64,000 bases of DNA from Betaproteobacteria bacterium. Its GTDB lineage: Bacteria > Pseudomonadota > Gammaproteobacteria > Burkholderiales > SG8-41. Location of the stretch: NCBI GenBank assembly GCA_021730905.1, contig JAKFYK010000004.1, positions 1 through 64,000 on the forward strand, given 5' to 3'. Below, one piece after another: positions 1 through 64,000 of the stretch (position 1 is its first letter; each line of letters starts with the position of its first letter). The position numbers were made by a program, and so were the translations under genes. Below the pieces are notes generated by a model, which had not been told where the DNA came from, searched no databases, and saw only the letters and a program-made list of their open reading frames with translations.

Positions 1-2
1 AT

Positions 3-176
3 TTTCGCTGGCAGATACACACCTTCTGGTACAGCTTGCTGTGGACGTGCGTCGGGCTTGCCACTGCGATGTTCATCGTCGGGTTCTTCGTGCTGATGGC
101 ATCGTTGGTGTGGATGCTCTATCGCGCCATCAAAGGGTTGCTGAATCTGGAAGAAGGCAAGCCGATGGCGGGATGA
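3..176 (+). CDS. C-terminal end of a small membrane protein (5' end outside the window)
   Basis: The frame is open from the window edge and stops with TGA at 174-176. It gives about 57 residues: a tryptophan-rich WQIHTFWYSLLW segment, a long hydrophobic stretch (LATAMFIVGFFVLMASLVW) and a short polar tail ending EEGKPMAG. This resembles the last two helices of small DUF4870-type inner-membrane proteins with several helices. The start, the N-terminal half and the upstream neighbours are not visible, so no function is assigned. The next gene lies on the other strand and ends 47 bp away. Confidence 0.6.
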   Translation, partial: FRWQIHTFWYSLLWTCVGLATAMFIVGFFVLMASLVWMLYRAIKGLLNLEEGKPMAG

Positions 177-223
177 TGCTCGAGTTCATTTTCACGAAAC
201 TCGAACCAATCAGTACGTGCAGT

Positions 224-1192
224 TCATTTGGGCCGCAGTCCGATAGCAATAGCCCACTTGGTCAGCGCCTCAATTTGTGTGCGCCGTATTTTGTCCTGCT
301 CGTCAGGCGTGCTCGGCATGATTGCGTAGCCGAGCGCGTTGAACTTTTCGATAATGTCAGCGGATTCAAGCGCGCGTCCAATGTCCTTGCTGATTTTGTC
401 GACAATGGGACGCGGCGTTTGCGCAGGCGCCAGCAACGCGTTTGTCGATTCGGGACGTTTGAACTCCGGCAGGAATTCGCTCAGTGCCGGCGTGTCGGGC
501 AATTGGGGCAATCGCTGTGGCGTGTTCACGCCTAATGCCAGCAATCTCCCGTCCTTGATGAGCGGGTGCGCGGCAGCGTAGGTGAACACACCATAATGCA
601 CGCGGCCGGCAAGAACCTCAATGATGGCTTCCGGCTGCCCCTTGAACCCGACATGCACGGCTTTGATACCCGCAGTGAGCCTCACTCTTTCGCCTTGCAG
701 ATGCGATCCGCCGCCCGCACCCGCCGAAGCAAAAAACAGCTTGCCGGGATGTGCCTTGCCGAACGCTATGAGTTCCTTTACGGATTTGATTCCAATTGCG
801 GGAGATACCACCAGCGCTGATGCCGGGAATCCTAACTGGGCCACACCAGCGAAATCCTTGATAGGGTCATAGGGCAGGTTAGGCTGCAGCGCCGCGCTGG
901 CGACAAATGCACCTACAGCGATCAGGAGCGTGTAACCATCGGGAGTTGCTTTTGCCACTTGGACCGTGCCCAGTGTGCCGCCTGCTCCGGGTCGATTTTC
1001 AAAAATAACGGGTTGTCCCCAATATTCGCTTAGCTTGGGGCCGATGATGCGTGCGACGATGTCCGACGGATTGCCGGGAGTAGCGGGAACAACGATGCGA
1101 ACCGGCCGGTTCGGAAAGCTCTGCGCGGAAACCATGCTGCCAGAAGCAGCCATATATACCGCGACGAACAGCGCCTTGACGACTGTGTTCAT
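224..1192 (-). CDS. Bug/TctC family periplasmic tripartite tricarboxylate receptor
   Basis: This is a 322-residue extracytoplasmic solute-binding protein of the TTT (Bug) family, expected to bind a small carboxylate in the periplasm. A signal peptide (VVKALFVAVYMAASGSMVSAQS) precedes the family hallmark FPNRPVRIVVPATPGNPSDIVAR. ENRPGAGGTLGTVQVAKATPDGYTLL, also typical, follows. The frame opens farther upstream, at 1258, but ATG at 1192 is preferred because AGGAG lies six bases before it and the signal peptide then begins normally. No tctA or tctB permease gene is nearby. The gene diverges from a LysR regulator, which may control it. The ligand cannot be read from the sequence. Confidence 0.9.
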   Translation of the reverse strand: MNTVVKALFVAVYMAASGSMVSAQSFPNRPVRIVVPATPGNPSDIVARIIGPKLSEYWGQPVIFENRPGAGGTLGTVQVAKATPDGYTLLIAVGAFVASAALQPNLPYDPIKDFAGVAQLGFPASALVVSPAIGIKSVKELIAFGKAHPGKLFFASAGAGGGSHLQGERVRLTAGIKAVHVGFKGQPEAIIEVLAGRVHYGVFTYAAAHPLIKDGRLLALGVNTPQRLPQLPDTPALSEFLPEFKRPESTNALLAPAQTPRPIVDKISKDIGRALESADIIEKFNALGYAIMPSTPDEQDKIRRTQIEALTKWAIAIGLRPK

Positions 1193-1211
1193 GGCTACTC
1201 CTGTTTCCGGG

Positions 1212-1228
1212 TTGCTTACGATAAGCAA
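1212..1228. promoter_or_regulatory. Perfect inverted repeat, candidate LysR operator
   Basis: TTGCTTA-CGA-TAAGCAA is a perfect 7-bp inverted repeat with a 3-bp spacer. It sits 20 bp upstream of the receptor start and about 70 bp upstream of the divergent LysR start. Position and symmetry suit a regulator-binding site, although the half-site spacing is not the classical T-N11-A arrangement. Binding by the adjacent LysR protein is inference. Confidence 0.45.
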
Positions 1229-1298
1229 TAGATTGACACCCTGCCTTGTCATCCGCAATGATCCAGAAGTTCAAACTCGATGAAATTTGGTTACATAC

Positions 1299-2216
1299 AT
1301 GGAAATCCGCGACATACGCTATTTCAAGGAGGTGGCTGCGCGTTTGAATCTGGGACGAGCCGCACAAGCGCTGGACATGAGTACGACTGCGCTTAGCAAG
1401 AGTTTGCGGCGGCTTGAAAAGTCCGTTGGAGGCAAACTCGTCAAGCGAACGCCGAAAGGCGTGGAACTGACACCGGTAGGCGCGGCACTGTACGCGCAGT
1501 CCGCACGACTGCAACTGGTACTGGACGACATTCGTCACGAATCTGCAGACCTTGTGAGCGGGCGCAAGGGACATATCAGGGTAGGAGCGACACCCGGACT
1601 ATCGGAATATAGTGTTTCTGACGCCTACGCTGCTTTACTCAAGGAGTCACCCAAGGTTTCACTGAGGGCAACCGTTGTGGCCAGCTACCAAATTGTCTCT
1701 TGGTTGCAGAATGGAGATGTAGACTTTATTGTCAACACTGTGTGGCCGTCCATGCCAGCTGATTTGGTTTGCGAGCACCTGTTTTGTGATCGTAGAGTGG
1801 TTTACGCAGCATCAAATCATCGTCTCGCGAAGTTTAAGCGGGTCACGCTGGCCGATCTGGTTAATGAGCAGTGGTCGTCGGATATTGGTGCATCGAGTTG
1901 GAAAGCTTTTTGCAAGTTGTTTGAGGACAGGGGGCTGAAAATTCCCCAGCTGCTTATGGAATCCAATTCTCTCGAACTGCGGCTTCCTGTTATTGCGTCG
2001 TCGAACCTGCTCATTCAAAGCTCGAATACTGTGGTGCGGAAAGCGAAGCAGCGATACGACCTGGTTGAACTGCCCGTGGAGGGATTTAAAATCGTACGCA
2101 GGATGGGCGTCTACTACCGCAAGGACGGCTACCTGTCGCCTGCCGCGAAGCGCATGATCGAAATTCTCAAAGAGCAGGGCAGGGCGATCACTGAAAGCAA
2201 GCGCTGGCGAGCGTAG
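1299..2216 (+). CDS. LysR-type transcriptional regulator
   Basis: This is a 305-residue LTTR. The N-terminal winged helix-turn-helix is clear: IRDIRYFKEVAARLNLGRAAQ, then ALDMSTTALSKSLRRLE, then VGGKLVKRTPKGVELTPVGAALY. A periplasmic-binding-like effector domain follows from about residue 90. A TTG lies four codons upstream at 1287, but the first ATG at 1299 gives the usual length for the family. The gene diverges from a TctC receptor and is followed by a dehydratase, so it probably controls a small carboxylate or sugar-acid catabolic set. Codon usage is somewhat more AT-rich than in the neighbours, which is common for LysR genes and does not by itself show transfer. Confidence 0.93.
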   Translation: MEIRDIRYFKEVAARLNLGRAAQALDMSTTALSKSLRRLEKSVGGKLVKRTPKGVELTPVGAALYAQSARLQLVLDDIRHESADLVSGRKGHIRVGATPGLSEYSVSDAYAALLKESPKVSLRATVVASYQIVSWLQNGDVDFIVNTVWPSMPADLVCEHLFCDRRVVYAASNHRLAKFKRVTLADLVNEQWSSDIGASSWKAFCKLFEDRGLKIPQLLMESNSLELRLPVIASSNLLIQSSNTVVRKAKQRYDLVELPVEGFKIVRRMGVYYRKDGYLSPAAKRMIEILKEQGRAITESKRWRA

Positions 2217-2320
2217 CGTGACCGATATTGAGGCGGGTTGAAGATAAAGAATATTCCGCGAGCGTCTCGCTAGCCGTAAAATACGGGCTGGAAACAAAAC
2301 ACACCAGCAAGGAAAATCCA

Positions 2321-4045
2321 ATGGCAACACCCAAACGCGGCATGCGCAAGGGCCTCACAGCTTACGGCGACGAAGAATTCTCTCTTTTCCTGCGCAAAGC
2401 CTTCGTCAAGGCGATGGGTTACACCGACGACGCGCTTGATCGACCCATCATTGGGATTACCAATACCTTCAGTGGTTTCAACGCGTGCCATCGCAATGTG
2501 CCGGAGCTTATCGAAGCGGTGAAGCGCGGGGTAATGCTGGCGGGCGGACTGCCGGTGGAATTTCCGACGATCACACTGCATGAATCGTTCGCGCATCCGA
2601 CCAGCATGTATCTGCGCAACCTGATGTCGATCGACACCGAGGAGATGATCCGCGGCCAGCCGGTGGACGCCGTGGTGCTGATCGGCGGTTGCGACAAAAC
2701 CGTGCCGGCGCTGCTGATGGGCGCCGCGAGCGCCAATGTGCCGGCGATCATGCTGGTGACGGGGCCGATGATCACCGGTGATCACAAGGGCGAGCGTCTC
2801 GGCGCGTGTACTGATTGCCGCCGCTTCTGGGGTAAATATCGCGCCAATGAAATCTCCGAACAGGAAATCGGCGAGATCAACAACAAGCTGGCACCCTCGG
2901 CCGGTACCTGCATGGTGATGGGTACGGCGAGTACCATGGCGCTGTGTACGGAAGCCATGGGGATGATGTTGCCCGGCGGTGCATGCACGCCGGCGGTGAT
3001 GGCCGACCGGCTACGCCACGCCGAGGCCAGCGGTGCACGCGCGGTGGCGATGGCAAAAGAAAAATTGACACCCGACAAGATCATGACGCCCGAAGCGTTC
3101 GAAAATGCGCTGCGCGTGTTATTGGCGGTGGGCGGTTCGACCAATGCCATCGTGCATCTCACCGCGATGGCGGGGCGACTCGGCATCAAGATTGATCTCG
3201 ATGCATTCGACAAAATGGGACGCGAGACGCCCGTGCTGGTCGATCTTAAGCCCACGGGCCAGCACTACATGGAGGATCTGGAGAAGGCGGGGGGGCTGGT
3301 GGTCATTCTTCGCGAAATCAGGAAGCTGTTGAACCTCGATGCATTGACTGTCACCGGCGACACGCTGGGTGAAAACATCAAAGCCGCAGCGCCCGCGTGG
3401 AAACAGGATGTGGTGCGTCCGTTCAACGATCCGATCTTCAAGGGCGGCAGCATCGCCGTGCTGCGCGGCAATCTTGCGCCCGAAGGCGCGATCATCAAGC
3501 AGGCAGCGGCGAGTCCGAAGCTGATGCAGCACACCGGCCGTGCCGTGGTGTTCGAGTCGCTGGAGGATCTGGCGGATCGCATCGATGACCCGAAGCTGGA
3601 TGTCAAGGATGACGATATCCTCGTCATGCAGAACGCAGGGCCGAAAGGCGCACCGGGCATGCCGGAGGCGGGTTATATCCCGATTCCGAAAAAGCTCGCG
3701 CAGAAGGGTTTGAAGGACATGATCCGCATTTCCGATGCACGCATGAGCGGCACCGCGTTCGGCGCGATCGTGTTGCATGTGACGCCGGAATCCGCACTGG
3801 GCGGGCCGCTGGCACTGGTGAAAACCGGCGACAGGATCAAGCTCGACGTGCCGGCGCGCAAGATCGAACTGCTGGTGTCCGGTGAAGAACTCGAAGCGCG
3901 GCGCAAGGCATGGAAAAAACCGCGCGCGCGCAAGGAAGACGGGCGCGGCTATCGCAAGCTGTTCATGGACACTGTGATGCAGGCAGACCGTGGTTGCGAT
4001 TTTGATTTTCTCGCGCCGGAGAGTACCATTAGTATTCCGCGGTAA
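2321..4045 (+). CDS. IlvD/Edd family dehydratase (dihydroxy-acid or sugar-acid dehydratase)
   Basis: This 574-residue enzyme belongs to the Fe-S family that dehydrates dihydroxy acids (IlvD) and aldonates (Edd, arabinonate and xylonate dehydratases) to 2-keto acids. All three cluster cysteines are visible: C56 in NACHRN, C124 in GGCDKTVPALLMG and C197 in AGTCMVMGTAST. K126 after GGCD is the usual Mg-associated lysine. ATG at 2321 is chosen over the earlier in-frame codon at 2228 because AAGGA lies just before it and the family motif begins right after. The LysR/TctC neighbourhood and the CTDCRRFWGKY region favour a catabolic sugar-acid dehydratase over biosynthetic IlvD. The substrate is undetermined. 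Confidence 0.88.
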   Translation: MATPKRGMRKGLTAYGDEEFSLFLRKAFVKAMGYTDDALDRPIIGITNTFSGFNACHRNVPELIEAVKRGVMLAGGLPVEFPTITLHESFAHPTSMYLRNLMSIDTEEMIRGQPVDAVVLIGGCDKTVPALLMGAASANVPAIMLVTGPMITGDHKGERLGACTDCRRFWGKYRANEISEQEIGEINNKLAPSAGTCMVMGTASTMALCTEAMGMMLPGGACTPAVMADRLRHAEASGARAVAMAKEKLTPDKIMTPEAFENALRVLLAVGGSTNAIVHLTAMAGRLGIKIDLDAFDKMGRETPVLVDLKPTGQHYMEDLEKAGGLVVILREIRKLLNLDALTVTGDTLGENIKAAAPAWKQDVVRPFNDPIFKGGSIAVLRGNLAPEGAIIKQAAASPKLMQHTGRAVVFESLEDLADRIDDPKLDVKDDDILVMQNAGPKGAPGMPEAGYIPIPKKLAQKGLKDMIRISDARMSGTAFGAIVLHVTPESALGGPLALVKTGDRIKLDVPARKIELLVSGEELEARRKAWKKPRARKEDGRGYRKLFMDTVMQADRGCDFDFLAPESTISIPR

Positions 4046-4112
4046 GCGCGCCGTAACAAAGTTCGATTAAGATCATCAAGCGACCTTCCTTTTCCACGTT
4101 TTTCAGGTGACC

Positions 4113-4580
4113 ATGTCTCGTTCCAAAAAAAGTTCGCGACGGCGTTTTGCCGTACGCAAATCAGGCATACACGGGCGCGGGGTGTTTGCGCTGACCAATA
4201 TTCCCAGGCGCACTAGGCTTATAGAGTATCTGGGTGAGCGCATGACGCACGACGAAGCCGACAATCGTTATGCTGATTTGCATGACGGCAGCGCGCATAC
4301 CATGCTGATGGCGGTGGATGACGAGGTCGTGATTGATGCTACCCAGCGGGGAAGTTCCGCGCGCTGGATTAATCATTCCTGCGCGCCGAATTGCGATGCG
4401 ATTGAAGACAATGGCCGCGTGTTCATAGAAACCACCCGTGCCATTCGGGTGGGCGAGGAACTTGCTTACGACTATGCGCTGATTGTCGAGGAGCGCCATA
4501 CGGCGAAGCTGAAACGCGAGCACGCGTGCTTCTGTGGTGCGCGGCGCTGCCGCGGCACCATGCTGGGAAAGAAACGCTGA
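4113..4580 (+). CDS. Small SET-domain protein (putative protein lysine methyltransferase)
   Basis: This 155-residue protein is almost entirely a SET domain. SGIHGRGVFA is the AdoMet-binding GxG segment, RWINHSCAPNC is the pseudoknot NHSC motif, and GEELAYDYAL supplies the catalytic Tyr region. A cysteine-rich post-SET tail, CFCGARRCRGTM, follows and together with NHSC would bind zinc. The basic N-terminus (SRSKKSSRRRF) may contact nucleic acid or an acidic partner. ATG at 4113 follows AGGTG, and a GTG two codons earlier is less likely. SET proteins of this compact type are sporadic in bacteria and their targets are mostly unknown. The gene stands alone between a dehydratase and convergent typA. 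Confidence 0.9.
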   Translation: MSRSKKSSRRRFAVRKSGIHGRGVFALTNIPRRTRLIEYLGERMTHDEADNRYADLHDGSAHTMLMAVDDEVVIDATQRGSSARWINHSCAPNCDAIEDNGRVFIETTRAIRVGEELAYDYALIVEERHTAKLKREHACFCGARRCRGTMLGKKR

Positions 4581-4590
4581 ATCTGCGTTT

Positions 4591-4710
4591 TCAGCCGTCT
4601 TTGTTACGCATCCAATTGGCGGTTTTGTAGAACTGCCCTACAAGTCACGCGCGCACTTTGGCATCGCCGCCGATCATCTGGTAGGGCGTGCCTTCCGGGC
4701 CAGGCTTCAT
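4591..4710 (-). pseudogene. Internally deleted remnant of a group II truncated hemoglobin
   Basis: Nine bases downstream of the typA stop, ATG at 4710 begins MKPGPEGTPYQMIGG then DAKVRA. This resembles the amino terminus of proteobacterial group II truncated globins (TPYxxIGGExxVRxLVxxFY). TGA follows after 21 codons. The same frame then reads LVGQFY, KTANWMRNKDG and a second stop. That last part resembles the carboxyl end of the same family (ADWMRN...). The roughly 90 central residues carrying the heme pocket are missing. I read it as a decayed globin gene that once formed an operon with typA. The match is from memory of the family and needs a search. Confidence 0.55.
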
Positions 4711-4719
4711 GGTGCGCTG

Positions 4720-6540
4720 CTATGCAGCTGCACGCGCTGCGCGCTTGCGGTCATGCTCCAGCAAAAAACGCTTGCGGATGCGGATCGACTTCGGCGTGAT
4801 CTCGACGAGCTCATCATCGGCGATGAATTCAATCGCAGATTCCAGCGTAACCTGAATCGGCGGGACCAGCCGCACCGCTTCGTCGGTGCCGGAGGCGCGC
4901 ACGTTGGTCAGCTGCTTGCCCTTGATTGGGTTGACCACCAGGTCGTTGTCGCGGCTGTGAATGCCGATGACGATGCCCTCGTAGAGCGGATCGCCGGGGC
5001 TGACGAACATTTTGCCGCGCTCCTGCAGTTTCCACAGGGCGTAGGCCACCGCCGTGCCGTTTTCGGCAGAGATCAGCACGCCATTGCGGCGCTCTTCCAT
5101 GTCGGGCTTCATCGGGCCGTAGTCGTCGAACACGTGGCTCATCAGGCCGGTGCCGCGCGTCATGGTGAGAAAATCCGACTGGAATCCGATGAGGCCGCGC
5201 GCGGGTATGCGATAGTCAAGGCGCACGCGGCCCTTGCCGTCGGATTGCATATCCTGCAAATCACCCCGGCGCGCGCCCAGCGCTTCCATCACTGCGCCTT
5301 GATTGGCATCTTCGCAATCGACGGTGAGCATTTCGTAAGGCTCGTGCTTCTCGCCGTTGATTTCCTTGATGACGACGCGGGGGCGCGACACCGCGAGCTC
5401 ATAACCTTCGCGCCGCATGTTTTCCAGCAATATGGTGAGATGCAGCTCGCCGCGTCCCGACACTTCAAACACGTCGGCGTCCGACGTTTCCACGACTTTA
5501 AGCGCGACGTTGCTCATTACCTCGCGTTGCAGCCGCTCGCGTATCTGGCGGCTGGTGACGAATTTGCCTTCGCGTCCGGCGAGCGGCGAGGTGTTCACCT
5601 GAAAATTCATGGTGAGCGTGGGCTCGTCCACTTTCAGCAGCGGCAGCGCCTCGGGCTTTTCAATGTCGGTTAGGGTGACGCCGATGCCAACATCCTCAAT
5701 GCCGTTGACGAGCACGATATCGCCGGCTTGGGCTTCGTCTGCAACGGTGCGGTCCAGCCCCTTGAAAACCAGTACTTGCCCCACCTTGGCGGGCTTGGGC
5801 GCGATATCTTCCGGACCGCGCATTACCATCACTTGCTGGCCGGGACGGATGCGTCCGCGCGTAATGCGGCCGATGCCGATGCGGCCGACGTAACTTGAAT
5901 AGTCGAGCGAACAAATTTGCAATTGCAGCAGGCCGTCCGGATCATCGTTGCGCACCGGCACATGCTGGATGATGGCTTCAAACAACGGATCCAGATTGCC
6001 CTCGCGCGCGTTGGCATCGAGGCTGGCATATCCGTTCAACGCCGAGGCGTAGATCACCGGGAAATCGAGCTGCTCTTCGGTCGCGCCGAGCTTGTCGAAC
6101 AGATCAAACGTGTGGTTGACCACCCAGTCGGCGCGTGCACCCGGACGATCAATTTTGTTGACCACCACGATGGGTTTCAGACCCAGCGCCAGCGCCTTGC
6201 GCGTGACAAAACGCGTTTGCGGCATCGGGCCTTCGACGGCATCGACCAGCAACAGCACACCATCGACCATCGACAGCACGCGCTCGACTTCACCGCCGAA
6301 ATCGGCGTGGCCGGGGGTATCCACGATGTTGATATGAGTGCCCTGCCAGGTTACCGCACAATTCTTCGCGAGTATGGTGATGCCGCGTTCTTTCTCGATG
6401 TCGTTGCTGTCCATCACGCGTTCTTCAATGTGCTGGTGCGCAGCGAACGTGCCCGATTGGCGCAACAGCTTGTCGACCAGCGTGGTTTTGCCGTGGTCGA
6501 CGTGGGCGATGATGGCGATGTTGCGTATTGCGCGGGACAT
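4720..6540 (-). CDS. typA: Ribosome-associated translational GTPase TypA/BipA
   Basis: This 606-residue GTPase has full family length. The G domain carries G1 ([15 protein letters not shown], about residues 12-26), the switch region [14 protein letters not shown]3 ([14 protein letters not shown]) and G4 (NKIDRPGAR). EF-G-like domains III and V and the BipA-specific C-terminus ([31 protein letters not shown]) follow. BipA binds the ribosome in a GTP-dependent way and assists 50S assembly and stress adaptation, notably in the cold. It starts at ATG 6540, is transcribed divergently from the DEAD-box helicase, and is followed by a globin-gene remnant with which it probably once formed an operon. 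Confidence 0.97.
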
Positions 6541-6847
6541 GGCGATTCCGGCTCAGTAAAAAGGCCGCGATTGTAGCACGGCAACTGGATTAAGTCGCTG
6601 TAGGTCATTGAATTTTCTGCAAAAGCTTGATATTCGCAAAAATGATGCATCGCAAAAAATCATTAGCCTTTTCCGTGACTTACAGGTATAGTGCGCGCAC
6701 CTCATGACCGGCCTCATTTTTGTAATCAGGTGGTTGTTGAGATGCATCTGTCCCTGACCCACCTGTTTCAGCTTCCTTCCTTTCTTCCTCCGGAATAGCT
6801 GCTTCTGCCACGGTTAGCGACGATACCCGTGCGCTGGCCGTGCTCGC

Positions 6848-6868
6848 CTGTCGATCCTTTTGCGACAG
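6848..6868 (+). promoter_or_regulatory. Leader hairpin 1 upstream of the DEAD-box helicase
   Basis: CTGTCG and CGACAG form a 6-bp stem around a 9-nt loop. Eight bases after it comes a run of six T. It could be a weak intrinsic terminator or a structured leader element of the helicase mRNA. Confidence 0.35.
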
Positions 6869-6895
6869 CCGTTCCTTTTTTGTCCGCGCTTTTTT

Positions 6896-6916
6896 AGACC
6901 GCCAGGTTGGCGGTCT
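6896..6916 (+). promoter_or_regulatory. Leader hairpin 2 close to the helicase start codon
   Basis: AGACCGCCA-GGT-TGGCGGTCT is a perfect 9-bp stem with a 3-nt loop, ending 23 bp before the helicase ATG. No T run follows it on either strand, so it is not an ordinary terminator. A stable hairpin next to a weak ribosome-binding region suits translational control, for instance by temperature or by the helicase itself. That role is inference. Confidence 0.5.
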
Positions 6917-6939
6917 GCTGTGTCTATTGAAAGAAACAA

Positions 6940-8271
6940 ATGTCATTTGAATCACTAAATCTGAATCCCACCATCGTGCAGGCTATTACCGCTGCCGGTT
7001 ACACCGAACCCACCGCCGTTCAGGCGCAAGCCATACCCGATGCCATCGCCGGTCATGACTTGATGGTGTCCGCGCCCACTGGCACCGGCAAAACCGCCGC
7101 GTTTGTGCTGCCCGCACTGCAACGTCTCGGCACGGCGCCCGCAAAGCATGGCCGCGGCCCGCGCGTGCTAGTACTGACTCCTACGCGCGAACTCGCGTTG
7201 CAAGTCACCAACGCCGTTTCCAAGTACAGCAGGGGTATGCGTCACGTGCGTACCGGCACCGTGCTCGGCGGCATGCCGTACCCGAAGCAACGCAAACTGC
7301 TCGACAGCCCGCTCGATATCCTGGTGGCGACCCCTGGCCGTCTGATTGATTTTATGGAGCAGGGCAAAGTTGATTTTTCCCGCCTCGAACTGCTGGTGCT
7401 AGACGAAGCCGACCGCATGCTCGACATGGGTTTTATCAAACCCGTCGAAACTATTGCCGCAGCGACGCCGACCACGCGCCAGACCATGTTGTTTTCGGCG
7501 ACGCTCGACGGCGGCATCGCCCAACTCGGCAAACGCCTGCTGCGCAATCCGAAGCTGATTGAAGTGGCCGCGCCCAGGGCGCGCCACGAAAACATCGAGC
7601 AACGCCTGCACTACGTCGATGACGGCAGTCACAAAGGCCGCCTGCTCGACCATTTTCTGCGCGACGTGGCGCTCGATCAGGCGATTGTATTTACCGCTAC
7701 CAAGCGCGGTGCGGATCGTCTTGCCAGCAAGCTTTATGAAGATGGCCACGCAGCGGCGGCATTGCACGGCGACATGAATCAATCGCAGCGCAATCGCACG
7801 CTGGCAAAAATGCGCAGCGGTAACGTGCGCGTGCTGGTCGCCACTGATGTCGCGGCGCGCGGCATCGACGTGCCGAGCATTTCACACGTGATCAATTACG
7901 ATCTGCCGAAAGCCGCCGAAGACTATGTTCACCGCATCGGGCGTACCGGACGCGCTGGTATAAATGGCATCGCGATTTCGTTTGCGGCGCCGGATGACGG
8001 CTGGCAAGTGCGGCAGATCGAACGCTATACCGGCCATGCCATCGTCGCGCATGTGGTGGAGGGGATGGAGCCCAAAGTTCCACAACGCAGTTCGCACAAA
8101 CCGGGGCCGCGCCAGGGTAAGGGAGGCAAAAGTGGCGGATACGCAGGACGCAGCGCAGGCGCGGGCCGTGCGGCGCCGGGCAGTGCTGGACGCTGGGGCA
8201 AGCCCGCTGGTGGCCCGGCGGCGTCACGCGGCAAGCCGGAACGCTCGTATTCATCGTTTCGCGGCCGCTAA
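6940..8271 (+). CDS. rhlE: DEAD-box ATP-dependent RNA helicase, RhlE type
   Basis: This 443-residue helicase has all the core motifs: Q motif (YTEPTAVQAQAIP), motif I (APTGTGKT), Ia (PTRELALQ), Ib (TPGR), II (DEADRMLDMGF), III (SATLD), then RGIDVPSISHVINYDLP and HRIGRTGR. The last 65 residues are a Gly/Lys/Arg-rich tail (GPRQGKGGKSGG...) typical of RhlE, which unwinds short RNA duplexes in ribosome assembly and mRNA decay. The leader contains a strong hairpin 23 bp before the start, and the Shine-Dalgarno sequence (GAAAGA) is weak, so translational control is plausible. RhlE versus another small DEAD-box protein is judged from length and tail. Confidence 0.92.
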   Translation: MSFESLNLNPTIVQAITAAGYTEPTAVQAQAIPDAIAGHDLMVSAPTGTGKTAAFVLPALQRLGTAPAKHGRGPRVLVLTPTRELALQVTNAVSKYSRGMRHVRTGTVLGGMPYPKQRKLLDSPLDILVATPGRLIDFMEQGKVDFSRLELLVLDEADRMLDMGFIKPVETIAAATPTTRQTMLFSATLDGGIAQLGKRLLRNPKLIEVAAPRARHENIEQRLHYVDDGSHKGRLLDHFLRDVALDQAIVFTATKRGADRLASKLYEDGHAAAALHGDMNQSQRNRTLAKMRSGNVRVLVATDVAARGIDVPSISHVINYDLPKAAEDYVHRIGRTGRAGINGIAISFAAPDDGWQVRQIERYTGHAIVAHVVEGMEPKVPQRSSHKPGPRQGKGGKSGGYAGRSAGAGRAAPGSAGRWGKPAGGPAASRGKPERSYSSFRGR

Positions 8272-8303
8272 GACCGCATGGGCATGAGCGAGACTATTAT
8301 GTG

Positions 8304-8330
8304 TAAAAAATCATTTAAAACAAATACTTG
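8304..8330 (-). repeat. AT-rich dispersed repeat, copy 1 (minus orientation)
   Basis: Read on the minus strand this is CAAGTATTTGTTTTAAATGA followed by a T-rich tail. It matches the consensus TAAGTATTTGTTTTTATT seen at eight other intergenic places in the window. It lies 33 bp after the helicase stop and 176 bp before a TctC gene. Confidence 0.7.
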
Positions 8331-8379
8331 CTGTCCGTTGCGGCGGATGGCACGGTTGTGGCGTATGCTGCCCAAGCGT

Positions 8380-8399
8380 GTCAAGCGTTAGGGCTTGAC
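8380..8399. promoter_or_regulatory. Inverted repeat upstream of tctC, candidate operator
   Basis: GTCAAGC-GTTAGG-GCTTGAC is a 7-bp inverted repeat with a 6-bp spacer, about 107 bp before the TctC start. A TATACA hexamer lies just downstream at about 8423, so the repeat could be a regulator site near a promoter. No regulator gene is adjacent, and the assignment is tentative. Confidence 0.35.
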
Positions 8400-8505
8400 G
8401 CTGGTCAATCCAGGCGTGAATCTATACACGAAAACAAGCGGGTAGATTTGCGGTACAAAGCTTTTCAAGCTGATTTCGACAACCGCGTTTAGGAGGAGTC
8501 AAATC

Positions 8506-9477
8506 ATGTTGTTTAGAGCCTTGGTAGGCGTGTCGTCTTTGTTGCTAATGGTTGCCGGTGCAACGGCGCAGGAGTTTCCGACCAAGCAGGTTAGTCTGGC
8601 GGTGCCGTTTGCCGCAGGCGGGCCGACGGACACGCTCGCGCGCAATCTTGCGGTGGCGATGACCCAGCACCTCAAGCAGCAAGTGGTCATCGAAAACGTT
8701 GCAGGTGCAGGCGGTACCCTTGCCGCGAACCGCATAGCCAAGGCCAAGCCTGACGGCTACAGTCTGCTGATCGCGCATATCGGCATGGCCACGGCGCCGG
8801 CGTTGTATCGCAAGTTGCCGTACAACCCGCTCACCGATTACGAATACATTGGTCAGGTAGCCGACGTGCCGATGACGCTGATCGCCAAAACAGGATTGCC
8901 GCCGGACAACCTGACGGAACTGATCGCCTATGTAAAGAAAAACAAGGAAAAACTCAACCTCGGCAACGCGGGGCTGGGCGCGGCATCGCATCTGTGCGGT
9001 CTGCTGTTTATGTCGCGCATCGAGGCGGATATCGTGACGATACCGTACAACGGCACAGCGCCTGCGATGACGGCGTTGATGGGCGGGCAGATCGACCTGA
9101 TGTGCGATCAAACCACCAACACCACCGCACAAATCAAATCGGGTCGCGTGAAGGTGTATGGCACGACCACCAAAACGCGCGTGCCATCGCTGTCGATGGT
9201 GCCGACCATGGCCGAGCAAGGCATGAAAGATTTTGAAGTCTCGGTGTGGCATGGCGTCTATGCGCCCAAAGGCACGCCCAAGCCGGTGATCGACAAGCTG
9301 GTGGCGGCGCTGCAGGCGTCGGTGCAGGATGCCCAGTTCAAGTCCCGTATCGCCGAACTCGGCGCGCAAGCGGTGACGAAGGACAAGGCCACGCCGGAGT
9401 CGCTCGCCAAGCATCTCAAGGCGGAAATCGAAAAGTGGAGTCCGATTATCAAAAAGGCGGGTGTCTACGCAGACTGA
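8506..9477 (+). CDS. Bug/TctC family periplasmic tripartite tricarboxylate receptor
   Basis: This 323-residue receptor has a signal peptide (LFRALVGVSSLLLMVAGATAQ) and the family motifs EFPTKQVSLAVPFAAGGPTDTLARNL and ENVAGAGGTLAANRIAKAKPDGYSLL. The start at 8506 is secured by AGGAGGAG ten bases upstream. It heads the region of the molybdenum hydroxylase and UbiD genes, but a good terminator candidate (9510-9542) separates them. It is therefore probably its own transcription unit delivering the same kind of substrate. No TctAB membrane partners are visible. The ligand is unknown, and an aromatic or heteroaromatic carboxylate is a guess from context. Confidence 0.92.
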   Translation: MLFRALVGVSSLLLMVAGATAQEFPTKQVSLAVPFAAGGPTDTLARNLAVAMTQHLKQQVVIENVAGAGGTLAANRIAKAKPDGYSLLIAHIGMATAPALYRKLPYNPLTDYEYIGQVADVPMTLIAKTGLPPDNLTELIAYVKKNKEKLNLGNAGLGAASHLCGLLFMSRIEADIVTIPYNGTAPAMTALMGGQIDLMCDQTTNTTAQIKSGRVKVYGTTTKTRVPSLSMVPTMAEQGMKDFEVSVWHGVYAPKGTPKPVIDKLVAALQASVQDAQFKSRIAELGAQAVTKDKATPESLAKHLKAEIEKWSPIIKKAGVYAD

Positions 9478-9509
9478 GCGCAGACTAGGACTGTCGCGCG
9501 AAGTTCTGT

Positions 9510-9542
9510 CCCTCGCAGCCGTACGGCGCGGGGGATTTTTTT
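9510..9542 (+). terminator. Intrinsic terminator candidate after tctC
   Basis: CCCTCGC pairs with GCGCGGG (six of seven pairs) around a 9-nt loop, followed by GGA and seven T. It lies 33 bp after the TctC stop and would isolate that gene from the downstream hydroxylase operon. Confidence 0.55.
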
Positions 9543-9622
9543 GCGCGGGCTGCGGATTGCCTTTCATGTCGCCTGCCATTAGAGTAAGCGCCTTCCTCGG
9601 CCGCGGCACGGCAATAAAACGA

Positions 9623-9697
9623 ATGAAAATCTCCGGTGACATCACTTTGCATGAGCGCGGCGGCATGGTATTTTCCGCGCTGCAGGTTGCCGCATGA
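9623..9697 (+). pseudogene. Short frame resembling the N-terminus of CoxG (SRPBCC), possibly a remnant
   Basis: ATG at 9623 opens a 24-codon frame that begins MKISGDITLH and continues VFSALQ before stopping at 9697. CoxG proteins, the SRPBCC partners of molybdenum hydroxylases, commonly begin MKIxGxxTLxA and then VW/FxALxD. The frame ends in an ATGA overlap with the start of the FAD subunit, so it could still couple translation to that gene as a leader peptide. No further CoxG sequence follows. Chance resemblance cannot be excluded with so few residues. Confidence 0.4.
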
Positions 9698-10575
9698 CGC
9701 CGTTCGAACTTGCCGAACCGCGCACGCTGCGCGAGGCGGCTGAGCTGATCGATACGGATGATCCGTCGGTGCGCCCCATCGCCGGCGGCACCGCCCTGAT
9801 GCTGATGATGAAAGCGGGCATGTTCCAGCCGGTGAAGCTGGTGAGTCTGCGCGGCGTGGAAACATGCTACTCGGAAATTGGCGCCACGAATGATGGCGGC
9901 CTGCGCATCGGCGCGATGACGACGTTGACGGCGCTGGCGCACTCTGCCGCGGCGCTATCCGCCGCACCGGTGATTGTCCGGACGCTGAAAACATTGTCGA
10001 ACGTGCGCGTGCGCAACGTCGCCACGCTGGGTGGGCATCTGGCGCACGGCGATCCGCATATGGATTTGCCGCCAGTGATGATGGTGTTGGGCGCGCGAGT
10101 GCGGACGTTATTGCCCGCGGGCGATCGTACATCCGGCCTCGCGGGCGAACGCATGCTGGAAGTGGCGGATCTGTACGCCGGCTATTACGAAACTACGCTT
10201 GCACGCAACGAATTGATCGCCGACATTATCGTGCCGCCGCAGGCAGGCCGGCGCGCGGCTTACTGCAAGATCACGACGCGCGCCGCGGACGATTGGCCGA
10301 CGCTCGGCATCGCGGTGTCGCTGAAGATGGAGGATCACGTGATCACCGATGCGCGTCTGGTGGTGAGTGCGGCAACCGAAAAGCCGACACGGCTTGCTGC
10401 CGCGGAAGCGGTGCTGCGCGGCGCGCCGTTCGATCCGAAGACACTGGCGCGCTGCGGAGAAGCGGCTGCCGCGGAAGTGGAGATGGCGGCAGACATGCAC
10501 GGTTCGGCGTCGTACAAGCGCGAGTTGCTGCGGGTGTACGCGGCGCGTGCGGTGCGCATGGCGGCCAATACATAA
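9694..10575 (+). CDS. Xanthine-dehydrogenase-family FAD-binding subunit (medium, CoxM-like)
   Basis: This 293-residue FAD subunit belongs to a three-subunit molybdenum hydroxylase. FAD-contacting motifs are PIAGGTALMLMMKAG (about residues 28-42) and VRNVATLGGHLAHGDPHMDLPPVM (about 107-130), and a CO_deh_flav_C-type domain fills the C-terminus. It passes electrons from the 2Fe-2S subunit to an external acceptor. Gene order is medium-large-small, followed by a UbiD decarboxylase. The stop codon TAA is the first part of an AT-rich repeat that fills the whole 27-bp gap to the large subunit. Confidence 0.9.
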   Translation: MTPFELAEPRTLREAAELIDTDDPSVRPIAGGTALMLMMKAGMFQPVKLVSLRGVETCYSEIGATNDGGLRIGAMTTLTALAHSAAALSAAPVIVRTLKTLSNVRVRNVATLGGHLAHGDPHMDLPPVMMVLGARVRTLLPAGDRTSGLAGERMLEVADLYAGYYETTLARNELIADIIVPPQAGRRAAYCKITTRAADDWPTLGIAVSLKMEDHVITDARLVVSAATEKPTRLAAAEAVLRGAPFDPKTLARCGEAAAAEVEMAADMHGSASYKRELLRVYAARAVRMAANT

Positions 10576-10602
10576 GTATTTGTTTTTATTTATTATTTTA
10601 TC
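10573..10602 (+). repeat. AT-rich dispersed repeat, copy 2, forming the whole intergenic linker
   Basis: TAAGTATTTGTTTTTATTTA plus a further AT tail runs from the FAD-subunit stop codon to the ATG of the molybdenum subunit. It leaves no Shine-Dalgarno sequence for the downstream gene. It is the clearest copy of the window-wide family. Confidence 0.75.
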
Positions 10603-12891
10603 ATGACAAGGCACACGAGCACGATCGGACGTTCGCTGCCGCGACTCGAGGCGCGGGCAAAGGTCACCGGCCGTGCCGAGTACGTGCACAACCTGCGCGT
10701 GCCCGGCATGTTGCACGCAAAAGTGTTTCGCAGCAGCGTGGCGCATGGGCGCATCCGCGCGATTGATGTTGCCGCTGCGCGTGCCATGCCCGGCGTGTTC
10801 GCGGTGTACACCGGCGAGGACATCCGCAAGATGATCGCCGAACCATACTACGGCCCGGCGTTTCATGACCAGCCGATACTGGCGCTCGACAAGGTGCGCC
10901 ATGTGGGCGAACCGGTGGCGGTGGTGCTGGCCGCCGACGCGCACGTGGCGGACAACGCCGCGCAAACCATCGTTGCCGAATATGACGAACTGCCCGCAGT
11001 GTATGACGAAGTCGAGGCCATGACGTCGCGCGCCGTGGTGCACGAGGTGCTGAAGCCTGCGGGCACGTTTGCCGATCTCAAATACCTGAAGGACAAGCGC
11101 GATACCAATATCGCGCTGGACTTCCATTTGCGGCGCGGCGATGTGGCGAAAGCGTTTGCCGAGGCCGATCACGTGTTCGAGCACACCTTCCATACGCAGC
11201 AGGTGCTGCACCTGCCGCTGGAGCCTTTTGCCTGCGTAGCCGAGCCGTCGGGCGATCCGGCATCGGGCGCGTTGACGCTGCACAGTTCCACGCAAAGCCC
11301 GTCGTTCGTGCGCAGCGAAATCGCACGGCTGTTCGGCTGGCCCGACAACAGGGTGCGGGTGAAAGTGCCCTATCTGGGCGGCGGCTTCGGCGCCAAGGTT
11401 TACGTCAAATCCGAAGCGCTGGCGGCAGTGTGCGCGATGCTGGCATGCCGCCCGGTGAAATATGCGCTGACGATGGAGGAGCAGTTCTACATGATCACCA
11501 AGCACGCCACGACGCTGCGCATCAAAAGTGGTGTCGCACGCGACGGGCGTATTTCCGCGCGCGAGTGCGAAGTGTGGTGGAACGGCGGCGCGTATGCGGA
11601 CATCGGCCCGCGTGTCACGCAGAAATCGGGCTTCACTGCAGCGGGGCCGTACGACATCGACAACGTGCATATCGATTCGTACGCGCTCTATACCAATTTG
11701 CCGCCGGCGGGTGCGCTGCGCGGCTTTGGCATACCGCAACTGGTATGGGCGTACGAGAGCCATACCGACATGATCGCGCGCGAACTCAAAATCGATCCGC
11801 TTGCGCTCCGCCGCAAGAACCTGCTGCGCGAAGGCCGTCCGCAGGCGACGGGCACGCCGATGCGCGATGCGGCGCTCGATCTGGTACTGGAGCGTTTGGC
11901 CGCTCGCATGCAATGGGACCGGCCCTTTGATAAAGGCAGCGGCACAATCAAACGCGGACGCGGTATCGCCATCGGTTTCAAGGCGAGTATTTCGCCGACG
12001 ACTTCGATGGCCATCGTCAATCTCGCCGCCGACGGCAGTTGCAGCCTGTACTCCAGCACCGTGGATATGGGGCAGGGCTCGGACACGGCGATGGCGCAAA
12101 TGGTGTCCGAGGTGATGGGCGTGCCGATGGAGAAAATCACGGTGGTGCATCCCGACACCGATGTCACGCCGTACGACATGGCCACGCTCGGCTCGCGTTC
12201 GACCTACCACATGGGCCACGCGGTGAAGAACGCCGCCGAGGATGCGCGCGACAAGCTGTATGCGCTGGCGCGTGACGTGGGTTTGTCTGCCGAGACCACG
12301 CCCATCCCGGAGATTTTCCGCAAGAAATACGGCATGCTTGCCGGCAATATCGTCGGCATCGGGAGTTTTATCCCGCCGTACACGCCGCCCGATGCCAAAG
12401 GCCAGACCGATAACGCCACGCCGTTCTGGATGATCGGCGCCACCGGCGCGGAGATCGAGGTCGATGCCGAAACCGGCGAGTTCAGGGTGACACGCCTGGT
12501 GAACCTGGTGGATGTGGGCAAGGCTATCAACCCCGCCATCGTCGAGACGCAGATTTCCGGCGCGACGGTGATGCAGCTCGGGTTCACGCTGACGGAGCGC
12601 ATGGAGTTCCAGGCAGGGCAGGTCACCAATGCCTCGCTTGCCCATTACAAGATTCCGGGCATGCGCGATATTCCGCGCGTGATGGAAAATGAAGCGGTTG
12701 ATGCCAATCAGAAAAGCGGTCCGTTCGGCGCCAAAGGCGTGGGTGAGAGCGGCACCTTCGGCGTGTCGCCGGCCATTGCCAATGCGATAGACGATGCCGT
12801 GGGCGTGCGGCTGACCCGTTTGCCGCTCACCGCCGAGGCCGTGTACCGCGCGTTGCGTGCCAAAGCGGGCAGCCCGCTCAAGGACGATTAA
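10603..12891 (+). CDS. Xanthine-dehydrogenase-family molybdopterin-binding (large) subunit
   Basis: This 762-residue catalytic subunit hydroxylates its substrate at a molybdenum-cytosine- or molybdopterin-dinucleotide centre. Visible motifs are the N-terminal a/b hammerhead (GRAEYVHNLRVPGMLHAKVFRS), PYLGGGFGAKVYVKSEALAA, GALRGFGIPQ, VDMGQGSDTAMAQM and the catalytic-glutamate motif GAKGVGESGTFGVSPAIANAI. The AYxCSFR active-site loop of true aerobic CO dehydrogenase is absent and replaced by RGFG. It is thus a hydroxylase of the xanthine, 4-hydroxybenzoyl-CoA or N-heteroaromatic kind, not CoxL proper. No Shine-Dalgarno sequence precedes the ATG, only the AT-rich repeat. The substrate is unknown, and the adjoining UbiD suggests an aromatic or heteroaromatic acid. 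Confidence 0.92.
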   Translation: MTRHTSTIGRSLPRLEARAKVTGRAEYVHNLRVPGMLHAKVFRSSVAHGRIRAIDVAAARAMPGVFAVYTGEDIRKMIAEPYYGPAFHDQPILALDKVRHVGEPVAVVLAADAHVADNAAQTIVAEYDELPAVYDEVEAMTSRAVVHEVLKPAGTFADLKYLKDKRDTNIALDFHLRRGDVAKAFAEADHVFEHTFHTQQVLHLPLEPFACVAEPSGDPASGALTLHSSTQSPSFVRSEIARLFGWPDNRVRVKVPYLGGGFGAKVYVKSEALAAVCAMLACRPVKYALTMEEQFYMITKHATTLRIKSGVARDGRISARECEVWWNGGAYADIGPRVTQKSGFTAAGPYDIDNVHIDSYALYTNLPPAGALRGFGIPQLVWAYESHTDMIARELKIDPLALRRKNLLREGRPQATGTPMRDAALDLVLERLAARMQWDRPFDKGSGTIKRGRGIAIGFKASISPTTSMAIVNLAADGSCSLYSSTVDMGQGSDTAMAQMVSEVMGVPMEKITVVHPDTDVTPYDMATLGSRSTYHMGHAVKNAAEDARDKLYALARDVGLSAETTPIPEIFRKKYGMLAGNIVGIGSFIPPYTPPDAKGQTDNATPFWMIGATGAEIEVDAETGEFRVTRLVNLVDVGKAINPAIVETQISGATVMQLGFTLTERMEFQAGQVTNASLAHYKIPGMRDIPRVMENEAVDANQKSGPFGAKGVGESGTFGVSPAIANAIDDAVGVRLTRLPLTAEAVYRALRAKAGSPLKDD

Positions 12892-13374
12892 GTGCCGATG
12901 AATACGACACGCACCATCCAATTCACGCTCAACGGCGAACCCATTACCGCGCAAATTGGCACGCATCAGCACTTGATTGAAGTGCTGCAGGACCGCGGTC
13001 TTACCGGCGCACGCGAGAGTTGCGCGCAGGGCTTGTGCGGTTGCTGCACGGTGCTGGTGAATGACACGGCGGTTTCGGGCTGCCTGTATCTGGCGGCATT
13101 CGCCGACGGTGCGGCGGTGCGCACCATCGAGCATCTGCCCCAGGGCAAACTCGATGCGGTGCAGGAAGCCTTCATCGAATGCGGTGCGTTTCAATGCGGG
13201 TATTGCACGCCGGGATTCATCCTGATGACGCGGCAACTGCTGGATGAACATGCCGATCCGTCCGAAGACGATATCCGTCATTACCTGTCGGGTAATCTTT
13301 GCCGCTGCGCGGCGTATCCCGAAATCATCAGGGCGGTTAAACTGGCGGCGATGAAACGCAAAGGTGAAAGATGA
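12892..13374 (+). CDS. 2Fe-2S iron-sulfur subunit of the molybdenum hydroxylase (small, CoxS-like)
   Basis: This is the small subunit, of about 160 residues, with two 2Fe-2S clusters. The N-terminal plant-ferredoxin-type cluster is CAQGLCGCCTVLVN plus a later Cys. The C-terminal helical cluster is CGAFQCGYCTPGF with LSGNLCRCAAYPEI. It relays electrons between molybdenum and FAD. GTG at 12892 directly follows the large-subunit stop and has AGGA seven bases upstream. ATG at 12898 is an alternative start that shortens the protein by two residues. The end overlaps the UbiD gene by four bases (ATGA), implying translational coupling of hydroxylase and decarboxylase. Confidence 0.92.
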   Translation: MPMNTTRTIQFTLNGEPITAQIGTHQHLIEVLQDRGLTGARESCAQGLCGCCTVLVNDTAVSGCLYLAAFADGAAVRTIEHLPQGKLDAVQEAFIECGAFQCGYCTPGFILMTRQLLDEHADPSEDDIRHYLSGNLCRCAAYPEIIRAVKLAAMKRKGER

Positions 13375-14825
13375 CGCGTGGCGCCGGCAATCCGCTGGAT
13401 TTACGCGCATGGCTGGATGCCGCGCGCAAACTCGGCGAGTTGAAGGATGTGCGAGGCGCGGACTGGAACCTCGAACTTGGCGCGATCAGCGAACTCAATG
13501 TCAAAATCGATTCCGCGCCGGCGTTGCTGTTCGATGACATCAAAGGCTATGCGCAGGGTTTTCGTGTGCTGACCTGCACTACCAGCAGCCCGGCGCGCCT
13601 GTCCAGCATTTTGCGCCTGGGCGACGAACGCACGCACAGCGGTGTGGTTCACAAACTGCGTGGCCGTCCCAAAGACTGGCAAACGGACACGCCGAAATTC
13701 GAACCGGTCGTCGCCGAAAAAGGCCCGATATTCGAGAACATTCAGTCGGGTGATGCGGTCAACCTTGGCGCATTTCCTGCGCCGTTGTGGCACGAGAAAG
13801 ATGGCGGGCGCTACATCGGCACCGGCTGCATGGTGGTGACGCGCGATCTCGACAGCGATTGGGTGAATGTCGGCGCGTATCGGGTGATGATTCACGACCG
13901 CAACACCGTCGGCCTCGACATGATTCCCGGTAAGCACGGCGCGATCCAGTACGACAAGCACATGAAGGCTAACAAACCGTTTCCGGTGGCGATCGTGTGT
14001 GGCGCCGATCCGCTCGGCTATCTGATCGCCGGCATCGAAGTGCCGTTTGGCATGTGCGAATACAACTACATCGGTTCCATCCTCGGTGAGCCGGTGTCGG
14101 TAGTACGCGGCGAGGTTACCGGGCTGCCGTTTCCGAGTGGTGCCGAGCTGGTGCTCGAAGGCTGGGCGCATCCGGGTGACGAGCGCATCGAAGGACCATT
14201 TGGGGAATTTCACGGCTACTACCCGGGCAAGGCGGCGACTGCGCCAGCGGTGAAGATCGAGAAAATTTATTTCAGAAATAATCCGATCATCGTCGGCAGT
14301 CCGCCCGCGAAGCCGCCCAACGATTATTCTTATTCCAAAGCGGTGATGCGCTCGGCGCTGCTGCTCGACGCGCTGGCGGCGGCGGGCGTGCCCGATGTGC
14401 AAAATGTGTGGGCGCATGAAATCGGCGGTGCGCGCATGTTCAACGTGGTGGCTATCAAACAGCGCTACGCGGGACACGCGCGTCAGGCCGGACATATTCT
14501 CAGTCAATGTGGCGTCGGTGCGTACATGTCGCGTTATTCGGTGGTAGTCGATGAGGATATCGATCCATCCAATCTGCAGGAAGTGATGTGGGCGGTAGCC
14601 ACGCGCACCGATCCCGACATCGACATCGACATCATCAAGCGTGGCATGGGCTCGAAGAACGATCCGATGTCGATTGCTTATCCGTATAATGCGCCGCTGG
14701 CGTCGAAAGCAGTGATCGATGCGTGCCGGCCCTATGATTTTCTCAAAACATTCCCGGAAGTGGCCGAGGCGAGCAAGGCGTTGCAGGATGAGGTGCGGGC
14801 GAAGTGGAAAGTGCTTTTTAAGTGA
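13371..14825 (+). CDS. UbiD-family prenylated-FMN-dependent decarboxylase
   Basis: This 484-residue UbiD-type enzyme belongs to a family that reversibly decarboxylates aromatic, heteroaromatic or alpha,beta-unsaturated acids using prenyl-FMN made by UbiX. Conserved segments include GAYRVMIHDRNTVGLDM, the glutamate motif EGPFGEFHGYY (E274 and E279), and GSPPAKPPNDYSYSKAVMRS. Its start overlaps the hydroxylase small-subunit stop (ATGA), so it is the last gene of that operon. No ubiX-like gene is in the window, so prFMN must come from elsewhere. The pairing suggests hydroxylation followed by decarboxylation of one ring, or the reverse (inference). Confidence 0.9.
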   Translation: MTRGAGNPLDLRAWLDAARKLGELKDVRGADWNLELGAISELNVKIDSAPALLFDDIKGYAQGFRVLTCTTSSPARLSSILRLGDERTHSGVVHKLRGRPKDWQTDTPKFEPVVAEKGPIFENIQSGDAVNLGAFPAPLWHEKDGGRYIGTGCMVVTRDLDSDWVNVGAYRVMIHDRNTVGLDMIPGKHGAIQYDKHMKANKPFPVAIVCGADPLGYLIAGIEVPFGMCEYNYIGSILGEPVSVVRGEVTGLPFPSGAELVLEGWAHPGDERIEGPFGEFHGYYPGKAATAPAVKIEKIYFRNNPIIVGSPPAKPPNDYSYSKAVMRSALLLDALAAAGVPDVQNVWAHEIGGARMFNVVAIKQRYAGHARQAGHILSQCGVGAYMSRYSVVVDEDIDPSNLQEVMWAVATRTDPDIDIDIIKRGMGSKNDPMSIAYPYNAPLASKAVIDACRPYDFLKTFPEVAEASKALQDEVRAKWKVLFK

Positions 14826-14829
14826 ATGA

Positions 14830-14883
14830 GTGAAGGAGTGAAGATGCGAATGGGGTACCGTCTTTACCCATTCACCCCTTCAC
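14830..14883. repeat. Imperfect palindrome, GTGAAGG/GGTACC family, copy 1
   Basis: The left arm GTGAAGGAGTGAA and the right arm (reverse complement GTGAAGGGGTGAATGGG) flank a centre containing GGGGTACC. It begins four bases after the UbiD stop, as a terminator would, but no T run follows. It shares arm units and centre with the palindrome at 16303-16375. Confidence 0.6.
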
Positions 14884-14901
14884 GAATCCAAAGGAGAACC
14901 T

Positions 14902-15861
14902 GTGAAGCAACTACTGACTCTACTGGCTATGACTTTGCCGTTTGCGGCAACGGCGCAGGACTTCCCGACAAAATCCATCCGCGTACTGGTGTCTTTCGCG
15001 CCAGGTGGGGTGGTAGATACTTCGACGCGCATTGTCACCGGCAAGATTACCGAGGCGCTGGGCTGGCAGTTCGTGGTGGATAACCGTCCGGGGGCCAATG
15101 GTTTCATAGGCGCGGCGGCGGCGGCGAAGGCGAACGCCGACGGCTACACCCTGCTGTCGGCGCACACCGGCGAATTCGCGGTGAATCCGGTGATGTTCAA
15201 GAGCTTGCCCTACGATCCCGAAAAATCGTTTCTGCCGGTCATCATGCTGAGCGATGCGCCGATGCTGATCGTGGTGAACATCCAGTCGCCGATCAACAGC
15301 ATCAAAGACTTGATCGCGGCGGCGCGCGCCAAACCGGGTGTGGTGACCTTCGGTTCGCCCGGCACCGGTTCGGTGAATCACATGGCGAGCGAATGGCTGG
15401 CGGCGGCAGCAGGCGTGAAAATGGTGCATGTGCCGTACAAGGGTGGCGCGCCGGCGGTAGTCGCGGTGGCAACCAATGATGTGACATTTACCATCGCCGG
15501 CATGCCCGGCGTGTCGCCGCACTTGCAGGGCAAACGCGTCAAGGTGCTCGGCATTACCACCGCCAAGCGCTCGCCGCTGGTGCCCGACTACGCTACGGCG
15601 CAGGAGATGGGAGTCGCTGGTGTTGATGCGTCGATCTGGGTGGGTTTTTTCGTGCCCGCTGGCACACCACAGACCGTCATTAACAAGCTCTACAACGCGT
15701 CGGCGGATGCGTTGAAGCGCCCCGAAGTTAAAGAGCGCCTCGCCGTGGTGGGCGGTGCCGAGGCTGTGGCAACAGCGAGCGCTGCGTTCAATACGCGTAT
15801 CGCCAGCGACATCGAGCGCTACAAAAAAGTGGCGCAGCAGGTCGGAATCAAGCCCGAATAA
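14902..15861 (+). CDS. Bug/TctC family periplasmic tripartite tricarboxylate receptor
   Basis: This 319-residue receptor starts at GTG with AAGGAG seven bases upstream. The signal peptide (QLLTLLAMTLPFAATAQ) is followed by DFPTKSIRVLVSFAPGGVVDTSTRIV and DNRPGANGFIGAAAAAKANADGYTLL. It lies directly downstream of the hydroxylase-UbiD operon and upstream of a cytochrome c, all on the same strand, which makes it the best candidate to capture the substrate of that pathway. No TctAB permease is adjacent. The palindrome in front of it may partly insulate it from the upstream operon. Confidence 0.92.
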   Translation: MKQLLTLLAMTLPFAATAQDFPTKSIRVLVSFAPGGVVDTSTRIVTGKITEALGWQFVVDNRPGANGFIGAAAAAKANADGYTLLSAHTGEFAVNPVMFKSLPYDPEKSFLPVIMLSDAPMLIVVNIQSPINSIKDLIAAARAKPGVVTFGSPGTGSVNHMASEWLAAAAGVKMVHVPYKGGAPAVVAVATNDVTFTIAGMPGVSPHLQGKRVKVLGITTAKRSPLVPDYATAQEMGVAGVDASIWVGFFVPAGTPQTVINKLYNASADALKRPEVKERLAVVGGAEAVATASAAFNTRIASDIERYKKVAQQVGIKPE

Positions 15862-15938
15862 TACAGGGCCAGCATACAAATATTGACGATGCCATCGAGC
15901 CGCGACAGAATCGGCATCACGATAATCGGGGAGTGTTC

Positions 15939-16298
15939 ATGAACCGCAAGCCAGTGTTGATCGCCGCGTGCCTTGCCGGATTATCCGGCATGTCGTCCGC
16001 GCAGGAACTGCCTGCGGACGATGCCGCGCGCGGATACAAAGCCTACACGCATCACCTTTGCGACACCTGCCACGGCACCGTGGGTCAAGGCGGCGAGCGC
16101 GGCGCCGGGCCGAGGATCGCGCCGGGTGTGTGGCCGTATCCGGCTTTCGCACAGCAGGTGCGCAAACCGCGCCTGGTGATGATTCCCTATAGCGAAAAAA
16201 CGCTGCCCGAGCAGGAACTTGTTGATATGCACGCGTATCTGCGTACGATCAAAAATCCAGCGGCGGCGAAGGACGTGCCGCTGTTGAAGGATTTTTGA
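15939..16298 (+). CDS. Small periplasmic c-type cytochrome
   Basis: This 119-residue protein has a signal peptide (about residues 1-22, ending SSAQE) and one heme c site, CDTCH, at about residues 41-45. The central VGQGGERGAGPRIAPGVWPYPAFAQQVR segment and a C-terminal helix (PEQELVDMHAYLRTIKN) resemble class I cytochromes that pair with dehydrogenases. ATG at 15939 follows GGGGAG, and the GTG two codons earlier is less likely. Placed after the molybdenum hydroxylase, UbiD and TctC, it may be the electron acceptor of a periplasmic step or of the nearby Tat-signal ThDP enzyme. That role is inference. Confidence 0.85.
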   Translation: MNRKPVLIAACLAGLSGMSSAQELPADDAARGYKAYTHHLCDTCHGTVGQGGERGAGPRIAPGVWPYPAFAQQVRKPRLVMIPYSEKTLPEQELVDMHAYLRTIKNPAAAKDVPLLKDF

Positions 16299-16302
16299 GT
16301 CT

Positions 16303-16375
16303 GTGAAGGCGTGAATGTGTAAAGGCGTGAATGGGGTACCCCCTTTACGCCTTCACTCCTTCACGTTTCACCGGG
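16303..16375. repeat. Imperfect palindrome, GTGAAGG/GGTACC family, copy 2
   Basis: Arms are built of repeated GTGAAGGCGTGAA-like units around the centre GGGGTACCCC. The palindrome fills the gap between the convergent cytochrome and ThDP-enzyme stop codons, so it could act as a bidirectional terminator hairpin. It is nearly the same in design as 14830-14883. Confidence 0.65.
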
Positions 16376-18304
16376 TTAGCGCCCCTGGCACACTGCATCC
16401 ACCAGCGCGGGCTGGCCATTCTTAACGACTGCTATCGCGCGCTGCAGCGCCGGACCGAGTTTGGCCGGGTCGGTGATCGGTCCTTCCGCCCACACGCCCA
16501 TGCTCTGCGCGAGCTTGGCGAAATCGATATTCGGATCGGTGATTTCAGTACCGATGCGCGCGGTATGCTGCGGCCGGTTGTGTTGCGCCGCCATGCGTGC
16601 CACGTGCATGATCTCCTGATGGTAGCAGCGGTTGTTGTGCATGACGATCAGCATCGGAATCTTGTGGTGCGCCGCGGTCCATAGCGAGCCGGGCGCGTAC
16701 ATCGCATCGCCATCGGGCTGGAAATTGACCGAGAGTATGCCGCGGTCGCGGTTGGCGAGCGCCGCACCCACTGATGCCGACATGTAGTAACCCTGTCCCT
16801 GCCCGCCGGAGCCACCGAGCATGTGGTGGTACTCCGTCACCGGCCACAGCCGGCGCGCCCACGCGATGCGGTCGCTGGTGACGAGGGACCATTTTTCGTT
16901 CTTGATTACCTGCCACGTTTCCGCCGCCAGCCGCGCGGTGGAAATCGGCGATGCATCCCAGCCCAGCGCGGCGTTTTCCTTGTCGCGTGCGCGCATGTCG
17001 TTGTGCATTTTCGTGTAGGCAGCACGGCGCTGGCTGACGGCTGCGGCGTTGGGTGCGGCGCGCTGGATAGCCGCGATCAGGTCGGGCAGCGTCGCCTGCA
17101 CATCGCCGCCAATCGGCAGATCGGCCGGCATGTAGCGCTGGAAATCCTGAAAGTTCGATTTGAGATACACCTCGCGCATGCCGATGGTAATGACTTTCGC
17201 GTCGGGCTTGATGATGCGCCGGTATGTCTTGTACGGATCGGCGAACGAATTGAGATTGCCCCACGGATCGCCAACTTCGAGCAGCAGAATGACGTCGGCG
17301 TCGCGCAGCAGGGTCTGGCGCAGAAACGAACAATCGAGATCGTGGGTGTTGGGGAAATTCATGCGCTGGCCGTTGTCGATCACCGGCGCGCCGAGCACTT
17401 CGGCGAGTTCGACCATCAGCCTCACGCCCTCCTGCGAGCGTGCGGCGCGGTCGGCGACAATCACCGGCTTCTGCGCGGCGGCGAGCATGCGCGCGGCCTC
17501 GTTCAGTGCACTGGAATCACCCTGCGCATGCACGATGCGCGGCATTTTCGGAATGCGCAGCTTGTCGGCGCCGTGCATTTCCTCTTCCTGAATATCCATG
17601 TCGGTGGTGATCATCACCGGCGCGAAAGGGGCGGTCAGCGCGTACTGGCAGGCGCGCACCGTGGATTCCGCGAAATGCTGAAGCGAGATCGGCTGATCGT
17701 CCCACTTGATGTAGTCGCGCACCAGGTCGCCCGGGTCCTGCACACTGTGATTCCATTCGACGCCGGGCCGACGCGTGTCGGCGCGGAGTCCGTTGCCGGC
17801 AAAAACAATCATCGGCGAACGGTCGCACCACGCGTTGTATATGCCCATCGTCGCGTGCTGCAAGCCCACCGTGCCGTGCAGCATCACGCCCATCAGTTCG
17901 CCGCTCGCCTTGGCGTAGCCGTGCGCCATGCCGGCCGCGGTTTCCTCGTGCAGGCAGGTGAGGATCTCCGGGTTTTTGTTGCCCAGATAATTGATGATCG
18001 ATTCCTGCAGGCTGCGGAAGCCGGCGGCCGGATTGATCGCGAGATACTTGATGCCGGTGGATTTGATCACGTCGGCCATGAAGTCCGAACCGGGATGCGT
18101 GACGAAGGTTTCGCTGGGTAATCTGGCCGCGGCTTTTTCGGCTGCGGGTTTCGCAGTGGCAGACTCTGCGGCCTGCGCGATGGTGGTGGTCGCTGCCACT
18201 ACCGCGCCTGCTGCTGCGGCGGTGCCTTTCAGGAAGGAGCGGCGGTCCAGCGCGGGTTGCTGCTCGGATGATTGCGGGTTGTTGTCCAGGGGGGTGTCAT
18301 CCAT
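16376..18304 (-). CDS. Thiamine-diphosphate-dependent enzyme (acetolactate-synthase fold) with a Tat signal
   Basis: This 642-residue ThDP enzyme has a twin-arginine leader: RRSFLKGTAAAAGAVVAATTTIAQAAES at about residues 22-49. The catalytic glutamate region is CLHEETAAGMAHGYAKASGE. The ThDP/Mg motif is GDAMYAPGSLWTAAHHKIPM ending MHNNR. ATG at 18304 is chosen because AAGGAG lies six bases before it; the earlier in-frame ATG at 18325 is not needed. ThDP decarboxylases and lyases are normally cytoplasmic, so a Tat leader is unusual. It implies folding with cofactor in the cytoplasm and export. The convergent upstream cytochrome c might accept its electrons. The reaction is unknown. Confidence 0.85.
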   Translation of the reverse strand: MDDTPLDNNPQSSEQQPALDRRSFLKGTAAAAGAVVAATTTIAQAAESATAKPAAEKAAARLPSETFVTHPGSDFMADVIKSTGIKYLAINPAAGFRSLQESIINYLGNKNPEILTCLHEETAAGMAHGYAKASGELMGVMLHGTVGLQHATMGIYNAWCDRSPMIVFAGNGLRADTRRPGVEWNHSVQDPGDLVRDYIKWDDQPISLQHFAESTVRACQYALTAPFAPVMITTDMDIQEEEMHGADKLRIPKMPRIVHAQGDSSALNEAARMLAAAQKPVIVADRAARSQEGVRLMVELAEVLGAPVIDNGQRMNFPNTHDLDCSFLRQTLLRDADVILLLEVGDPWGNLNSFADPYKTYRRIIKPDAKVITIGMREVYLKSNFQDFQRYMPADLPIGGDVQATLPDLIAAIQRAAPNAAAVSQRRAAYTKMHNDMRARDKENAALGWDASPISTARLAAETWQVIKNEKWSLVTSDRIAWARRLWPVTEYHHMLGGSGGQGQGYYMSASVGAALANRDRGILSVNFQPDGDAMYAPGSLWTAAHHKIPMLIVMHNNRCYHQEIMHVARMAAQHNRPQHTARIGTEITDPNIDFAKLAQSMGVWAEGPITDPAKLGPALQRAIAVVKNGQPALVDAVCQGR

Positions 18305-18318
18305 GGTGATCTCCTTCA

Positions 18319-18349
18319 TAAGCATTTGTTTTTATTATATATTATATGG
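18319..18349 (+). repeat. AT-rich dispersed repeat, copy 3
   Basis: TAAGCATTTGTTTTTATTAT followed by more AT sequence lies 15 bp upstream of the ThDP-enzyme start, just before its Shine-Dalgarno sequence. On the minus strand the AT tail reads as two TATAAT hexamers, so this copy could also supply a -10 element to the gene. Confidence 0.7.
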
Positions 18350-18468
18350 TTTGGTAAGGCGTAATGGGCATAGTGATTTTGTATCAAACGCTATCGTAAG
18401 ACGCAATTGCTATAAATCGGCAGGATGTGCAATGCCCATACATTTTTACGAAGGCAATGTAAGTCCGG

Positions 18469-19359
18469 CTACTTCAACCGCGGATTCAACACATCCCGCA
18501 ACTGATCCCCCACCAGATTGATTGCAACAATGGTCACCAGCAGCGCTAATCCCGGAAAGAAACTGATCCAGTATTTGCCGGACAGCAGATGCGTGAAGCC
18601 GTTGGAGATCAGCAGCCCGAGCGATGGCGAGGTGATAGGCATTCCCAAACCCAGGAACGACAGCGTCGCTTCGAGCGCGATGGCGTGCGCCACCTGAACA
18701 GTGGCGACCACGATCAGCGGCGGCAGCACGTTGGGCATGATATGGCGCAGCACGATGCGCACCGGGCTGTAGCCCAGGCACACCGCCGCATCGACGTATT
18801 CCTTGCGTTTTTCCACCAGCGCAGCACCCCGCACGGTGCGCGCATAGTAGGCCCATTGCACGGTGATCAGCGCGACGATGATTTTGTCCACGCCCTGTCC
18901 GAGTATTGCCAGCAGGATCAGCGCGATGAGGATCGCCGGGAACGACAGTTGCAGATCGACGATGCGCATGATGATGGCGTCGGTCCAGCCGCCGACGTAG
19001 GCGGCGATGAGGCCGACCACGATGCCGATGGTCAGTGCGACTACGGTGGACAGCACGCCGACACCGAGGCTGATGCGCAGGCCATGGAAAATCGCCGACA
19101 GCATGTCGCGGCCCTGGTCATCCGTGCCGAGCCAGAACGTCCAGCCCGCTGCGCTTTTCGCGCCGGGCGCGAGCTTGCTGTCCATGATGTCGAGTTGTGC
19201 TAGGTCGTACGGGTTCTGCGGCGAGATCAGCGGCGCGCAGATCGCCGCGGTGAGGATCAGCAGCAACACGATCAACGAGGCTACCGCGACGCGGCTGCGC
19301 GAGTAGCTTGATGCAAATTCGCGCAGCGGCGATGACGCCGGCAACACGGCTGCGCTCAT
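18469..19359 (-). CDS. ABC transporter permease, dipeptide/oligopeptide type (DppC-like)
   Basis: This 296-residue inner-membrane permease has the OppC_N segment (SRSRVAVASLIVLLLILTAAICAPLI), five to six hydrophobic segments and the EAA-loop sequence AALVEKRKEYVDAAVCLGYSPVRIVLRHIMPN. It partners the DppB-like permease, with which it overlaps by four bases. No DppD/DppF ATPase gene lies in the window. Two oligopeptide-binding proteins occur 5 kb away. Peptide, nickel or opine transport cannot be distinguished from sequence alone. Confidence 0.92.
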   Translation of the reverse strand: MSAAVLPASSPLREFASSYSRSRVAVASLIVLLLILTAAICAPLISPQNPYDLAQLDIMDSKLAPGAKSAAGWTFWLGTDDQGRDMLSAIFHGLRISLGVGVLSTVVALTIGIVVGLIAAYVGGWTDAIIMRIVDLQLSFPAILIALILLAILGQGVDKIIVALITVQWAYYARTVRGAALVEKRKEYVDAAVCLGYSPVRIVLRHIMPNVLPPLIVVATVQVAHAIALEATLSFLGLGMPITSPSLGLLISNGFTHLLSGKYWISFFPGLALLVTIVAINLVGDQLRDVLNPRLK

Positions 19360-20333
19360 GAGCGTGCGCCCGTTATGCGCACGCGCGGGTCGAGCGCGGT
19401 GTACAGAATATCAACCACCAGATTAATGATGATAAACAGAAAAACGATAATCATCAGATAGGCCACGATTACCGGCCGGTCCAGCACGTTGATCGAATCG
19501 ATCAACAGCTTGCCCATGCCCGGCCACGCGAAAACCGTTTCGGTAATGATGGCGAAGGCGATCAGCGAGCCGAACTCCAGTCCGACCACGGTGACGATGG
19601 GAATCAGAATATTTTTCAGCACATGCACCGACACCACGCGGTTTTCCGGCACGCCTTTGGCGCGCGCGAAGCGCACGTAGTCCTGCACCATCGCCTCGCG
19701 CGTGCCCGCGCGCGTGAGGCGGATCAGCAATGAGAGTTTGAACAGCGCAAGATTGGTCGCTGGCATCAGCAGATGCTTCAATCCGTCCCAGGTCAAAAAG
19801 CTTAATTGCAGTCCCAGCACTTCGACAGTGGCGCCGCGCCCGGTCGAAGGCAGCCAGCCCAGCCACACCGAAAAAATCATGATCAGCATCAGTCCGACCC
19901 AGAACGTCGGCAGCGAAAAGCCGAGGATCGATCCCGCCATGATGCTTTTGGCCGCGAACGAATCGGGCTTGAGGCCCGCCCACAGGCCCAGCGGCAGGCC
20001 GATGACGATGGCGATAATCATCGCCGTCAGCGCAAGCTCAACGGTGGCGGGCATGCGCTGGAGTATCAGTTGCACCGCCGGTATGTTGGAGGCGAATGAT
20101 CTGCCAAGGTCACCCGTGAATGCCGCACTCAGAAAACTCCAGTATTGCACCCACACGGGCTTGTCCAGGCCGAGCGATGCGGTGACACGGGCGATTTCCG
20201 CCTGATCGGCCTGCGGATTGATCAAAATATCCACCGGGTTGCCGATGGCGTACACGCCTACGAACACCAGCCCCGACATCACGAACAGCGCCAGCAGGCT
20301 TTGCGCGAGACGGCGCAGGATGAAGGCGAGCAT
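19356..20333 (-). CDS. ABC transporter permease, dipeptide/oligopeptide type (DppB-like)
   Basis: This 325-residue permease has the typical amino end MLAFILRRLAQSLLALFVMSGLVFVGVYAIGNP, a periplasmic loop, and the EAA loop TRAGTREAMVQDYVRFARAKGVPENRVVSVHVLKN. It overlaps dppC by four bases and would form the heterodimeric channel with it. The pair is a two-gene unit that lacks ATPases and a directly adjacent binding protein. The ribosome-binding site is weak (AAAGG). Confidence 0.92.
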   Translation of the reverse strand: MLAFILRRLAQSLLALFVMSGLVFVGVYAIGNPVDILINPQADQAEIARVTASLGLDKPVWVQYWSFLSAAFTGDLGRSFASNIPAVQLILQRMPATVELALTAMIIAIVIGLPLGLWAGLKPDSFAAKSIMAGSILGFSLPTFWVGLMLIMIFSVWLGWLPSTGRGATVEVLGLQLSFLTWDGLKHLLMPATNLALFKLSLLIRLTRAGTREAMVQDYVRFARAKGVPENRVVSVHVLKNILIPIVTVVGLEFGSLIAFAIITETVFAWPGMGKLLIDSINVLDRPVIVAYLMIIVFLFIIINLVVDILYTALDPRVRITGARS

Positions 20334-20488
20334 GGCGTGTTTTGTTGCCTTTGGGTTCGCGCGTGGCGGAAGCGGCTAGGATTTCATATTGCCACGGGGC
20401 GCGCAAGACGCCGGTTGATAGAATTTGGTGGCAGACGACCGGCGATGCGTTAGCATAGTCAAACGACTCCAAGGCCGGGAGGAATTCC

Positions 20489-21442
20489 ATGTGGCGTTTT
20501 GCAATGATTTTGCTTGCGGGGCTGACGCACACGGCAGCAGCGCAATCCTATCCCACCAAGCCGATCAGGCTGGTGGTGCCCTATCCGCCGGGCGGACCGA
20601 CGGATTTTGTCGGGCGCGCGGTTGCCGCCAAGTTGACCGAGCTGCTGGGCCAGCAGATGGTAGTGGACAACCGTCCTGGCGCCGGTACGGTGATTGCCAG
20701 CGAGATGATCGCGCGCGCGGCACCCGATGGCTACAACCTGCTGTTCGGCACTGGCGGTGGCACGTTTCTCGCGCCGCTGATATTGCCCAAGGTGCCGTAC
20801 GATCCGCAGAAGGACTATGCGCCGGTGGCGATGCTGGTGATGAGTCCGCAGGTGCTGGTAGTGCATCCCTCGACCGGTGCGAATTCCGTCAAGGAACTGA
20901 TCGCGGTTGCCAAGGCCAAGCCAGGCCAGCTTAATTTTTCGTCGGTGGGCACGGGTACGTCGCCGCACCTGGGGGGTGAGCTGTTCAAATCGCTTGCGGG
21001 CGTGGAAATCGTGCATGTGCCGTACAAGGGCACGGCGCCTTCCATGACCGATCTGATCGCTGGCCGCGTGCAACTGGCGTTCAGCAGTATACCCACGGTG
21101 CTGACGCATGTGCAGGCGGGGCGGCTCAAAATGCTCGGCACCGGCGGCACCAAACGTTCACCTGCGCTGCCGGATATCGCGCCGATCGCGGAGTCGCTGC
21201 CGGGTTTTGAACTGGTGACGTGGTATGCGCTATTCGCGCCCGCAGGCACGCCGGCAGCCATCGTCAACCGGTTGAACAGCGAAACCGCGAAAGTGCTGAA
21301 GGACGCCGATATTCAAAAGCGCTTCGGCGAACAGGGGCTGGAAACCACCCTCATGACGCCGCAGGAGCTGAAGCGCTACACCGAAAACGATGTCAGCCGC
21401 TGGTCGCGGCTGATCAAGGCGGCGAACATCAAGACGCAGTGA
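20489..21442 (+). CDS. Bug/TctC family periplasmic tripartite tricarboxylate receptor
   Basis: This 317-residue receptor has GGGAGG eight bases before its ATG and a short signal peptide (RFAMILLAGLTHTAAAQ). The motifs YPTKPIRLVVPYPPGGPTDFVGR and DNRPGAGTVIASEMIARAAPDGYNLL are standard for the family. It converges on an oxalyl-CoA-decarboxylase-like gene and a CoA-transferase, so a dicarboxylate or hydroxy-acid ligand is conceivable but unproven. No TctAB genes are nearby. Confidence 0.92.
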   Translation: MWRFAMILLAGLTHTAAAQSYPTKPIRLVVPYPPGGPTDFVGRAVAAKLTELLGQQMVVDNRPGAGTVIASEMIARAAPDGYNLLFGTGGGTFLAPLILPKVPYDPQKDYAPVAMLVMSPQVLVVHPSTGANSVKELIAVAKAKPGQLNFSSVGTGTSPHLGGELFKSLAGVEIVHVPYKGTAPSMTDLIAGRVQLAFSSIPTVLTHVQAGRLKMLGTGGTKRSPALPDIAPIAESLPGFELVTWYALFAPAGTPAAIVNRLNSETAKVLKDADIQKRFGEQGLETTLMTPQELKRYTENDVSRWSRLIKAANIKTQ

Positions 21443-21457
21443 TTGATTTTAGGTTTG

Positions 21458-21520
21458 GAGTTGAGTGTTCGGAGTTTGGAGTAACCCCAACTTTAAACGC
21501 CCAACCCCGAACTCTCGACG
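21458..21520. repeat. Imperfect palindrome, GAGTTG/GTAACC family, copy 1
   Basis: GTTGAGTGTTCGGAGTTTGGAG pairs, with about five mismatches, with the reverse complement of the segment just before 21520 (GTCGAGAGTTCGGGGTTGGG). The centre contains GTAACCCC. It lies between the convergent stops of tctC and the ThDP enzyme, so it could be a bidirectional terminator-like hairpin, but T runs are lacking. Confidence 0.55.
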
Positions 21521-21524
21521 CCTG

Positions 21525-23177
21525 CTACGTCGAGTGCGACGAAAACCTCACCGTACCGGCGCGCGCGGTGTGGTCGGTCTTCACGTTGACCAGTGCCACC
21601 ATGCCTTCATCGACTTTTTTCTGCGCTCGCACCAGCGCGGGACCAATGTCTTCGGGCTTCTCGACGTATTCGCCGTAGCAGCCCAAGCCCTCGGCCATCT
21701 TGTCGTAACGCGTATAGCCGAGGTCGCGCCCGGTTTTCTCTTTTTTCGGGTCGGCAGTCCAGCCGCCGTTGAGACTGATGACGACCAGTATCGGCAGCTT
21801 GTGGCGCACCGCGGTGTCGAGTTCCATGGCGTTAAGCCCGAACGAGCCGTCACCGTGAACGACGATGACCTGCTTGTCCGGACAGGCCGCTTTCGCGCCC
21901 ACGCCGAAGGGCATGCCCACGCCCATCATGCCGAACGGGCCTGAATTGAGCCGGTGTGCCGGCGCAAACGTCGGCATCGACTGACGGCCAAAATTGAGAA
22001 TTTCCTGCCCGTCCACCACGAGAATGGCATCGCGCTTCATGAAGTTTTTGACTTCTTCGCACAGGCGCAGCGGATGGATGGGCGTCTTGTTCATGGCCAT
22101 GCCGCCGTCGGTCTCGCCTCGCTTCTTTGCCTCGCCGGAGGCAAGCCCGTCGCGCCAGGTGTTGTAGGCGGCGGGGTCGATCCTGCCCGGCATGGCGGCA
22201 AGCAGTTGCTGAAGTACCGCTTTGCAGTCGCCGACGATGCCGATATCCACTTTGCGCGGCGAGGAGGCGATTTCATCGGCATCGATGTCGATGCGCGCGA
22301 TGGTGGCACCAGCGGCAAAGCGCGGCGGTGCAGCGTGGTTAATGATGTAATTCATGCGCGTGCCGATGATGAGGATCAGATCCGCATCCTTGAACGCCGA
22401 GGAGCGCATGGCGAGGAAGGACAGCGGATGATCATCGGGCAGCACACCGCGGCCCTGCGGCGTGGTGTAGAACGGGATGCCCGCTTTTTCGACGAACTGT
22501 GTGAGTTCCGGCCATGCCTGTGACCAGATGACGCCGCCGCCGGTGAGGATGATGGGGTTCTTCGCTTTGGACAGCGCCGCGATGAGCTTATCAACCTGCG
22601 CCTGCTCGCCCATAGGCCGCGGGCGCAGCAGCGTACGGCCGGAGAGGCCCCATTGCACCTCTTCCTCCGGCACTTTTTCATAGAGCACGTCGGCGGGCAT
22701 GTCCAGGTACACAGGCCCGGGCTTGCCGCCCATCGCCTTCTGGAACGCAGTGTTGACCATTTCCGGAATGCGCCGCACGTCGATGACACGGTCGGTCCAC
22801 TTGGTGCAGCCCTTGAGCAGCGCAACCTGGTCGATTTCCTGAAACACCTGCCGCCCGTACTGGCGAACCGAGCTTGAACCGCCGATGGCCACCACTGGCG
22901 CGCAGTCGATGTACGCATTGGCAATGCCCGTGGTGAGGTTGATGACGCCGGGGCCGCTGGCCGCCATGCACACCGCGGGTTTTTGCAGCAGGCGGCTGTA
23001 TGCTTGCGCACTGAGTGCGGCGGCCTGCTCGTGGCGTACATCGATCATGCGTATGCCTTCCTTTGCGCACGCATTCTCGGCATGCATCATGGGCCCGCCC
23101 ATGATGAAGAACAGATCCTTGGTGCCTTCGTTCTTGAGCGCTTTGCCCAATATTTCGTTGCCGGTGATATCAGCCAT
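21525..23177 (-). CDS. ThDP-dependent enzyme, oxalyl-CoA decarboxylase / 2-hydroxyacyl-CoA lyase-like
   Basis: This 550-residue cytoplasmic ThDP enzyme has the catalytic glutamate in VRHEQAAALSAQAYSR, ASGPGVINLTTGIANAYIDCAPVVAIGG, and the ThDP/Mg motif GDGSFGLNAMELDTAVRHKLPI ending SLNGGW. The start at 23177 has AAGGA in front. A class III CoA-transferase is encoded 27 bp upstream on the same strand. That pairing is the classic frc-oxc arrangement of oxalate degradation, and also occurs with 2-hydroxyacyl-CoA lyases. The exact acyl-CoA substrate is uncertain. Confidence 0.85.
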   Translation of the reverse strand: MADITGNEILGKALKNEGTKDLFFIMGGPMMHAENACAKEGIRMIDVRHEQAAALSAQAYSRLLQKPAVCMAASGPGVINLTTGIANAYIDCAPVVAIGGSSSVRQYGRQVFQEIDQVALLKGCTKWTDRVIDVRRIPEMVNTAFQKAMGGKPGPVYLDMPADVLYEKVPEEEVQWGLSGRTLLRPRPMGEQAQVDKLIAALSKAKNPIILTGGGVIWSQAWPELTQFVEKAGIPFYTTPQGRGVLPDDHPLSFLAMRSSAFKDADLILIIGTRMNYIINHAAPPRFAAGATIARIDIDADEIASSPRKVDIGIVGDCKAVLQQLLAAMPGRIDPAAYNTWRDGLASGEAKKRGETDGGMAMNKTPIHPLRLCEEVKNFMKRDAILVVDGQEILNFGRQSMPTFAPAHRLNSGPFGMMGVGMPFGVGAKAACPDKQVIVVHGDGSFGLNAMELDTAVRHKLPILVVISLNGGWTADPKKEKTGRDLGYTRYDKMAEGLGCYGEYVEKPEDIGPALVRAQKKVDEGMVALVNVKTDHTARAGTVRFSSHST

Positions 23178-23204
23178 TCGTTTTCCTTGATTCGTTTCAG
23201 TAGT

Positions 23205-24434
23205 TTATGCAGTAGTAATCTTGTCAGCCCTTAGCTTCGCTGCCTCTTCCGCGCCCATGCCCAGCCAGTCTTTCAACACTTCATCGGTGTTCTGGCCCAG
23301 CGTGGGCGAGGGCTTTAGCGCCACTACCTTGCCGTTCATGCGCACGGGCCAGGTCGTCATTCTGAATGTGCCGTTGACCGGGTGCTGTATCGGCTGGATG
23401 ATGCCGCGCTCCTCGAAATTCGGGTCGTTCATCAGTTCATAAGTGTCGCGCACGGCCCCTGAAGGTACGGCGGCGCCGATGATGCGCATGCACTCGTACT
23501 TGTCACGCTTGCTGGTAAATTCGGTGATGACGGCGTCGATTTCGGCTTCGTGTTCGACGCGTGCTTCACGCGTATCGAAGCGCGGATCGCCGATCAGATC
23601 CTTGCGTCCAATCGCTTCGAGCAGGCGTGGCCAGTGCTCCGGATTGCCGCGGCTCGTGTACACGTAGACCCAGTCGTTTGGCCCGCCGCCCTTGCACGGG
23701 TAGATGTTGCACGGCGGGTTGCCGCCGCTGTTGGACGCAGCACCGGCGCGCGGCGCGGCTTTCCCGGTCTTGCTGGAGAGCCCGAACGAATTGCGGATAT
23801 AGTGCAGCATCGCGTCCTGCATCGCCACCTGCAGGTGCACGCCCTTGCCGGTTTCCTTGCGCTTGTAGAGCGCTGCCAGAATCGTGGTCAGCATCAGCAC
23901 GCCGGTGCCGGTGTCACCGAGCGTCGGCCCCGGCTTGCACGGCCGCCCGTCAGCCTCTCCGGTAATGCTCATGGTGCCGCCGCACGCCTGCGCGATCATG
24001 TCGAATGCCAGATTCTTCGCGTACGGGCTGCCTTCGCCGAAACCCTTGACCTGTCCGTAGATGATGCCGGGATTGATCTTGGAAAGCACGTCATAGCCGA
24101 GCCCAAGTCGCTCAATGGCGCCCGGCGCAAAATTTTCCATGAAGATGTCGGCCTTCTTCGCCATCTCCTTGACGATCTCCAGGCCGCGCGGGGATTTCAG
24201 GTTGACGGTGATCGAGCGTTTGTTGGAGTTGTAGTTGAGGAAGTACGGATCATCAACTTTGTTCTTGGGGCCCAGGCGGCGGCCGGGGTCGCCGTTCGTC
24301 GTGTTTTCAACCTTCGCCACATCGGCGCCGAGCCAGGCCAGAACCTGGGTGCAGGACGTGCCTGCTTCGAACTGCGTAAGATCCAGTACGCGGATGCCAT
24401 TAAGGTAACCCGGAGCCATCTTCAAGTCTGTCAT
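23205..24434 (-). CDS. CaiB/BaiF family (class III) CoA-transferase
   Basis: This 409-residue class III CoA-transferase is related to formyl-CoA:oxalate CoA-transferase. Motifs: the amino end YLNGIRVLDLTQFEAGTSCTQVLAWLGADVAKVE, NLAFDMIAQACGG, and GDTGTG, where D174 corresponds to the catalytic aspartate that forms the acyl-anhydride. ATG at 24434 is preferred over TTG at 24446 because GGAG sits six bases before it. It precedes the ThDP enzyme by 27 bp, so the two probably form an operon activating an acid to its CoA ester and then cleaving it. Confidence 0.92.
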   Translation of the reverse strand: MTDLKMAPGYLNGIRVLDLTQFEAGTSCTQVLAWLGADVAKVENTTNGDPGRRLGPKNKVDDPYFLNYNSNKRSITVNLKSPRGLEIVKEMAKKADIFMENFAPGAIERLGLGYDVLSKINPGIIYGQVKGFGEGSPYAKNLAFDMIAQACGGTMSITGEADGRPCKPGPTLGDTGTGVLMLTTILAALYKRKETGKGVHLQVAMQDAMLHYIRNSFGLSSKTGKAAPRAGAASNSGGNPPCNIYPCKGGGPNDWVYVYTSRGNPEHWPRLLEAIGRKDLIGDPRFDTREARVEHEAEIDAVITEFTSKRDKYECMRIIGAAVPSGAVRDTYELMNDPNFEERGIIQPIQHPVNGTFRMTTWPVRMNGKVVALKPSPTLGQNTDEVLKDWLGMGAEEAAKLRADKITTA

Positions 24435-24713
24435 TGGAGTCTCCAACTAAGTGAACGAACGGAACGAATTGAAATCGGGAGTCGGACTGGGAATGCAGCG
24501 AGAACGAAATCATAACGTACAGCCGATTTCGTCGAGATTAATTTCTGATTGACCCGCATTTTTGCTCACATGGTGGAGCGCTTGGTCTTGTAATTTAGCG
24601 TCCCGCGTTTGGAGTAACTCCGTCCCTGGTTTTGCAGCGCGCATCATGCGTACGACAATGGATGGTGCGGCACAGCAATCGTGCACACGGCCTGCGTTAG
24701 CGCTACTTCAAAC

Positions 24714-26282
24714 TCATTTCGGTGTGAACAAATGCGCGAATGTGAACTCGTCGGTGCGCGGCACATAGGTGATGTTCGACTTCATCGCCCAACTGACGAT
24801 TTGATGATGCAGCGGAATCAACGGCACATCGCTCATCGCGACAGCGGCTGCTTCACGCGCAAGCGCCTCACGCGCCTTGGCATCCACCGACGCCAGCGAT
24901 TGTCCGATCAACTGATCAAGCTTCGGATTGGATGAACGTCCCCAATTCCACGCGCCCCACGCGCGCTCTGGATTGGGTGTCGCCAGCAACGAACGCAGCG
25001 CGAGATCGCCGGCGAATGATCCCCAGCCCAGCAACGCGAAACTGGTTTCCTCCTTGCGCACTTTTCCGAGAAAAGCGCTGAGCGGCATTGCTTCGACTCT
25101 GGTTTGGATGCCGATGCGGGTGAGCATTTGCGCGACCGCCTGCAGCACCTGCTCGTCGTTGATATAACGGTTGTTGGGGCCGGACAGCGTGACGGTGAAA
25201 CCGTTGGGGTAGCCTGCTTCGGCCAGCAGTTTTTTGGCGCCGTCGGGATTGTAGGTTTCAGGCTTCAATTGCGGGTTGTGCCCGAACACGCCGGGCGAGA
25301 CGATGTTGGCGGCGGGCACGGCGAGCTTTTCCATCACGCGCTCGACGATGGCCGGGCGATTGATAGCCATCGACATCGCCCGGCGCACGCGCACATCCAT
25401 GAACGGATTTTTGGCGAGCGGCTTGCCGGCGCCATCGGTGATGAGCGGCGGCTGGTTGCGATACTGATCGAGGTGCAAAAAGATGGTGCGCCAGGATGTT
25501 GTCTGATCAAGTCTTAAAGTTTTGTTTTTATTTAGTTTTTCTCTGTCCGCGGAAGGCACGTGTTCGATCACGTCGAGCTCGCCGGAGAGGAGCGCCGCGG
25601 TGCGTACCGGATCAGTGGGCATGATGCGCAGCGTCACTTTGTCCCACGCCGGGCGTCCGCCCCAATAATGGTCGTTGCGCGCGTATTCAACACGGTCGCC
25701 GCGCGCGAAACGCACGAATTTGTACGGCCCGGTACCGATGGTGGCTCGTCCCGAATCAAAATCTTCAGGCGCGGCGTTGGCGGCGATCTTTCTGGAAACG
25801 ATCATGATCGAATTCAAATCTTCGGGCAGCGCACCGTAGGGCGTGGCGGTTTTCAGCCGTATGGTTTGCTTATCGACTATTTCCTTGGCCACGACCGCGC
25901 GCACGTAAGCGGCGAATCCGCCGGGACTGCCCTTGATGTTGAGCGGGCGTTCCAGCGAAAACAATACGTCTTCGGCAGTGAGGTCCGAGCCATCGTGGAA
26001 TTTCACGCCGGGCCGCAGTTTGAATTCCCAGGTGGTGGCGTCCACGGCACGCCATGACGTTGCAAGACCGGGTATCAACCGCGCTTTTTCATCCACATGC
26101 GTGAGCGCGTCGAACACGTGGTAGCCCACGGTCAAATTCGGTTGCGACGCAAGAAAATGCGGATCCATGGTCGTGACATCGGCCGAGAGGCCGATGCGCA
26201 GGTCGGCGGCGTTCACGCCGAAACACAGCGATAGTGAAGCCCACGCGAGCGCGAGCGCGGTGATCGGTTTGCGCGGATTCAC
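24714..26282 (-). CDS. Oligopeptide/dipeptide ABC transporter substrate-binding protein (family 5), copy A
   Basis: This 522-residue SBP_bac_5 protein has a signal peptide (ITALALAWASLSLCFGVNA) and typical blocks VTTMDPHFLASQP, WRAVDATTWEFKLRPGVKFHDGSDLTAEDVLFSLER and VRVRRAMSMAINR. It starts at GTG, overlapping the TGA of copy B, so the two are translationally coupled. They look like a tandem duplication (parallel blocks throughout). An AT-rich stretch at 25513-25540 encodes LNKNKTLRL with codons (CTA, TTA, AGA, CTT) foreign to the rest of the gene. It probably works with Dpp-type permeases, but no permease is adjacent. Confidence 0.92.
   Translation of the reverse strand: MNPRKPITALALAWASLSLCFGVNAADLRIGLSADVTTMDPHFLASQPNLTVGYHVFDALTHVDEKARLIPGLATSWRAVDATTWEFKLRPGVKFHDGSDLTAEDVLFSLERPLNIKGSPGGFAAYVRAVVAKEIVDKQTIRLKTATPYGALPEDLNSIMIVSRKIAANAAPEDFDSGRATIGTGPYKFVRFARGDRVEYARNDHYWGGRPAWDKVTLRIMPTDPVRTAALLSGELDVIEHVPSADREKLNKNKTLRLDQTTSWRTIFLHLDQYRNQPPLITDGAGKPLAKNPFMDVRVRRAMSMAINRPAIVERVMEKLAVPAANIVSPGVFGHNPQLKPETYNPDGAKKLLAEAGYPNGFTVTLSGPNNRYINDEQVLQAVAQMLTRIGIQTRVEAMPLSAFLGKVRKEETSFALLGWGSFAGDLALRSLLATPNPERAWGAWNWGRSSNPKLDQLIGQSLASVDAKAREALAREAAAVAMSDVPLIPLHHQIVSWAMKSNITYVPRTDEFTFAHLFTPK
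25513..25540 (+). repeat. Degenerate AT-rich repeat-like tract inside a coding sequence
   Basis: TAAAGTTTTGTTTTTATTTA followed by GTTTTT closely resembles the intergenic AT repeat, allowing one base of slippage. It lies in the GC-rich gene of binding protein A without breaking the frame. The paralogous copy B has no such tract at the same protein position, although the encoded segment has equal length. It may be a repeat-derived conversion or a coincidence. Confidence 0.35.
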
Positions 26283-27844
26283 TGCGGCCGAAACTCGTGC
26301 GCCAGCGTGCGTTCATCCGTGCGCGGCGCGTAGGTGACGCCTTTGCGCGTGGCCCACAGATTGTGCTGGTGATAGAGCGGAATAATGCCCAGATCGTTGA
26401 TCGCGATTTCCGTGGCTTGTTGCAGCATGCGCTCACGTTTGGTGTCATCGACGATGGTCAGCGCCTGTGTCAGCACCTCGTCCATTTTGGGATTGGAATA
26501 GCGTCCGCGATTGGCAGTGCCCATGCCTTTTTCGGTATTGAAGGTCGCCAGCAGCGCCTTCAGTGGCGATGAGGCTTCGGCGGTATCGGCTCCCCAGCCT
26601 ACCAGCATCAAACTGAACTCCAGCTTGCTGCCGCGCGAGAAGTAAACGCTGGAGGGCATGGCGTCCACGCGGGTGGCGATACCGGCGCGCGCCAGCAACT
26701 GTGCGACAGCCTGTGCGATTTGCTCGTCGTTGACATAGCGGTTGTTCGGCGCGTGCAGCGTGACGGCGAATCCGTCGGGATAGCCGGCTTCTGCAAGCAG
26801 TTTGCGCGCGCCCTCCACGTCATAGGCATCGGGTTTCAAGGCGCTGGTGTAGCCGAACAAGCCTTCCGGCATCAATTGTCCGGTGGAAATCCCGGCACCC
26901 TCCATCACGCGCTCTACCAGCGCCTGGCGGTTGATCGCTTTGGAGATGGCCCGCCGCACGCGCACATCCTTCAGCGGATTTTTTTCCAGCGGCTTGCCGG
27001 CCTTGTCGGTGACGAACGGCGAACGGTCGCGGCTGCTGTCGAGGTGCAGATACATCAGCCGGTGCGATACCGTGCGATAGAGCGAGAGATCGTTGCTCTT
27101 GGCGATGCGCGCGATGTCCGCTGTGGGCACGTTTTCAATGGCGCGCACGTCGCCCGCGAGCAGCGCAGCAACGCGCGTGGGGTCGGCGGTGATGATGCGC
27201 AGGGTTACTTTGTCCCACGGCGCCTTCGCACCCCAATAAGTGTCGTTGCGCGCGAGTTCGATGCGGTCGCCCTTGGCGTAACGCACGAACTTGAACGGGC
27301 CGGTGCCGATAGTAGCCTTGCCGCTGTTGAAATCCTCGGTGGTGGCGCCCTTGGCGGCGCGCGCAGACAGGATGAATATCGTGCTCATGTCGGTGGGCAT
27401 CAGCGGGTATGGCGTCGCTGTCCTGAAACGAATCGTGTACGGGTCAACGACGATCTTTTCGGTGATCTGCTTGCTGTAGGTGGCAAAAGACGACGGGCTG
27501 TTCGGCACCGTGGGCACGCGGTCGAGCGAGAACACCACATCCTGCGCGGTAAAGTCGCCGCCGTCATGAAACTTCACGCCGCGCCGCAGCTTGAATTCCC
27601 AGGTGAGTTCGTCCACCGCGCGCCATGATTCCGCCAGCGCCGGCTTTAACCTTGAACGGGCATCCTTGGTGATCAGCGTTTCGAATATATGTTCCGCGAT
27701 ATTATTGTTGGGCGTGAGGTTGTGATAGTGTGGGTCAATGGAAGTCACGTCGGCGCCGAGCGCGATGCTGATGTCGGCGGCGCTTGCGGGGGTGACACAC
27801 CCTACCGCAAAGAATGCCAAAGTGGCTGCAAAAAAAATCTTCAT
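26279..27844 (-). CDS. Oligopeptide/dipeptide ABC transporter substrate-binding protein (family 5), copy B
   Basis: This 521-residue SBP_bac_5 protein has the signal peptide KIFFAATLAFFAVGCVTPASAADI. GCVTP could be read as a lipobox-like cysteine, but ASAAD gives a normal signal-peptidase I site. Blocks VTSIDPHYHNLTPNNNIAEHIFETL and WEFKLRRGVKFHDGGDFTAQDVVFSLDR match copy A. The frame is open 139 codons farther upstream, but that part has no protein character, while ATG at 27844 has GGAGG seven bases before it. It diverges from an ArgE-like deacylase by 127 bp, so both may belong to a peptide or acylated amino-acid scavenging system. Confidence 0.93.
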   Translation of the reverse strand: MKIFFAATLAFFAVGCVTPASAADISIALGADVTSIDPHYHNLTPNNNIAEHIFETLITKDARSRLKPALAESWRAVDELTWEFKLRRGVKFHDGGDFTAQDVVFSLDRVPTVPNSPSSFATYSKQITEKIVVDPYTIRFRTATPYPLMPTDMSTIFILSARAAKGATTEDFNSGKATIGTGPFKFVRYAKGDRIELARNDTYWGAKAPWDKVTLRIITADPTRVAALLAGDVRAIENVPTADIARIAKSNDLSLYRTVSHRLMYLHLDSSRDRSPFVTDKAGKPLEKNPLKDVRVRRAISKAINRQALVERVMEGAGISTGQLMPEGLFGYTSALKPDAYDVEGARKLLAEAGYPDGFAVTLHAPNNRYVNDEQIAQAVAQLLARAGIATRVDAMPSSVYFSRGSKLEFSLMLVGWGADTAEASSPLKALLATFNTEKGMGTANRGRYSNPKMDEVLTQALTIVDDTKRERMLQQATEIAINDLGIIPLYHQHNLWATRKGVTYAPRTDERTLAHEFRPQ

Positions 27845-27971
27845 GAAAATCCTCCACGGATCGAGTGTGTGCAGCATACCGGAAAGCGGGCGTAAAGTGA
27901 GCGCAAATTTGCCCGATTGACAGTCTGCCGCACCGCTTCTATCCTGCTTCTTTAAAGAGTGGAGTTGCCGC

Positions 27972-29132
27972 ATGAATGTTTCGGTTGCCGGCGTGGAGAT
28001 GATCCGCAAGCTGGTCGGCTTTCCCACGGTGAGCCGCGAATCCAATCTCGATTTGATCGATTTCGTGCGCGAGTACCTGAAGCCGTTGGACGCCGCGGTG
28101 CGCCTGACGTTCGATGACGACAGGCGCAAGGCCAATCTGTTCGCCACGCTTGGCCCGCGGCGCGATGGCGGCATCGTGCTGTCGGGACATACCGACGTCG
28201 TGCCAGTGCAGGGCCAGGCGTGGGATACCGATCCGTTCGCGTTGATCGAGCGCGACGGCAAACTCTACGGCCGCGGCACGTCCGATATGAAAAGTTTCAT
28301 CGCGGTGACACTGGCATTGCTGCCGGAGTTCGTGCAGCGTGGACTCAAGTCGCCGCTGCATCTCGCGTTCAGTTACGACGAAGAAGTCGGCTGCATCGGC
28401 GTGGGGCGCATGATCAACGATCTGACGGTGGCGGGCATCAGGCCGCAATCGTGCATCGTGGGCGAACCGACGCTGATGAAGCCGGTGATCGCGCACAAAG
28501 GCAAGAAGAGTTATCGCGCGACCGTGCGAGGATTGGCGGCGCATTCGGCGTACGCGCCCACCGGCGTGAATGCGGTGGAGGCTGCAGCGGAGGCTGTGGC
28601 TTATCTGAAACGCATGGCACGCCGGCATCGCGACAGCGGGCCCTATGATCGCGGCTTCGATGTAGCGCACACCACCGTGCATACCGGCGTGCTGCACGGC
28701 GGTACAGCGCTGAATATCGTGCCGCATGAATGCGCGTTTGATTTTGAATTCAGACATCTGCCGGGAGACGATCCTGAGGCTTTGCTTGAAGAATTCAAAT
28801 CGTACGTCGCCGGCACGCTGGAACCTGAAATGCGCGCCGTGTACAAAGATGCGGGCTTCGACATACAGTTGATGTCGCAGATTCCAGCGCTCGATAACAG
28901 CGCGGAAACCGAAGTCGTCGCGCTGGCGCAGGGTCTTTCGGGCAATTTTGAAGTTGGCAAGGTATCGTATGGCACTGAAGGGTCGCAGTTTCAGCGCGCC
29001 GGAATTCCCACGGTGATTTGCGGGCCGGGCTCAATAGAGCAGGCGCACAAACCGAATGAATTCGTGTCGCTGGAGCAGATCGCGCACAGCGAAGCGTTCC
29101 TGCGCGGGTTGCTGTCGCGCGCCTGCACGTAG
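27972..29132 (+). CDS. M20 family acetylornithine deacetylase (ArgE) or related N-acyl amino-acid amidohydrolase
   Basis: This 386-residue zinc hydrolase has M20 motifs LSGHTDVVPVQGQAWDTDPF (first metal His and Asp), YGRGTSDMKSFIA, and SYDEEVGCIGVG with the catalytic Glu. VGEPTLMKPVIAHKGKKSYRATVRG begins the lid domain, and the metal His in IEQAHKPNEFV lies near the end. It closely resembles proteobacterial ArgE. The neighbours (D-aminoacylase-type gene, peptide-binding proteins) suggest deacylation of scavenged N-acyl amino acids rather than arginine synthesis, so I leave the symbol open. GGAG precedes the ATG. Confidence 0.88.
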   Translation: MNVSVAGVEMIRKLVGFPTVSRESNLDLIDFVREYLKPLDAAVRLTFDDDRRKANLFATLGPRRDGGIVLSGHTDVVPVQGQAWDTDPFALIERDGKLYGRGTSDMKSFIAVTLALLPEFVQRGLKSPLHLAFSYDEEVGCIGVGRMINDLTVAGIRPQSCIVGEPTLMKPVIAHKGKKSYRATVRGLAAHSAYAPTGVNAVEAAAEAVAYLKRMARRHRDSGPYDRGFDVAHTTVHTGVLHGGTALNIVPHECAFDFEFRHLPGDDPEALLEEFKSYVAGTLEPEMRAVYKDAGFDIQLMSQIPALDNSAETEVVALAQGLSGNFEVGKVSYGTEGSQFQRAGIPTVICGPGSIEQAHKPNEFVSLEQIAHSEAFLRGLLSRACT

Positions 29133-29138
29133 TTATTC

Positions 29139-29165
29139 TAAGTACTTGTTTTAATTGAATATTTT
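29139..29165 (+). repeat. AT-rich dispersed repeat, copy 4, forming the linker to the next gene
   Basis: TAAGTACTTGTTTTAATTGA plus ATATTTT runs up to the GTG start of the next gene. It occupies nearly the entire 33-bp gap and leaves no Shine-Dalgarno sequence. The arrangement is the same as at 10573-10602. Confidence 0.7.
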
Positions 29166-30629
29166 GTGACATTATCCTATGATCTGTTGATCCGCAACGC
29201 GACCATTGTTGACGGCACGCGCGCACCGCGCACTCGCGGTGACATTGCCATCAAGGACGGGCGCATTGCCGCAATCGGCGCGCTCGATAGCGCGCGCGCG
29301 GATGCCGAGATCGATGCATCGGGCCTGGTTGCAGCACCCGGCTTCATCGACGCACATACGCATGATGACCGGTTGCTGTTTTCCGATCCGGCGATGACGC
29401 CCAAGGTGAGCCAGGGCGTGACCACGGTGATTACCGGCAACTGCGGTATCAGTCTCGCATGCTCGCCGGCGAATGCGGCGCAGACGCCGCCGCTGGATTT
29501 GCTCGACAGCGGCGGCGGCTGGTTTCGTTTTCCTTCCTTTGCCGCGTACCGTGAAGAACTCGCAGCCAAGCCCGCGGCGATCAACGCGGCATGTCTGGTG
29601 GGCCACACCACGCTGCGTTGCGCCGTGATGGAGAATCTGGGGCGCGCGGCGACCCATGCGGAAATTGCACGAATGCGCGAACTTGCGCGCGAAGCGCTGG
29701 CATCGGGCGCGATCGGTGTTTCGACGGGCACGGCGTATGCGCCGGCCGCCGCTGCGCCCACTGAAGAACTTATAGCCGTGTGCCGCCCGCTTGCGGACTA
29801 CGGTGGTTTGTACGTAACGCACATGCGCAATGAAGACGAGCACGTTACCGATGCCATTGAAGAAACCTGCGCCATTGGCCGCGCGTTGAATGTGCCGGTG
29901 GTGATTTCGCACCACAAATGCGCCGGCATACGCAGTCACGGACGTTCCATTGAAACGCTGGCGCAGATTGAAAAAGCCATGCGCAGCCAGTCTGTCGGAC
30001 TGGATTGTTATCCGTACGTCGCGTCGTCCACTGTGTTGCGCGCTGACCGGCTGGCGCAATCGACGCGTGTGATTATCACCTGGTCGAAGCCGCATCCCGA
30101 GTTTTCAGGGCTGGATCTCGATGAAGTTGCAAAACGTCTCGGCGTGAACGAAGCCGAGGCGGTGGAGCGCATCAAGCCTGCGGGCGCGATTTATTTCATG
30201 CTCGACGAAAAAGACGTGCAGCGCATCCTCGCCTTCGACGAAACCATGATCGGCTCCGACGGGCTGCCCCACGATGCCAAGCCGCACCCGCGGCTATGGG
30301 GCACGTTTCCGCGCGTGCTGGGCCGCTACTGCCGCGACCTGAAACTATTTTCGCTGGAAACGGCAGTGTACAAAATGACGGGCTTGCCAGCGACGCGCTT
30401 TGGTCTCGCCGATCGCGGACGCTTGCAAACGGGTTATGCCGCGGACGTTACGCTGTTTGATGCCGACAGCGTGATCGATGTCGCCGATTTTAAAAATCCC
30501 ACAGCGCTGGCGAAGGGTATCGCCACGGTCATCGTTAACGGTGAAATCGTGTGGCGGGAGGGTCTTGCTTCAGGCAAACGGCCGGGCAAATTGTTGCTAA
30601 ACCCGCGCAGTACGGGCGCGCCGAGATAA
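29166..30629 (+). CDS. N-acyl-D-amino-acid deacylase-type amidohydrolase
   Basis: This 487-residue amidohydrolase has the N-terminal strand domain (YDLLIRNATIVDGTRAPRTRGDIAIKDGRIAAIG), the metal site PGFIDAHTHDDRLLF, and QGVTTVITGNCGISLA, typical of D-aminoacylases. GLYVTHMRNEDEHVTDAI, VVISHHKCAG and the late DGLPHDAKPHPRLWGTFPRVLGRY follow. It releases D-amino acids from N-acyl forms in the cytoplasm. The GTG start is directly preceded by the AT-rich repeat and has no Shine-Dalgarno sequence. It pairs with the ArgE-like gene upstream, and the Asp/Glu racemase 5 kb on would suit D-amino-acid use. Confidence 0.9.
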   Translation: MTLSYDLLIRNATIVDGTRAPRTRGDIAIKDGRIAAIGALDSARADAEIDASGLVAAPGFIDAHTHDDRLLFSDPAMTPKVSQGVTTVITGNCGISLACSPANAAQTPPLDLLDSGGGWFRFPSFAAYREELAAKPAAINAACLVGHTTLRCAVMENLGRAATHAEIARMRELAREALASGAIGVSTGTAYAPAAAAPTEELIAVCRPLADYGGLYVTHMRNEDEHVTDAIEETCAIGRALNVPVVISHHKCAGIRSHGRSIETLAQIEKAMRSQSVGLDCYPYVASSTVLRADRLAQSTRVIITWSKPHPEFSGLDLDEVAKRLGVNEAEAVERIKPAGAIYFMLDEKDVQRILAFDETMIGSDGLPHDAKPHPRLWGTFPRVLGRYCRDLKLFSLETAVYKMTGLPATRFGLADRGRLQTGYAADVTLFDADSVIDVADFKNPTALAKGIATVIVNGEIVWREGLASGKRPGKLLLNPRSTGAPR

Positions 30630-30631
30630 AT

Positions 30632-31606
30632 TTACTCCGGTTTTGCCCCGGACGCCTTCACCACCGGTGCCCAGCGCTCGATCTCCGCTTTGAGGTAGTT
30701 CGCAAAAAATTCGGGTGACTCTGCTACCGGGTCCGCGCCGAGTTGCGCGAGACGCTTGTTGAATTCCGGATTTTTCACAACCGTGTTTATTGCGTTGTTG
30801 AGTTTCGTCACGATGTCGCGCGGCGTTGCAGCGGGCGCGAGCAGGCCATACCACGTTGAGGTCTCGAACTTGGGCACGCCGGCTTCGGCCATGGTCGGCA
30901 AATCCGGCAGCAACGGCGAACGCTTTGCGCTGGTAATCGAAATAGCGCGCAGGCGGCCGGCCTTGATGTAATTGATCGATGCTGGAATGTTATTGAACGA
31001 AAATTCCACTTCGCCCGACAGCAGCGCGGTCATCGACGGCGCGCTGCCGCGATACGGAATATGCACGATGCCGATGCCGGCCATTACCTTGAGCATTTCG
31101 CCCGACAAGTGCTGGGTGCTGCCGCTGCCGGAAGTCGAGTAGTTGAGCTTGCCGGGATACTGTTTGGCGAAGGCGACGAACTCCTTTACCGTTTTGGGCG
31201 GCAGCGAGGGATGCGTGATCAGCAGATTCGGACTGATCGCGAACAAGGCAATCGGCGCGAAATCCCTGACCGGATGGTAGTTGATCTTCGGATAGAGGCT
31301 GATGTTGATGCCCAGCGCCGCCGAGCTCATGAACAGCGTGTAACCGTCCGCGGGCGATTTCGCGATGTATTCGGCCGCGATATTTTGCGCGGCGCCTGCG
31401 CGATTCTCGACGATCATTTGCTGGCCAAGAGACTTGATGAGTTCCTGCCCCATGATGCGGCCCATGATGTCGCTGCCGCCGCCGGGCGCGTAGCCGACAA
31501 TCATACGCACGGGTTTTGATGGATACGATGATGCCGGCTCAGCGGCACGGGTGCCGTGCGTGGCGCAGAGTGCAATCAATGGAATGAGTATAAGTATTTG
31601 TTTCAT
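30632..31606 (-). CDS. Bug/TctC family periplasmic tripartite tricarboxylate receptor
   Basis: This 324-residue receptor has the signal peptide KQILILIPLIALCATHGTRAAE, YPSKPVRMIVGYAPGGGSDIMGR and ENRAGAAQNIAAEYIAKSPADGYTLF. The stop lies two bases from the convergent D-aminoacylase stop. The start region is unusual: the first seven codons (MKQILIL) are part of an AT-rich repeat copy in the opposite orientation, and the bases before ATG (AAATATCATT) contain no Shine-Dalgarno sequence. Translation may rely on the unstructured AT-rich leader. No TctAB genes are adjacent. Confidence 0.9.
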   Translation of the reverse strand: MKQILILIPLIALCATHGTRAAEPASSYPSKPVRMIVGYAPGGGSDIMGRIMGQELIKSLGQQMIVENRAGAAQNIAAEYIAKSPADGYTLFMSSAALGINISLYPKINYHPVRDFAPIALFAISPNLLITHPSLPPKTVKEFVAFAKQYPGKLNYSTSGSGSTQHLSGEMLKVMAGIGIVHIPYRGSAPSMTALLSGEVEFSFNNIPASINYIKAGRLRAISITSAKRSPLLPDLPTMAEAGVPKFETSTWYGLLAPAATPRDIVTKLNNAINTVVKNPEFNKRLAQLGADPVAESPEFFANYLKAEIERWAPVVKASGAKPE

Positions 31607-31618
31607 AATGATATTTAT
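31589..31618 (+). repeat. AT-rich dispersed repeat, copy 5, overlapping the start of a tctC gene
   Basis: TATAAGTATTTGTTTCATAA with a further AT tail covers the first codons and the leader of the minus-strand TctC gene. The repeat core therefore also encodes the start of its signal peptide. Confidence 0.65.
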
Positions 31619-31621
31619 GTT

Positions 31622-31694
31622 TAGAGTTCAGGGTGGAGAGTTGAGTGTAACCGCTGTGATGGTTACGCCTCACTCTCAACTCTGGACTCTGATC
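31622..31694. repeat. Imperfect palindrome, GAGTTG/GTAACC family, copy 2
   Basis: The left arm (AGAGTTCAGGGTGGAGAGTTGAG...GTAACC) faces a right arm whose reverse complement is AGAGTCCAGAGTTGAGAGTG...GTAACC. They are separated by an 8-nt loop, GCTGTGAT. It lies 12 bp after the stop of the ABC ATPase gene, as expected for a terminator of the glt operon, and just before the leader of tctC on the same strand. Confidence 0.6.
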
Positions 31695-31706
31695 TCTCAA
31701 CGGCCT

Positions 31707-32435
31707 TTAGTGGTGAAGTATCTTGGACAAAAAATGCTGCGCGCGTTCGGAGCGCGGCTTGCCAAAAAAATCTTCCTTGTTGGCATCCTCGACGATTTCG
31801 CCTGCATCCATGAACACCACGCGATGCGCGACGCGGCTGGCGAAACCCATTTCGTGGGTGACCACCATCATGGTCATGCCTTCCTTCGCGAGTTCGGTCA
31901 TCACGTCGAGCACTTCGTTGATCATTTCCGGATCGAGTGCGGAGGTGGGTTCGTCGAACAGCATCGCAATCGGGTCCATGGCCAGCGCGCGCGCGATGGC
32001 CACGCGTTGCTGCTGGCCGCCGGAGAGTTGGCCCGGATGCTTCTGTGCCTGAGCCTCAAGACCGACGCGTTTCAGCAGCGACATCGATTTTTCGGTGGCG
32101 GCTTCCGCTGTGCGGTTCAGCACCTTGATCTGCGCAAGATTGATGTTATCCACCACTTTCATGTGCGGAAACAACTCGAAATTCTGGAACACCATGCCAA
32201 TGCGCGAACGCAGCTTCGGCAGATCGGTGTCCGGCGCGCCAACGGAAATATTTTCCACCGTGATTTCGCCTTGCTGAAACGGCTCCAGCGCGTTGACGGT
32301 TTTGATCAGCGTGGATTTTCCTGAGCCCGACGGTCCGCACACCACCACGACTTCGCCCTTGCCGACGCGCGTGGTGCAGTTCTTGAGCACCTGGAAACTG
32401 CCGTACCACTTGCTGACGTTTTTCATTTCGATCAT
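31707..32435 (-). CDS. gltL: ABC transporter ATP-binding protein, polar/acidic amino acids (GltL-like)
   Basis: This 242-residue ATPase has Walker [19 protein letters not shown]-loop [10 protein letters not shown], signature [16 protein letters not shown], Walker [13 protein letters not shown] and H-loop VTHEMGFA. It energises import through the two permeases encoded directly upstream. It is the last gene of gltJKL, with a start preceded by AAGGA. GltL is assigned from the cluster; the same family includes GlnQ and AotP. Confidence 0.92.
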
Positions 32436-32444
32436 AAGAATTCC

Positions 32445-33134
32445 TTACCGGCCCACGTTGTAGCGCGCTTGCAGCCGTTTAACCAGATATGAACCTGAAT
32501 AACAGATGATGAAGTAGATCAGCGCCGCGAACAGATACATTTCCACCAGCCGGCCGTCGCGGCGCGCGATTTTGCCGGCCGCACCCATGAAATCCGTCAG
32601 CCCGACCACATACACCAGCGAGGTGTCCTGAAACAAAATGATGCTGGTGGTGAGCAAGATCGGAATCATGTTGCGAAACGCCTGCGGCAGCACCACCCTC
32701 AGGGTGGCTTGCCGGTAATTGAGTCCCAGCGCATAGGCGGCGCTGACCTGCCCGCGCGGCACGCTCTGTATGCCCGCGCGGATGATCTCGCAGTAATACG
32801 CAGCCTCGAACATGGTAAAGGCGATCAGTGCCGAATAAAACGGCCCGATGCCTGAAGCGTAGGGATTGCCGGTGAGTTTTTTCACAGCGATCGGTATCAG
32901 AAAGTAAAACCAGAAAATCACCAGGATCAGCGGGATCGAGCGCACCAGATTGACGTACGCTCCCGACGGATAGCTGAGTATTTTGTAAGGCGACAGGCGC
33001 ATCAGCGCGAGCAGCGTGCCGAGAAAAATGCCGCCGAGCATCGCCAGCAGCGTGAGCCCCAGCGAAAACTGCATGCCCTGCCACAGATAAGGCAACGAGC
33101 GCTGGATGACTTCGAAGTCGAAACCCGTGAACAT
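32445..33134 (-). CDS. gltK: Amino-acid ABC transporter permease (GltK-like)
   Basis: This 229-residue HisM/GlnP-type permease has an N-terminal helix block (LPYLWQGMQFSLGLTLLAMLGGIFLGTLLAL), VRSIPLILVIFWFYFLIP, and the conserved EAA-type loop YYCEIIRAGIQSVPRGQVSAAYALGLNYRQATLRVVLPQAFRNMIP. It lies 3 bp after gltJ and 9 bp before gltL, so the three are co-transcribed. Confidence 0.92.
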   Translation of the reverse strand: MFTGFDFEVIQRSLPYLWQGMQFSLGLTLLAMLGGIFLGTLLALMRLSPYKILSYPSGAYVNLVRSIPLILVIFWFYFLIPIAVKKLTGNPYASGIGPFYSALIAFTMFEAAYYCEIIRAGIQSVPRGQVSAAYALGLNYRQATLRVVLPQAFRNMIPILLTTSIILFQDTSLVYVVGLTDFMGAAGKIARRDGRLVEMYLFAALIYFIICYSGSYLVKRLQARYNVGR

Positions 33135-33137
33135 GGC

Positions 33138-33869
33138 TTATTTGCCTGTCCCGCTGCCGATGTAACCTGGCACGCGCGTTTTCGTTTCCAGCCAGCGCAT
33201 CGAGAACGTCACGGTGAGGGTAATCAGCGCGTAGACGATGGTGGCGATGGTGAAAATCTCGAAAGTGCGAAACGTGTATTCGGAAATCTGCCGCGCCTGC
33301 GCGGTGAGTTCCAGCACGCCGATGGTGAGCGCCACCGACGAGTTCTTGAAGATGGTGAGAAACTCGGTGGTCATCGGCGGAATCACGATGCGGTACGCCA
33401 TCGGCAGCAGCACGTGGCGATAGGTCTGCGGCAGCGTCAGGCCCATCGCCAGCGCGGCGTGAGTTTGCCCTTTGGGCATGGACTGGATGCCCGAGCGCAC
33501 CTGCTCTGCCACACGCGACGCCGTATAAAAACCCAGGCACAGCACGGCGTTCCAGAATTCCGGCAACGGCATTTGCGTTTTGAGCCAGTCGCCCGCTGCC
33601 TTGGGCACGATTTCCGGTACCACGAAATACCAGATGAACATCTGCACCAGCAGCGGCACGTTGCGGAAGGCTTCAACATAGATGGTCGCTGGTACGCGCA
33701 GCCACGCCAGCGGCGTGGTGCGCAGCACGCCCAGCACCGATCCCACGCTGAAAGCGATAACCCAGCCGAGTATGGATACCAGCAGCGTCCACTTGATGCC
33801 GGAGATCACCCAGTCAAGGTAAACGCCGCCGCCGGAGAAGGCAGGCTGGTTGAGGAAGCTGAAATCCAT
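33138..33869 (-). CDS. gltJ: Amino-acid ABC transporter permease (GltJ-like)
   Basis: This 243-residue permease has helices SGIKWTLLVSILGWVIAFSVGSVLGVL and AFRNVPLLVQMFIWYFVVPEIVP. The EAA loop SRVAEQVRSGIQSMPKGQTHAALAMGLTLPQTYRHVLLPMAYR follows. Together with GltK it forms the channel. Its start lies only six bases from the end of a 267-bp foldback element, so its upstream sequence and any ribosome-binding site derive from that element. No strong Shine-Dalgarno sequence is seen (TAGGCTCTAAGTC before ATG). Confidence 0.9.
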   Translation of the reverse strand: MDFSFLNQPAFSGGGVYLDWVISGIKWTLLVSILGWVIAFSVGSVLGVLRTTPLAWLRVPATIYVEAFRNVPLLVQMFIWYFVVPEIVPKAAGDWLKTQMPLPEFWNAVLCLGFYTASRVAEQVRSGIQSMPKGQTHAALAMGLTLPQTYRHVLLPMAYRIVIPPMTTEFLTIFKNSSVALTIGVLELTAQARQISEYTFRTFEIFTIATIVYALITLTVTFSMRWLETKTRVPGYIGSGTGK

Positions 33870-33875
33870 GACTTA

Positions 33876-34142
33876 GAGCCTATCTCATAATCATACACGT
33901 GTGCGACGGCGGCAATGCGGGATGCGGTGCGAGGAGGACTCGCGCAGCCCTATCGCGAATATGGCAAGCGAGGCCGACAAAGCAGCGCGCCCGCATTGCC
34001 CCGTCCCGAAGGGTTGTGGCCAAGACACGCGTCTGCGGCGTCGCACAGCTTGCCCATATTCTCGATATGGGCTGCGCCGCGCTCCTTGCATCCATCGTGT
34101 TTGGGCCACAACGCATTACGCGCATGATTATGAGATAGGCTC
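33876..34142. mobile_element. 267-bp MITE-like foldback element with 19-bp perfect terminal inverted repeats
   Basis: GAGCCTATCTCATAATCAT at 33876-33894 is exactly the reverse complement of 34124-34142. The GC-rich interior is itself a long imperfect palindrome. On the left, GCAGCCC-TATCGCGAATATGG-CAAGC matches the reverse complement of the right (GCAGCCCATATCGAGAATATGGGCAAGC). No transposase frame is inside and no target duplication is evident (flanks CTTA and AGCC). The ends look like those of IS5-type elements (from memory). It sits between gltI and gltJ, leaving the terminator of gltI intact on one side and abutting gltJ on the other. Confidence 0.8.
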
Positions 34143-34165
34143 AGCCACTTTACCGCAAATCAGGA

Positions 34166-34196
34166 TAAAAAACGGGGAACCCGCAGGTTCCCCGTT
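34166..34196 (-). terminator. Intrinsic terminator of gltI
   Basis: AACGGGGAACC-CGCA-GGTTCCCCGTT is a perfect 11-bp stem. On the minus strand it is followed by six T (34167-34172). It lies 24 bp after the gltI stop and should end most gltI transcripts before the foldback element and gltJKL, giving excess binding protein over permease. Confidence 0.85.
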
Positions 34197-34219
34197 CTTG
34201 AATTAACGCGAGTCGCTGA

Positions 34220-35137
34220 TCAGCACTTCATCTTGCCGCATGCGCCCACGCCGGTGTCGTTGGGGCTCTTGATAGCGGCTTTCAGGCCGTCGGACATCGG
34301 GAAGTTCAGGTTGATGCCTTTGGGCGGAATTTTCGACTGGAACCACTTGGTGTAGATCTTGTTGATTTCGCCGCTCTTGTAGAGGTTGGCCACCGTGGCA
34401 TCGACGAGCTTTTTGAATTCGGCGTCGTCCTTGCGCATCATGATGGCGTACGGATCGTCGGAGAGGAAATCGCCAATGACCACGTAGTCACCGGGCGTTT
34501 TCGCGCTGGCGACCAGGCTGTAGAGCAGAATGTCGTCCATCGGAAATGCCACCGCGCGGCCGGTTTCAACCGCGAGGAACGATTCGGCGTGGTCTTTAGA
34601 CGGAATGAAATTGATGCCGAGTTTCTTCTCGTCGTTGTAGGCCTTCATCGCGCGCTCGTTGGTGGTGCCTGTGGTGAACACGACCGTTTTGCCTTTCAGA
34701 TCGTCATAGCCCTTGATGCCGGAGCTTTTCTTGACCACGATTTTGGTGCCGGTCACGAAGTACGTCGGCGCGAATGACACCTGCTTCTGGCGTTCGATGC
34801 TGTTGGTGGTGGAGCCGCATTCGACGTCGATGTTGCCGCCGGTCAAAATGGGGATGCGCGTCTGCGACGTCACCGGCACGAACTCAACCTTGAGGTTGGG
34901 CATTTTCAGGTTGGCTTTGATTGCGTCGACGATTTTCAGGCAGATGTCAACGCCGTAGCCGATGGGCTGCTGTTTGTCATCCAGATACGAAAATGGAATC
35001 GATGCATCGCGATGACCGATTTTGACCACACCGGTGTCGCGGATTTTTTTCAGGGTGCCGCCGTCCTGCGCGGTGGCCGCGCCGGTAAATGCCACGCCCG
35101 CGATCAGGGCGACTAACATGCTGGTGATGCGCTTCAT
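34220..35137 (-). CDS. gltI: Glutamate/aspartate ABC transporter substrate-binding protein (GltI-like)
   Basis: This 305-residue periplasmic SBP_bac_3 protein has the signal peptide KRITSMLVALIAGVAFTGAATAQ. GTLKKIRDTGVVKIGHRDASIPFSYLDDKQQPIGYGVDIC is typical of GltI and AatJ, as are VECGSTTNSIERQKQVSFAPTYF and GRAVAFPMDDILLYSL. The C-terminal CGKMKC pair can form the family disulfide with an inner Cys. It is separated from gltJKL by a strong terminator and a mobile foldback element. Confidence 0.93.
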   Translation of the reverse strand: MKRITSMLVALIAGVAFTGAATAQDGGTLKKIRDTGVVKIGHRDASIPFSYLDDKQQPIGYGVDICLKIVDAIKANLKMPNLKVEFVPVTSQTRIPILTGGNIDVECGSTTNSIERQKQVSFAPTYFVTGTKIVVKKSSGIKGYDDLKGKTVVFTTGTTNERAMKAYNDEKKLGINFIPSKDHAESFLAVETGRAVAFPMDDILLYSLVASAKTPGDYVVIGDFLSDDPYAIMMRKDDAEFKKLVDATVANLYKSGEINKIYTKWFQSKIPPKGINLNFPMSDGLKAAIKSPNDTGVGACGKMKC

Positions 35138-35246
35138 GAGTGACTCCTCGTGAGTTGTGTAAAACCGTAGACCGGGAACTGGATAGACGGGATTCCTGCC
35201 GTGAGTGCAAATCTATCCGATGTCGCGCTGGATGTCCAGAGGGCGT

Positions 35247-35278
35247 TAATTAAAAATCCTTTAAAAACATATACTTAA
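35247..35278 (-). repeat. AT-rich dispersed repeat, copy 6 (minus orientation)
   Basis: Read on the minus strand it is TTAAGTATATGTTTTTAAAG plus an AT tail. It lies between the racemase stop and the gltI start, about 110 bp upstream of gltI, and could form part of its promoter region. Confidence 0.65.
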
Positions 35279-35361
35279 TGTTTTGCGGCTGATGCAGCTG
35301 CAAAGGCTTAAGCGATAAACGCGCGCTTTGCGTGGCGGATGACGCAGTGATTGCCGATGAT

Positions 35362-36084
35362 TCAGGTTGCGCGCCACCACGCGACACAGGCACGGGCCAG
35401 CGCGCGCGTGGCATCGATGCAGCGGCTGGAAACGTCCGACGCTTGATACTCAAGTGCGAGCGGGATTTCGGTGCAGCCGAGTACGATGGCCTGCGCGCCT
35501 TGCGCATCCTGAGACAGAAGATTGCGCGCGGCATGCGTCGCCAGCGTGTGTGCCAGAGCGAGATCGTTGCGTTTGACGCATTCGATCGCAGGCAGCACCA
35601 GCGTGTGCTGATCGTGGTCGCTGCTGAGGACGCAATCGATGCGATGCGCGGCGAAGCGCGACTGATAAAAACCCGCCGCGACGGTGCCTTGCGTCGCCAG
35701 CAGCCCGACGCGTTGCACGCTTTGTCCTGCCAGCGTAACCAGATCGGCGCATGCCGCATCGGCGATGTGCAGGATGGGCAGGCCGCCCTGTCGTAGCAGA
35801 TCGTCGTACCAAAAATGCGCCGTGTTGCAGGCGATGGCAACGGCTTGCGCGCCGGCGCGCTTTAATGTGTGTATGCCTTCGAGCATTTGCGGCAGCGGCG
35901 ATTCACCGCGACCGATGATTGCCGGCGGGCGATCGGGAATCTGCGGCACGGAATAGGCGATCACGGGTATGTGCTCCTGATCGCGCGTTGCCGGGGTTTC
36001 TTCGATCAGCTTGTGCAGAAAATCCACCGTGGCCAGTGGCCCCATGCCGCCCAGAACGCCCAGTACACGAGAGGGTTTGCTCAT
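35362..36084 (-). CDS. Aspartate/glutamate racemase family protein
   Basis: This 240-residue cofactor-independent racemase has the N-terminal signature VLGVLGGMGPLATVDFLHKL and both catalytic cysteines, C86 in AIACNTAHFW and C204 in VLGCTEIPL. Such enzymes interconvert L- and D-aspartate or glutamate in the cytoplasm by two-base catalysis. Its location next to a Glu/Asp ABC importer and in the same region as a D-aminoacylase-type gene suggests use of D-acidic amino acids. It diverges from the cupin gene. Confidence 0.9.
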   Translation of the reverse strand: MSKPSRVLGVLGGMGPLATVDFLHKLIEETPATRDQEHIPVIAYSVPQIPDRPPAIIGRGESPLPQMLEGIHTLKRAGAQAVAIACNTAHFWYDDLLRQGGLPILHIADAACADLVTLAGQSVQRVGLLATQGTVAAGFYQSRFAAHRIDCVLSSDHDQHTLVLPAIECVKRNDLALAHTLATHAARNLLSQDAQGAQAIVLGCTEIPLALEYQASDVSSRCIDATRALARACVAWWRAT

Positions 36085-36131
36085 GATGTGCCGTAAAATG
36101 TATGCATTGAATATTCTACAGGCTGGCCACC

Positions 36132-36500
36132 ATGAATACCGTGTTGAAAACCGCGTACGCTTCAGTGACGCCTTATGCCACCAAGGACGGTTCGCACATC
36201 CGTGAGTTGATGCATCCGGCCCGGCACGGCAACCGCGCGCAGAGTTTCGCCGAAGCCGTGGTTGCGCCAGGCATGAAAACGCTGCTGCACCGGCATCGCG
36301 TGACGGAGGAGATCTATCACATCACGCAGGGCGCGGGACGCATGATGCTGGGTACGCAACAGTTCCCGGTTGCCGTGGGCGACACTATCTGTATTGCGCC
36401 GGGGACCGCGCATTGCATCGAGTGCGTGGGCGATGTGGCGCTGAAGATACTGTGTGCGTGTTCGCCGGCCTACGCGCACGACGATACGGAGTTGCTATAA
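36132..36500 (+). CDS. Small cupin-domain protein
   Basis: This 122-residue single-domain cupin has motif 1 GMKTLLHRHRVTEEIYHITQGAGRMMLG (metal ligands His, His, Glu) and motif 2 VGDTICIAPGTAHCIECVGD. Length and motifs fit small metal-binding cupins of the mannose-6-phosphate isomerase-like group. The activity cannot be told. It diverges from the racemase by 47 bp and converges on the cobalamin adenosyltransferase. Confidence 0.88.
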   Translation: MNTVLKTAYASVTPYATKDGSHIRELMHPARHGNRAQSFAEAVVAPGMKTLLHRHRVTEEIYHITQGAGRMMLGTQQFPVAVGDTICIAPGTAHCIECVGDVALKILCACSPAYAHDDTELL

Positions 36501-36507
36501 AACACTG

Positions 36508-36522
36508 GAGTACTCAGTACTC
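36508..36522. repeat. Short perfect palindrome between convergent genes
   Basis: GAGTACT-C-AGTACTC fills the 22-bp gap between the convergent cupin and adenosyltransferase stops. It may be a minimal bidirectional terminator stem or a relic of the larger GAGT-type palindromes elsewhere in the window. Confidence 0.4.
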
Positions 36523-37077
36523 TCACTTGCGATTCTTCCCCGGCTGCCACAGCACATCGCTGCCACCGCCATGGCGATTCAGCACGCGGCTTGCCACGAA
36601 CAGCAGGTCGGAGAGACGATTCAGATACGGGCACGCCAGCGCCGGCACGGCTTCGCTTTTCGCCAAGGTCACCACGCGCCGCTCGGCGCGACGGCACACG
36701 GTGCGCGCCAGGTGGGCGAGCGCGGCTGCGCGCGAGCCGCCAGGCAAGATAAAATCTTTCAGCGCGGGTAGCGTGGCGTTGAATGCATCCAGCGCGGTTT
36801 CGAGTCGCGTTACGTGACTCTCGGCCAGTATCGGATGTCCCGGCACGCTCAATTCGCCGCCGAGATCAAACAAATCATTTTGCGCGCTGGTGAGGCACGC
36901 GCGCAAGTTGTCGGGCATGGCTTCGGCGAGCAGCACACCGATGGCGCTGTTCAACTCATCAACCGCGCCCAGCGCCTCGATGCGAGGCGCGTCTTTCGCC
37001 ACGCGCGAGCCGTCGGCGAGTCCGGTGTCGCCTTTGTCGCCGGTGCGGGTGTAGATACGGGTGAGGCGGTTGGCCAT
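36523..37077 (-). CDS. Cob(I)alamin adenosyltransferase, PduO type
   Basis: This 184-residue ATR transfers the adenosyl group of ATP to cob(I)alamin to make coenzyme B12. Family motifs are RIYTRTGDKGDTGLADGSRVAKD (ATP binding, about residues 6-28), GAVDELNSAIG, and the late CRRAERRV with CPYLNRLSDLLFVASRVLN. It starts 8 bp after the SulP gene on the same strand and may be co-transcribed. Its presence implies an adenosylcobalamin-dependent enzyme elsewhere in the genome. Confidence 0.94.
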   Translation of the reverse strand: MANRLTRIYTRTGDKGDTGLADGSRVAKDAPRIEALGAVDELNSAIGVLLAEAMPDNLRACLTSAQNDLFDLGGELSVPGHPILAESHVTRLETALDAFNATLPALKDFILPGGSRAAALAHLARTVCRRAERRVVTLAKSEAVPALACPYLNRLSDLLFVASRVLNRHGGGSDVLWQPGKNRK

Positions 37078-37084
37078 GCGCGGG

Positions 37085-38911
37085 TCAATTTGATGGCGTG
37101 AGCGTCAGCACTTCTTGTTGCGGGGGCGGTTCGTTCCTTCGCTCGCCGTTCGGCAGCGTATTTTTACATTGATTGAATATGCGCAACTGGCAGGTCTGGC
37201 AAATGGTGGAATCGAGCTTGGGGTAGATCACATCCATCGGCATGTCTCGCACGTCGAAGACGTTTTCGCGTCCGATTAGATCGAGGTAGCCGCCGCGGTC
37301 CAGAAAGTGGCGTGCCGAGTCTTTCATGCGGTAAAAGTACAGGTTGCCGCCCAGGCGCCGTCGCCGCTGTGCTTCATGCGTCAGCAATTCCGCGCCCGCG
37401 ATATCGACAAAATTGATGCCGCTGGCGACGATCAGCAAATGCTTTTGCGTGGGCATCAGTTCATCGACTTGCTCGATATGGGTCTGGATGTGATCGACCG
37501 CCCCGAAGAAAGCTTCGCCGTTGATGCGCAGCATTTTCACTTGCGGACAGTCGGGCAATCCGGTGTCGGCGGTGAAATGGTAGCTGCCGGGTTGCGGATC
37601 GGGCTTCACATCGAGTATGCGCGGATGCGAGGTTTGCATCAGATATAAAATCAGTGACAGCAACACGCCGGCGTAAATCGCGAATTCCAAATGTACCAGC
37701 AAGGCTGAAAGAAACGTGACCAGCATCACCACCGTTTCACGGCGGCTGGTGCGCAGGATCGCGCGTATTTGCCGGATGTCGATCAGTCCGAACGCCACCA
37801 TAAAAAGAATTGCGCCCATCACCGCCAGCGGCAAATGGTTTGACAGCGGCCCCACCACCAGCAGCAGGAACACCAGAATCAGCGCCGAGCCCACGGCGGC
37901 GAGCGGCGTGCGCGCGCCAGCCTCGAAGTTTGCGCCGCTGCGGTTAAACGAGCCGCTGCTGGCGTAGCCCGAGAAAAACGATCCCGCGATATTGGACAGA
38001 CCTTGTCCGATGAACTCCTGATTGCCGTCGATGCGCTGCCCGGTTTTGGCGGCGATGGCACGTGCGATCGATACCGCTTCAGTCAGCGCCAGGATCATCA
38101 CCGCAAACGCCACCGGCAGGGTTTTTTTCAGCGTATCGGACGACAGATCGGGGTGCGACAGTTGCGGCAGGCTGCCCGGCAGATCGCCGACCATTGAGAT
38201 GCCGGTACGCTCTGCGCCGAAGATCAGATTGAGCAGAAATGCAAATATACTGCCCGCCAGCATGGCCGAAATCATGTAGGGGAACTTTGGATAGCGCCGG
38301 CGCGTCACGATGCCGGTGAGCAGGGTGGCTGCACCTACGGCAGTGACATACAGGTTCAAGTCGAGGAGATGGGTTCCGAAGGTCGCCAGCGTATCCAGAA
38401 ACGACAGGCCGCGCTGGATATCCATGCCAAAGAAATTCTTCAACTGGGCGGAGAATATCAAACACGCTGCGCCGGCGGTAAAACTGATCACCACGGTGTG
38501 GGAAATAAAGTTCACCAGTGCGCCCATGCGCGCAACGCCCATCGCCAGTTGCATCACACCGACGAGAAAAGCGATGGTCAGCGCGAGCTTGATGTACTCG
38601 CTGCTGGAGGGTTCGGCCAGCACGCTCAGGCTGGCGAACAGAAAAATCGAAATCACGTTGGTGGGGCCGGACACCAGATGCCAGCTTGATCCAAACAGTG
38701 CTGCGATCACCGCCGGCACCATGGCGGCATAAAGGCCATACTGTGGCGGAAGACCCGCCAGCGTGGCGAATGCGACGCCCTGCGGCAGCACGATAACCGC
38801 GCCGACCAGTGCCGCCATTCCGTCTGCGCGCAGGGTGTCGCGGTTGACCATGGGCCACCAGCGCAGAAACGGGAAAATGCGCGGCAGCCATTGCGGATAG
38901 ATCGTGTTCAA
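37085..38911 (-). CDS. SulP-family anion transporter with STAS domain
   Basis: This is a 608-residue inner-membrane SLC26/SulP transporter. The signature GAVIVLPQGVAFATLAGLPPQYGLYAAMVPAVIAALFGSS and SGPTNVISI lie near the start, and 10-14 hydrophobic segments follow. A C-terminal STAS domain (about residues 440-560) has LLIVASGINFVDIAGAELL. A cysteine pair CQTC lies near the end. The start is TTG at 38911, since no closer ATG retains the LPRIFPFLRWWP lead-in typical of the family. Sulfate or another anion (bicarbonate, oxalate) may be carried. Confidence 0.92.
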   Translation of the reverse strand: MNTIYPQWLPRIFPFLRWWPMVNRDTLRADGMAALVGAVIVLPQGVAFATLAGLPPQYGLYAAMVPAVIAALFGSSWHLVSGPTNVISIFLFASLSVLAEPSSSEYIKLALTIAFLVGVMQLAMGVARMGALVNFISHTVVISFTAGAACLIFSAQLKNFFGMDIQRGLSFLDTLATFGTHLLDLNLYVTAVGAATLLTGIVTRRRYPKFPYMISAMLAGSIFAFLLNLIFGAERTGISMVGDLPGSLPQLSHPDLSSDTLKKTLPVAFAVMILALTEAVSIARAIAAKTGQRIDGNQEFIGQGLSNIAGSFFSGYASSGSFNRSGANFEAGARTPLAAVGSALILVFLLLVVGPLSNHLPLAVMGAILFMVAFGLIDIRQIRAILRTSRRETVVMLVTFLSALLVHLEFAIYAGVLLSLILYLMQTSHPRILDVKPDPQPGSYHFTADTGLPDCPQVKMLRINGEAFFGAVDHIQTHIEQVDELMPTQKHLLIVASGINFVDIAGAELLTHEAQRRRRLGGNLYFYRMKDSARHFLDRGGYLDLIGRENVFDVRDMPMDVIYPKLDSTICQTCQLRIFNQCKNTLPNGERRNEPPPQQEVLTLTPSN

Positions 38912-39009
38912 GGGTGTGCAGCGTATAACAGGAAGTCGGCACCCGGCGGGCGTGATTTATCCATTATGGGCGATAGTGCCGGACACGGCAACGAACGCGA
39001 ATTTTCGGG

Positions 39010-39015
39010 TATAAT
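39010..39015 (+). promoter_or_regulatory. Putative -10 element for the cytochrome c pair
   Basis: A perfect TATAAT lies 53 bp before the first cytochrome start. No convincing -35 is seen 17 bp upstream, so only the -10 is proposed. Confidence 0.4.
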
Positions 39016-39068
39016 TCCGCCGCAACGAAACAGCAAGATTCATGGATTAAAAGGCAGAGACCACGACT

Positions 39069-39440
39069 ATGAAACTGCATGCGGTGCATTTACCGTTGTT
39101 ACCATTGGGGCGATTGGGGATGGCGGCGGCGATGTTGATCAGCGTGGCGGCATGGGCGCAAACGCCTGCCGGCGATGCGGCGGCAGGGCGGCAGAAGAAT
39201 TCGATGTGCGTGGGTTGTCACGGCATCGACGGTTACAAGACCGCGTTCCCCGAGGTTTACAACGTGCCGAAAATCGGCGGGCAGCATCCGGCGTATATCG
39301 TCAAGGCGTTGCAGGCTTATAAATCGGGCGACCGCAATCATCCGAGCATGAAGGGCATCGCGGCCACGCTGTCCGACAAGGACATGGCCGATCTCGCGGC
39401 GTATTACGGCGCAGGCCCCGGCAAGGTTGCAAGCAAGTAA
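39069..39440 (+). CDS. Class I c-type cytochrome (c4/c553-like)
   Basis: This 123-residue periplasmic cytochrome has a long leader ending SVAAWAQTPAG, one heme site CVGCHG, and KIGGQHPAYIVKALQAYKSGDRNHPSMKGIA, which supplies the axial Met. The terminal helix is DKDMADLAAYYGA. It is paired with a second cytochrome 20 bp downstream, a layout common in betaproteobacteria where such pairs shuttle electrons toward terminal oxidases. The specific partner is not known. Confidence 0.92.
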   Translation: MKLHAVHLPLLPLGRLGMAAAMLISVAAWAQTPAGDAAAGRQKNSMCVGCHGIDGYKTAFPEVYNVPKIGGQHPAYIVKALQAYKSGDRNHPSMKGIAATLSDKDMADLAAYYGAGPGKVASK

Positions 39441-39460
39441 CGCGGCGTAGGGAGCGAAAA

Positions 39461-39784
39461 ATGAAAAAAATCACAATAGTTGTTTGCGGCGCGATGCTGA
39501 TGGCGAGCGGCCATGCGTTTGCCGGCAATCCTGCGGCGGGCAAGGAAATAGCCAAGAAGACCTGCGCGGCGTGTCACGGCGCGGATGGCAACAGCGCCTC
39601 CGCCGATTTCCCCAAACTCGCCGGGCAACATTACGACTATCTGGTGAAGTCGTTGCAGGGCTACAAGTCGGGCACCCGCAAGAACCCGATCATGGCGCCG
39701 ATGGGTGCCAACCTGTCGCAGCGCGATATCGAAGACCTCGCGGCCTATTACTCACAACAGCAGGGCCTGACGACGTTCAGATAG
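39461..39784 (+). CDS. Class I c-type cytochrome (c553-like)
   Basis: This 107-residue cytochrome has the signal peptide KKITIVVCGAMLMASGHAFA, the heme site CAACHGADGNS, and LAGQHYDYLVKSLQGYKSGTRKNPIMAPMGANLS with the axial Met. It is homologous to the preceding gene and probably arose with it by duplication. GGGAGCGAAAA before ATG includes a usable ribosome-binding site. The last 8 bp overlap the convergent nth stop. Confidence 0.93.
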   Translation: MKKITIVVCGAMLMASGHAFAGNPAAGKEIAKKTCAACHGADGNSASADFPKLAGQHYDYLVKSLQGYKSGTRKNPIMAPMGANLSQRDIEDLAAYYSQQQGLTTFR

Positions 39785-40427
39785 TTTTTTGTGTTTCGCC
39801 GGTTTTCTGGCGAAACTCGCACAAATCCCGAATCAGGCATTCTCCGCACTTGGGCGCGCGTGCCACGCACACATAGCGTCCGTGCAGTATCAGCCAGTGG
39901 TGCGCGTGCGGCTTGTATTCGCCGGGTATGAATTTCAGCAGGCGCTCTTCCACTTCCAGCGGCGTTTTTCCCGGTGCGATGCCGGTGCGGTTGCCGATGC
40001 GGAACAGGTGCGTGTCCACCGCAATGGTGGGCTCGCCAAAGGCGATGTTGAGCACCACGTTGGCGGTTTTGCGGCCCACGCCGGGCAGCGCTTCGAGCGC
40101 CTCGCGCGAGTGTGGTACGTCGCCGTCGTGGCGTTCCAGCAATAGCTTGCAGGTGGCGAGGATGTTTTTTGCCTTGGTGCGGTAAAGCCCGATCGATTTG
40201 ACGTAGCGCTCCAGTCCTTTTTGTCCCAGTTTGAGTATGTCCGCCGGTGTGTTGGCGCGTGGGTAAAGCTGGTCGGTGGCCAGATTGACGCTTTTGTCGG
40301 TGGCCTGCGCCGATAAAATAACGGCGATAAGCAGCTCAAATGGGGTTTTGAAGTGTAATTCGCCGCGTGGCTCTGGATTGGCGGCGCGAAAGCGCTCAAA
40401 AATAGTGCGACGTTTTTGGGGGTTCAT
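39777..40427 (-). CDS. nth: Endonuclease III (DNA glycosylase/AP lyase)
   Basis: This 216-residue base-excision enzyme removes oxidised pyrimidines. The helix-hairpin-helix LPGVGRKTANVVLN contains the catalytic Lys, VDTHLFRIGNR the catalytic Asp. The C-terminal 4Fe-4S loop is complete with spacing Cys-x6-Cys-x2-Cys-x5-Cys (CVARAPKCGECLIRDLC). Length is normal. In many betaproteobacteria nth lies near rnfB; here they are about 2 kb apart with an inserted SH3/M48 pair. Confidence 0.97.
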   Translation of the reverse strand: MNPQKRRTIFERFRAANPEPRGELHFKTPFELLIAVILSAQATDKSVNLATDQLYPRANTPADILKLGQKGLERYVKSIGLYRTKAKNILATCKLLLERHDGDVPHSREALEALPGVGRKTANVVLNIAFGEPTIAVDTHLFRIGNRTGIAPGKTPLEVEERLLKFIPGEYKPHAHHWLILHGRYVCVARAPKCGECLIRDLCEFRQKTGETQKTI

Positions 40428-40479
40428 ATACGGCGTTCGTAATGTGGTGCTTCCGTGGGACGCATGTCATAAGAATGTT

Positions 40480-40508
40480 GCTTGCAGGGTTGGCGGCCAT
40501 TATATAAT
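40480..40508 (+). promoter_or_regulatory. Promoter candidate for the SH3/M48 pair
   Basis: A perfect TATAAT at 40503-40508 lies 33 bp before the SH3-protein start. The upstream CTTGCA, 16 bp from it, is a poor -35, so the -10 carries most of the assignment. Confidence 0.5.
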
Positions 40509-40541
40509 CTTGCCGGATCAATCCGTTAGCCAGGGGCCGTG

Positions 40542-41051
40542 ATGAATGCAGCGCGCCAACTCTTTACCTTAGCCGCAACCACGCTGGTCTTTCTGTGCGC
40601 CGGTGGCGCCGCGGCGGAACCTGTGACGTTTACCAAGGACGCGCCGCTGCGCTCGGAGCCTCGCTTTGACGCGGCGCCGGCGGCGCAGATCAAACAGGGC
40701 ACGGTCGGCGACGCAACCAGCAAGCAAGGCCCGTGGCTGAATATCAAAACCCCCCAAGCTACCGGATGGGCGTTGACCACCGATATCAGTTTTGGCAGCG
40801 GCGCGGGAGCATCGTCCGGTGGCGCGTCGCTGGGGAGTATTTTTGGCGGCGGAAAGCGGCAACAGGTCAGTGGAACGTCGACGCTCGGCGTTCGCGGCTT
40901 TGACAAGGAAACCATCGGTACCGCGCTGGGTGATGGTGGCTCGGTGAGCACGGCGCAACTGGCCTTGCTGGATGGCTACGCTGCATCCAAGGACGATGGT
41001 CAGTCGTTCGCGAGCAGCAAGGGCTTGTCCGCGACGAGTGTCGGTTATTGA
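40542..41051 (+). CDS. Secreted SH3-like domain protein
   Basis: This 169-residue protein has a signal peptide (QLFTLAATTLVFLCAGGAAAE) and one bacterial SH3 domain. The domain runs from FTKDAPLRSEPRFDAAPAAQIKQGTVGDATSKQGPWLNIK to TGWALTTDI (about residues 30-90). A Gly/Ser-rich linker and a C-terminal region of unknown function (FDKETIGTALGDGGSVSTAQLALLDGYAASKDDG) follow. It ends at the leader of the M48 peptidase gene and is probably co-transcribed with it. A role at the cell wall or in partner recognition is inferred from the SH3 fold. Confidence 0.8.
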   Translation: MNAARQLFTLAATTLVFLCAGGAAAEPVTFTKDAPLRSEPRFDAAPAAQIKQGTVGDATSKQGPWLNIKTPQATGWALTTDISFGSGAGASSGGASLGSIFGGGKRQQVSGTSTLGVRGFDKETIGTALGDGGSVSTAQLALLDGYAASKDDGQSFASSKGLSATSVGY

Positions 41052-41062
41052 TGGAGGCGACA

Positions 41063-42058
41063 ATGAAAAATTGGAAGTTACTGCTGGTTATCGCCGCTTT
41101 GACGTTGTGCGGTCCGGCCCAGGCGCAGCGCTTTGATCTTAACCGGCTCATCGATGCCGGCAAGGATGTTGCCGGCGCCGCAACGGGCGTCAGCGAAAAA
41201 GAAGAAATCGATATCGGCCGCGGACTTGCTGGGCGCATGCTCGGACAGATTGCGCTGGTGGATGACGCCAGCGTGCAGGCCTATGTCAACCGCGTGGGGC
41301 GCTGGATCGCGTCGCAGAGCGAGCGGCCTGATCTGCCGTGGCGCTTCGGCGTGGCCAATGCGCCGAACATCAACGCGATGGCGATGCCCGGCGGCACTAT
41401 CCTGATTACCCGCGGCTTGTATGACATTTTGGACAACGAAGCGCAGTTGGCCGGTGTGCTGGGGCACGAAATCGCCCACGTGGTCAAAAAACATCACATC
41501 AGCGTGATGCAGAAGCAAAAGCTGGTGTCGGCAGGCGCAAACTTGGCGGCGAGCCGCACCGGTAGCAATCAGTTGGGACAGGTGGCACTTAATTTTTTCA
41601 AGAATCTGTTCATCAGCGGATTGGACAAGGAGTCCGAATACGAAGCCGACGCGGTGGGGGTTATTCTTGCGGCGCGCGCGGGCTACAACGCGTTTGGCCT
41701 GGCCGAGGTGCTGCATAAGCTGGGTGCGCGCGGCGCGAGCGATCCATCCGTGGTGGACCTGTTTGGGTCGCATCCCGGACCGGCGGACCGGCTCACCAAA
41801 CTGGGCGACTTGCTGACGCCACGCATGGATAAACTTCCGGCGGGCATGGAACCGGAAATCACGCCGGTGGCAGCGGGAACGGCGGCGCCGGCTCGCGGCG
41901 CAGCGCCAGCCAGTGTTCCAGGCGCCAGAGCGTTGACCAACGAGGCTCCCGCTGCTGCTGAGGAAGCTCCGGCTGCCGCTGCTCCGGCTGCGGCGCAGAA
42001 GCCGGCAACGGATCCGGGCAGCATGATCAAAGGACTCAAGGGGCTATTTGGCCGTTGA
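41063..42058 (+). CDS. Secreted M48 family metallopeptidase
   Basis: This 331-residue protein has the signal peptide KLLLVIAALTLCGPAQAQR and a peptidase_M48 domain with the zinc motif HEIAH (H135, E136, H139). The third ligand lies in the later EYEADAVGVILAARAGYN. The SHPGPADRL segment is typical of BepA/LoiP-like proteases that act on outer-membrane proteins. The last 60 residues are an Ala/Pro-rich low-complexity tail. ATG at 41063 is chosen for GGAGG five bases upstream. Confidence 0.92.
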   Translation: MKNWKLLLVIAALTLCGPAQAQRFDLNRLIDAGKDVAGAATGVSEKEEIDIGRGLAGRMLGQIALVDDASVQAYVNRVGRWIASQSERPDLPWRFGVANAPNINAMAMPGGTILITRGLYDILDNEAQLAGVLGHEIAHVVKKHHISVMQKQKLVSAGANLAASRTGSNQLGQVALNFFKNLFISGLDKESEYEADAVGVILAARAGYNAFGLAEVLHKLGARGASDPSVVDLFGSHPGPADRLTKLGDLLTPRMDKLPAGMEPEITPVAAGTAAPARGAAPASVPGARALTNEAPAAAEEAPAAAAPAAAQKPATDPGSMIKGLKGLFGR

Positions 42059-42098
42059 GCGGTTGGCTGATAGATTGCCCGTAGGCGGAGATTTACTG

Positions 42099-42133
42099 TA
42101 AGTATTTGATTTAAAAGTACTATTTTTTAATCC
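42099..42133 (+). repeat. AT-rich dispersed repeat, copy 7, at the 3' ends of convergent genes
   Basis: TAAGTATTTGATTTAAAAGT with an AT tail overlaps the stop codon and last codons of the rnfB-like gene, and lies 41 bp after the M48 gene stop. The copy thus provides the terminal codons RIKK of the ferredoxin protein. Confidence 0.65.
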
Positions 42134-42752
42134 GCAAGCGGGCACGATCCAGCGCCCGCGCTACCGTTACCCGCTTTTTGCGGTCACCCGCCGTCATCTC
42201 AATCCCGTTTTTATTCCGCGCGCGCTTATCACGTTCGGCGGCGAGCCGTTCAGTGCGCGCCACGTAGCGCATTCGCGCATGCGCGGCGCGCGTCATGCGT
42301 GACTCGCGCGACTCAGGATCTGCCGGCCGCGCGACCATAACCATCTGTATGCAATCGACCGGGCACGGCGGAATACACAATTCGCAGCCGGTACACTCAT
42401 CCGCAATCACCGTGTGCATGACCGTCGCCGCGCCCGCGATGGCGTCTACCGGACAGGCTTGTATGCATAAGGTGCAACCGATGCACCACGCTTCATCAAT
42501 GCGCGCGACCGCTGGTGCTTTGGTGATACCGCGGCGGGTGTCCAGTGGCACGGGCGCACGCTGCAACAGGCCGGCGAGGTCCGCGATCACATCTTCTCCG
42601 CCGGGCGGGCAACGGTTGATGTCGGCACTGCCGCTGCTGATCGCGTCGGCGTAGGGGCGGCAACCCGCGTAGCCGCACTGCCGGCACTGCGTTTGCGGCA
42701 ACAGCGCATCTATGCGCTCGGCCAACGCTGCAGCGGGTATCACTGGCGTCAC
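42120..42752 (-). CDS. rnfB: RnfB-like electron-transfer ferredoxin (stand-alone)
   Basis: This protein of about 210 residues has an Fe4 domain ([19 protein letters not shown]...CPPGG) and two 4Fe-4S ferredoxin motifs, [16 protein letters not shown] and [17 protein letters not shown] basic, helical tail ends in [22 protein letters not shown] at 42752 overlaps the ald stop (GTGA), so it is coupled to ald. The frame is open farther upstream but that part lies inside ald. The other rnf genes are absent. Such stand-alone RnfB proteins are common in betaproteobacteria, often near nth, and donate electrons to unknown partners. Confidence 0.9.
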
Positions 42753-43861
42753 TTTAGTACGGATTCGAGCGTGGCATACGGGCGACCGGTGTCTTGCGCG
42801 AGACCGGCGTGCGTTACCTTTCCATTGAGGGTCTGCACGCCTGCCTGTAGCCCGGGATTGTCTGCAATGGCGCGCGCCAGGCCTTTGTTTGCGATTTCCA
42901 GCGCCAGCGGCAATGTCGCCTGGGTAAGCGCGAGCGTGGCAGTGCGCGCGACTGCCGACGGCATGTTGGGCACGCAATAATGCACGATGCCGCTATCGAT
43001 ATAAAGCGGCTCTGTGTGTGACGTCGGGCGCGACGTTTCGCAAATGCCGCCCTGATCAATCGCGACATCGACGATGACCGAGCCGGGTTGCATATTTTTC
43101 AAATCCGCTTTACGGATGAGCTTGGGCGCGAGTTTTCCGGGCAGCAGCACCGCGCCGATAACCAGATCGGCGTCGGCAATCAGGCGCTCGATGGTGGTGG
43201 CATTTGAGACAGCGGTTTTGAGCTGTGCACCAAACACTTCTTCCAGATGCGCGAGTTTGGCGGCGCTGCGATCCAGCAGTGTGACCTCCGCGCCCATGCC
43301 GAGGGCGATGCGCGCGGCGCTGGATCCCACGATGCCACCGCCGATGATGAGCACGCGCGCCGGCAGCACACCGGGAACGCCACCCAGTAATACGCCGCTG
43401 CCGCCGTTGGCCATTTGCAGCGCCCAGGCGCCGACCTGCGGCGCGAGCCGTCCCGCAATCTGCGACATCGGCGTCAGCAGCGGCAGGCTGCCATCTGCAG
43501 CGGTCACGGTTTCATAGGCAATTCCAGTGACGCCGCTGTTCAGCGCGGCGTCCAGTAACGCCGGGTCGGGTGCGAAATGCTGGTAGCAATAGAGAATTTG
43601 CCCCGAACGCTGCAACGCGAACTCGCTGCGTTGCAGCTCCTTTACCTTGATCACCATGTCGCAGGCGTAGATTTCCCCGGGCGTGGTGACGATCTGCGCA
43701 CCTGCAGCCTGATACCGGGTATCGGGGAAGCCCACGCTTTCACCCGCGCGATGTTGTATCAGTACCTGGTGCCCGGCGGCAGTCAACGCGCGTGTGCCGT
43801 CGGGCGTAACACCGACGCGATATTCGTGGTTCTTGATTTCCTTGGGAACGCCAATCAGCAT
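42749..43861 (-). CDS. ald: Alanine dehydrogenase
   Basis: This 370-residue NAD-dependent enzyme interconverts L-alanine with pyruvate and ammonium. Motifs: [30 protein letters not shown], and the Rossmann segment [51 protein letters not shown] and [17 protein letters not shown] follow. GGAG precedes the ATG. A perfect FNR box 59 bp upstream suggests induction at low oxygen, where alanine formation can recycle NADH. It is coupled to the rnfB-like gene downstream. Confidence 0.96.
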
Positions 43862-43919
43862 GATGAATCTCCGCTGTACAGGGCAGAGTACATCAAACTA
43901 CGGAGAAACGCAGTAGCGC

Positions 43920-43933
43920 TTGATGTGAATCAA
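43920..43933 (-). promoter_or_regulatory. FNR/ANR box upstream of ald
   Basis: TTGAT-GTGA-ATCAA is a perfect match to the FNR consensus. Its centre is 65 bp from the ald start codon. If it acts from -41.5, a TTTGAT hexamer at 43892-43897 (minus strand) is in -10 position. The PAP2 gene on the other side has its stop here, so ald is the only target. Confidence 0.7.
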
Positions 43934-43952
43934 CGGGCGGTGCCAACCGGTT

Positions 43953-44648
43953 TCAACAGCAATTCATTTGGCGCGGTTCGATGATAAGGCCGTACAGCAC
44001 AACAATAACGATCCAGCACACCACGCCTGACCACAACACGTGCGACAGGAAATGTGCGCCCTGTGCAATGCGCACGAAACCCAGACCCAGTCCGGCAATA
44101 AGACCCAGCATGAATCCGGCATGCGTGAGCAACGGGTTGGCCAGCGCGCGTCCGAGAAAATGAAACGCGAACAGACAAAAGCCGGTGGACGCGTGCCCGG
44201 CCGGGAAGCATCGCCCCGGCGCTATGCCGGCCGGATAGGACTCAAGCAGTCCGACGTAGGGCACGAATCCGCCGAAACTCGTGATATCCCACGGGCAGTG
44301 CCGCGTGCTGAAAAATTTCATCGCGGCGACGGCTAGCGGCGCGAGCGCCAGCGCGAGTGCAACAAACAGGAACGATGGCCGCAGGGGTTTGAGTTGCGCT
44401 GCCAGAAAGGAAATCATGTACCCCGCAAATGCGGCTACTGCCGCCAGCACAACCAGATACTTTGTCCAGTGGTGCATGACCACTTCCAGAAAGCCGTTGT
44501 AACGCCATGGAAATCCTCCAGCGTGCTGGTCGAAGAACCAGCCGCTGACCAGCGGATCAATTCCGGCGGTATCCAGTGCAACGATCACACCCGCAACCAA
44601 CGCAGCCGGCAGCAGGCGAATCGCATAAAAGCGCAGGCGCAGATTCAT
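43953..44648 (-). CDS. PAP2-family lipid phosphatase
   Basis: This 231-residue integral membrane protein has about five to six helices and the three acid-phosphatase motifs. They are KFFSTRHCPWD (motif 1, about residues 112-122), CFPAGHAS (motif 2) and RIAQGAHFLSHVLW (motif 3). It overlaps the upstream LTA-synthase-like gene by four bases. Enzymes of this type dephosphorylate lipid A, undecaprenyl or phosphatidylglycerol phosphates. With its neighbours it may remodel envelope lipids under control of the upstream two-component system. Confidence 0.9.
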   Translation of the reverse strand: MNLRLRFYAIRLLPAALVAGVIVALDTAGIDPLVSGWFFDQHAGGFPWRYNGFLEVVMHHWTKYLVVLAAVAAFAGYMISFLAAQLKPLRPSFLFVALALALAPLAVAAMKFFSTRHCPWDITSFGGFVPYVGLLESYPAGIAPGRCFPAGHASTGFCLFAFHFLGRALANPLLTHAGFMLGLIAGLGLGFVRIAQGAHFLSHVLWSGVVCWIVIVVLYGLIIEPRQMNCC

Positions 44649-46606
44649 TGCGGCGGGGTGGCGGCAAGCATGGGATGGCGGTTGGCATACGAGTCGTAGG
44701 CAATCTGGAACAGGGACGCGGCATCGAGCAACGCGTCGTCGTTGTCGGGCAGTCGTGCCAGCGTACGCGTGGTCTTGTCGTAGGCGGCCATCGAGCGGGT
44801 CTTTCTAAAGCCGAGTTGCGCCAGTTGTTCGTTGTGCAGCAGCGCGATGTCGCGATTGTGGTTGAACAGGGCGACACGGCTTTGTGCGTCGCCGATCAGC
44901 GTGTCCTTGCCAAAAAACAGGCTGTCGTAAGAAATATTGAGCAGGCCCAGCATGGTTGGTGCGACATCGAGCTGGCTGGTTAATCCGTCAAAACGCTTTG
45001 GCGCAATGTGTTTGGGGCTGTACACCATGAAGGGAATTTCGTAAGTGGGCAGCGGAATGCTGGCACGGCCGTACGTCCGCGCGCCGTGGTCGGCCACGAT
45101 CACCACCAGAGTGCTATCGAAATAAGGCTTTTTCTTCAATTCCTTGATGAACCAGCCGATGGCGTAATCGGCGTAGCGCACGCCGGCTTCACGCCCTCCG
45201 CCTTCGGGCTTGACGCCGGAAACGCCCTGCGGAAAGGTGAACGGCTTGTGATTGGAAGTGGTCATGACCACGGAGAATATGCGTTCCTGCTTGCGGTGTT
45301 GGTCGTCAAACACGCGGAATGCATGGCGAAACAGATCTTCATCCGACACGCCCCAGATGTTGGCAAAATTGGGCGCGGGCATATCGGTACGGTCGATGAC
45401 CTTGTAACCGTTGCTGCCGAAGAAATGGTTCATGTTGTCGAAGGTGCCGTAGCCGCCATAAATGAAGGTGGGCGTGTAACCGTTTTCCTTCATCACCGTG
45501 GACCAGTTGAAGAGTCCCTCGTTCTTGGAGCGCTTGACGATGGATTCCGGCGGTACGGGCGGAAATGATGCGGTAACGGCTTCCATGCCGCGCACGGTGC
45601 GCGTGCCGCTGGCGTAGGTGCGCGTGAATACCAGGCTTTCTTCTGCGATGCGGTCAAGATTGGGGGTGAGGCCGGGGCGCTGGCTATAAGCGCCAACGAA
45701 CTCGGCGCCCAGCGATTCTTCCAGCAATACGATGACGTTGAGCAGCTTGGGCGGCTGATCGTACGTGACGCGACGTGCCAGCGGATGCAACGCGCCCGGC
45801 AGAAATTCAGCGTTGGGCTGGGCGACGATTTTGCGCGCGCGCGCTATCGCCTGAGCAGAATCCAGTGTGGCGTAAAACTGGTTGTAGTCGAGATGGTTAT
45901 TTATCGCGGCGTTGAAAAACGTGTAAATGCCGTTGGCGGCGAGTTCATCCGCGACGCGGTTAGTATTAAGTCGTCCGCTGTTGATATTGATCGCGAAGTG
46001 AGCGGCGACCAGCACGGCGCCTGCGGCGATTCCCCACGGCAGGCGCCCGGGAAAAGGCTCCACCACATTGAGTCCTCTGCCGAGAGTGCTACGTGCCCGC
46101 CATAGCACCAGCACAGTAGCCAATCCGGTTGCGATCAGCACTTGCGCGACCGGGTACGACTGCCAGATGTTGACGAATACTTCGTGCGGATAAATCAGGT
46201 ACTCGACAGCAACAAAATTGAAGCGCGAGTCGAATTCATCAAAGAAAAAATATTCCACCGCGCCGAGATACATCAATCCGAATAGTGTAATCGCGAAACC
46301 CGACCAAATCAGCGCGCGATGCCAGCGCCGGTGGAACCAGCGCTCCGGCAGCAGCACCAGCCATACCACAAGCGGTGCTGCGATCATCATTGCGATAATT
46401 GCGTCGTAGCCCGCGCCCACGGCGAGGATGCGCGGCATTTCCGCCGTGGTGAGCTGCCCCGCCGCTTGTGCCTTAACGCTGAGCACGACACGCGTCAACA
46501 ATGAAATAACGGCATAGGCGCCGATCAGCAGCGCCGCCAGGACGAAGCGCGAATTCAGCAATATGCCGCGTGCGCGCGACGTCCATTGGCGTGATGCGGA
46601 TGACAT
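44645..46606 (-). CDS. LTA-synthase-family sulfatase-like phosphoglycerol/phosphoethanolamine transferase
   Basis: This 653-residue protein has five N-terminal membrane segments (about residues 20-190) and a large periplasmic sulfatase-like domain. Visible are NVIVLLEESLGAEFVGAYSQRPGLTPNLDRIAEESLVFTR, the nucleophile region SGTRTVRGMEAV, FIYGGYGTFDNMNHFFGSNG and the metal-binding VIVADHGARTYG. ATG at 46606 has AAGGAG before it. Homologues make lipoteichoic acid in Gram-positives. In Gram-negatives they include OpgB-like and lipid A-modifying transferases. Overlap with PAP2 suggests a shared lipid product. Confidence 0.9.
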   Translation of the reverse strand: MSSASRQWTSRARGILLNSRFVLAALLIGAYAVISLLTRVVLSVKAQAAGQLTTAEMPRILAVGAGYDAIIAMMIAAPLVVWLVLLPERWFHRRWHRALIWSGFAITLFGLMYLGAVEYFFFDEFDSRFNFVAVEYLIYPHEVFVNIWQSYPVAQVLIATGLATVLVLWRARSTLGRGLNVVEPFPGRLPWGIAAGAVLVAAHFAININSGRLNTNRVADELAANGIYTFFNAAINNHLDYNQFYATLDSAQAIARARKIVAQPNAEFLPGALHPLARRVTYDQPPKLLNVIVLLEESLGAEFVGAYSQRPGLTPNLDRIAEESLVFTRTYASGTRTVRGMEAVTASFPPVPPESIVKRSKNEGLFNWSTVMKENGYTPTFIYGGYGTFDNMNHFFGSNGYKVIDRTDMPAPNFANIWGVSDEDLFRHAFRVFDDQHRKQERIFSVVMTTSNHKPFTFPQGVSGVKPEGGGREAGVRYADYAIGWFIKELKKKPYFDSTLVVIVADHGARTYGRASIPLPTYEIPFMVYSPKHIAPKRFDGLTSQLDVAPTMLGLLNISYDSLFFGKDTLIGDAQSRVALFNHNRDIALLHNEQLAQLGFRKTRSMAAYDKTTRTLARLPDNDDALLDAASLFQIAYDSYANRHPMLAATPPQ

Positions 46607-46707
46607 GGTTGCTCCTTGTGTAACGCGCACGATGGCGCGGTGGATAGGCTGACTGAACTAACGAAAACGTCAGGCTACGCGCGGGAGTGTGAAGTACCTG
46701 TCATCGA

Positions 46708-46725
46708 ATTGTGAGGGGATTGTGA
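46708..46725 (-). promoter_or_regulatory. Tandem direct repeat, candidate OmpR-type response-regulator site
   Basis: On the minus strand TCACAAT-CCCC-TCACAAT repeats with an 11-bp period, the spacing OmpR/PhoB-class regulators use. A further TTCACAC half-site lies about 20 bp downstream. The sites are about 100 bp upstream of the LTA-synthase-like start and directly behind the kinase gene, so they probably let the adjacent regulator drive this promoter. Confidence 0.55.
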
Positions 46726-46744
46726 AGCGAGCGGGCTTGGTTAA

Positions 46745-48037
46745 CTATTTGGTTGAATTGTCATTTTTATCGAAAAAATTCAGGGTAAAAATACTCCCTT
46801 GATTTACGGTACTGGCGGCGCTGACGCGCCAGCCGAACTGATCGCAAATACGCTTGACGATGGACAACCCCAAACCCATGCCTCCGGGGCTGGCGCCGTT
46901 GCCGCGGTAATAACGTTCGAATACCTGCTCTAGCTTGTCTGCAACGATGCCGGTGCCCGTGTCGGAAATTTCCAGTGTACCGTCCCTGTAACGCACGCCG
47001 ATATGGCCCTGCGGGGTGTACTGAATGGCGTTACGAAGCAGATTGGACAATACCAGTTGCAGCGCGCGCGTGTTGAGCGTGAGCACCGCGTCCGGCGCGA
47101 TATCCAGTTTGATGCCGAGATTGCGTTCACGCAGTTCCGCGCGATAGGGCTCCAGGGCGTCGTCGACGATTTCACGCACGGCCTCGGTCTGGTTCTCGTC
47201 GGTCGCCTGTTCGCGCGCGAGCAACAACAGCGCTTCGATTTCGGTGCTCATGCGCCGCGCCGCTTTGGCGATCGATGCCACGCGTTGCGCGGATTTCACG
47301 GAGAGTCCGTTGTCTGCCGCCAGCAACTCGCAACTGGTGCGTATCGCGGTGAGCGGCGTGCGCAGTTCGTGGCTGGCGTTGGCGGTGAATTCCTGCTCGC
47401 GCCGCAACAATTCGTCCAGTCGCGCCTGATAGTTGTCGAACGCACGCGCCAACTGTGTAACTTCGGCTTCCTGCCCGGGTTGCGCCAGCGGCTGGCGCAG
47501 CTCACCCGGCCTGAGCCTGTCCACCGTCTCGGCGAGCGTGGTGATTTGCTTGACCAGCACGCCTGACAACCAGTACCCGAGCGTCAGCGACACCCCGATG
47601 ACAGCGAATAGGGAAAGTCCCAGCAAAACAAGAAATTGTTGCTCACGTTTTTGAAACAGACTCACGTCATAAGCCACATAAAGGCGTCCGCCGCTGACGT
47701 CGCGCACGGCGACATGAATTTCGTTGCCGCCTTCATAAACCTCGTGCTGGCCGATGCCGAGCCGGCGCAGGTAATCGGGCAGCGAGTGCCCGTCCGCCGG
47801 CGTGCGTATCAGGTACGCTTTCAGATGCGGGTTTGCTGGCGTCGCCAGGCGCGGGTTTTCACGCAACCGTTCAATCATGAAGTTCACTTCGTCGTTCATC
47901 AGGCGTTCGACCAGCGTGTCTTCCATTTCCTCGAAAGCGGTAAACAGCGTGAATCCCAGCGCACACATCATCAGCGTGAACGCCACGGTGAAGGCCAGCG
48001 CCACGCGCCAGCGCAGACCGATGCGCTTGCCGCTCAC
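46745..48037 (-). CDS. Two-component sensor histidine kinase
   Basis: This 430-residue inner-membrane kinase has TM1 at about residues 11-33, a short periplasmic domain, TM2 at about 136-160, then HAMP. The HisKA box NASHELRTPLTAIRTS carries the phospho-accepting H223. The catalytic domain has NLLRNAIQYTPQG, DTGTGI and GMGLGLSIVKRICDQ. It overlaps the response-regulator gene by four bases. Size and topology resemble the PmrB/QseC/ColS group that senses cations or envelope stress. The stimulus is unknown. Confidence 0.94.
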   Translation of the reverse strand: MSGKRIGLRWRVALAFTVAFTLMMCALGFTLFTAFEEMEDTLVERLMNDEVNFMIERLRENPRLATPANPHLKAYLIRTPADGHSLPDYLRRLGIGQHEVYEGGNEIHVAVRDVSGGRLYVAYDVSLFQKREQQFLVLLGLSLFAVIGVSLTLGYWLSGVLVKQITTLAETVDRLRPGELRQPLAQPGQEAEVTQLARAFDNYQARLDELLRREQEFTANASHELRTPLTAIRTSCELLAADNGLSVKSAQRVASIAKAARRMSTEIEALLLLAREQATDENQTEAVREIVDDALEPYRAELRERNLGIKLDIAPDAVLTLNTRALQLVLSNLLRNAIQYTPQGHIGVRYRDGTLEISDTGTGIVADKLEQVFERYYRGNGASPGGMGLGLSIVKRICDQFGWRVSAASTVNQGSIFTLNFFDKNDNSTK

Positions 48038-48753
48038 GGCCTATTGCCGACGGATGCGCCCGGGGAGCCGGCGCCGGATGCTTTGGCGGAGAGGCGGTAG
48101 CCCATGCCATGCACGGTCTCGACGGGATCCGTGCCGCCAGCTTGTGTTAGCGCGCGGCGCAGCAGGTGCATATGGGTGCGTAGCGTGTCGCTGGTCTGTT
48201 GCCTACCGCCCCACGCCGCCTGTTCAAGGTCGTCACGTGTATGAATTCTGTCGGGCTGGGACATGATGATTTCCAGCAGTCGCATGCACTTGGGCGGAAG
48301 TTTTACATCGTTGCCGCGATAGCTCACGCGAAGTGTGCGCGGATCCAGCGTGAGTTCGCCGACGGTGAGCGCACGCTGGATGCTTTTGCCGGTGTGGCGC
48401 CGGTGCAGGGCGACGAGCCGTGCTTCCACTTCCTTCAGCGCGAACGGTTTGACCAGATAATCATCAGCGCCGTGCTCGAAGCCTTTCAGCTTGTCGTCGA
48501 GCGTGTCGCGCGCGGTGATCATCAGCACGGGTGTATCGATGCGCGCGTCTTCGCGCAGCCGTCGGCACAGCACATTGCCGTCTACGCGCGGCAGACCGAT
48601 ATCGAGAACGATGCAGTCGAATTGGCCGCTGGAGGCCAGATGCAATCCGGTTACGCCATCCGGCGCGGCATCGACGGTGTGACCGCCGGCTTCGAGAAAA
48701 TCGTAGAGATTCGACGCGATATCCGGATCGTCTTCAATGATCAGGACGCGCAT
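48034..48753 (-). CDS. OmpR-family response regulator
   Basis: This 239-residue regulator has a receiver domain with acidic pocket EDD at positions 7-9, phospho-acceptor D51 in CIVLDIGLPRVDG and Lys in DDYLVKPFALKEVEARL. The winged-helix output domain (LTLDPRTLRVSYRGNDVKLPPKCMRLLEIIMSQPD...SDTLRTHMHLLRRAL) fills the C-terminus. It pairs with the kinase downstream. Its likely binding site is the 11-bp-period repeat at 46708-46725. Confidence 0.95.
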   Translation of the reverse strand: MRVLIIEDDPDIASNLYDFLEAGGHTVDAAPDGVTGLHLASSGQFDCIVLDIGLPRVDGNVLCRRLREDARIDTPVLMITARDTLDDKLKGFEHGADDYLVKPFALKEVEARLVALHRRHTGKSIQRALTVGELTLDPRTLRVSYRGNDVKLPPKCMRLLEIIMSQPDRIHTRDDLEQAAWGGRQQTSDTLRTHMHLLRRALTQAGGTDPVETVHGMGYRLSAKASGAGSPGASVGNRP

Positions 48754-48786
48754 GCAGGCGTTCCGGTACGGCGCGGCTCGCGGCGA

Positions 48787-49512
48787 TCAAGGCGCAAGCA
48801 ACCGCCATTGGCCTTCGGTCAGACCTTCGAGCGGCTGGAACTGTATCTTGTAGGCCATTTTGCGGCTGCGCGCGATCCAGTAGCCGAGATACAGATAGGC
48901 ACGGTCGAGTTTCTTGCACAACGCGATTTGCCAGAGAATATTATAGGTGCCGAAGCTTGCGCCGCGCACATCCGGATCGAAGAACGTGTACACCGATGAC
49001 AGCCCGTCGGGCAGCTGATCGACGATGCTGACCATGCGCAGTTCACCCGCTTCGCGAAACTCCACCAGCCGCGATTCGACATTGCTTTGCAGCAGAAAAT
49101 GCCGGTACTGCTCGCGGCTGTCCTGATCCATGCCGCCGCCGCTGTGGCGGCTGGCCTGATAGCGCAGGTACAGCGCGTAATGCTCGGGATGATATTTAAG
49201 CTCCAGCAAATGCGCGGACAGGCTCGCATGCTTTTTCGCGAAGCGGCGCTGCGTGCGGCTCGGCTGGAAATCCGCTGCCACAATGCGCACCGGCACGCAC
49301 GCCTGGCACTGGTCGCAATGCGGGCGGTAGGTAAACGCGCCGCTGCGGCGAAAGCCCGCGCGCACCAGTTCGCCATACACTGCGGTATCGATCAAATGAC
49401 TGGGTGTGGCTACCTGTGAACGCGCGAGGCGCTCCGGCAGATAACTGCACGGATAAGGGGCTGTCGAGTAAAACTGCAAGACCGACAGCGGGAACTCAGT
49501 TAAATAAGTCAT
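48787..49512 (-). CDS. ate: Aspartate/glutamate leucyltransferase (Ate/Bpt N-degron enzyme)
   Basis: This 241-residue aminoacyl-tRNA-protein transferase of the ATE family has the N-terminal [22 protein letters not shown] and [24 protein letters not shown], whose cysteines bind metal in this family. [18 protein letters not shown]-like text and [24 protein letters not shown] follow. Bacterial members of this length (Bpt) add leucine to proteins starting with Asp or Glu, making them ClpAP/ClpS substrates. It overlaps aat by four bases, so both N-end-rule enzymes are co-expressed. Confidence 0.94.
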
Positions 49513-49526
49513 TCAAATAAGTCATT
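49502..49526. repeat. 13-bp-period tandem duplication at the aat/ate junction
   Basis: AAATAAGTCATT occurs twice with a period of 13 bp. On the coding strand the first copy ends aat (NDLFE and stop) and the second provides the ATG ACT TAT TTA start of ate. A small duplication seems to have created or extended the stop-start overlap. Confidence 0.6.
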
Positions 49527-50210
49527 GTCGAATTGCCATGAACGCGGCGGCTCACAGTTTACCAAGACTTTGAGCTGGCGTACAAATTCGGCGCGCGGAA
49601 TCTCGCGCGCGCCGAATGATGCGAGGTGCGGGGTTTTCATCTGGCAATCGATCAGCCCGAATTGCCAGCGTTCCAGTTGCCGTGCCAGATGCGCCAGCGC
49701 GATCTTCGAGGCATCGGTGGTGCGCGTGAACATCGACTCGCCGTAGAACATGCGGCCCAGCGCCACGCCATACAGCCCGCCGGCAAGTTCGCCGTTGATC
49801 CAGGTTTCCACGGAATGTGCGCTACCGCACTGATGCAACGCCGTATATGCCGCGATCATGTCGTCGGTGATCCAGGTGCCGCCTTCACCTTGCTCGTCGC
49901 GCGGTGCGGCGCAGGCGCGCATCACCGTTTCAAATGAGGAATCGATGCGTATTTCAAAATCCTGTTTGCGCAGCCGTTTGCCGAGCGAGCGCGACATTTT
50001 CAATTCTGCCGGAATCAGCACCATGCGTGGGTCAGGGCTCCACCACAGCAACGGCTGGTCTGCGCTGTACCACGGGAAAATGCCGTTGCGATAAGCTTCG
50101 ATCAGGCGTGCGGCTGAAAGTTTTCCGCCCGCGGCGAGCAGGCCATTGGGCTCAGCCAGCGCGCGCGATAGCGGCGGGAAAGATGCATTGTCGTCGAGCC
50201 ACGGAATCAT
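49509..50210 (-). CDS. aat: Leucyl/phenylalanyl-tRNA--protein transferase
   Basis: This 233-residue enzyme adds Leu or Phe to proteins with N-terminal Arg or Lys, marking them for ClpS/ClpAP. Motifs: [77 protein letters not shown], and [29 protein letters not shown]. Full family length. It diverges from the Pat-like gene and overlaps ate. Confidence 0.97.
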
Positions 50211-50259
50211 ATGGGTATTGTACGCGCTGCGAGGGGGCCATACGGCATGTGAGTTTTAT

Positions 50260-50294
50260 TATAAGTATATGTTTATAAATAATATTCTCATAAC
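50260..50294 (+). repeat. AT-rich dispersed repeat, copy 8
   Basis: TATAAGTATATGTTTATAAA with an AT tail lies in the 140-bp divergent gap between aat and the Pat-like gene, 50 bp from the aat start and 57 bp from the Pat start. Confidence 0.65.
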
Positions 50295-50350
50295 ATTGCC
50301 GTTGACGCGTATCAACGTTGCGGCGAGCAGTGTCGGTGATACTTAGCGCT

Positions 50351-53050
50351 ATGAGCATACGCAATCTTGAACATCTGTTCCGGCCGCAATCGATAGCCCT
50401 GATTGGCGCGTCCGATCGCGCGGGCAGCGTGGGCGGTACGGTGATGCGAAATATCGTTGCTGGAGGATTTTCCGGGCCGATTTATGCGGTAAACCCTGCC
50501 CATACGCATGTGGCAGGCCGACAGGCTTACGCGGCGGTAGCTGACTTGCCGCAAACACCCGATCTGGCGGTAATTGCGACACCGCCTGCAACCATCCCGG
50601 CATTGATTGATGCGCTGGGTCAGCGCGGAACCCGCGCCGCCGTGGTGCTTACCGCCGGACTTTCCCGCGAGCGTGACGCGCAGGGCAACACGATTATGCA
50701 GGCCATGCGCGACGCGGCACGTCCTTACTTGTTGCGCATCCTGGGGCCGAACTGCGTGGGGTTGCTGGTGCCCGGCCTCGGCATCAATGCGAGCTTCGCA
50801 CACACGATTGCGTTGCCGGGAAATCTCGCGTTTGTCTCACAATCCGGCGGGCTGACTACTGCCGTGCTTGATTGGGCGAAATCGCGCGGCATCGGCTTCT
50901 CGCATTTCATCTCGCTGGGTGACGTGGCAGACGTCGATTTCGGCGACGTGCTCGACTATCTGGCCAGCGACGGCGCCACGCGCGCCATTCTGCTTTATAT
51001 CGAGTCGATCACCGCGGCGCGCAAGTTCATGTCGGCGGCGCGCGCCGCCGCCCGCAACAAGCCGGTGCTGGTGGTAAAAGCCGGGCGCGCGCCGGATGGC
51101 GCCCGTGCCGCGGCATCACATACGGGCGCGCTGGCCGGAGCAGATGACGTTTATGATGCGGCTCTGCGCCGCGCCGGCATGCTGCGCGTGGATACCATAC
51201 AGGCATTGTTCGACGCGGTGGAAACGCTGGCGCGCGCGCAACCCGTGAATGGCAACCGGCTCGCCATCATGACCAATGGCGGCGGTCCCGGCGTGATGGC
51301 GGCAGATGCCGTCGCGTTGAGCGGCGGGCGGCTTTCCACGCTGTCGGCGAAAACCCTGCAGCAGTTGCAGGCTTCGTTGCCCACCACCTGGTCGCATGGC
51401 AATCCGGTGGACATTATCGGCGATGCACCGGTGTCGCGTTACGTCTCGACGCTGGAAGCGCTGATTCAGGATGATGGCAGCGATGCCATCCTGTTCATAC
51501 ATGTGCCTACCGCTATCGTACCTGCCGCGGATATCGCGCGCGCGTGCACGCCGCTGGCGAAAGGCAAGCGCGTGCTGGCCTGCTGGCTCGGTGTGGATGC
51601 CGTGGCGGACGCCAGAAAAATCTTCGAGGCGGAAGGCATCCCTTGCTACGACACACCGGAGCAGGCGGTGAACGCGTTTTTGCAACTCGCGACCTACCGC
51701 TGCAACCAGCAACTGCTGATGCAGACCCCGCCTTCCGTGCCAGGTGATTTTGCGCTGGATGCGGCAGCGGCACGCACCGCGGTAAACGAGGCGGTGAGCG
51801 AGGCGATACAAGCCGGACGCGAGTGGCTGAGCGAGGCGGAAACGCAGCGCGTCCTCACGGCCTATGACATTCCGATCGTGCGCACGCGCAATGCGGCCAG
51901 CGCCGAAGCGGCGGTCAAGGCGGCCACAGAGATTGGATTTCCGGTGGCGCTCAAGATCGTCTCTCCACAAATTACGCATAAATCGGATGTGGGCGGTGTG
52001 GCGCTGAATCTCGCGAACGCCGAAGCGGTTCGGCAGGCTGCTGTAGCGATGGCGCAACGCGTGCGCGAACGTGCCCCGTCGGCGCAGCTTGCCGGGTACA
52101 CCGTGCAGGAGATGGTGATAAAACCCAGGGCGCAGGAGGTCATCGTCGGCGCTGCGGTGGATGCGGTGTTCGGCCCGGTGATCCTGTTTGGACAGGGCGG
52201 GGTGGCGGTGGAAATTATCGCGGACCGCGCGGTGGCGCTGCCGCCGCTGAATCTCACGCTTGCCGCCGACCTGGTTTCGCGCACGCGCGTCGCGCGCCTG
52301 CTGGACGGTTATCGAGATCGTCCGCCTGCGAAGCGCGAGGCTTTGCATCTCACGCTGGTCAAGGTATCGCAACTGATGGTGGATGCGGCCGGTATCGCGG
52401 AAATCGATATTAATCCGCTGCTGGTGGATGACGCCGGTGTGATTGCGCTCGACGCGCGCATTCGTGCCGTGAAATCCACGCAGTCCGGCGCGGACCGGCT
52501 CGCCATCCGGCCTTACCCTGTTGAACTGGAGGAACGGCTGACGATCATGGGCCGCGGCGTGGTGCTGCGGCCGATCCGGCCCGAGGATGAGCCGCAACAT
52601 GCCCAGCTTCTGCAGCGCGTGGATGCGGCAGATATTCAGTTGCGTTTCTTTTACGCGGTGCGGGTGATGTCGCACAACCAGCTTGCGCGCTTCACGCAAA
52701 TCGACTACGACCGGGAGATGGCGTTCGTTGCAGTCGTCGATGACGGTCAGCCCATGGCGGAAACCTGGGCCGTGGTGCGGGCGATTGCCGATCCCGACAA
52801 CCTCAATGCCGAGTTTGCGATACTGGTGCGCTCCGACCTCAAGGGCCACGGACTCGGCTCGCTGCTGATGAAAAAAATAATCCGTTACTGCGCCGCGCGT
52901 GGCACGAGTGTGCTTACCGGCAGCGTACTGCGCGGCAACGAACGCATGCTGTCGCTGGCGCGCGAACTGGGATTTTCAATGACGCAGGACAATGACCTGG
53001 GCGTCGTGCAACTCTCCTTGTCCCTCGCGAACGCAGCGCGCGCATCATGA
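50351..53050 (+). CDS. Acyl-CoA synthetase (NDP-forming)-like protein fused to a GNAT acetyltransferase (Pat-like)
   Basis: This 899-residue fusion begins with a CoA-binding domain (FRPQSIALIGASDRAGSVGGTVMRNIV). A succinyl-CoA-ligase-like part (FVSQSGGLTTAVLDWAKSRGIGFSHFISLGD and ASHTGALAGADDVYDAA) and an ATP-grasp domain (about residues 480-710, VALKIVSPQITHKSDVGGVALNL) follow. The C-terminal GNAT domain has the acetyl-CoA loop DLKGHGLGSLLMKKI. This is the architecture of Pat/YfiQ, which acetylates and inactivates acetyl-CoA synthetase and other lysines. The synthetase part is often catalytically dead. ATG at 50351 gives the natural N-terminus. Confidence 0.9.
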   Translation: MSIRNLEHLFRPQSIALIGASDRAGSVGGTVMRNIVAGGFSGPIYAVNPAHTHVAGRQAYAAVADLPQTPDLAVIATPPATIPALIDALGQRGTRAAVVLTAGLSRERDAQGNTIMQAMRDAARPYLLRILGPNCVGLLVPGLGINASFAHTIALPGNLAFVSQSGGLTTAVLDWAKSRGIGFSHFISLGDVADVDFGDVLDYLASDGATRAILLYIESITAARKFMSAARAAARNKPVLVVKAGRAPDGARAAASHTGALAGADDVYDAALRRAGMLRVDTIQALFDAVETLARAQPVNGNRLAIMTNGGGPGVMAADAVALSGGRLSTLSAKTLQQLQASLPTTWSHGNPVDIIGDAPVSRYVSTLEALIQDDGSDAILFIHVPTAIVPAADIARACTPLAKGKRVLACWLGVDAVADARKIFEAEGIPCYDTPEQAVNAFLQLATYRCNQQLLMQTPPSVPGDFALDAAAARTAVNEAVSEAIQAGREWLSEAETQRVLTAYDIPIVRTRNAASAEAAVKAATEIGFPVALKIVSPQITHKSDVGGVALNLANAEAVRQAAVAMAQRVRERAPSAQLAGYTVQEMVIKPRAQEVIVGAAVDAVFGPVILFGQGGVAVEIIADRAVALPPLNLTLAADLVSRTRVARLLDGYRDRPPAKREALHLTLVKVSQLMVDAAGIAEIDINPLLVDDAGVIALDARIRAVKSTQSGADRLAIRPYPVELEERLTIMGRGVVLRPIRPEDEPQHAQLLQRVDAADIQLRFFYAVRVMSHNQLARFTQIDYDREMAFVAVVDDGQPMAETWAVVRAIADPDNLNAEFAILVRSDLKGHGLGSLLMKKIIRYCAARGTSVLTGSVLRGNERMLSLARELGFSMTQDNDLGVVQLSLSLANAARAS

Positions 53051-55527
53051 GTCACGAGGGGCTATCCACGGCCGAGGCGCAGCGGCGATTGCTGGAAGAT
53101 GGCCCGAATGTGCTGCCGGCCGCAGGTCCGCGCAACACGCTGGCGATTGCCGTCGAAGTCGTGCGCGAGCCGATGTTTCTGCTGCTGATCGGCGGCGCGA
53201 TCATTTATCTCCTGCTGGGCGATGTGCGCGAAGCGCTGGTGCTGTGCGCTTCGGTGCTGGTGGTGGTGGCCATCACCGTGTTTCAGGAGCGCAAGACTGA
53301 ACGCGCGCTGGACGCGCTGCGCGATCTGTCGAGCCCGCGTGCGCATGTGGTGCGCGACGGCATCGAACAGCGCATCGCGGGTGCGCAGACAGTGCGCGGC
53401 GATTTGCTGATTTTATCCGAGGGCGACCGCATTCCGGCCGATGCAGTGCTGCACTCGGCAAATGGATTGATGGTTGACGAATCATTGTTGACCGGCGAGT
53501 CGTTGCCGGTGGAAAAAAATGTTTCGGCGGTGGATGCACGCGCGAGTTGCGTATTTTCCGGCACGCTGGTGATCAAAGGGCAGGGGCGGGCCGAGGTTAC
53601 TGCTACCGGCAGCCGCACCGAGATGGGCCGCATCGGCGTGTCTCTGGCTACGATCGAGACCGGCAAGACGGCGTTGCAGGTTGAAACCGGTCGTGTGGTG
53701 CGGTTCATCGCAACCATCGCCATCGTGCTGTGTACCGTGCTTGCGGTGTCGTATGCCCTGCTGCGCAACGACTGGCTGGCGGGGATACTGGCCGGGCTCA
53801 CGCTGGCGATGGCGATTTTGCCCGAGGAGTTCCCGCTGGTACTCACTGTGTTTCTCGCGCTGGGTGCCTGGCGCATCGGACGCAAGGGCGTGCTCACGCG
53901 GCGCATTCCGGCGGTGGAAATGCTGGGTGCAACCACCGTGTTGTGCGTCGACAAGACGGGGACGCTCACCGAAAACCGCATGAGCGTGGCCGAGGTATTT
54001 TACGAAGGTGTTTGGTGCAAGCCTAACGCGCAAGCAGCGGTGTTGCTCGAAGCAGCAGCACTGGCGTGTGAACCCGATCCTTTTGATCCGATGGAACGCG
54101 CCATTCTTTCAGCAGCCACTGATGCAGTGCCGTCCGTGGCAACCGTGCGAGGCGAATGGCGTCTGGACGCGGACTATCCGCTGCATCCCGGATTTCTGGC
54201 GATCTGCCACGGCTGGCGTTCCCCGAGTGGGGAGAGCCGAGTGGCAATCAAGGGCGCGCCCGAGACCGTGCTGGCGTTGTGTGCGATGGACGATGACGCA
54301 CGTGTATCGGCCATGGACAAGGTGGCGCACGCCTCCCGGCGCGGGCTGCGCTTGCTGGCGGTGGCCGAAGCACCATGGGGCAATGCCGCATGGCTGCCTG
54401 ATCCCGCGCAGTATCCGTTCCGCTGGCTGGGGTTTGTGGCGCTGGCCGATCCGCTGCGTGCTTCGGTACCGGCGGCGGTGGTGGAATGCCGTCGCGCGGG
54501 AATACGCGTGGTAATGATTACCGGTGATCATCCAGGCACGGCGCTGGCCATCGCACGGCAGGCCGGTATTGACGTGGAAAACGGCGCGCTGACCGGCGCC
54601 GACATCACGGCAATGAGCGATGCCGAACTGGCGCAGGCCGCTGCACGCGTTCAGGTTTATGCGCGCATTGCGCCGGAACAAAAATTGCGGCTGGTGATGG
54701 CGTACAAGACCGACGGCGAAGTGGTGGCGATGACCGGCGATGGCGTTAACGATGCGCCGGCGCTCAAGGCCGCGCATATTGGCGTGGCGATGGGTTTGCG
54801 CGGCACCGATGTGGCGCGCGAAGCGTCGTCGCTGGTGCTGATCAACGACGATTTCGGCTCGATCGTCGAAACGGTGCGGCTGGGGCGCCGAATCTACCGC
54901 AATATCCGCAATGCCATGTGCTACATCATTGCGGTGCATGTGCCGACGGTGGGTATGGTATTTTTGCCTTTGGCGTTCGGCTGGCCGCTGGTGTTGTTTC
55001 CGGTGCATGTGGTGTTTCTGGAATTCATTATTGACCCTGCGTGTTCCATTGTGTTTGAGGCCGACGCCGGCGATAGCGATGCCATGACGCAGCCGCCGCG
55101 TGACCCCGCGCAGCCGTTATTCAATGCGCGCACGGTCGGCGTGAGTTTGCTGTCAGGCGTGGCGGTGTTGATTTCAGTGTGCCTTGCGTACGGCTGGGTG
55201 CTTGCGCACGGACGCAGCGATGGCGAGGCGCGCGCGCTGGCGTTTGCAGCCATCGTGTTCGGCAATCTCGCGCTGATTATCCTGCACCGCACGGGAGGAA
55301 AATCATTCATGGCCGCGTTTACTCAGCCGAATCCCGCGATGTGGTGGATCGTCAGCGCTACGCTGGTAGCGCTGGCGGTCTCCTTGTATGTTGTGCCGGT
55401 CGCGGGGATATTTCGCTTTGATCCACTGGCAGCGCAAGACCTGTTGATTGCGCTTATCGCCGGTATTGCCGGTGTCATCGGGATCGAGGTGATAAAACCG
55501 GTGTGGCGTTCAAGTCATGCCACTTGA
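53047..55527 (+). CDS. Cation-translocating P-type ATPase (P2-like, PEEFP variant)
   Basis: This 826-residue pump has a cation-ATPase N-terminal segment (GLSTAEAQRRLLEDGPNVLP), TGES in the actuator domain, and M4 reading AILPEEFPLVLT. Phosphorylation site D302 lies in DKTGTLTENRMS, and the hinge is TGDGVNDAPALKAAHIGVAMGLRGTDVAREASS. The C-terminal six-helix domain is present. PEEFP replaces the PEGLP of classical calcium pumps, so the ion (calcium, manganese or another divalent) is uncertain. Its start overlaps the Pat-like stop by four bases (ATGA). Confidence 0.92.
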   Translation: MSHEGLSTAEAQRRLLEDGPNVLPAAGPRNTLAIAVEVVREPMFLLLIGGAIIYLLLGDVREALVLCASVLVVVAITVFQERKTERALDALRDLSSPRAHVVRDGIEQRIAGAQTVRGDLLILSEGDRIPADAVLHSANGLMVDESLLTGESLPVEKNVSAVDARASCVFSGTLVIKGQGRAEVTATGSRTEMGRIGVSLATIETGKTALQVETGRVVRFIATIAIVLCTVLAVSYALLRNDWLAGILAGLTLAMAILPEEFPLVLTVFLALGAWRIGRKGVLTRRIPAVEMLGATTVLCVDKTGTLTENRMSVAEVFYEGVWCKPNAQAAVLLEAAALACEPDPFDPMERAILSAATDAVPSVATVRGEWRLDADYPLHPGFLAICHGWRSPSGESRVAIKGAPETVLALCAMDDDARVSAMDKVAHASRRGLRLLAVAEAPWGNAAWLPDPAQYPFRWLGFVALADPLRASVPAAVVECRRAGIRVVMITGDHPGTALAIARQAGIDVENGALTGADITAMSDAELAQAAARVQVYARIAPEQKLRLVMAYKTDGEVVAMTGDGVNDAPALKAAHIGVAMGLRGTDVAREASSLVLINDDFGSIVETVRLGRRIYRNIRNAMCYIIAVHVPTVGMVFLPLAFGWPLVLFPVHVVFLEFIIDPACSIVFEADAGDSDAMTQPPRDPAQPLFNARTVGVSLLSGVAVLISVCLAYGWVLAHGRSDGEARALAFAAIVFGNLALIILHRTGGKSFMAAFTQPNPAMWWIVSATLVALAVSLYVVPVAGIFRFDPLAAQDLLIALIAGIAGVIGIEVIKPVWRSSHAT

Positions 55528-55570
55528 GTGGATCAGGCTGCTGTGATGAATCAGCGCTGCGGGTGATAAT

Positions 55571-55605
55571 TATAAGTATCTGTTTTTATTGATTATTATT
55601 TACTC
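55571..55605 (+). repeat. AT-rich dispersed repeat, copy 9
   Basis: TATAAGTATCTGTTTTTATT followed by GATTATTATTTACTC ends seven bases before the FNR box of the hemerythrin-cco operon. Its closeness suggests an upstream AT-rich promoter element here, if the repeat has that role. Confidence 0.7.
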
Positions 55606-55611
55606 TTCGAT

Positions 55612-55625
55612 TTGATCTGCATCAA
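55612..55625 (+). promoter_or_regulatory. FNR/ANR box upstream of hemerythrin-ccoIS
   Basis: TTGAT-CTGC-ATCAA matches the FNR consensus perfectly. Its centre is 90 bp before the hemerythrin ATG. At -41.5 spacing the -10 would fall on GATTAT (55648-55653), four of six matches. Low-oxygen activation of this operon is the natural reading. Confidence 0.75.
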
Positions 55626-55708
55626 CCCTCGGTGCCGCCGGGCGCGCGATTATGCGACAGCGCGCACGCCAGCATGCGTGCCTTGTATTGCGAACCGGGG
55701 ATTGAGGC

Positions 55709-56320
55709 ATGAGCGATAGGGATGTGGCCATTGCCACGATCAAAGCGGAGCACCGTGCTCTCGGTGCGGTTCTGCATACTTTCCAGACGTTGCTGCACAA
55801 GGTTGCCGCGGGCCACGGCGCACCGGAATTTGGCTTGTTCTCGGCCGTGCTGTATTACATCGACGATTTTCAGGAGCGCTGCCACCATCCCAAGGAGGAT
55901 GAATATTTTTTCAAGGCGCTGAGTGCTGCCACGTCTGAGTTTGACGACACCATCGGTGGTTTGCAGGCGGCACATGTGAGCGGCGTGCATGCCGTATCAC
56001 GCTTGCATCGTTGCCTCGTGCATTATCAAGGCGGCGCTTCCGGCGGCCTTGACGCGTTCCAGGCAGGTATCGACGCCTATGCGGCACAAATATTTGACCA
56101 CATGCGTTGCGAAGAAGATCTTCTCGAACGCGGTCTTTCCATCATCAGCGAACAAAGCTGGGCGCGGATGGCGGAGGCGTTTGACAAGAATGATGATCCT
56201 TTGTTCGGCAACAACCGCCGCGATGAATTCGCCCGGCTTTATCAGCGTATCCAGCTGCTTGCACCACGCAAGCTGAAACAAAATCACTATCCGGCGAGCC
56301 GTGTTGCGGGGCAACCTTGA
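55709..56320 (+). CDS. Hemerythrin-like (HHE domain) protein
   Basis: This 203-residue protein is a four-helix hemerythrin bundle. Candidate di-iron ligands: His in AEHRAL (about residue 15), HHPKEDEYFF (HxxxE, about 69-76), His in LQAAHVSGVHAV, and HMRCEEDLLE (HxxxE). Such proteins bind oxygen or protect iron centres, or store iron. It is first in an operon whose next gene, overlapping by four bases (TTGA), is the copper ATPase for cbb3 oxidase. A perfect FNR box lies upstream, so it is tied to microaerobic respiration. GAGG precedes the ATG. Confidence 0.85.
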   Translation: MSDRDVAIATIKAEHRALGAVLHTFQTLLHKVAAGHGAPEFGLFSAVLYYIDDFQERCHHPKEDEYFFKALSAATSEFDDTIGGLQAAHVSGVHAVSRLHRCLVHYQGGASGGLDAFQAGIDAYAAQIFDHMRCEEDLLERGLSIISEQSWARMAEAFDKNDDPLFGNNRRDEFARLYQRIQLLAPRKLKQNHYPASRVAGQP

Positions 56321-58812
56321 GCGCTGCGGCGTTAACGAGTCTTGCGCAGGGCCTGGCGCCGGATTCGACTGAAGCGGGTTGTTTCCATTGCGGCTTGCCG
56401 CTGGGCGCGCATACCTATGCCGCGGTGGTGAATGGAGAGCGTCGCGACACCTGCTGCCGCGGCTGTCAGGCGGTGGCCGAATTGATCGCCGCGCAAGGGT
56501 TGGGGGCTTATTACCGCAACCGTGCCGCGCTGCCACCGGCTCCGGAGTCGACCGGCAACGCTGCGAGGGCGTTTTCTCATTTTGACCTTGCCGAAGTGCA
56601 CTCGGGATATGTGCTTCATCTCGACCCTCAGCAACGCGAGGCGGCACTGCTGATCGAAGGGGTGACTTGCGCGGCCTGTTTGTGGCTGATCGAGCAGCGC
56701 CTGTTGCGGCTGGATGGCGTGACGGTCGCGACAGTGAATCATGGCACGCATCGCCTGCGGATTGCATGGGACGAGTCACGCGTCAAGTTGAGTGCGATTC
56801 TGGCGGCGATCACGGCGCTGGGTTATCAGGCGCATCTATATGACAGCGGGCGCTCGGAAACGGTGCTCGCGCGCGAACGCCGCGCACTGCTGTGGCGCTT
56901 ATTTGTCGCTGCGTTCGGCATGATGCAGGTGATGATGGTCGCGTTTCCCGTTTATATCGCGGAAGGGGACATGCCTGCCGATATCGAACGGTTGATGCAG
57001 TTCGCGGGCCTGGTGCTGACCTTGCCGGTGATGCTGTGGTCGGCGCTTCCTTTTTATCGTGGCGCATGGCGTGGACTGCGGGCGCGGTCGCTCAATATGG
57101 ATGTGCCGGTGAGCGCCGGTATTTTGATGGCGTTTTCCGCCAGTGTGATGGCAACGGTGAGTGGAACAGGCGCGGTCTACTACGATTCGGTATGCATGTT
57201 TGTATTCCTGCTGCTCGGCACGCGTTATCTGGAACTGAGTGCGCGCGCGGTTGCCGCACGCGAGCAGGACCGGCTGGCACGATTGATTCCCGCTATCGCC
57301 ACGCGCCTGCCACGATTTCCGGATACCAGGGTGCGCGAAGTAGTTCCCGCGGCGTCGTTGCGGCCGGGCGACGTCGTGGAGATCAAACCCGGCTCCCCGG
57401 TGCCGGGGGATGGCGTCGTGATTGAGGGCATCAGCAGCGTCAATGAGGCGTTAGTGACAGGAGAGCCCAGACCGCTATCGAGAAGAACCGGCGACCGCGT
57501 CATCGCAGGCTCGGTGAATGGCGAGGGCGCGCTCGTCGCGCGGCTGGAGCAGACGGGGCAGCACACGACGGTCGCGGGTATTGTGAGATTGATGGACCGC
57601 GCGCTGGAAGCCAAGCCGCGACTTGCATCGATGGCCGACTGGGTCGCCGGCAAATTTGTCCTTGCGTTGTTGCTGGTGGTTGCGTTGAGTGCCGTCACGT
57701 GGTGGTTTATCGACAAGGATCGCGTGGTGTGGGTGACCATATCGCTGCTGGTGGTGACTTGTCCGTGCGCGCTGTCACTGGCGACGCCCGCCGCGCTGGT
57801 TGCCGCCACCGGCAGTCTGTCACGGCGAGGGATTTTAATCACGCGCGGACATGCGCTGGAAGCGCTGGCCAAGGCTACGCATTTTGTATTCGACAAAACC
57901 GGCACGCTGACCAACGGACGCATGAGCCTGATTGGGGTGTTGCCGCTGGCACATCACACCCGGGAGACCGCGATCGCGATGGCGGCGTCGCTGGAAGCGT
58001 CGTCCGAACATCCCGTGGGCCGTGCGCTGGTAGCGGCCGTGCCGGTGCCGGCGCCGTATCAGGTCAGCCAGATGCAGACTGTCGCGGGACAAGGCGTGGA
58101 AGGGTTTATCGACGGCGTGCGGCTGCGTGCCGGCTCGCCGCGATTTGTCGCGGCGTTGAACGGTTTGCCGTTGCCCAGCGAGCTGGTGTTTGTCAGCGAT
58201 GACGTGACGACTGTGGCGCTGGGCAGCGAAAGTGAATGGCTGGCGCTGTTTACGCTCAGTGATACGTTGCGCTCAGATGCGCGATGCGTGGTGCAAACAT
58301 TGCTGGAGCAGGGCAAGGAGATCCACTTGGTGTCCGGTGACCGCGCGCCGTGCGTCAAGCGGGTGGCGGAACGCCTGGGGTTGCGTTTTGCCAAAGGCGA
58401 TGCGACGCCTGCCGATAAACTCGACTACGTCCGCGACTTGCAGGTTCAAGGGGCGTCGGTCGCGGTTATCGGCGACGGTGTCAATGATGCGCCCGTGCTG
58501 GCGCAGGCACAGGTATCGGTCGCGATGGCTTCCGGTACCGAACTGGCGCGGCTGAGCGCGGACGTGACCTTGTTGACGGACCGCATCGAGCCGTTACTGG
58601 ACGCGGTAACGATTGCCCGCCGTACCCTGAGGATTATTCACCAGAATTTCCTCTGGGCCATCGCCTACAACGCGATTGCGGTGCCACTGGCCGTCATGGG
58701 GCAGGTGACGCCCTTGGTTGCGGCGGTTGGCATGTCGGCATCGTCATTGCTGGTTATCGGCAATGCGCTGCGCCTGTGCGACCGGTTGCCGCGCGCTGGT
58801 CAGCGGAGTTAG
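56317..58812 (+). CDS. ccoI: Copper-translocating P-type ATPase of cbb3 oxidase assembly (CcoI/FixI)
   Basis: This 831-residue P1B ATPase exports copper for cbb3 oxidase maturation. The N-terminal Cys-rich segment CFHCGLP plus CCRGCQAV is typical of CcoI. It is followed by the heavy-metal domain motif GVTCAACLWLIEQRLL. C482-P-C484 in the transport helix, D526 in DKTGTLTNG, and GDGVNDAPVLAQA complete the set. It starts at TTG overlapping the hemerythrin stop. ccoS follows 2 bp later. Confidence 0.95.
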   Translation: MSAAALTSLAQGLAPDSTEAGCFHCGLPLGAHTYAAVVNGERRDTCCRGCQAVAELIAAQGLGAYYRNRAALPPAPESTGNAARAFSHFDLAEVHSGYVLHLDPQQREAALLIEGVTCAACLWLIEQRLLRLDGVTVATVNHGTHRLRIAWDESRVKLSAILAAITALGYQAHLYDSGRSETVLARERRALLWRLFVAAFGMMQVMMVAFPVYIAEGDMPADIERLMQFAGLVLTLPVMLWSALPFYRGAWRGLRARSLNMDVPVSAGILMAFSASVMATVSGTGAVYYDSVCMFVFLLLGTRYLELSARAVAAREQDRLARLIPAIATRLPRFPDTRVREVVPAASLRPGDVVEIKPGSPVPGDGVVIEGISSVNEALVTGEPRPLSRRTGDRVIAGSVNGEGALVARLEQTGQHTTVAGIVRLMDRALEAKPRLASMADWVAGKFVLALLLVVALSAVTWWFIDKDRVVWVTISLLVVTCPCALSLATPAALVAATGSLSRRGILITRGHALEALAKATHFVFDKTGTLTNGRMSLIGVLPLAHHTRETAIAMAASLEASSEHPVGRALVAAVPVPAPYQVSQMQTVAGQGVEGFIDGVRLRAGSPRFVAALNGLPLPSELVFVSDDVTTVALGSESEWLALFTLSDTLRSDARCVVQTLLEQGKEIHLVSGDRAPCVKRVAERLGLRFAKGDATPADKLDYVRDLQVQGASVAVIGDGVNDAPVLAQAQVSVAMASGTELARLSADVTLLTDRIEPLLDAVTIARRTLRIIHQNFLWAIAYNAIAVPLAVMGQVTPLVAAVGMSASSLLVIGNALRLCDRLPRAGQRS

Positions 58813-58814
58813 CC

Positions 58815-58967
58815 ATGGATATTCTTTATCTGCTGATTCCGTTATCCGTGGTGCTGGTGTTCGTGATTGGCGCTGCTTTCTGGTGGGCGTTGCATGCCGG
58901 GCAGTTCGACGATCTGGATGGACCGGCGCATCGTGTGCTGATGGATGATGATCGCGGCGAGTCATGA
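58815..58967 (+). CDS. ccoS: Cbb3-type cytochrome oxidase assembly protein CcoS
   Basis: This 50-residue single-helix membrane protein (MDILYLLIPLSVVLVFVIGAAFWWALHAG) has a cytoplasmic acidic tail (QFDDLDGPAHRVLMDDD). That is the family signature. It starts 2 bp after ccoI. CcoS is needed to insert cofactors into CcoN. The FNR box of ccoN begins 9 bp after its stop. Confidence 0.95.
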   Translation: MDILYLLIPLSVVLVFVIGAAFWWALHAGQFDDLDGPAHRVLMDDDRGES

Positions 58968-58976
58968 TTTGACGGG

Positions 58977-58990
58977 TTGATTTAAATCAA
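58977..58990 (+). promoter_or_regulatory. FNR/ANR box upstream of ccoNOQP
   Basis: TTGAT-TTAA-ATCAA is a perfect FNR site, fully palindromic over 14 bp. With a class II arrangement at -41.5, TACGAT at 59013-59018 falls exactly in -10 position, giving a start near 59025 and a 42-nt leader. Confidence 0.85.
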
Positions 58991-59066
58991 CCTCGGTCTG
59001 GCGTTCCCCGGATACGATGGCTGTCGAAACGCGATTCGCGTACTGCAGTCAGGGAGACTTATCAGC

Positions 59067-60497
59067 ATGGAGTCCACTTACAACTATAAAGTGGTGCGTC
59101 AATTCGGCATCATGGCGGTGGTGTGGGGCATCGTCGGCATGCTGGTGGGCGTGCTGCTCGCGGCGCAACTGATCTGGCCGGAATTGAATCTGGCGCCGTG
59201 GTTGTCGTACGGGCGGCTGCGGCCGCTGCACACCAACGCGGTGATTTTTGCGTTTGGCGGATGCGCGTTATTTTCGACTTCCTACTACATCGTTCAGCGC
59301 ACTTGTCACGCGCGGTTGTTTTGCGGCGGATTGGCGGCGTTTACCTTTTGGGGATGGCAGGCGGTTATCGTGCTCGCGGCGATCACACTGCCGTTGGGCA
59401 TGAGCAGCGCCAAGGAATATGCCGAACTGGAATGGCCGATCGACATCCTGATTACGCTGGTTTGGGTGTCCTATGCGGTGGTTTTTTTTGGCACGCTCGC
59501 CAAGCGCAAGACGCCGCATATTTACGTCGCCAACTGGTTTTTTGGCGCTTTTATCCTGACCGTGGCCGTGCTGCATCTGGTGAACAGCGCCGAAGTGCCG
59601 GTGACGATGTGGAAGTCCTATTCGGCCTATGCGGGCGTGCAGGACGCGATGATTCAATGGTGGTACGGACACAACGCCGTCGGTTTTTTTCTTACCGCGG
59701 GCTTTCTGGGGATGATGTATTACTTCATTCCGAAGCAGGCGGAACGGCCGATCTATTCCTACCGCCTGTCGGTAGTGCATTTCTGGGCGCTGATATTTAC
59801 CTATATGTGGGCGGGCCCGCACCACCTGCACTACACGGCGCTGCCCGACTGGGCGCAGTCGCTGGGCATGGTGTTTTCACTGATTCTTTTGGCGCCCTCG
59901 TGGGGCGGCATGATCAACGGCATCATGACGTTGTCGGGCGCATGGCACAAGTTGCGTACCGATCCGATACTGAAGTTCCTAGTGGTGTCGCTGTCTTTCT
60001 ACGGCATGTCGACGTTTGAGGGGCCGATGATGGCCATCAAAACCGTCAACGCCTTGTCGCACTACACCGACTGGACGGTGGGGCATGTGCATTCGGGCGC
60101 ACTGGGATGGGTGGGGCTGGTGTCGATCGGCAGCCTTTACTACCTGATTCCGCGGGTCTTCGGACGTGCCGAGATGCACAGTGTGAAGGCGATGACCTTG
60201 CACTTCTGGGTGGCAACCATCGGCATCGTGCTTTACATCGCGGCCATGTGGATTGCCGGCGTGATGCAGGGGTTGATGTGGCGTGCGATGAATGACGATG
60301 GCACGCTGACCTATAGTTTTGTGGAATCGGTCAAGGCGACCTATCCCTACTACATGATCCGCCTGTTGGGCGGCCTGCTCTACTTCTCGGGCATGCTGAT
60401 CATGGCGTGGAATATCTGGAAAACCGTGGTGGGACAGCGCCCGTACGATGCGCCGATTCCCGCGGTTCAGTTCGCTATTCCCGCGGCACAGGCCTGA
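59067..60497 (+). CDS. ccoN: Cytochrome cbb3 oxidase subunit I
   Basis: This 476-residue, twelve-helix heme-copper oxidase subunit has heme b and b3-CuB ligands in [41 protein letters not shown] and [19 protein letters not shown]. It reduces oxygen to water with high affinity and pumps protons. AGGGAGA precedes the ATG by about nine bases. It is the first gene of ccoNOQP, with a perfect FNR box 76 bp upstream. Confidence 0.98.
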
Positions 60498-60507
60498 GAG
60501 GAAGATC

Positions 60508-61128
60508 ATGAGCACGGCATCCAAACACGATCTTATCGAGCGCAACATGGGACTGCTGATCGTGCTGGTCATACTGGTGATCAGCGTCGGCGGGCTGGTG
60601 GAAATTGTCCCGTTGTTTTTCCAGAAGTCCACGACGCAGCCGGTGGCGGGTCTCAAACCCTACACCGCGTTGCAACTGGAAGGGCGCGATATTTACATCC
60701 GCGAAGGTTGCGGCAATTGCCATTCGCAGATGATCCGGCCTTTCCGCGCGGAGACCGAGCGCTACGGCCATTACTCGGTCGCAGGTGAATTCGTTTATGA
60801 CCATCCGTTCCTGTGGGGATCGAAGCGTACCGGACCGGACCTTGCGCGTGTGGGACAGCGGTATTCGGACGAATGGCACCGCCTGCATCTTATCAACCCG
60901 CGTGACCTGGTACCGGAGTCGAACATGCCGGCTTATGCATGGCTGGATAAGGCGCCGGTGAACGTAGAGTTATTGCCGGTAAAAATGCGCGCGTTGCGCC
61001 GGGTGGGCGTGCCCTACACCGACGAAGATATCGCCAAAGCAGCGGAAAGCGTCAAAGGCAAAACGGAAATGGACGCCGTTGTGGCTTACCTGCAGGGCCT
61101 GGGAATCCTTCTGAGAAACGTGAGATGA
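60508..61128 (+). CDS. ccoO: Cytochrome cbb3 oxidase subunit II (mono-heme c)
   Basis: This 206-residue membrane-anchored cytochrome c has one N-terminal helix ([23 protein letters not shown]), the heme site [15 protein letters not shown], and [42 protein letters not shown] with the axial Met. ATG at 60508 follows GAGAGGAAG. It transfers electrons from CcoP to CcoN. The stop overlaps ccoQ by four bases. Confidence 0.98.
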
Positions 61129-61319
61129 CCATGGATATGGAGTGGATGCGGTCGATGATGACGGTGATGGCGTTTGCCACGTTCATCGGCATTGTGTTGT
61201 GGGCGTGGAGTTCCCGCAAGAAAGGCGATTTTGAATGGGCGGCGCGCAGCGTGCTTGAGGACGATGAGACTGCTACGGCAGCCCCTTCCATAAACACAAG
61301 AGGCTGCGGTCATGAGTGA
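61125..61319 (+). CDS. ccoQ: Cbb3 oxidase subunit CcoQ
   Basis: This 64-residue single-helix protein has the helix [18 protein letters not shown], then the family's [18 protein letters not shown]. It begins in an ATGA overlap with ccoO and ends overlapping ccoP by eight bases. CcoQ stabilises the complex. Confidence 0.93.
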
Positions 61320-62214
61320 TTTTACCCATGATGCATGGAGCATCTATATCGCGGTTATCACCGTGGTGAGCATCGTTGCTTGTCTCGTGCTTCTGTTCAG
61401 TTTGTCGAGCCGCCGCGTTTCTCCCGACGGACAGGTGGGAACCACGGGGCACGTTTGGGACGAGGATATCGCGGAGCGCAATAATCCGCTGCCGCGCTGG
61501 TGGATGTGGTTGTTTGTGATTACGGTTGTTTTCAGTGTGGTTTACCTCGTGCTTTACCCCGGGCTGGGCAGTTTTGCCGGGCAGTACGGGTGGAGTTCCG
61601 CCGGGCAATACCGGGACGAGCAAGCCCAGGCTGCTGCGGTGTACGGCCCGGTCCTGGACAAATTCTTGAAGCAGGATATCAAGGCGGTGGCGGTCAATCC
61701 CGAGGCGCGTCAAATGGGGCAGCGGCTGTTTTTGACGTACTGCGCGCAATGCCACGGTTCGGATGCGGGCGGATCGCGCGGGTTTCCCAGTCTGAAAGAT
61801 CGGGACTGGCTCTATGGCGGCGAGCCCGAAGCCATACGCGCCAGCATACTGGAAGGCCGCAACGGCATGATGCCGCCGATGGGCGCCGCGCTGGGCAGCG
61901 ACGACGATGCGCGTGATGTCATGCATTACGTTTTCAGATTAAGCGGGCGCGCTTTCGACGGCATACGCGCCACGCGCGGCAAAGCCAAGTTCGACAGCGT
62001 CTGCGCGGCTTGCCACACCGAAAAGGGTACCGGCAATCAGCAGATTGGCGCGCCCAATCTGGTGGATGACGTGTGGCTCCACGGCGCATCGGATGCGGCG
62101 ATCATGGAGAGTATTGCCAAGGGCCGTAAAGGTGCCATGCCGGCGCACAAGGGATTCCTGGATGACGGCAAGGTGCATTTGCTGACGGCGTATGTGTATG
62201 GGCTTTCGCAGTAA
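61312..62214 (+). CDS. ccoP: Cytochrome cbb3 oxidase subunit III (di-heme c)
   Basis: This 300-residue di-heme cytochrome has two N-terminal hydrophobic helices (about residues 10-30 and 62-82), with VWDEDIAERNNPLPRWWMW between them. The two heme sites are CAQCHGSDAGG and CAACHTEKGTG, with axial methionines in NGMMPPMGAALG and KGAMPAHKGFL. It receives electrons from soluble cytochromes, such as the c553-like pair encoded upstream. The two-helix form is the common proteobacterial type. Confidence 0.97.
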   Translation: MSDFTHDAWSIYIAVITVVSIVACLVLLFSLSSRRVSPDGQVGTTGHVWDEDIAERNNPLPRWWMWLFVITVVFSVVYLVLYPGLGSFAGQYGWSSAGQYRDEQAQAAAVYGPVLDKFLKQDIKAVAVNPEARQMGQRLFLTYCAQCHGSDAGGSRGFPSLKDRDWLYGGEPEAIRASILEGRNGMMPPMGAALGSDDDARDVMHYVFRLSGRAFDGIRATRGKAKFDSVCAACHTEKGTGNQQIGAPNLVDDVWLHGASDAAIMESIAKGRKGAMPAHKGFLDDGKVHLLTAYVYGLSQ

Positions 62215-62246
62215 GTACAGGCAAGACATTTCATGAGCACACTGCG

Positions 62247-63671
62247 ATGGCTCGCGCCGTACCCCTCAAGGTGATTGACCCGTCAGGGGGAAACGACGTC
62301 GAGTCTTCTCTCTATGAGATTCGCAGGAAAATCTATCCGCGTGCGGTTCAGGGGTGGTTTGCGCGCTGGCGCATCGCGCTGGTGTTGGCAACGCAGTTGC
62401 TGTTCTACGGACTGCCGTGGCTGACGTGGAATGCGCGGCCGGCCGTGCTGTTTGATCTGGCTGCGCGCAAGTTTTATATATTCGGTATCGTTTTCTGGCC
62501 GCAGGATTTTATCTTCCTGACCGGCCTGCTGGTGATTTCAGCGCTGTCGCTGTTCCTGTTTACAGCGGTGGGCGGGCGCCTGTTTTGCGGCTATGCCTGC
62601 CCGCAAACGGTCTATACCGAAATCTTCATGTGGATCGAACGCAAGGTCGAGGGCGACCGCGCGCAGCGCATAAAACTGGACGGCGGAGCGCTGAGCGCGA
62701 ACAAGGCGGGACGCAAGGCGCTCAAGCATGCTTTGTGGATCGCCATCGGGTTGTGGACAGGATTCACGTTTGTGGGTTATTTCACGCCGATCAGAACGTT
62801 ACTCGGCGAGCTTTACGCTTTTACCCTGGGGCCGTGGGAAACATTCTGGATACTGTTCTACGGTTTTGCTACGTATGGTAACGCCGGCTGGATGCGCGAA
62901 CAGGTGTGCAAGTACATGTGCCCTTACGCGCGCTTTCAGAGCGCCATGTTTGACCCGGACACGCTGATCATTACTTACGATGCGCAACGCGGTGAGCCGC
63001 GCGGTTCTCGCAGCAAGTCGGCGGACTACCAAGCCAAGGGGTTGGGCGCCTGTGTGGACTGCGGCATTTGCGTGCAAGTGTGCCCCACCGGCATTGATAT
63101 TCGGCGGGGATTGCAGTACGAGTGTATCGGTTGTGCGGCATGCGTGGACGGTTGCAATCAGGTGATGGACAAGATGGGGTATGCGCGCGGCCTGATTCGT
63201 TATTCCACCGAGAACGCGCTTAAACGGGGACTGACGCCACCGCAACTGTTAAAACGGGTGTTCCGTCCGCGCGTTCTGGTTTACATGGTGCTGCTATCGA
63301 TCATGGTCTGCACATTGCTGGCCACCCTTTATTTGCGTTCTCCGCTCAAGGTGGATGTGATTCGCGACCGCGCAGCGCTGATGCGGGAAACCCGCGACGG
63401 CAAGGTCGAAAACGTGTACCAACTCCAAATCATGAATACGGATGAGCGTATGCGCAGCTACGTTATCAAAGTATCCGGTTTACAAGGATTGCAGGTTGTT
63501 CCCGCCGCGCCGGTAGCCATCGCGGGCGCGACAGCACAGTCGATCGCCGTGACCGTGCAGATCGATCCGGCGGGCATCACGCCGGGTTCGCACAGCATCA
63601 TGTTTCACATCGAAGACACCGAGCAGCCTTCGATTCGGGCTGACGAAAAATCGCGGTTTTTTGTGAAGTAA
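62247..63671 (+). CDS. ccoG: Cytochrome c oxidase accessory protein CcoG (FixG-like ferredoxin)
   Basis: This 474-residue membrane protein has about four to five helices. Its cysteine sites include CGYACPQTVYTEIFMWIERKVEGDR and two 4Fe-4S motifs, CVDCGICVQVCPTGIDIRRGLQYECIGCAACVDGCNQV. A C-terminal Ig-like periplasmic domain follows (about residues 370-474). CcoG acts in copper(II) reduction for cbb3 assembly. Its ATG has no clear Shine-Dalgarno sequence, and a gap of 32 bp follows ccoP. Confidence 0.96.
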   Translation: MARAVPLKVIDPSGGNDVESSLYEIRRKIYPRAVQGWFARWRIALVLATQLLFYGLPWLTWNARPAVLFDLAARKFYIFGIVFWPQDFIFLTGLLVISALSLFLFTAVGGRLFCGYACPQTVYTEIFMWIERKVEGDRAQRIKLDGGALSANKAGRKALKHALWIAIGLWTGFTFVGYFTPIRTLLGELYAFTLGPWETFWILFYGFATYGNAGWMREQVCKYMCPYARFQSAMFDPDTLIITYDAQRGEPRGSRSKSADYQAKGLGACVDCGICVQVCPTGIDIRRGLQYECIGCAACVDGCNQVMDKMGYARGLIRYSTENALKRGLTPPQLLKRVFRPRVLVYMVLLSIMVCTLLATLYLRSPLKVDVIRDRAALMRETRDGKVENVYQLQIMNTDERMRSYVIKVSGLQGLQVVPAAPVAIAGATAQSIAVTVQIDPAGITPGSHSIMFHIEDTEQPSIRADEKSRFFVK

Positions 63672-63681
63672 CGGGAGTGCC

Positions 63682-64000
63682 ATGAATACGCATGCCGGGC
63701 AGTTGAAGCACTGGTATCACGAACCTTGGCCGTGGTTATTGATGGCGGGGCCAGCCGCAGTCATAGTGGCAGGCGTCATCACCACCTATCTTGCGGTGGT
63801 GACGAATGACGGCCTGGTTGCCGACGATTACTACAAGCGGGGTCTGGCGATCAATCAGACGCTATCGAGGGACGCGGTGGCACGGCAGCTCGGTCATCGC
63901 GCGCGTATTGCATTTGCGCCGGATTTTGGACGTGTCGAGGTGATTCTGCAGAGTGGCACGGTGGTGTCCGGCCCGCTGATTCTGCGCCTGGCGCATCCGG
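63682..64000 (+). CDS. ccoH: CcoH/FixH-family cbb3 assembly protein (3' end outside the window)
   Basis: The first 106 residues are visible. A short cytoplasmic start (NTHAGQLKHWYHEPWPWLLM) is followed by one hydrophobic helix (AGPAAVIVAGVITTYLAVV). The FixH signature NDGLVADDYYKRGLAINQTLSRD comes next, and a beta-rich periplasmic part begins. GGGAG precedes the ATG. FixH/CcoH works with CcoI and CcoG in oxidase maturation. The gene runs off the edge of the window. Confidence 0.93.
   Translation, partial: MNTHAGQLKHWYHEPWPWLLMAGPAAVIVAGVITTYLAVVTNDGLVADDYYKRGLAINQTLSRDAVARQLGHRARIAFAPDFGRVEVILQSGTVVSGPLILRLAHP

Follow-up and report, generated by a model that had tools for sequence, protein, structure and literature searches.

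A molybdenum hydroxylase and a UbiD-family decarboxylase kept together in three phyla: a candidate module for the catabolism of N-heteroaromatic acids

Organization of the locus

The locus described here raises the question of why a three-subunit molybdenum hydroxylase and a UbiD-family decarboxylase are encoded side by side, and on what kind of substrate they might act together. It lies in a 64,000-nucleotide stretch of betaproteobacterial DNA (contig JAKFYK010000004.1, positions 1 to 64,000), which we refer to as the window, and comprises the following features:

8506-9477, + strand: TctC-type periplasmic receptor, upstream (Pfam TctC, 6.8e-63)
9694-10575, + strand: FAD subunit of the molybdenum hydroxylase (ORF; Pfam FAD_binding_5, CO_deh_flav_C)
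10603-12891, + strand: molybdopterin (large) subunit (ORF; Pfam MoCoBD_1, MoCoBD_2, Ald_Xan_dh_C)
12892-13374, + strand: 2Fe-2S (small) subunit (ORF; Pfam Fer2, Fer2_2; 10 Cys)
13371-14825, + strand: UbiD-family prenylated FMN (prFMN) decarboxylase (Pfam UbiD_N, UbiD, UbiD_C)
13371-13374, + strand: ATGA in which the small-subunit gene stops and UbiD starts (read directly from the sequence)
14902-15861, + strand: second TctC-type receptor, downstream (Pfam TctC, 5.6e-63)
15933-16298, + strand: small CxxCH cytochrome c (Pfam Cytochrome_CBB3, 5.4e-08)

The four enzyme genes are all read in one direction, in the order FAD, molybdopterin and 2Fe-2S subunit, then UbiD, and the Pfam matches of the three hydroxylase subunits are all above gathering scores; the open reading frames and domains agree with a first-pass annotation that had placed these genes in one operon. 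The start codon of the 2Fe-2S gene is a GTG at 12892, with an ATG soon after at 12898, and we regard an antisense frame of 1100 amino acids (10108-13410) as a probable shadow ORF produced by the high-GC coding strand opposite. The same annotation had described the hydroxylase as "fused by overlap" to UbiD; the four-nucleotide overlap is present, but there is no fusion. Both TctC receptors and the cytochrome c do flank the operon as it had said, and the upstream receptor is likely to serve in uptake of the acid substrate. The cytochrome c, however, is not conserved: it occurs in 6 of 81 loci (the window and 5 of the 80 others), all close kin, which rules it out as a core part and leaves its membership in the cluster doubtful.

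Linkage of the hydroxylase and UbiD genes

Among the 74 genomes of the window's family, UbiD is present in 38 and the large subunit in 39; 36 have both, two have only UbiD, three only the large subunit, and 33 neither. This co-occurrence (Fisher p 5e-15, without correction for kinship) excludes chance, and in 34 of the 36 genomes with both genes they are neighbours on the same strand of a single contig, the UbiD gene lying downstream. A large-subunit ortholog, at 51-80%, was found in 16 of 17 UbiD-bearing genomes tested, and a hydroxylase large or 2Fe-2S subunit is encoded in 62 of the 80 UbiD-relative loci fetched. The linked loci span Pseudomonadota, Acidobacteriota and Bacillota, and although gene order varies among lineages, the gene set is kept together. 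An ATGA-type overlap is retained in 19 of 46 loci including the window (18 of 45 others), counting only those whose 2Fe-2S gene ends no more than 2.5 kb upstream of UbiD. Mirror-tree comparison of UbiD and large-subunit distances gives r 0.83 over 51 loci, a value equalled in none of 5000 permutations, after removal of L093, whose distant large subunit lowers r to 0.67 when it is kept (52 loci). The pairing of hydroxylase and UbiD is old, and linkage in three phyla with differing gene orders strongly supports the earlier proposal that the two enzymes are coupled.

An alternative is that the two enzymes are co-regulated yet work in parallel branches with no common intermediate. Such an arrangement would accommodate the loci in which one gene stands alone: in 18 of the 81 UbiD loci, a total that counts the window, the fetched DNA encodes neither a large nor a 2Fe-2S subunit, and while ten of these are ambiguous, end early or have the subunit at a greater distance, about eight (L075, L084, L089, L091, L093, L099, L105 and L107; L083 is left out because of a contig end) lack a hydroxylase ortholog despite 8 kb of upstream sequence. 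Hydroxylase relatives with no UbiD match in the DNA read also occur. Among 398 genomes drawn from the phylum there is at least one further large subunit in addition to that of the window, a figure that is a lower bound because scoring was limited to two candidates in each genome. The linkage across three phyla through rearrangements of gene order, together with the overlapping genes, nonetheless makes separate branches unlikely.

Partner genes in related loci

The genes that accompany the pair in its relatives provide clues to its substrate. Of the 80 related loci, 49 carry a TctC gene, 43 a CoxG gene and 17 a RidA gene, and RidA also adjoins members of this hydroxylase clade that lack a neighbouring UbiD, in Ancylobacter and in genome G050; the PAR motif, which has a functional role in RidA, is present in all three RidA proteins read. 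Some relatives carry a PcaD-like or cyclase-type hydrolase, the PcaD-like form being found in 8 of the 80 loci and, beyond these, in L122, L126, L151 and L154, with L155 at 40%. In the Paraburkholderia and Halalkalibacter clusters there is a second UbiD, 80% identical across these phyla, as well as UbiX; this second UbiD was seen in only three of eight genomes with extended flanks and on one plasmid. Among the 16 extended stretches (L116-L131), gene calls were usable for L116 and L122, and 13 others were screened only for matches to the established queries. The window locus has neither RidA nor the hydrolase, and the best matches in its genome (34% and 32%, respectively) are on other contigs. 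Among the cluster genes named here, none encodes an oxygenase.

An AMP-binding ligase is encoded in 14 of the 80 loci, in the Paraburkholderia and Pigmentiphaga lineages; it would be superfluous for a free-acid route and counts against the module proposed below.

The hydroxylase

The FAD, molybdenum cofactor and 2Fe-2S subunits are all present with their Pfam domains, as expected for a molybdenum hydroxylase of the xanthine oxidase family. The large subunit, of 762 amino acids, contains GAKGVGESG at residue 709, in which GE is invariant across 51 loci; the catalytic glutamate of such subunits follows GVG. The motif AYxCSFR forms the active-site loop of aerobic CO dehydrogenase. It has no match in the large subunit, where the aligned stretch is ALRGFGIPQ (residue 371); the loop is thus missing, as first reported, and aerobic CO dehydrogenase is rejected.

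Similarity to 4-hydroxybenzoyl-CoA reductase, which has the same three-subunit build and cofactor domains, raises the alternative of a benzenoid pathway, possibly running in the direction of carboxylase and reductase. That enzyme is the best solved match of the large subunit, at 322 bits, and its alpha subunit is the best NCBIfam function model; the best such model for UbiD is the phenylphosphate carboxylase beta subunit, and a 46% relative of the UbiD lies near phthaloyl-CoA decarboxylase on plasmid 2 of A. aromaticum. The scores are nevertheless far below the curated cut-offs, both for the reductase (alpha 520.3 against 994.55 bits, beta 106.1 against 404.55, gamma 121.5 against 257.8) and for the carboxylase (259 against 469). 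Moreover, 4-hydroxybenzoyl-CoA reductase has an extra 4Fe-4S site, for which the three scattered cysteines of the FAD subunit (positions 58, 191 and 254) are too few, and a benzenoid substrate would leave RidA unexplained; we regard this pathway as quite unlikely. Phthaloyl-CoA decarboxylase itself is rejected for the window UbiD, which is only 27% identical to the EbN1 enzyme.

The UbiD protein and cofactor genes

Assignment of UbiD to the prFMN decarboxylase class follows from its domains and E-R-E residues, and the predicted fold agrees; its score of 265.2 bits exceeds the TIGR00148 cut-off of 244.85. The predicted structure has a mean pLDDT of 78, with values below 50 at residues 313-319, and for this reason pocket geometry was not used and residues were mapped by alignment alone. 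R171, E274 and E279 are conserved in all 26 orthologs compared, and in the loop NDYSYSK (residues 317-323) the lysine at position 323 is likewise found in 26 of 26, while position 319 is a tyrosine in 25 and a phenylalanine in one. The ortholog in Paraburkholderia graminis stands at 79%. Neither UbiD nor the hydroxylase reaches any curated equivalog or model of specific function. The earlier suggestion of a new aromatic pathway could have been overturned by placement of both enzymes in families with known, unrelated ones; no curated family or solved relative assigns a substrate to either.

A search for cofactor genes, which the first-pass annotation had proposed, gave a mixed outcome. MoaA was found in the window's own draft genome (91.66% complete), in which XdhC was not found and no UbiX scored above cut-off; UbiX is above cut-off in 12 of 14 genomes of the genus, and was also not found in one congener rated 100% complete.

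A candidate pathway

We propose, with a probability of about one half, that the locus is a catabolic module for an N-heteroaromatic acid in which hydroxylation and decarboxylation are combined. The earlier expectation of a heteroaromatic or aromatic acid is supported as to class, and the RidA partners and nearest solved UbiDs add weight to N-heteroaromatics; CoxG, RidA and the PcaD-like or cyclase-type hydrolase in relatives point the same way. We infer the substrate, which is perhaps polycarboxylic, as well as the order of reactions and the product. Several observations count against the proposal: RidA and the hydrolase are missing from the window locus, UbiX and XdhC were not found in its draft genome, some loci have one enzyme of the pair and not the other, certain relatives add an AMP-binding ligase, and the second UbiD was seen in few genomes. 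The TctC receptors would help to bring the acid in; UbiD, with prenylated FMN, would remove a ring carboxylate; and the hydroxylase would add a water-derived oxygen to a ring carbon, presumably the one beside the nitrogen, to give a lactam. The enzyme classes come from sequence. In relatives that carry these genes, the hydrolase could then open the lactam and RidA could strip the nitrogen from an enamine or imine; in the window's lineage these two steps, if they occur, would be encoded elsewhere.

The second UbiD and the UbiX of the Paraburkholderia and Halalkalibacter clusters suggest a more elaborate but rather unlikely version, in which an N-heteroaromatic acid with two or three carboxyl groups, such as a pyrrole or pyridine polycarboxylate, would be degraded without an oxygenase. 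Up to two different UbiDs would remove carboxylates, the hydroxylase would introduce a water-derived oxygen, ring opening would fall to a lactone- or lactam-type hydrolase, and RidA would free ammonia to leave a central oxo-acid.

Few UbiDs have an assigned substrate, and most molybdenum hydroxylases are annotated merely as "xanthine dehydrogenase family". Because the pair is conserved across three phyla and some of its carriers can be cultured (Paraburkholderia, Pigmentiphaga, Alicyclobacillus and Halalkalibacter), both substrates can be tested together, and the results would reveal how freshwater and soil bacteria remove N-aromatic acids, perhaps without oxygenases.

Comparison with known systems

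None of the matches listed in a literature search on the gene combination appeared, from titles and the starts of abstracts, to describe this cluster, and those listed for the plasmid strains ZM13 and DP3 were all unrelated. The combination nevertheless has a precedent that the first-pass annotation did not name, and the new pathway it suggested is a candidate. The hmf clusters, assigned to a furan route in PMC12064950, likewise pair a UbiD (HmfF) with a three-subunit molybdenum hydroxylase within a single catabolic cluster, and also include UbiX, an AMP-binding ligase and transporters, with TctC in one of the two clusters seen. A variant of this route, with UbiD acting on furan-2,5-dicarboxylate and the hydroxylase on furoate or furoyl-CoA, would account for the ligase of the Paraburkholderia relatives, and a PcaD-like hydrolase would fit an enol-lactone. 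We consider it very unlikely: the window proteins are non-orthologous to HmfA (30-31% identity; about 1010 amino acids compared with 762) and HmfF (28-31%), the substrate-loop histidine of HmfF is replaced by Tyr319, the window operon has no ligase and no hydratase (no gene of the HmfD or HmfE type), and RidA is again left unexplained. These identities of 28-31% rule out an hmf furan cluster as such.

The closest solved UbiD by both sequence (300.7 bits) and fold is phenazine-1-carboxylate decarboxylase of Mycobacterium fortuitum (7pda), whose operon is given as phdA-phdB-phdC in PMC13040415; it is 36% identical to the window UbiD, and alanines align to both Y319 and K323. Second by both measures is pyrrole-2-carboxylate decarboxylase (PA0254/HudA; 35% identity), which shares the E-R-E residues. 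According to PMC7976604, its Asn318 contacts the ring nitrogen and its Trp322 forms a wall of the pocket; these are replaced in the window UbiD and its orthologs by the near-invariant tyrosine (or phenylalanine) and the invariant lysine, and a plain pyrrole-2-carboxylate decarboxylase is thus rejected. The same substitutions raise the possibility of a further acidic group on the substrate.

Genes of the cluster

The first-pass annotation described three hydroxylase subunit genes and a UbiD gene, and open reading frames and domains bear out all four, which run in the same direction:

9694-10575, plus strand, FAD subunit of a molybdenum hydroxylase
10603-12891, plus strand, large (MoCo) subunit
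12892-13374, plus strand, 2Fe-2S subunit
13371-14825, plus strand, UbiD

The enzyme classes of both the hydroxylase and the UbiD are certain from sequence. The large subunit contains a GVGE motif and, as had been claimed, lacks the CO-dehydrogenase loop: AYxCSFR is absent, with ALRGFGIPQ at the aligned stretch. R171, E274 and E279 are retained in the UbiD. The window sequence also upholds the reported ATGA common to the 2Fe-2S subunit and UbiD genes, and the proposed flanking genes are present, with TctC receptor genes on both sides of the set and a short cytochrome c gene then downstream. At least three further TctC receptors (224-1258, 20489-21442 and 30632-31606) make five in the first 36 kb, including the two of the operon. 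A 1100-aa open frame at 10108-13410 on the minus strand, antisense to the hydroxylase genes, is probably a high-GC coding shadow.

Linkage of UbiD and hydroxylase

The coupling of UbiD and hydroxylase is real and conserved. Among 74 genomes of the window's family, UbiD (at least 75% identity) is present in 38, the large subunit (at least 70%) in 39, and both in 36; in 34 of these 36 both genes lie on one contig and strand with UbiD 481 to 4015 nt downstream, and in the other two they are on separate contigs. A scan using one genome per species retained 80 UbiD loci out of 98 relatives found, and a large or 2Fe-2S subunit gene lies within the fetched DNA at 63 of 81 loci, counting the window. 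Among the remaining 18, the hydroxylase sits outside the fetched DNA in L051 and L068; L067, L070, L083, L087, L092, L100, L102 and L103 reach contig ends or are ambiguous; and about eight, with 8 kb upstream available, show no hydroxylase ortholog close by; these include a betaproteobacterial subclade, two Alicyclobacillus, and L093, whose only hydroxylase is distant. Mapped onto the UbiD tree, linkage occurs in Bacillota, Acidobacteriota and Pseudomonadota, and its clustering exceeds that of shuffles (11 changes versus 20.6; 0 of 500 shuffles as low). A large-subunit ortholog occurs in 16 of 17 UbiD-bearing genomes tested, A. kakegawensis being the exception, and UbiD and large-subunit protein distances correlate (r 0.83, 51 loci), the hosts' shared descent contributing to this value.

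The UbiDs of several MAGs titled Bordetella parapertussis (L036, L039, L040, L042-L044, L054, L059) cluster with those of other betaproteobacterial MAGs, and the label looks wrong.

Gene order and partner genes

Family members have the order (CoxG)-FAD-large-2Fe2S-UbiD, as do five of the seven Bacillota loci with a hydroxylase, an MFS gene standing ahead of UbiD in L076 and L106. The order is UbiD-CoxG-FAD-large-2Fe2S in Acidobacteriota; UbiD-TctC-hydrolase-FAD-large-2Fe2S-CoxG-RidA in Pigmentiphaga, with a ligase on the opposite strand; and, in Paraburkholderia (L122 with L112, L126 with L063, and L154), hydrolase-FAD-large-2Fe2S, then RidA, ligase (opposite strand), UbiD, CoxG and MFS. That the genes stay together although their order is rearranged argues for a common pathway rather than chance adjacency.

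At score thresholds that we set, partners in the 80 non-window loci are TctC (49), CoxG (43), RidA (17), MFS (15), AMP-binding ligase (14), IclR (10), UbiX (8), PcaD-like hydrolase (8), cyclase (7), RraA-like (5) and XdhC (4). For RidA roughly one per 80 such loci is expected, from three matches in the 5.1-Mb own genome. Hydroxylase relatives at 60-70% identity without a nearby UbiD match occur in Ancylobacter, Alicycliphilus and Salipiger, that of Ancylobacter neighbouring RidA, hydrolase, CoxG and MFS genes. In genome G377 the hydroxylase lies beside a hydrolase and CoxG, and the 32 kb covered there contain no match to UbiD; in genome G050, RidA and an aldehyde dehydrogenase lie near the hydroxylase relative. 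These loci make UbiD look like a feeder, added or exchangeable, to a hydroxylase-hydrolase-RidA core.

Loci L152 and L156, on plasmids from Alicycliphilus denitrificans DP3 and Arthrobacter crystallopoietes, carry a common gene set: a molybdenum hydroxylase, a polysaccharide-deacetylase family protein, an amidase or asparaginase, an adenylate-forming ligase, a thioesterase, a quinone oxidoreductase, XdhC and TcuA. In two genomes the first hydroxylase has another molybdenum hydroxylase near it, represented by large and 2Fe-2S subunit genes and lying beside a cupin gene (L163 10022-13433; L151 19489-23005); the cupin is annotated in L151 and cupin-like by eye in L163, where Pfam gives a C-terminal rubredoxin domain only.

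The window's own genome

The best RidA and hydrolase matches here are 34% and 32%, and neither gene is linked to the cluster in the window's lineage. The search for ubiX and Mo-cofactor genes that had been advised returned MoaA, and neither UbiX nor XdhC: no UbiX exceeds the cut-off in the draft (nearest candidate, a CoaBC-length frame only) or in a congener rated 100% complete, and XdhC_C has no match in the draft despite 19 MoCoBD_1 stretches. These results count against an intact pathway in this organism, although the draft is 91.66% complete and absences there are weak evidence. A second, independent UbiD and molybdenum hydroxylase operon lies elsewhere in this genome (L141, C1:166001-186000, at 6162-13079), with genes for UbiD (544 aa, from the long clade), FAD and large subunits, TctC and CoxG. 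Gene calling gave no 2Fe-2S gene there, and the hydroxylase of this operon resembles the hmf type (33-35% to HmfA).

Substrate class

The two nearest solved UbiDs are phenazine-1-carboxylate and pyrrole-2-carboxylate decarboxylases, RidA family membership implies an enamine or imine, and superfamily hydroxylases oxidise the carbon adjoining a ring nitrogen; from these solved UbiDs, the RidA partners in relatives and the hydroxylase chemistry we infer an N-heteroaromatic acid. Both of the MFS transporters that were scanned look like symporters of aromatic acids, with scores below the curated cut-off. The AMP-binding ligase of two genera (Pigmentiphaga and Paraburkholderia) counts against the reading, which does not account for it.

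By alignment, Lys323 of UbiD is invariant (26/26 orthologs; Trp322 in HudA, the pyrrole-2-carboxylate decarboxylase), and Tyr319 occurs in 25 of 26 (Asn318 in HudA, His in HmfF). The roles of the HudA and HmfF loop residues are described in PMC7976604, where the HmfF residue is numbered 297. Mapped at the sequence level, the predicted model being poor in this loop, Lys323 and Tyr319 suggest that the substrate may carry a second acidic group. Two-UbiD clusters, in three Paraburkholderia (L122, L126, L154) and one Halalkalibacter (L118), fit a polycarboxylic substrate: the second UbiD (548-564 aa) adjoins the cluster, with UbiX, at L118 2077-3033 and L122 9162-10853, and those of P. graminis and Halalkalibacter are 80% identical. 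Flanks were extended in eight genomes, and in five of these no second UbiD was matched.

Comparison with known systems

Neither the hydroxylase subunits nor UbiD reach the level of an NCBIfam equivalog, UbiD matching the general TIGR00148 only, and a literature search, mostly of open-access journals, found no paper on the cluster. The coupled hydroxylase and UbiD of the first-pass annotation stands in its linkage across three phyla; as an enzyme combination it is already known from the hmf furan clusters, described in PMC12064950 and found here on two plasmids. The plan of molybdenum hydroxylase plus UbiD is shared, and the cluster's enzymes, at 30-31% (large subunit) and 28-31% (UbiD) identity, differ from the hmf ones and are not their orthologs.
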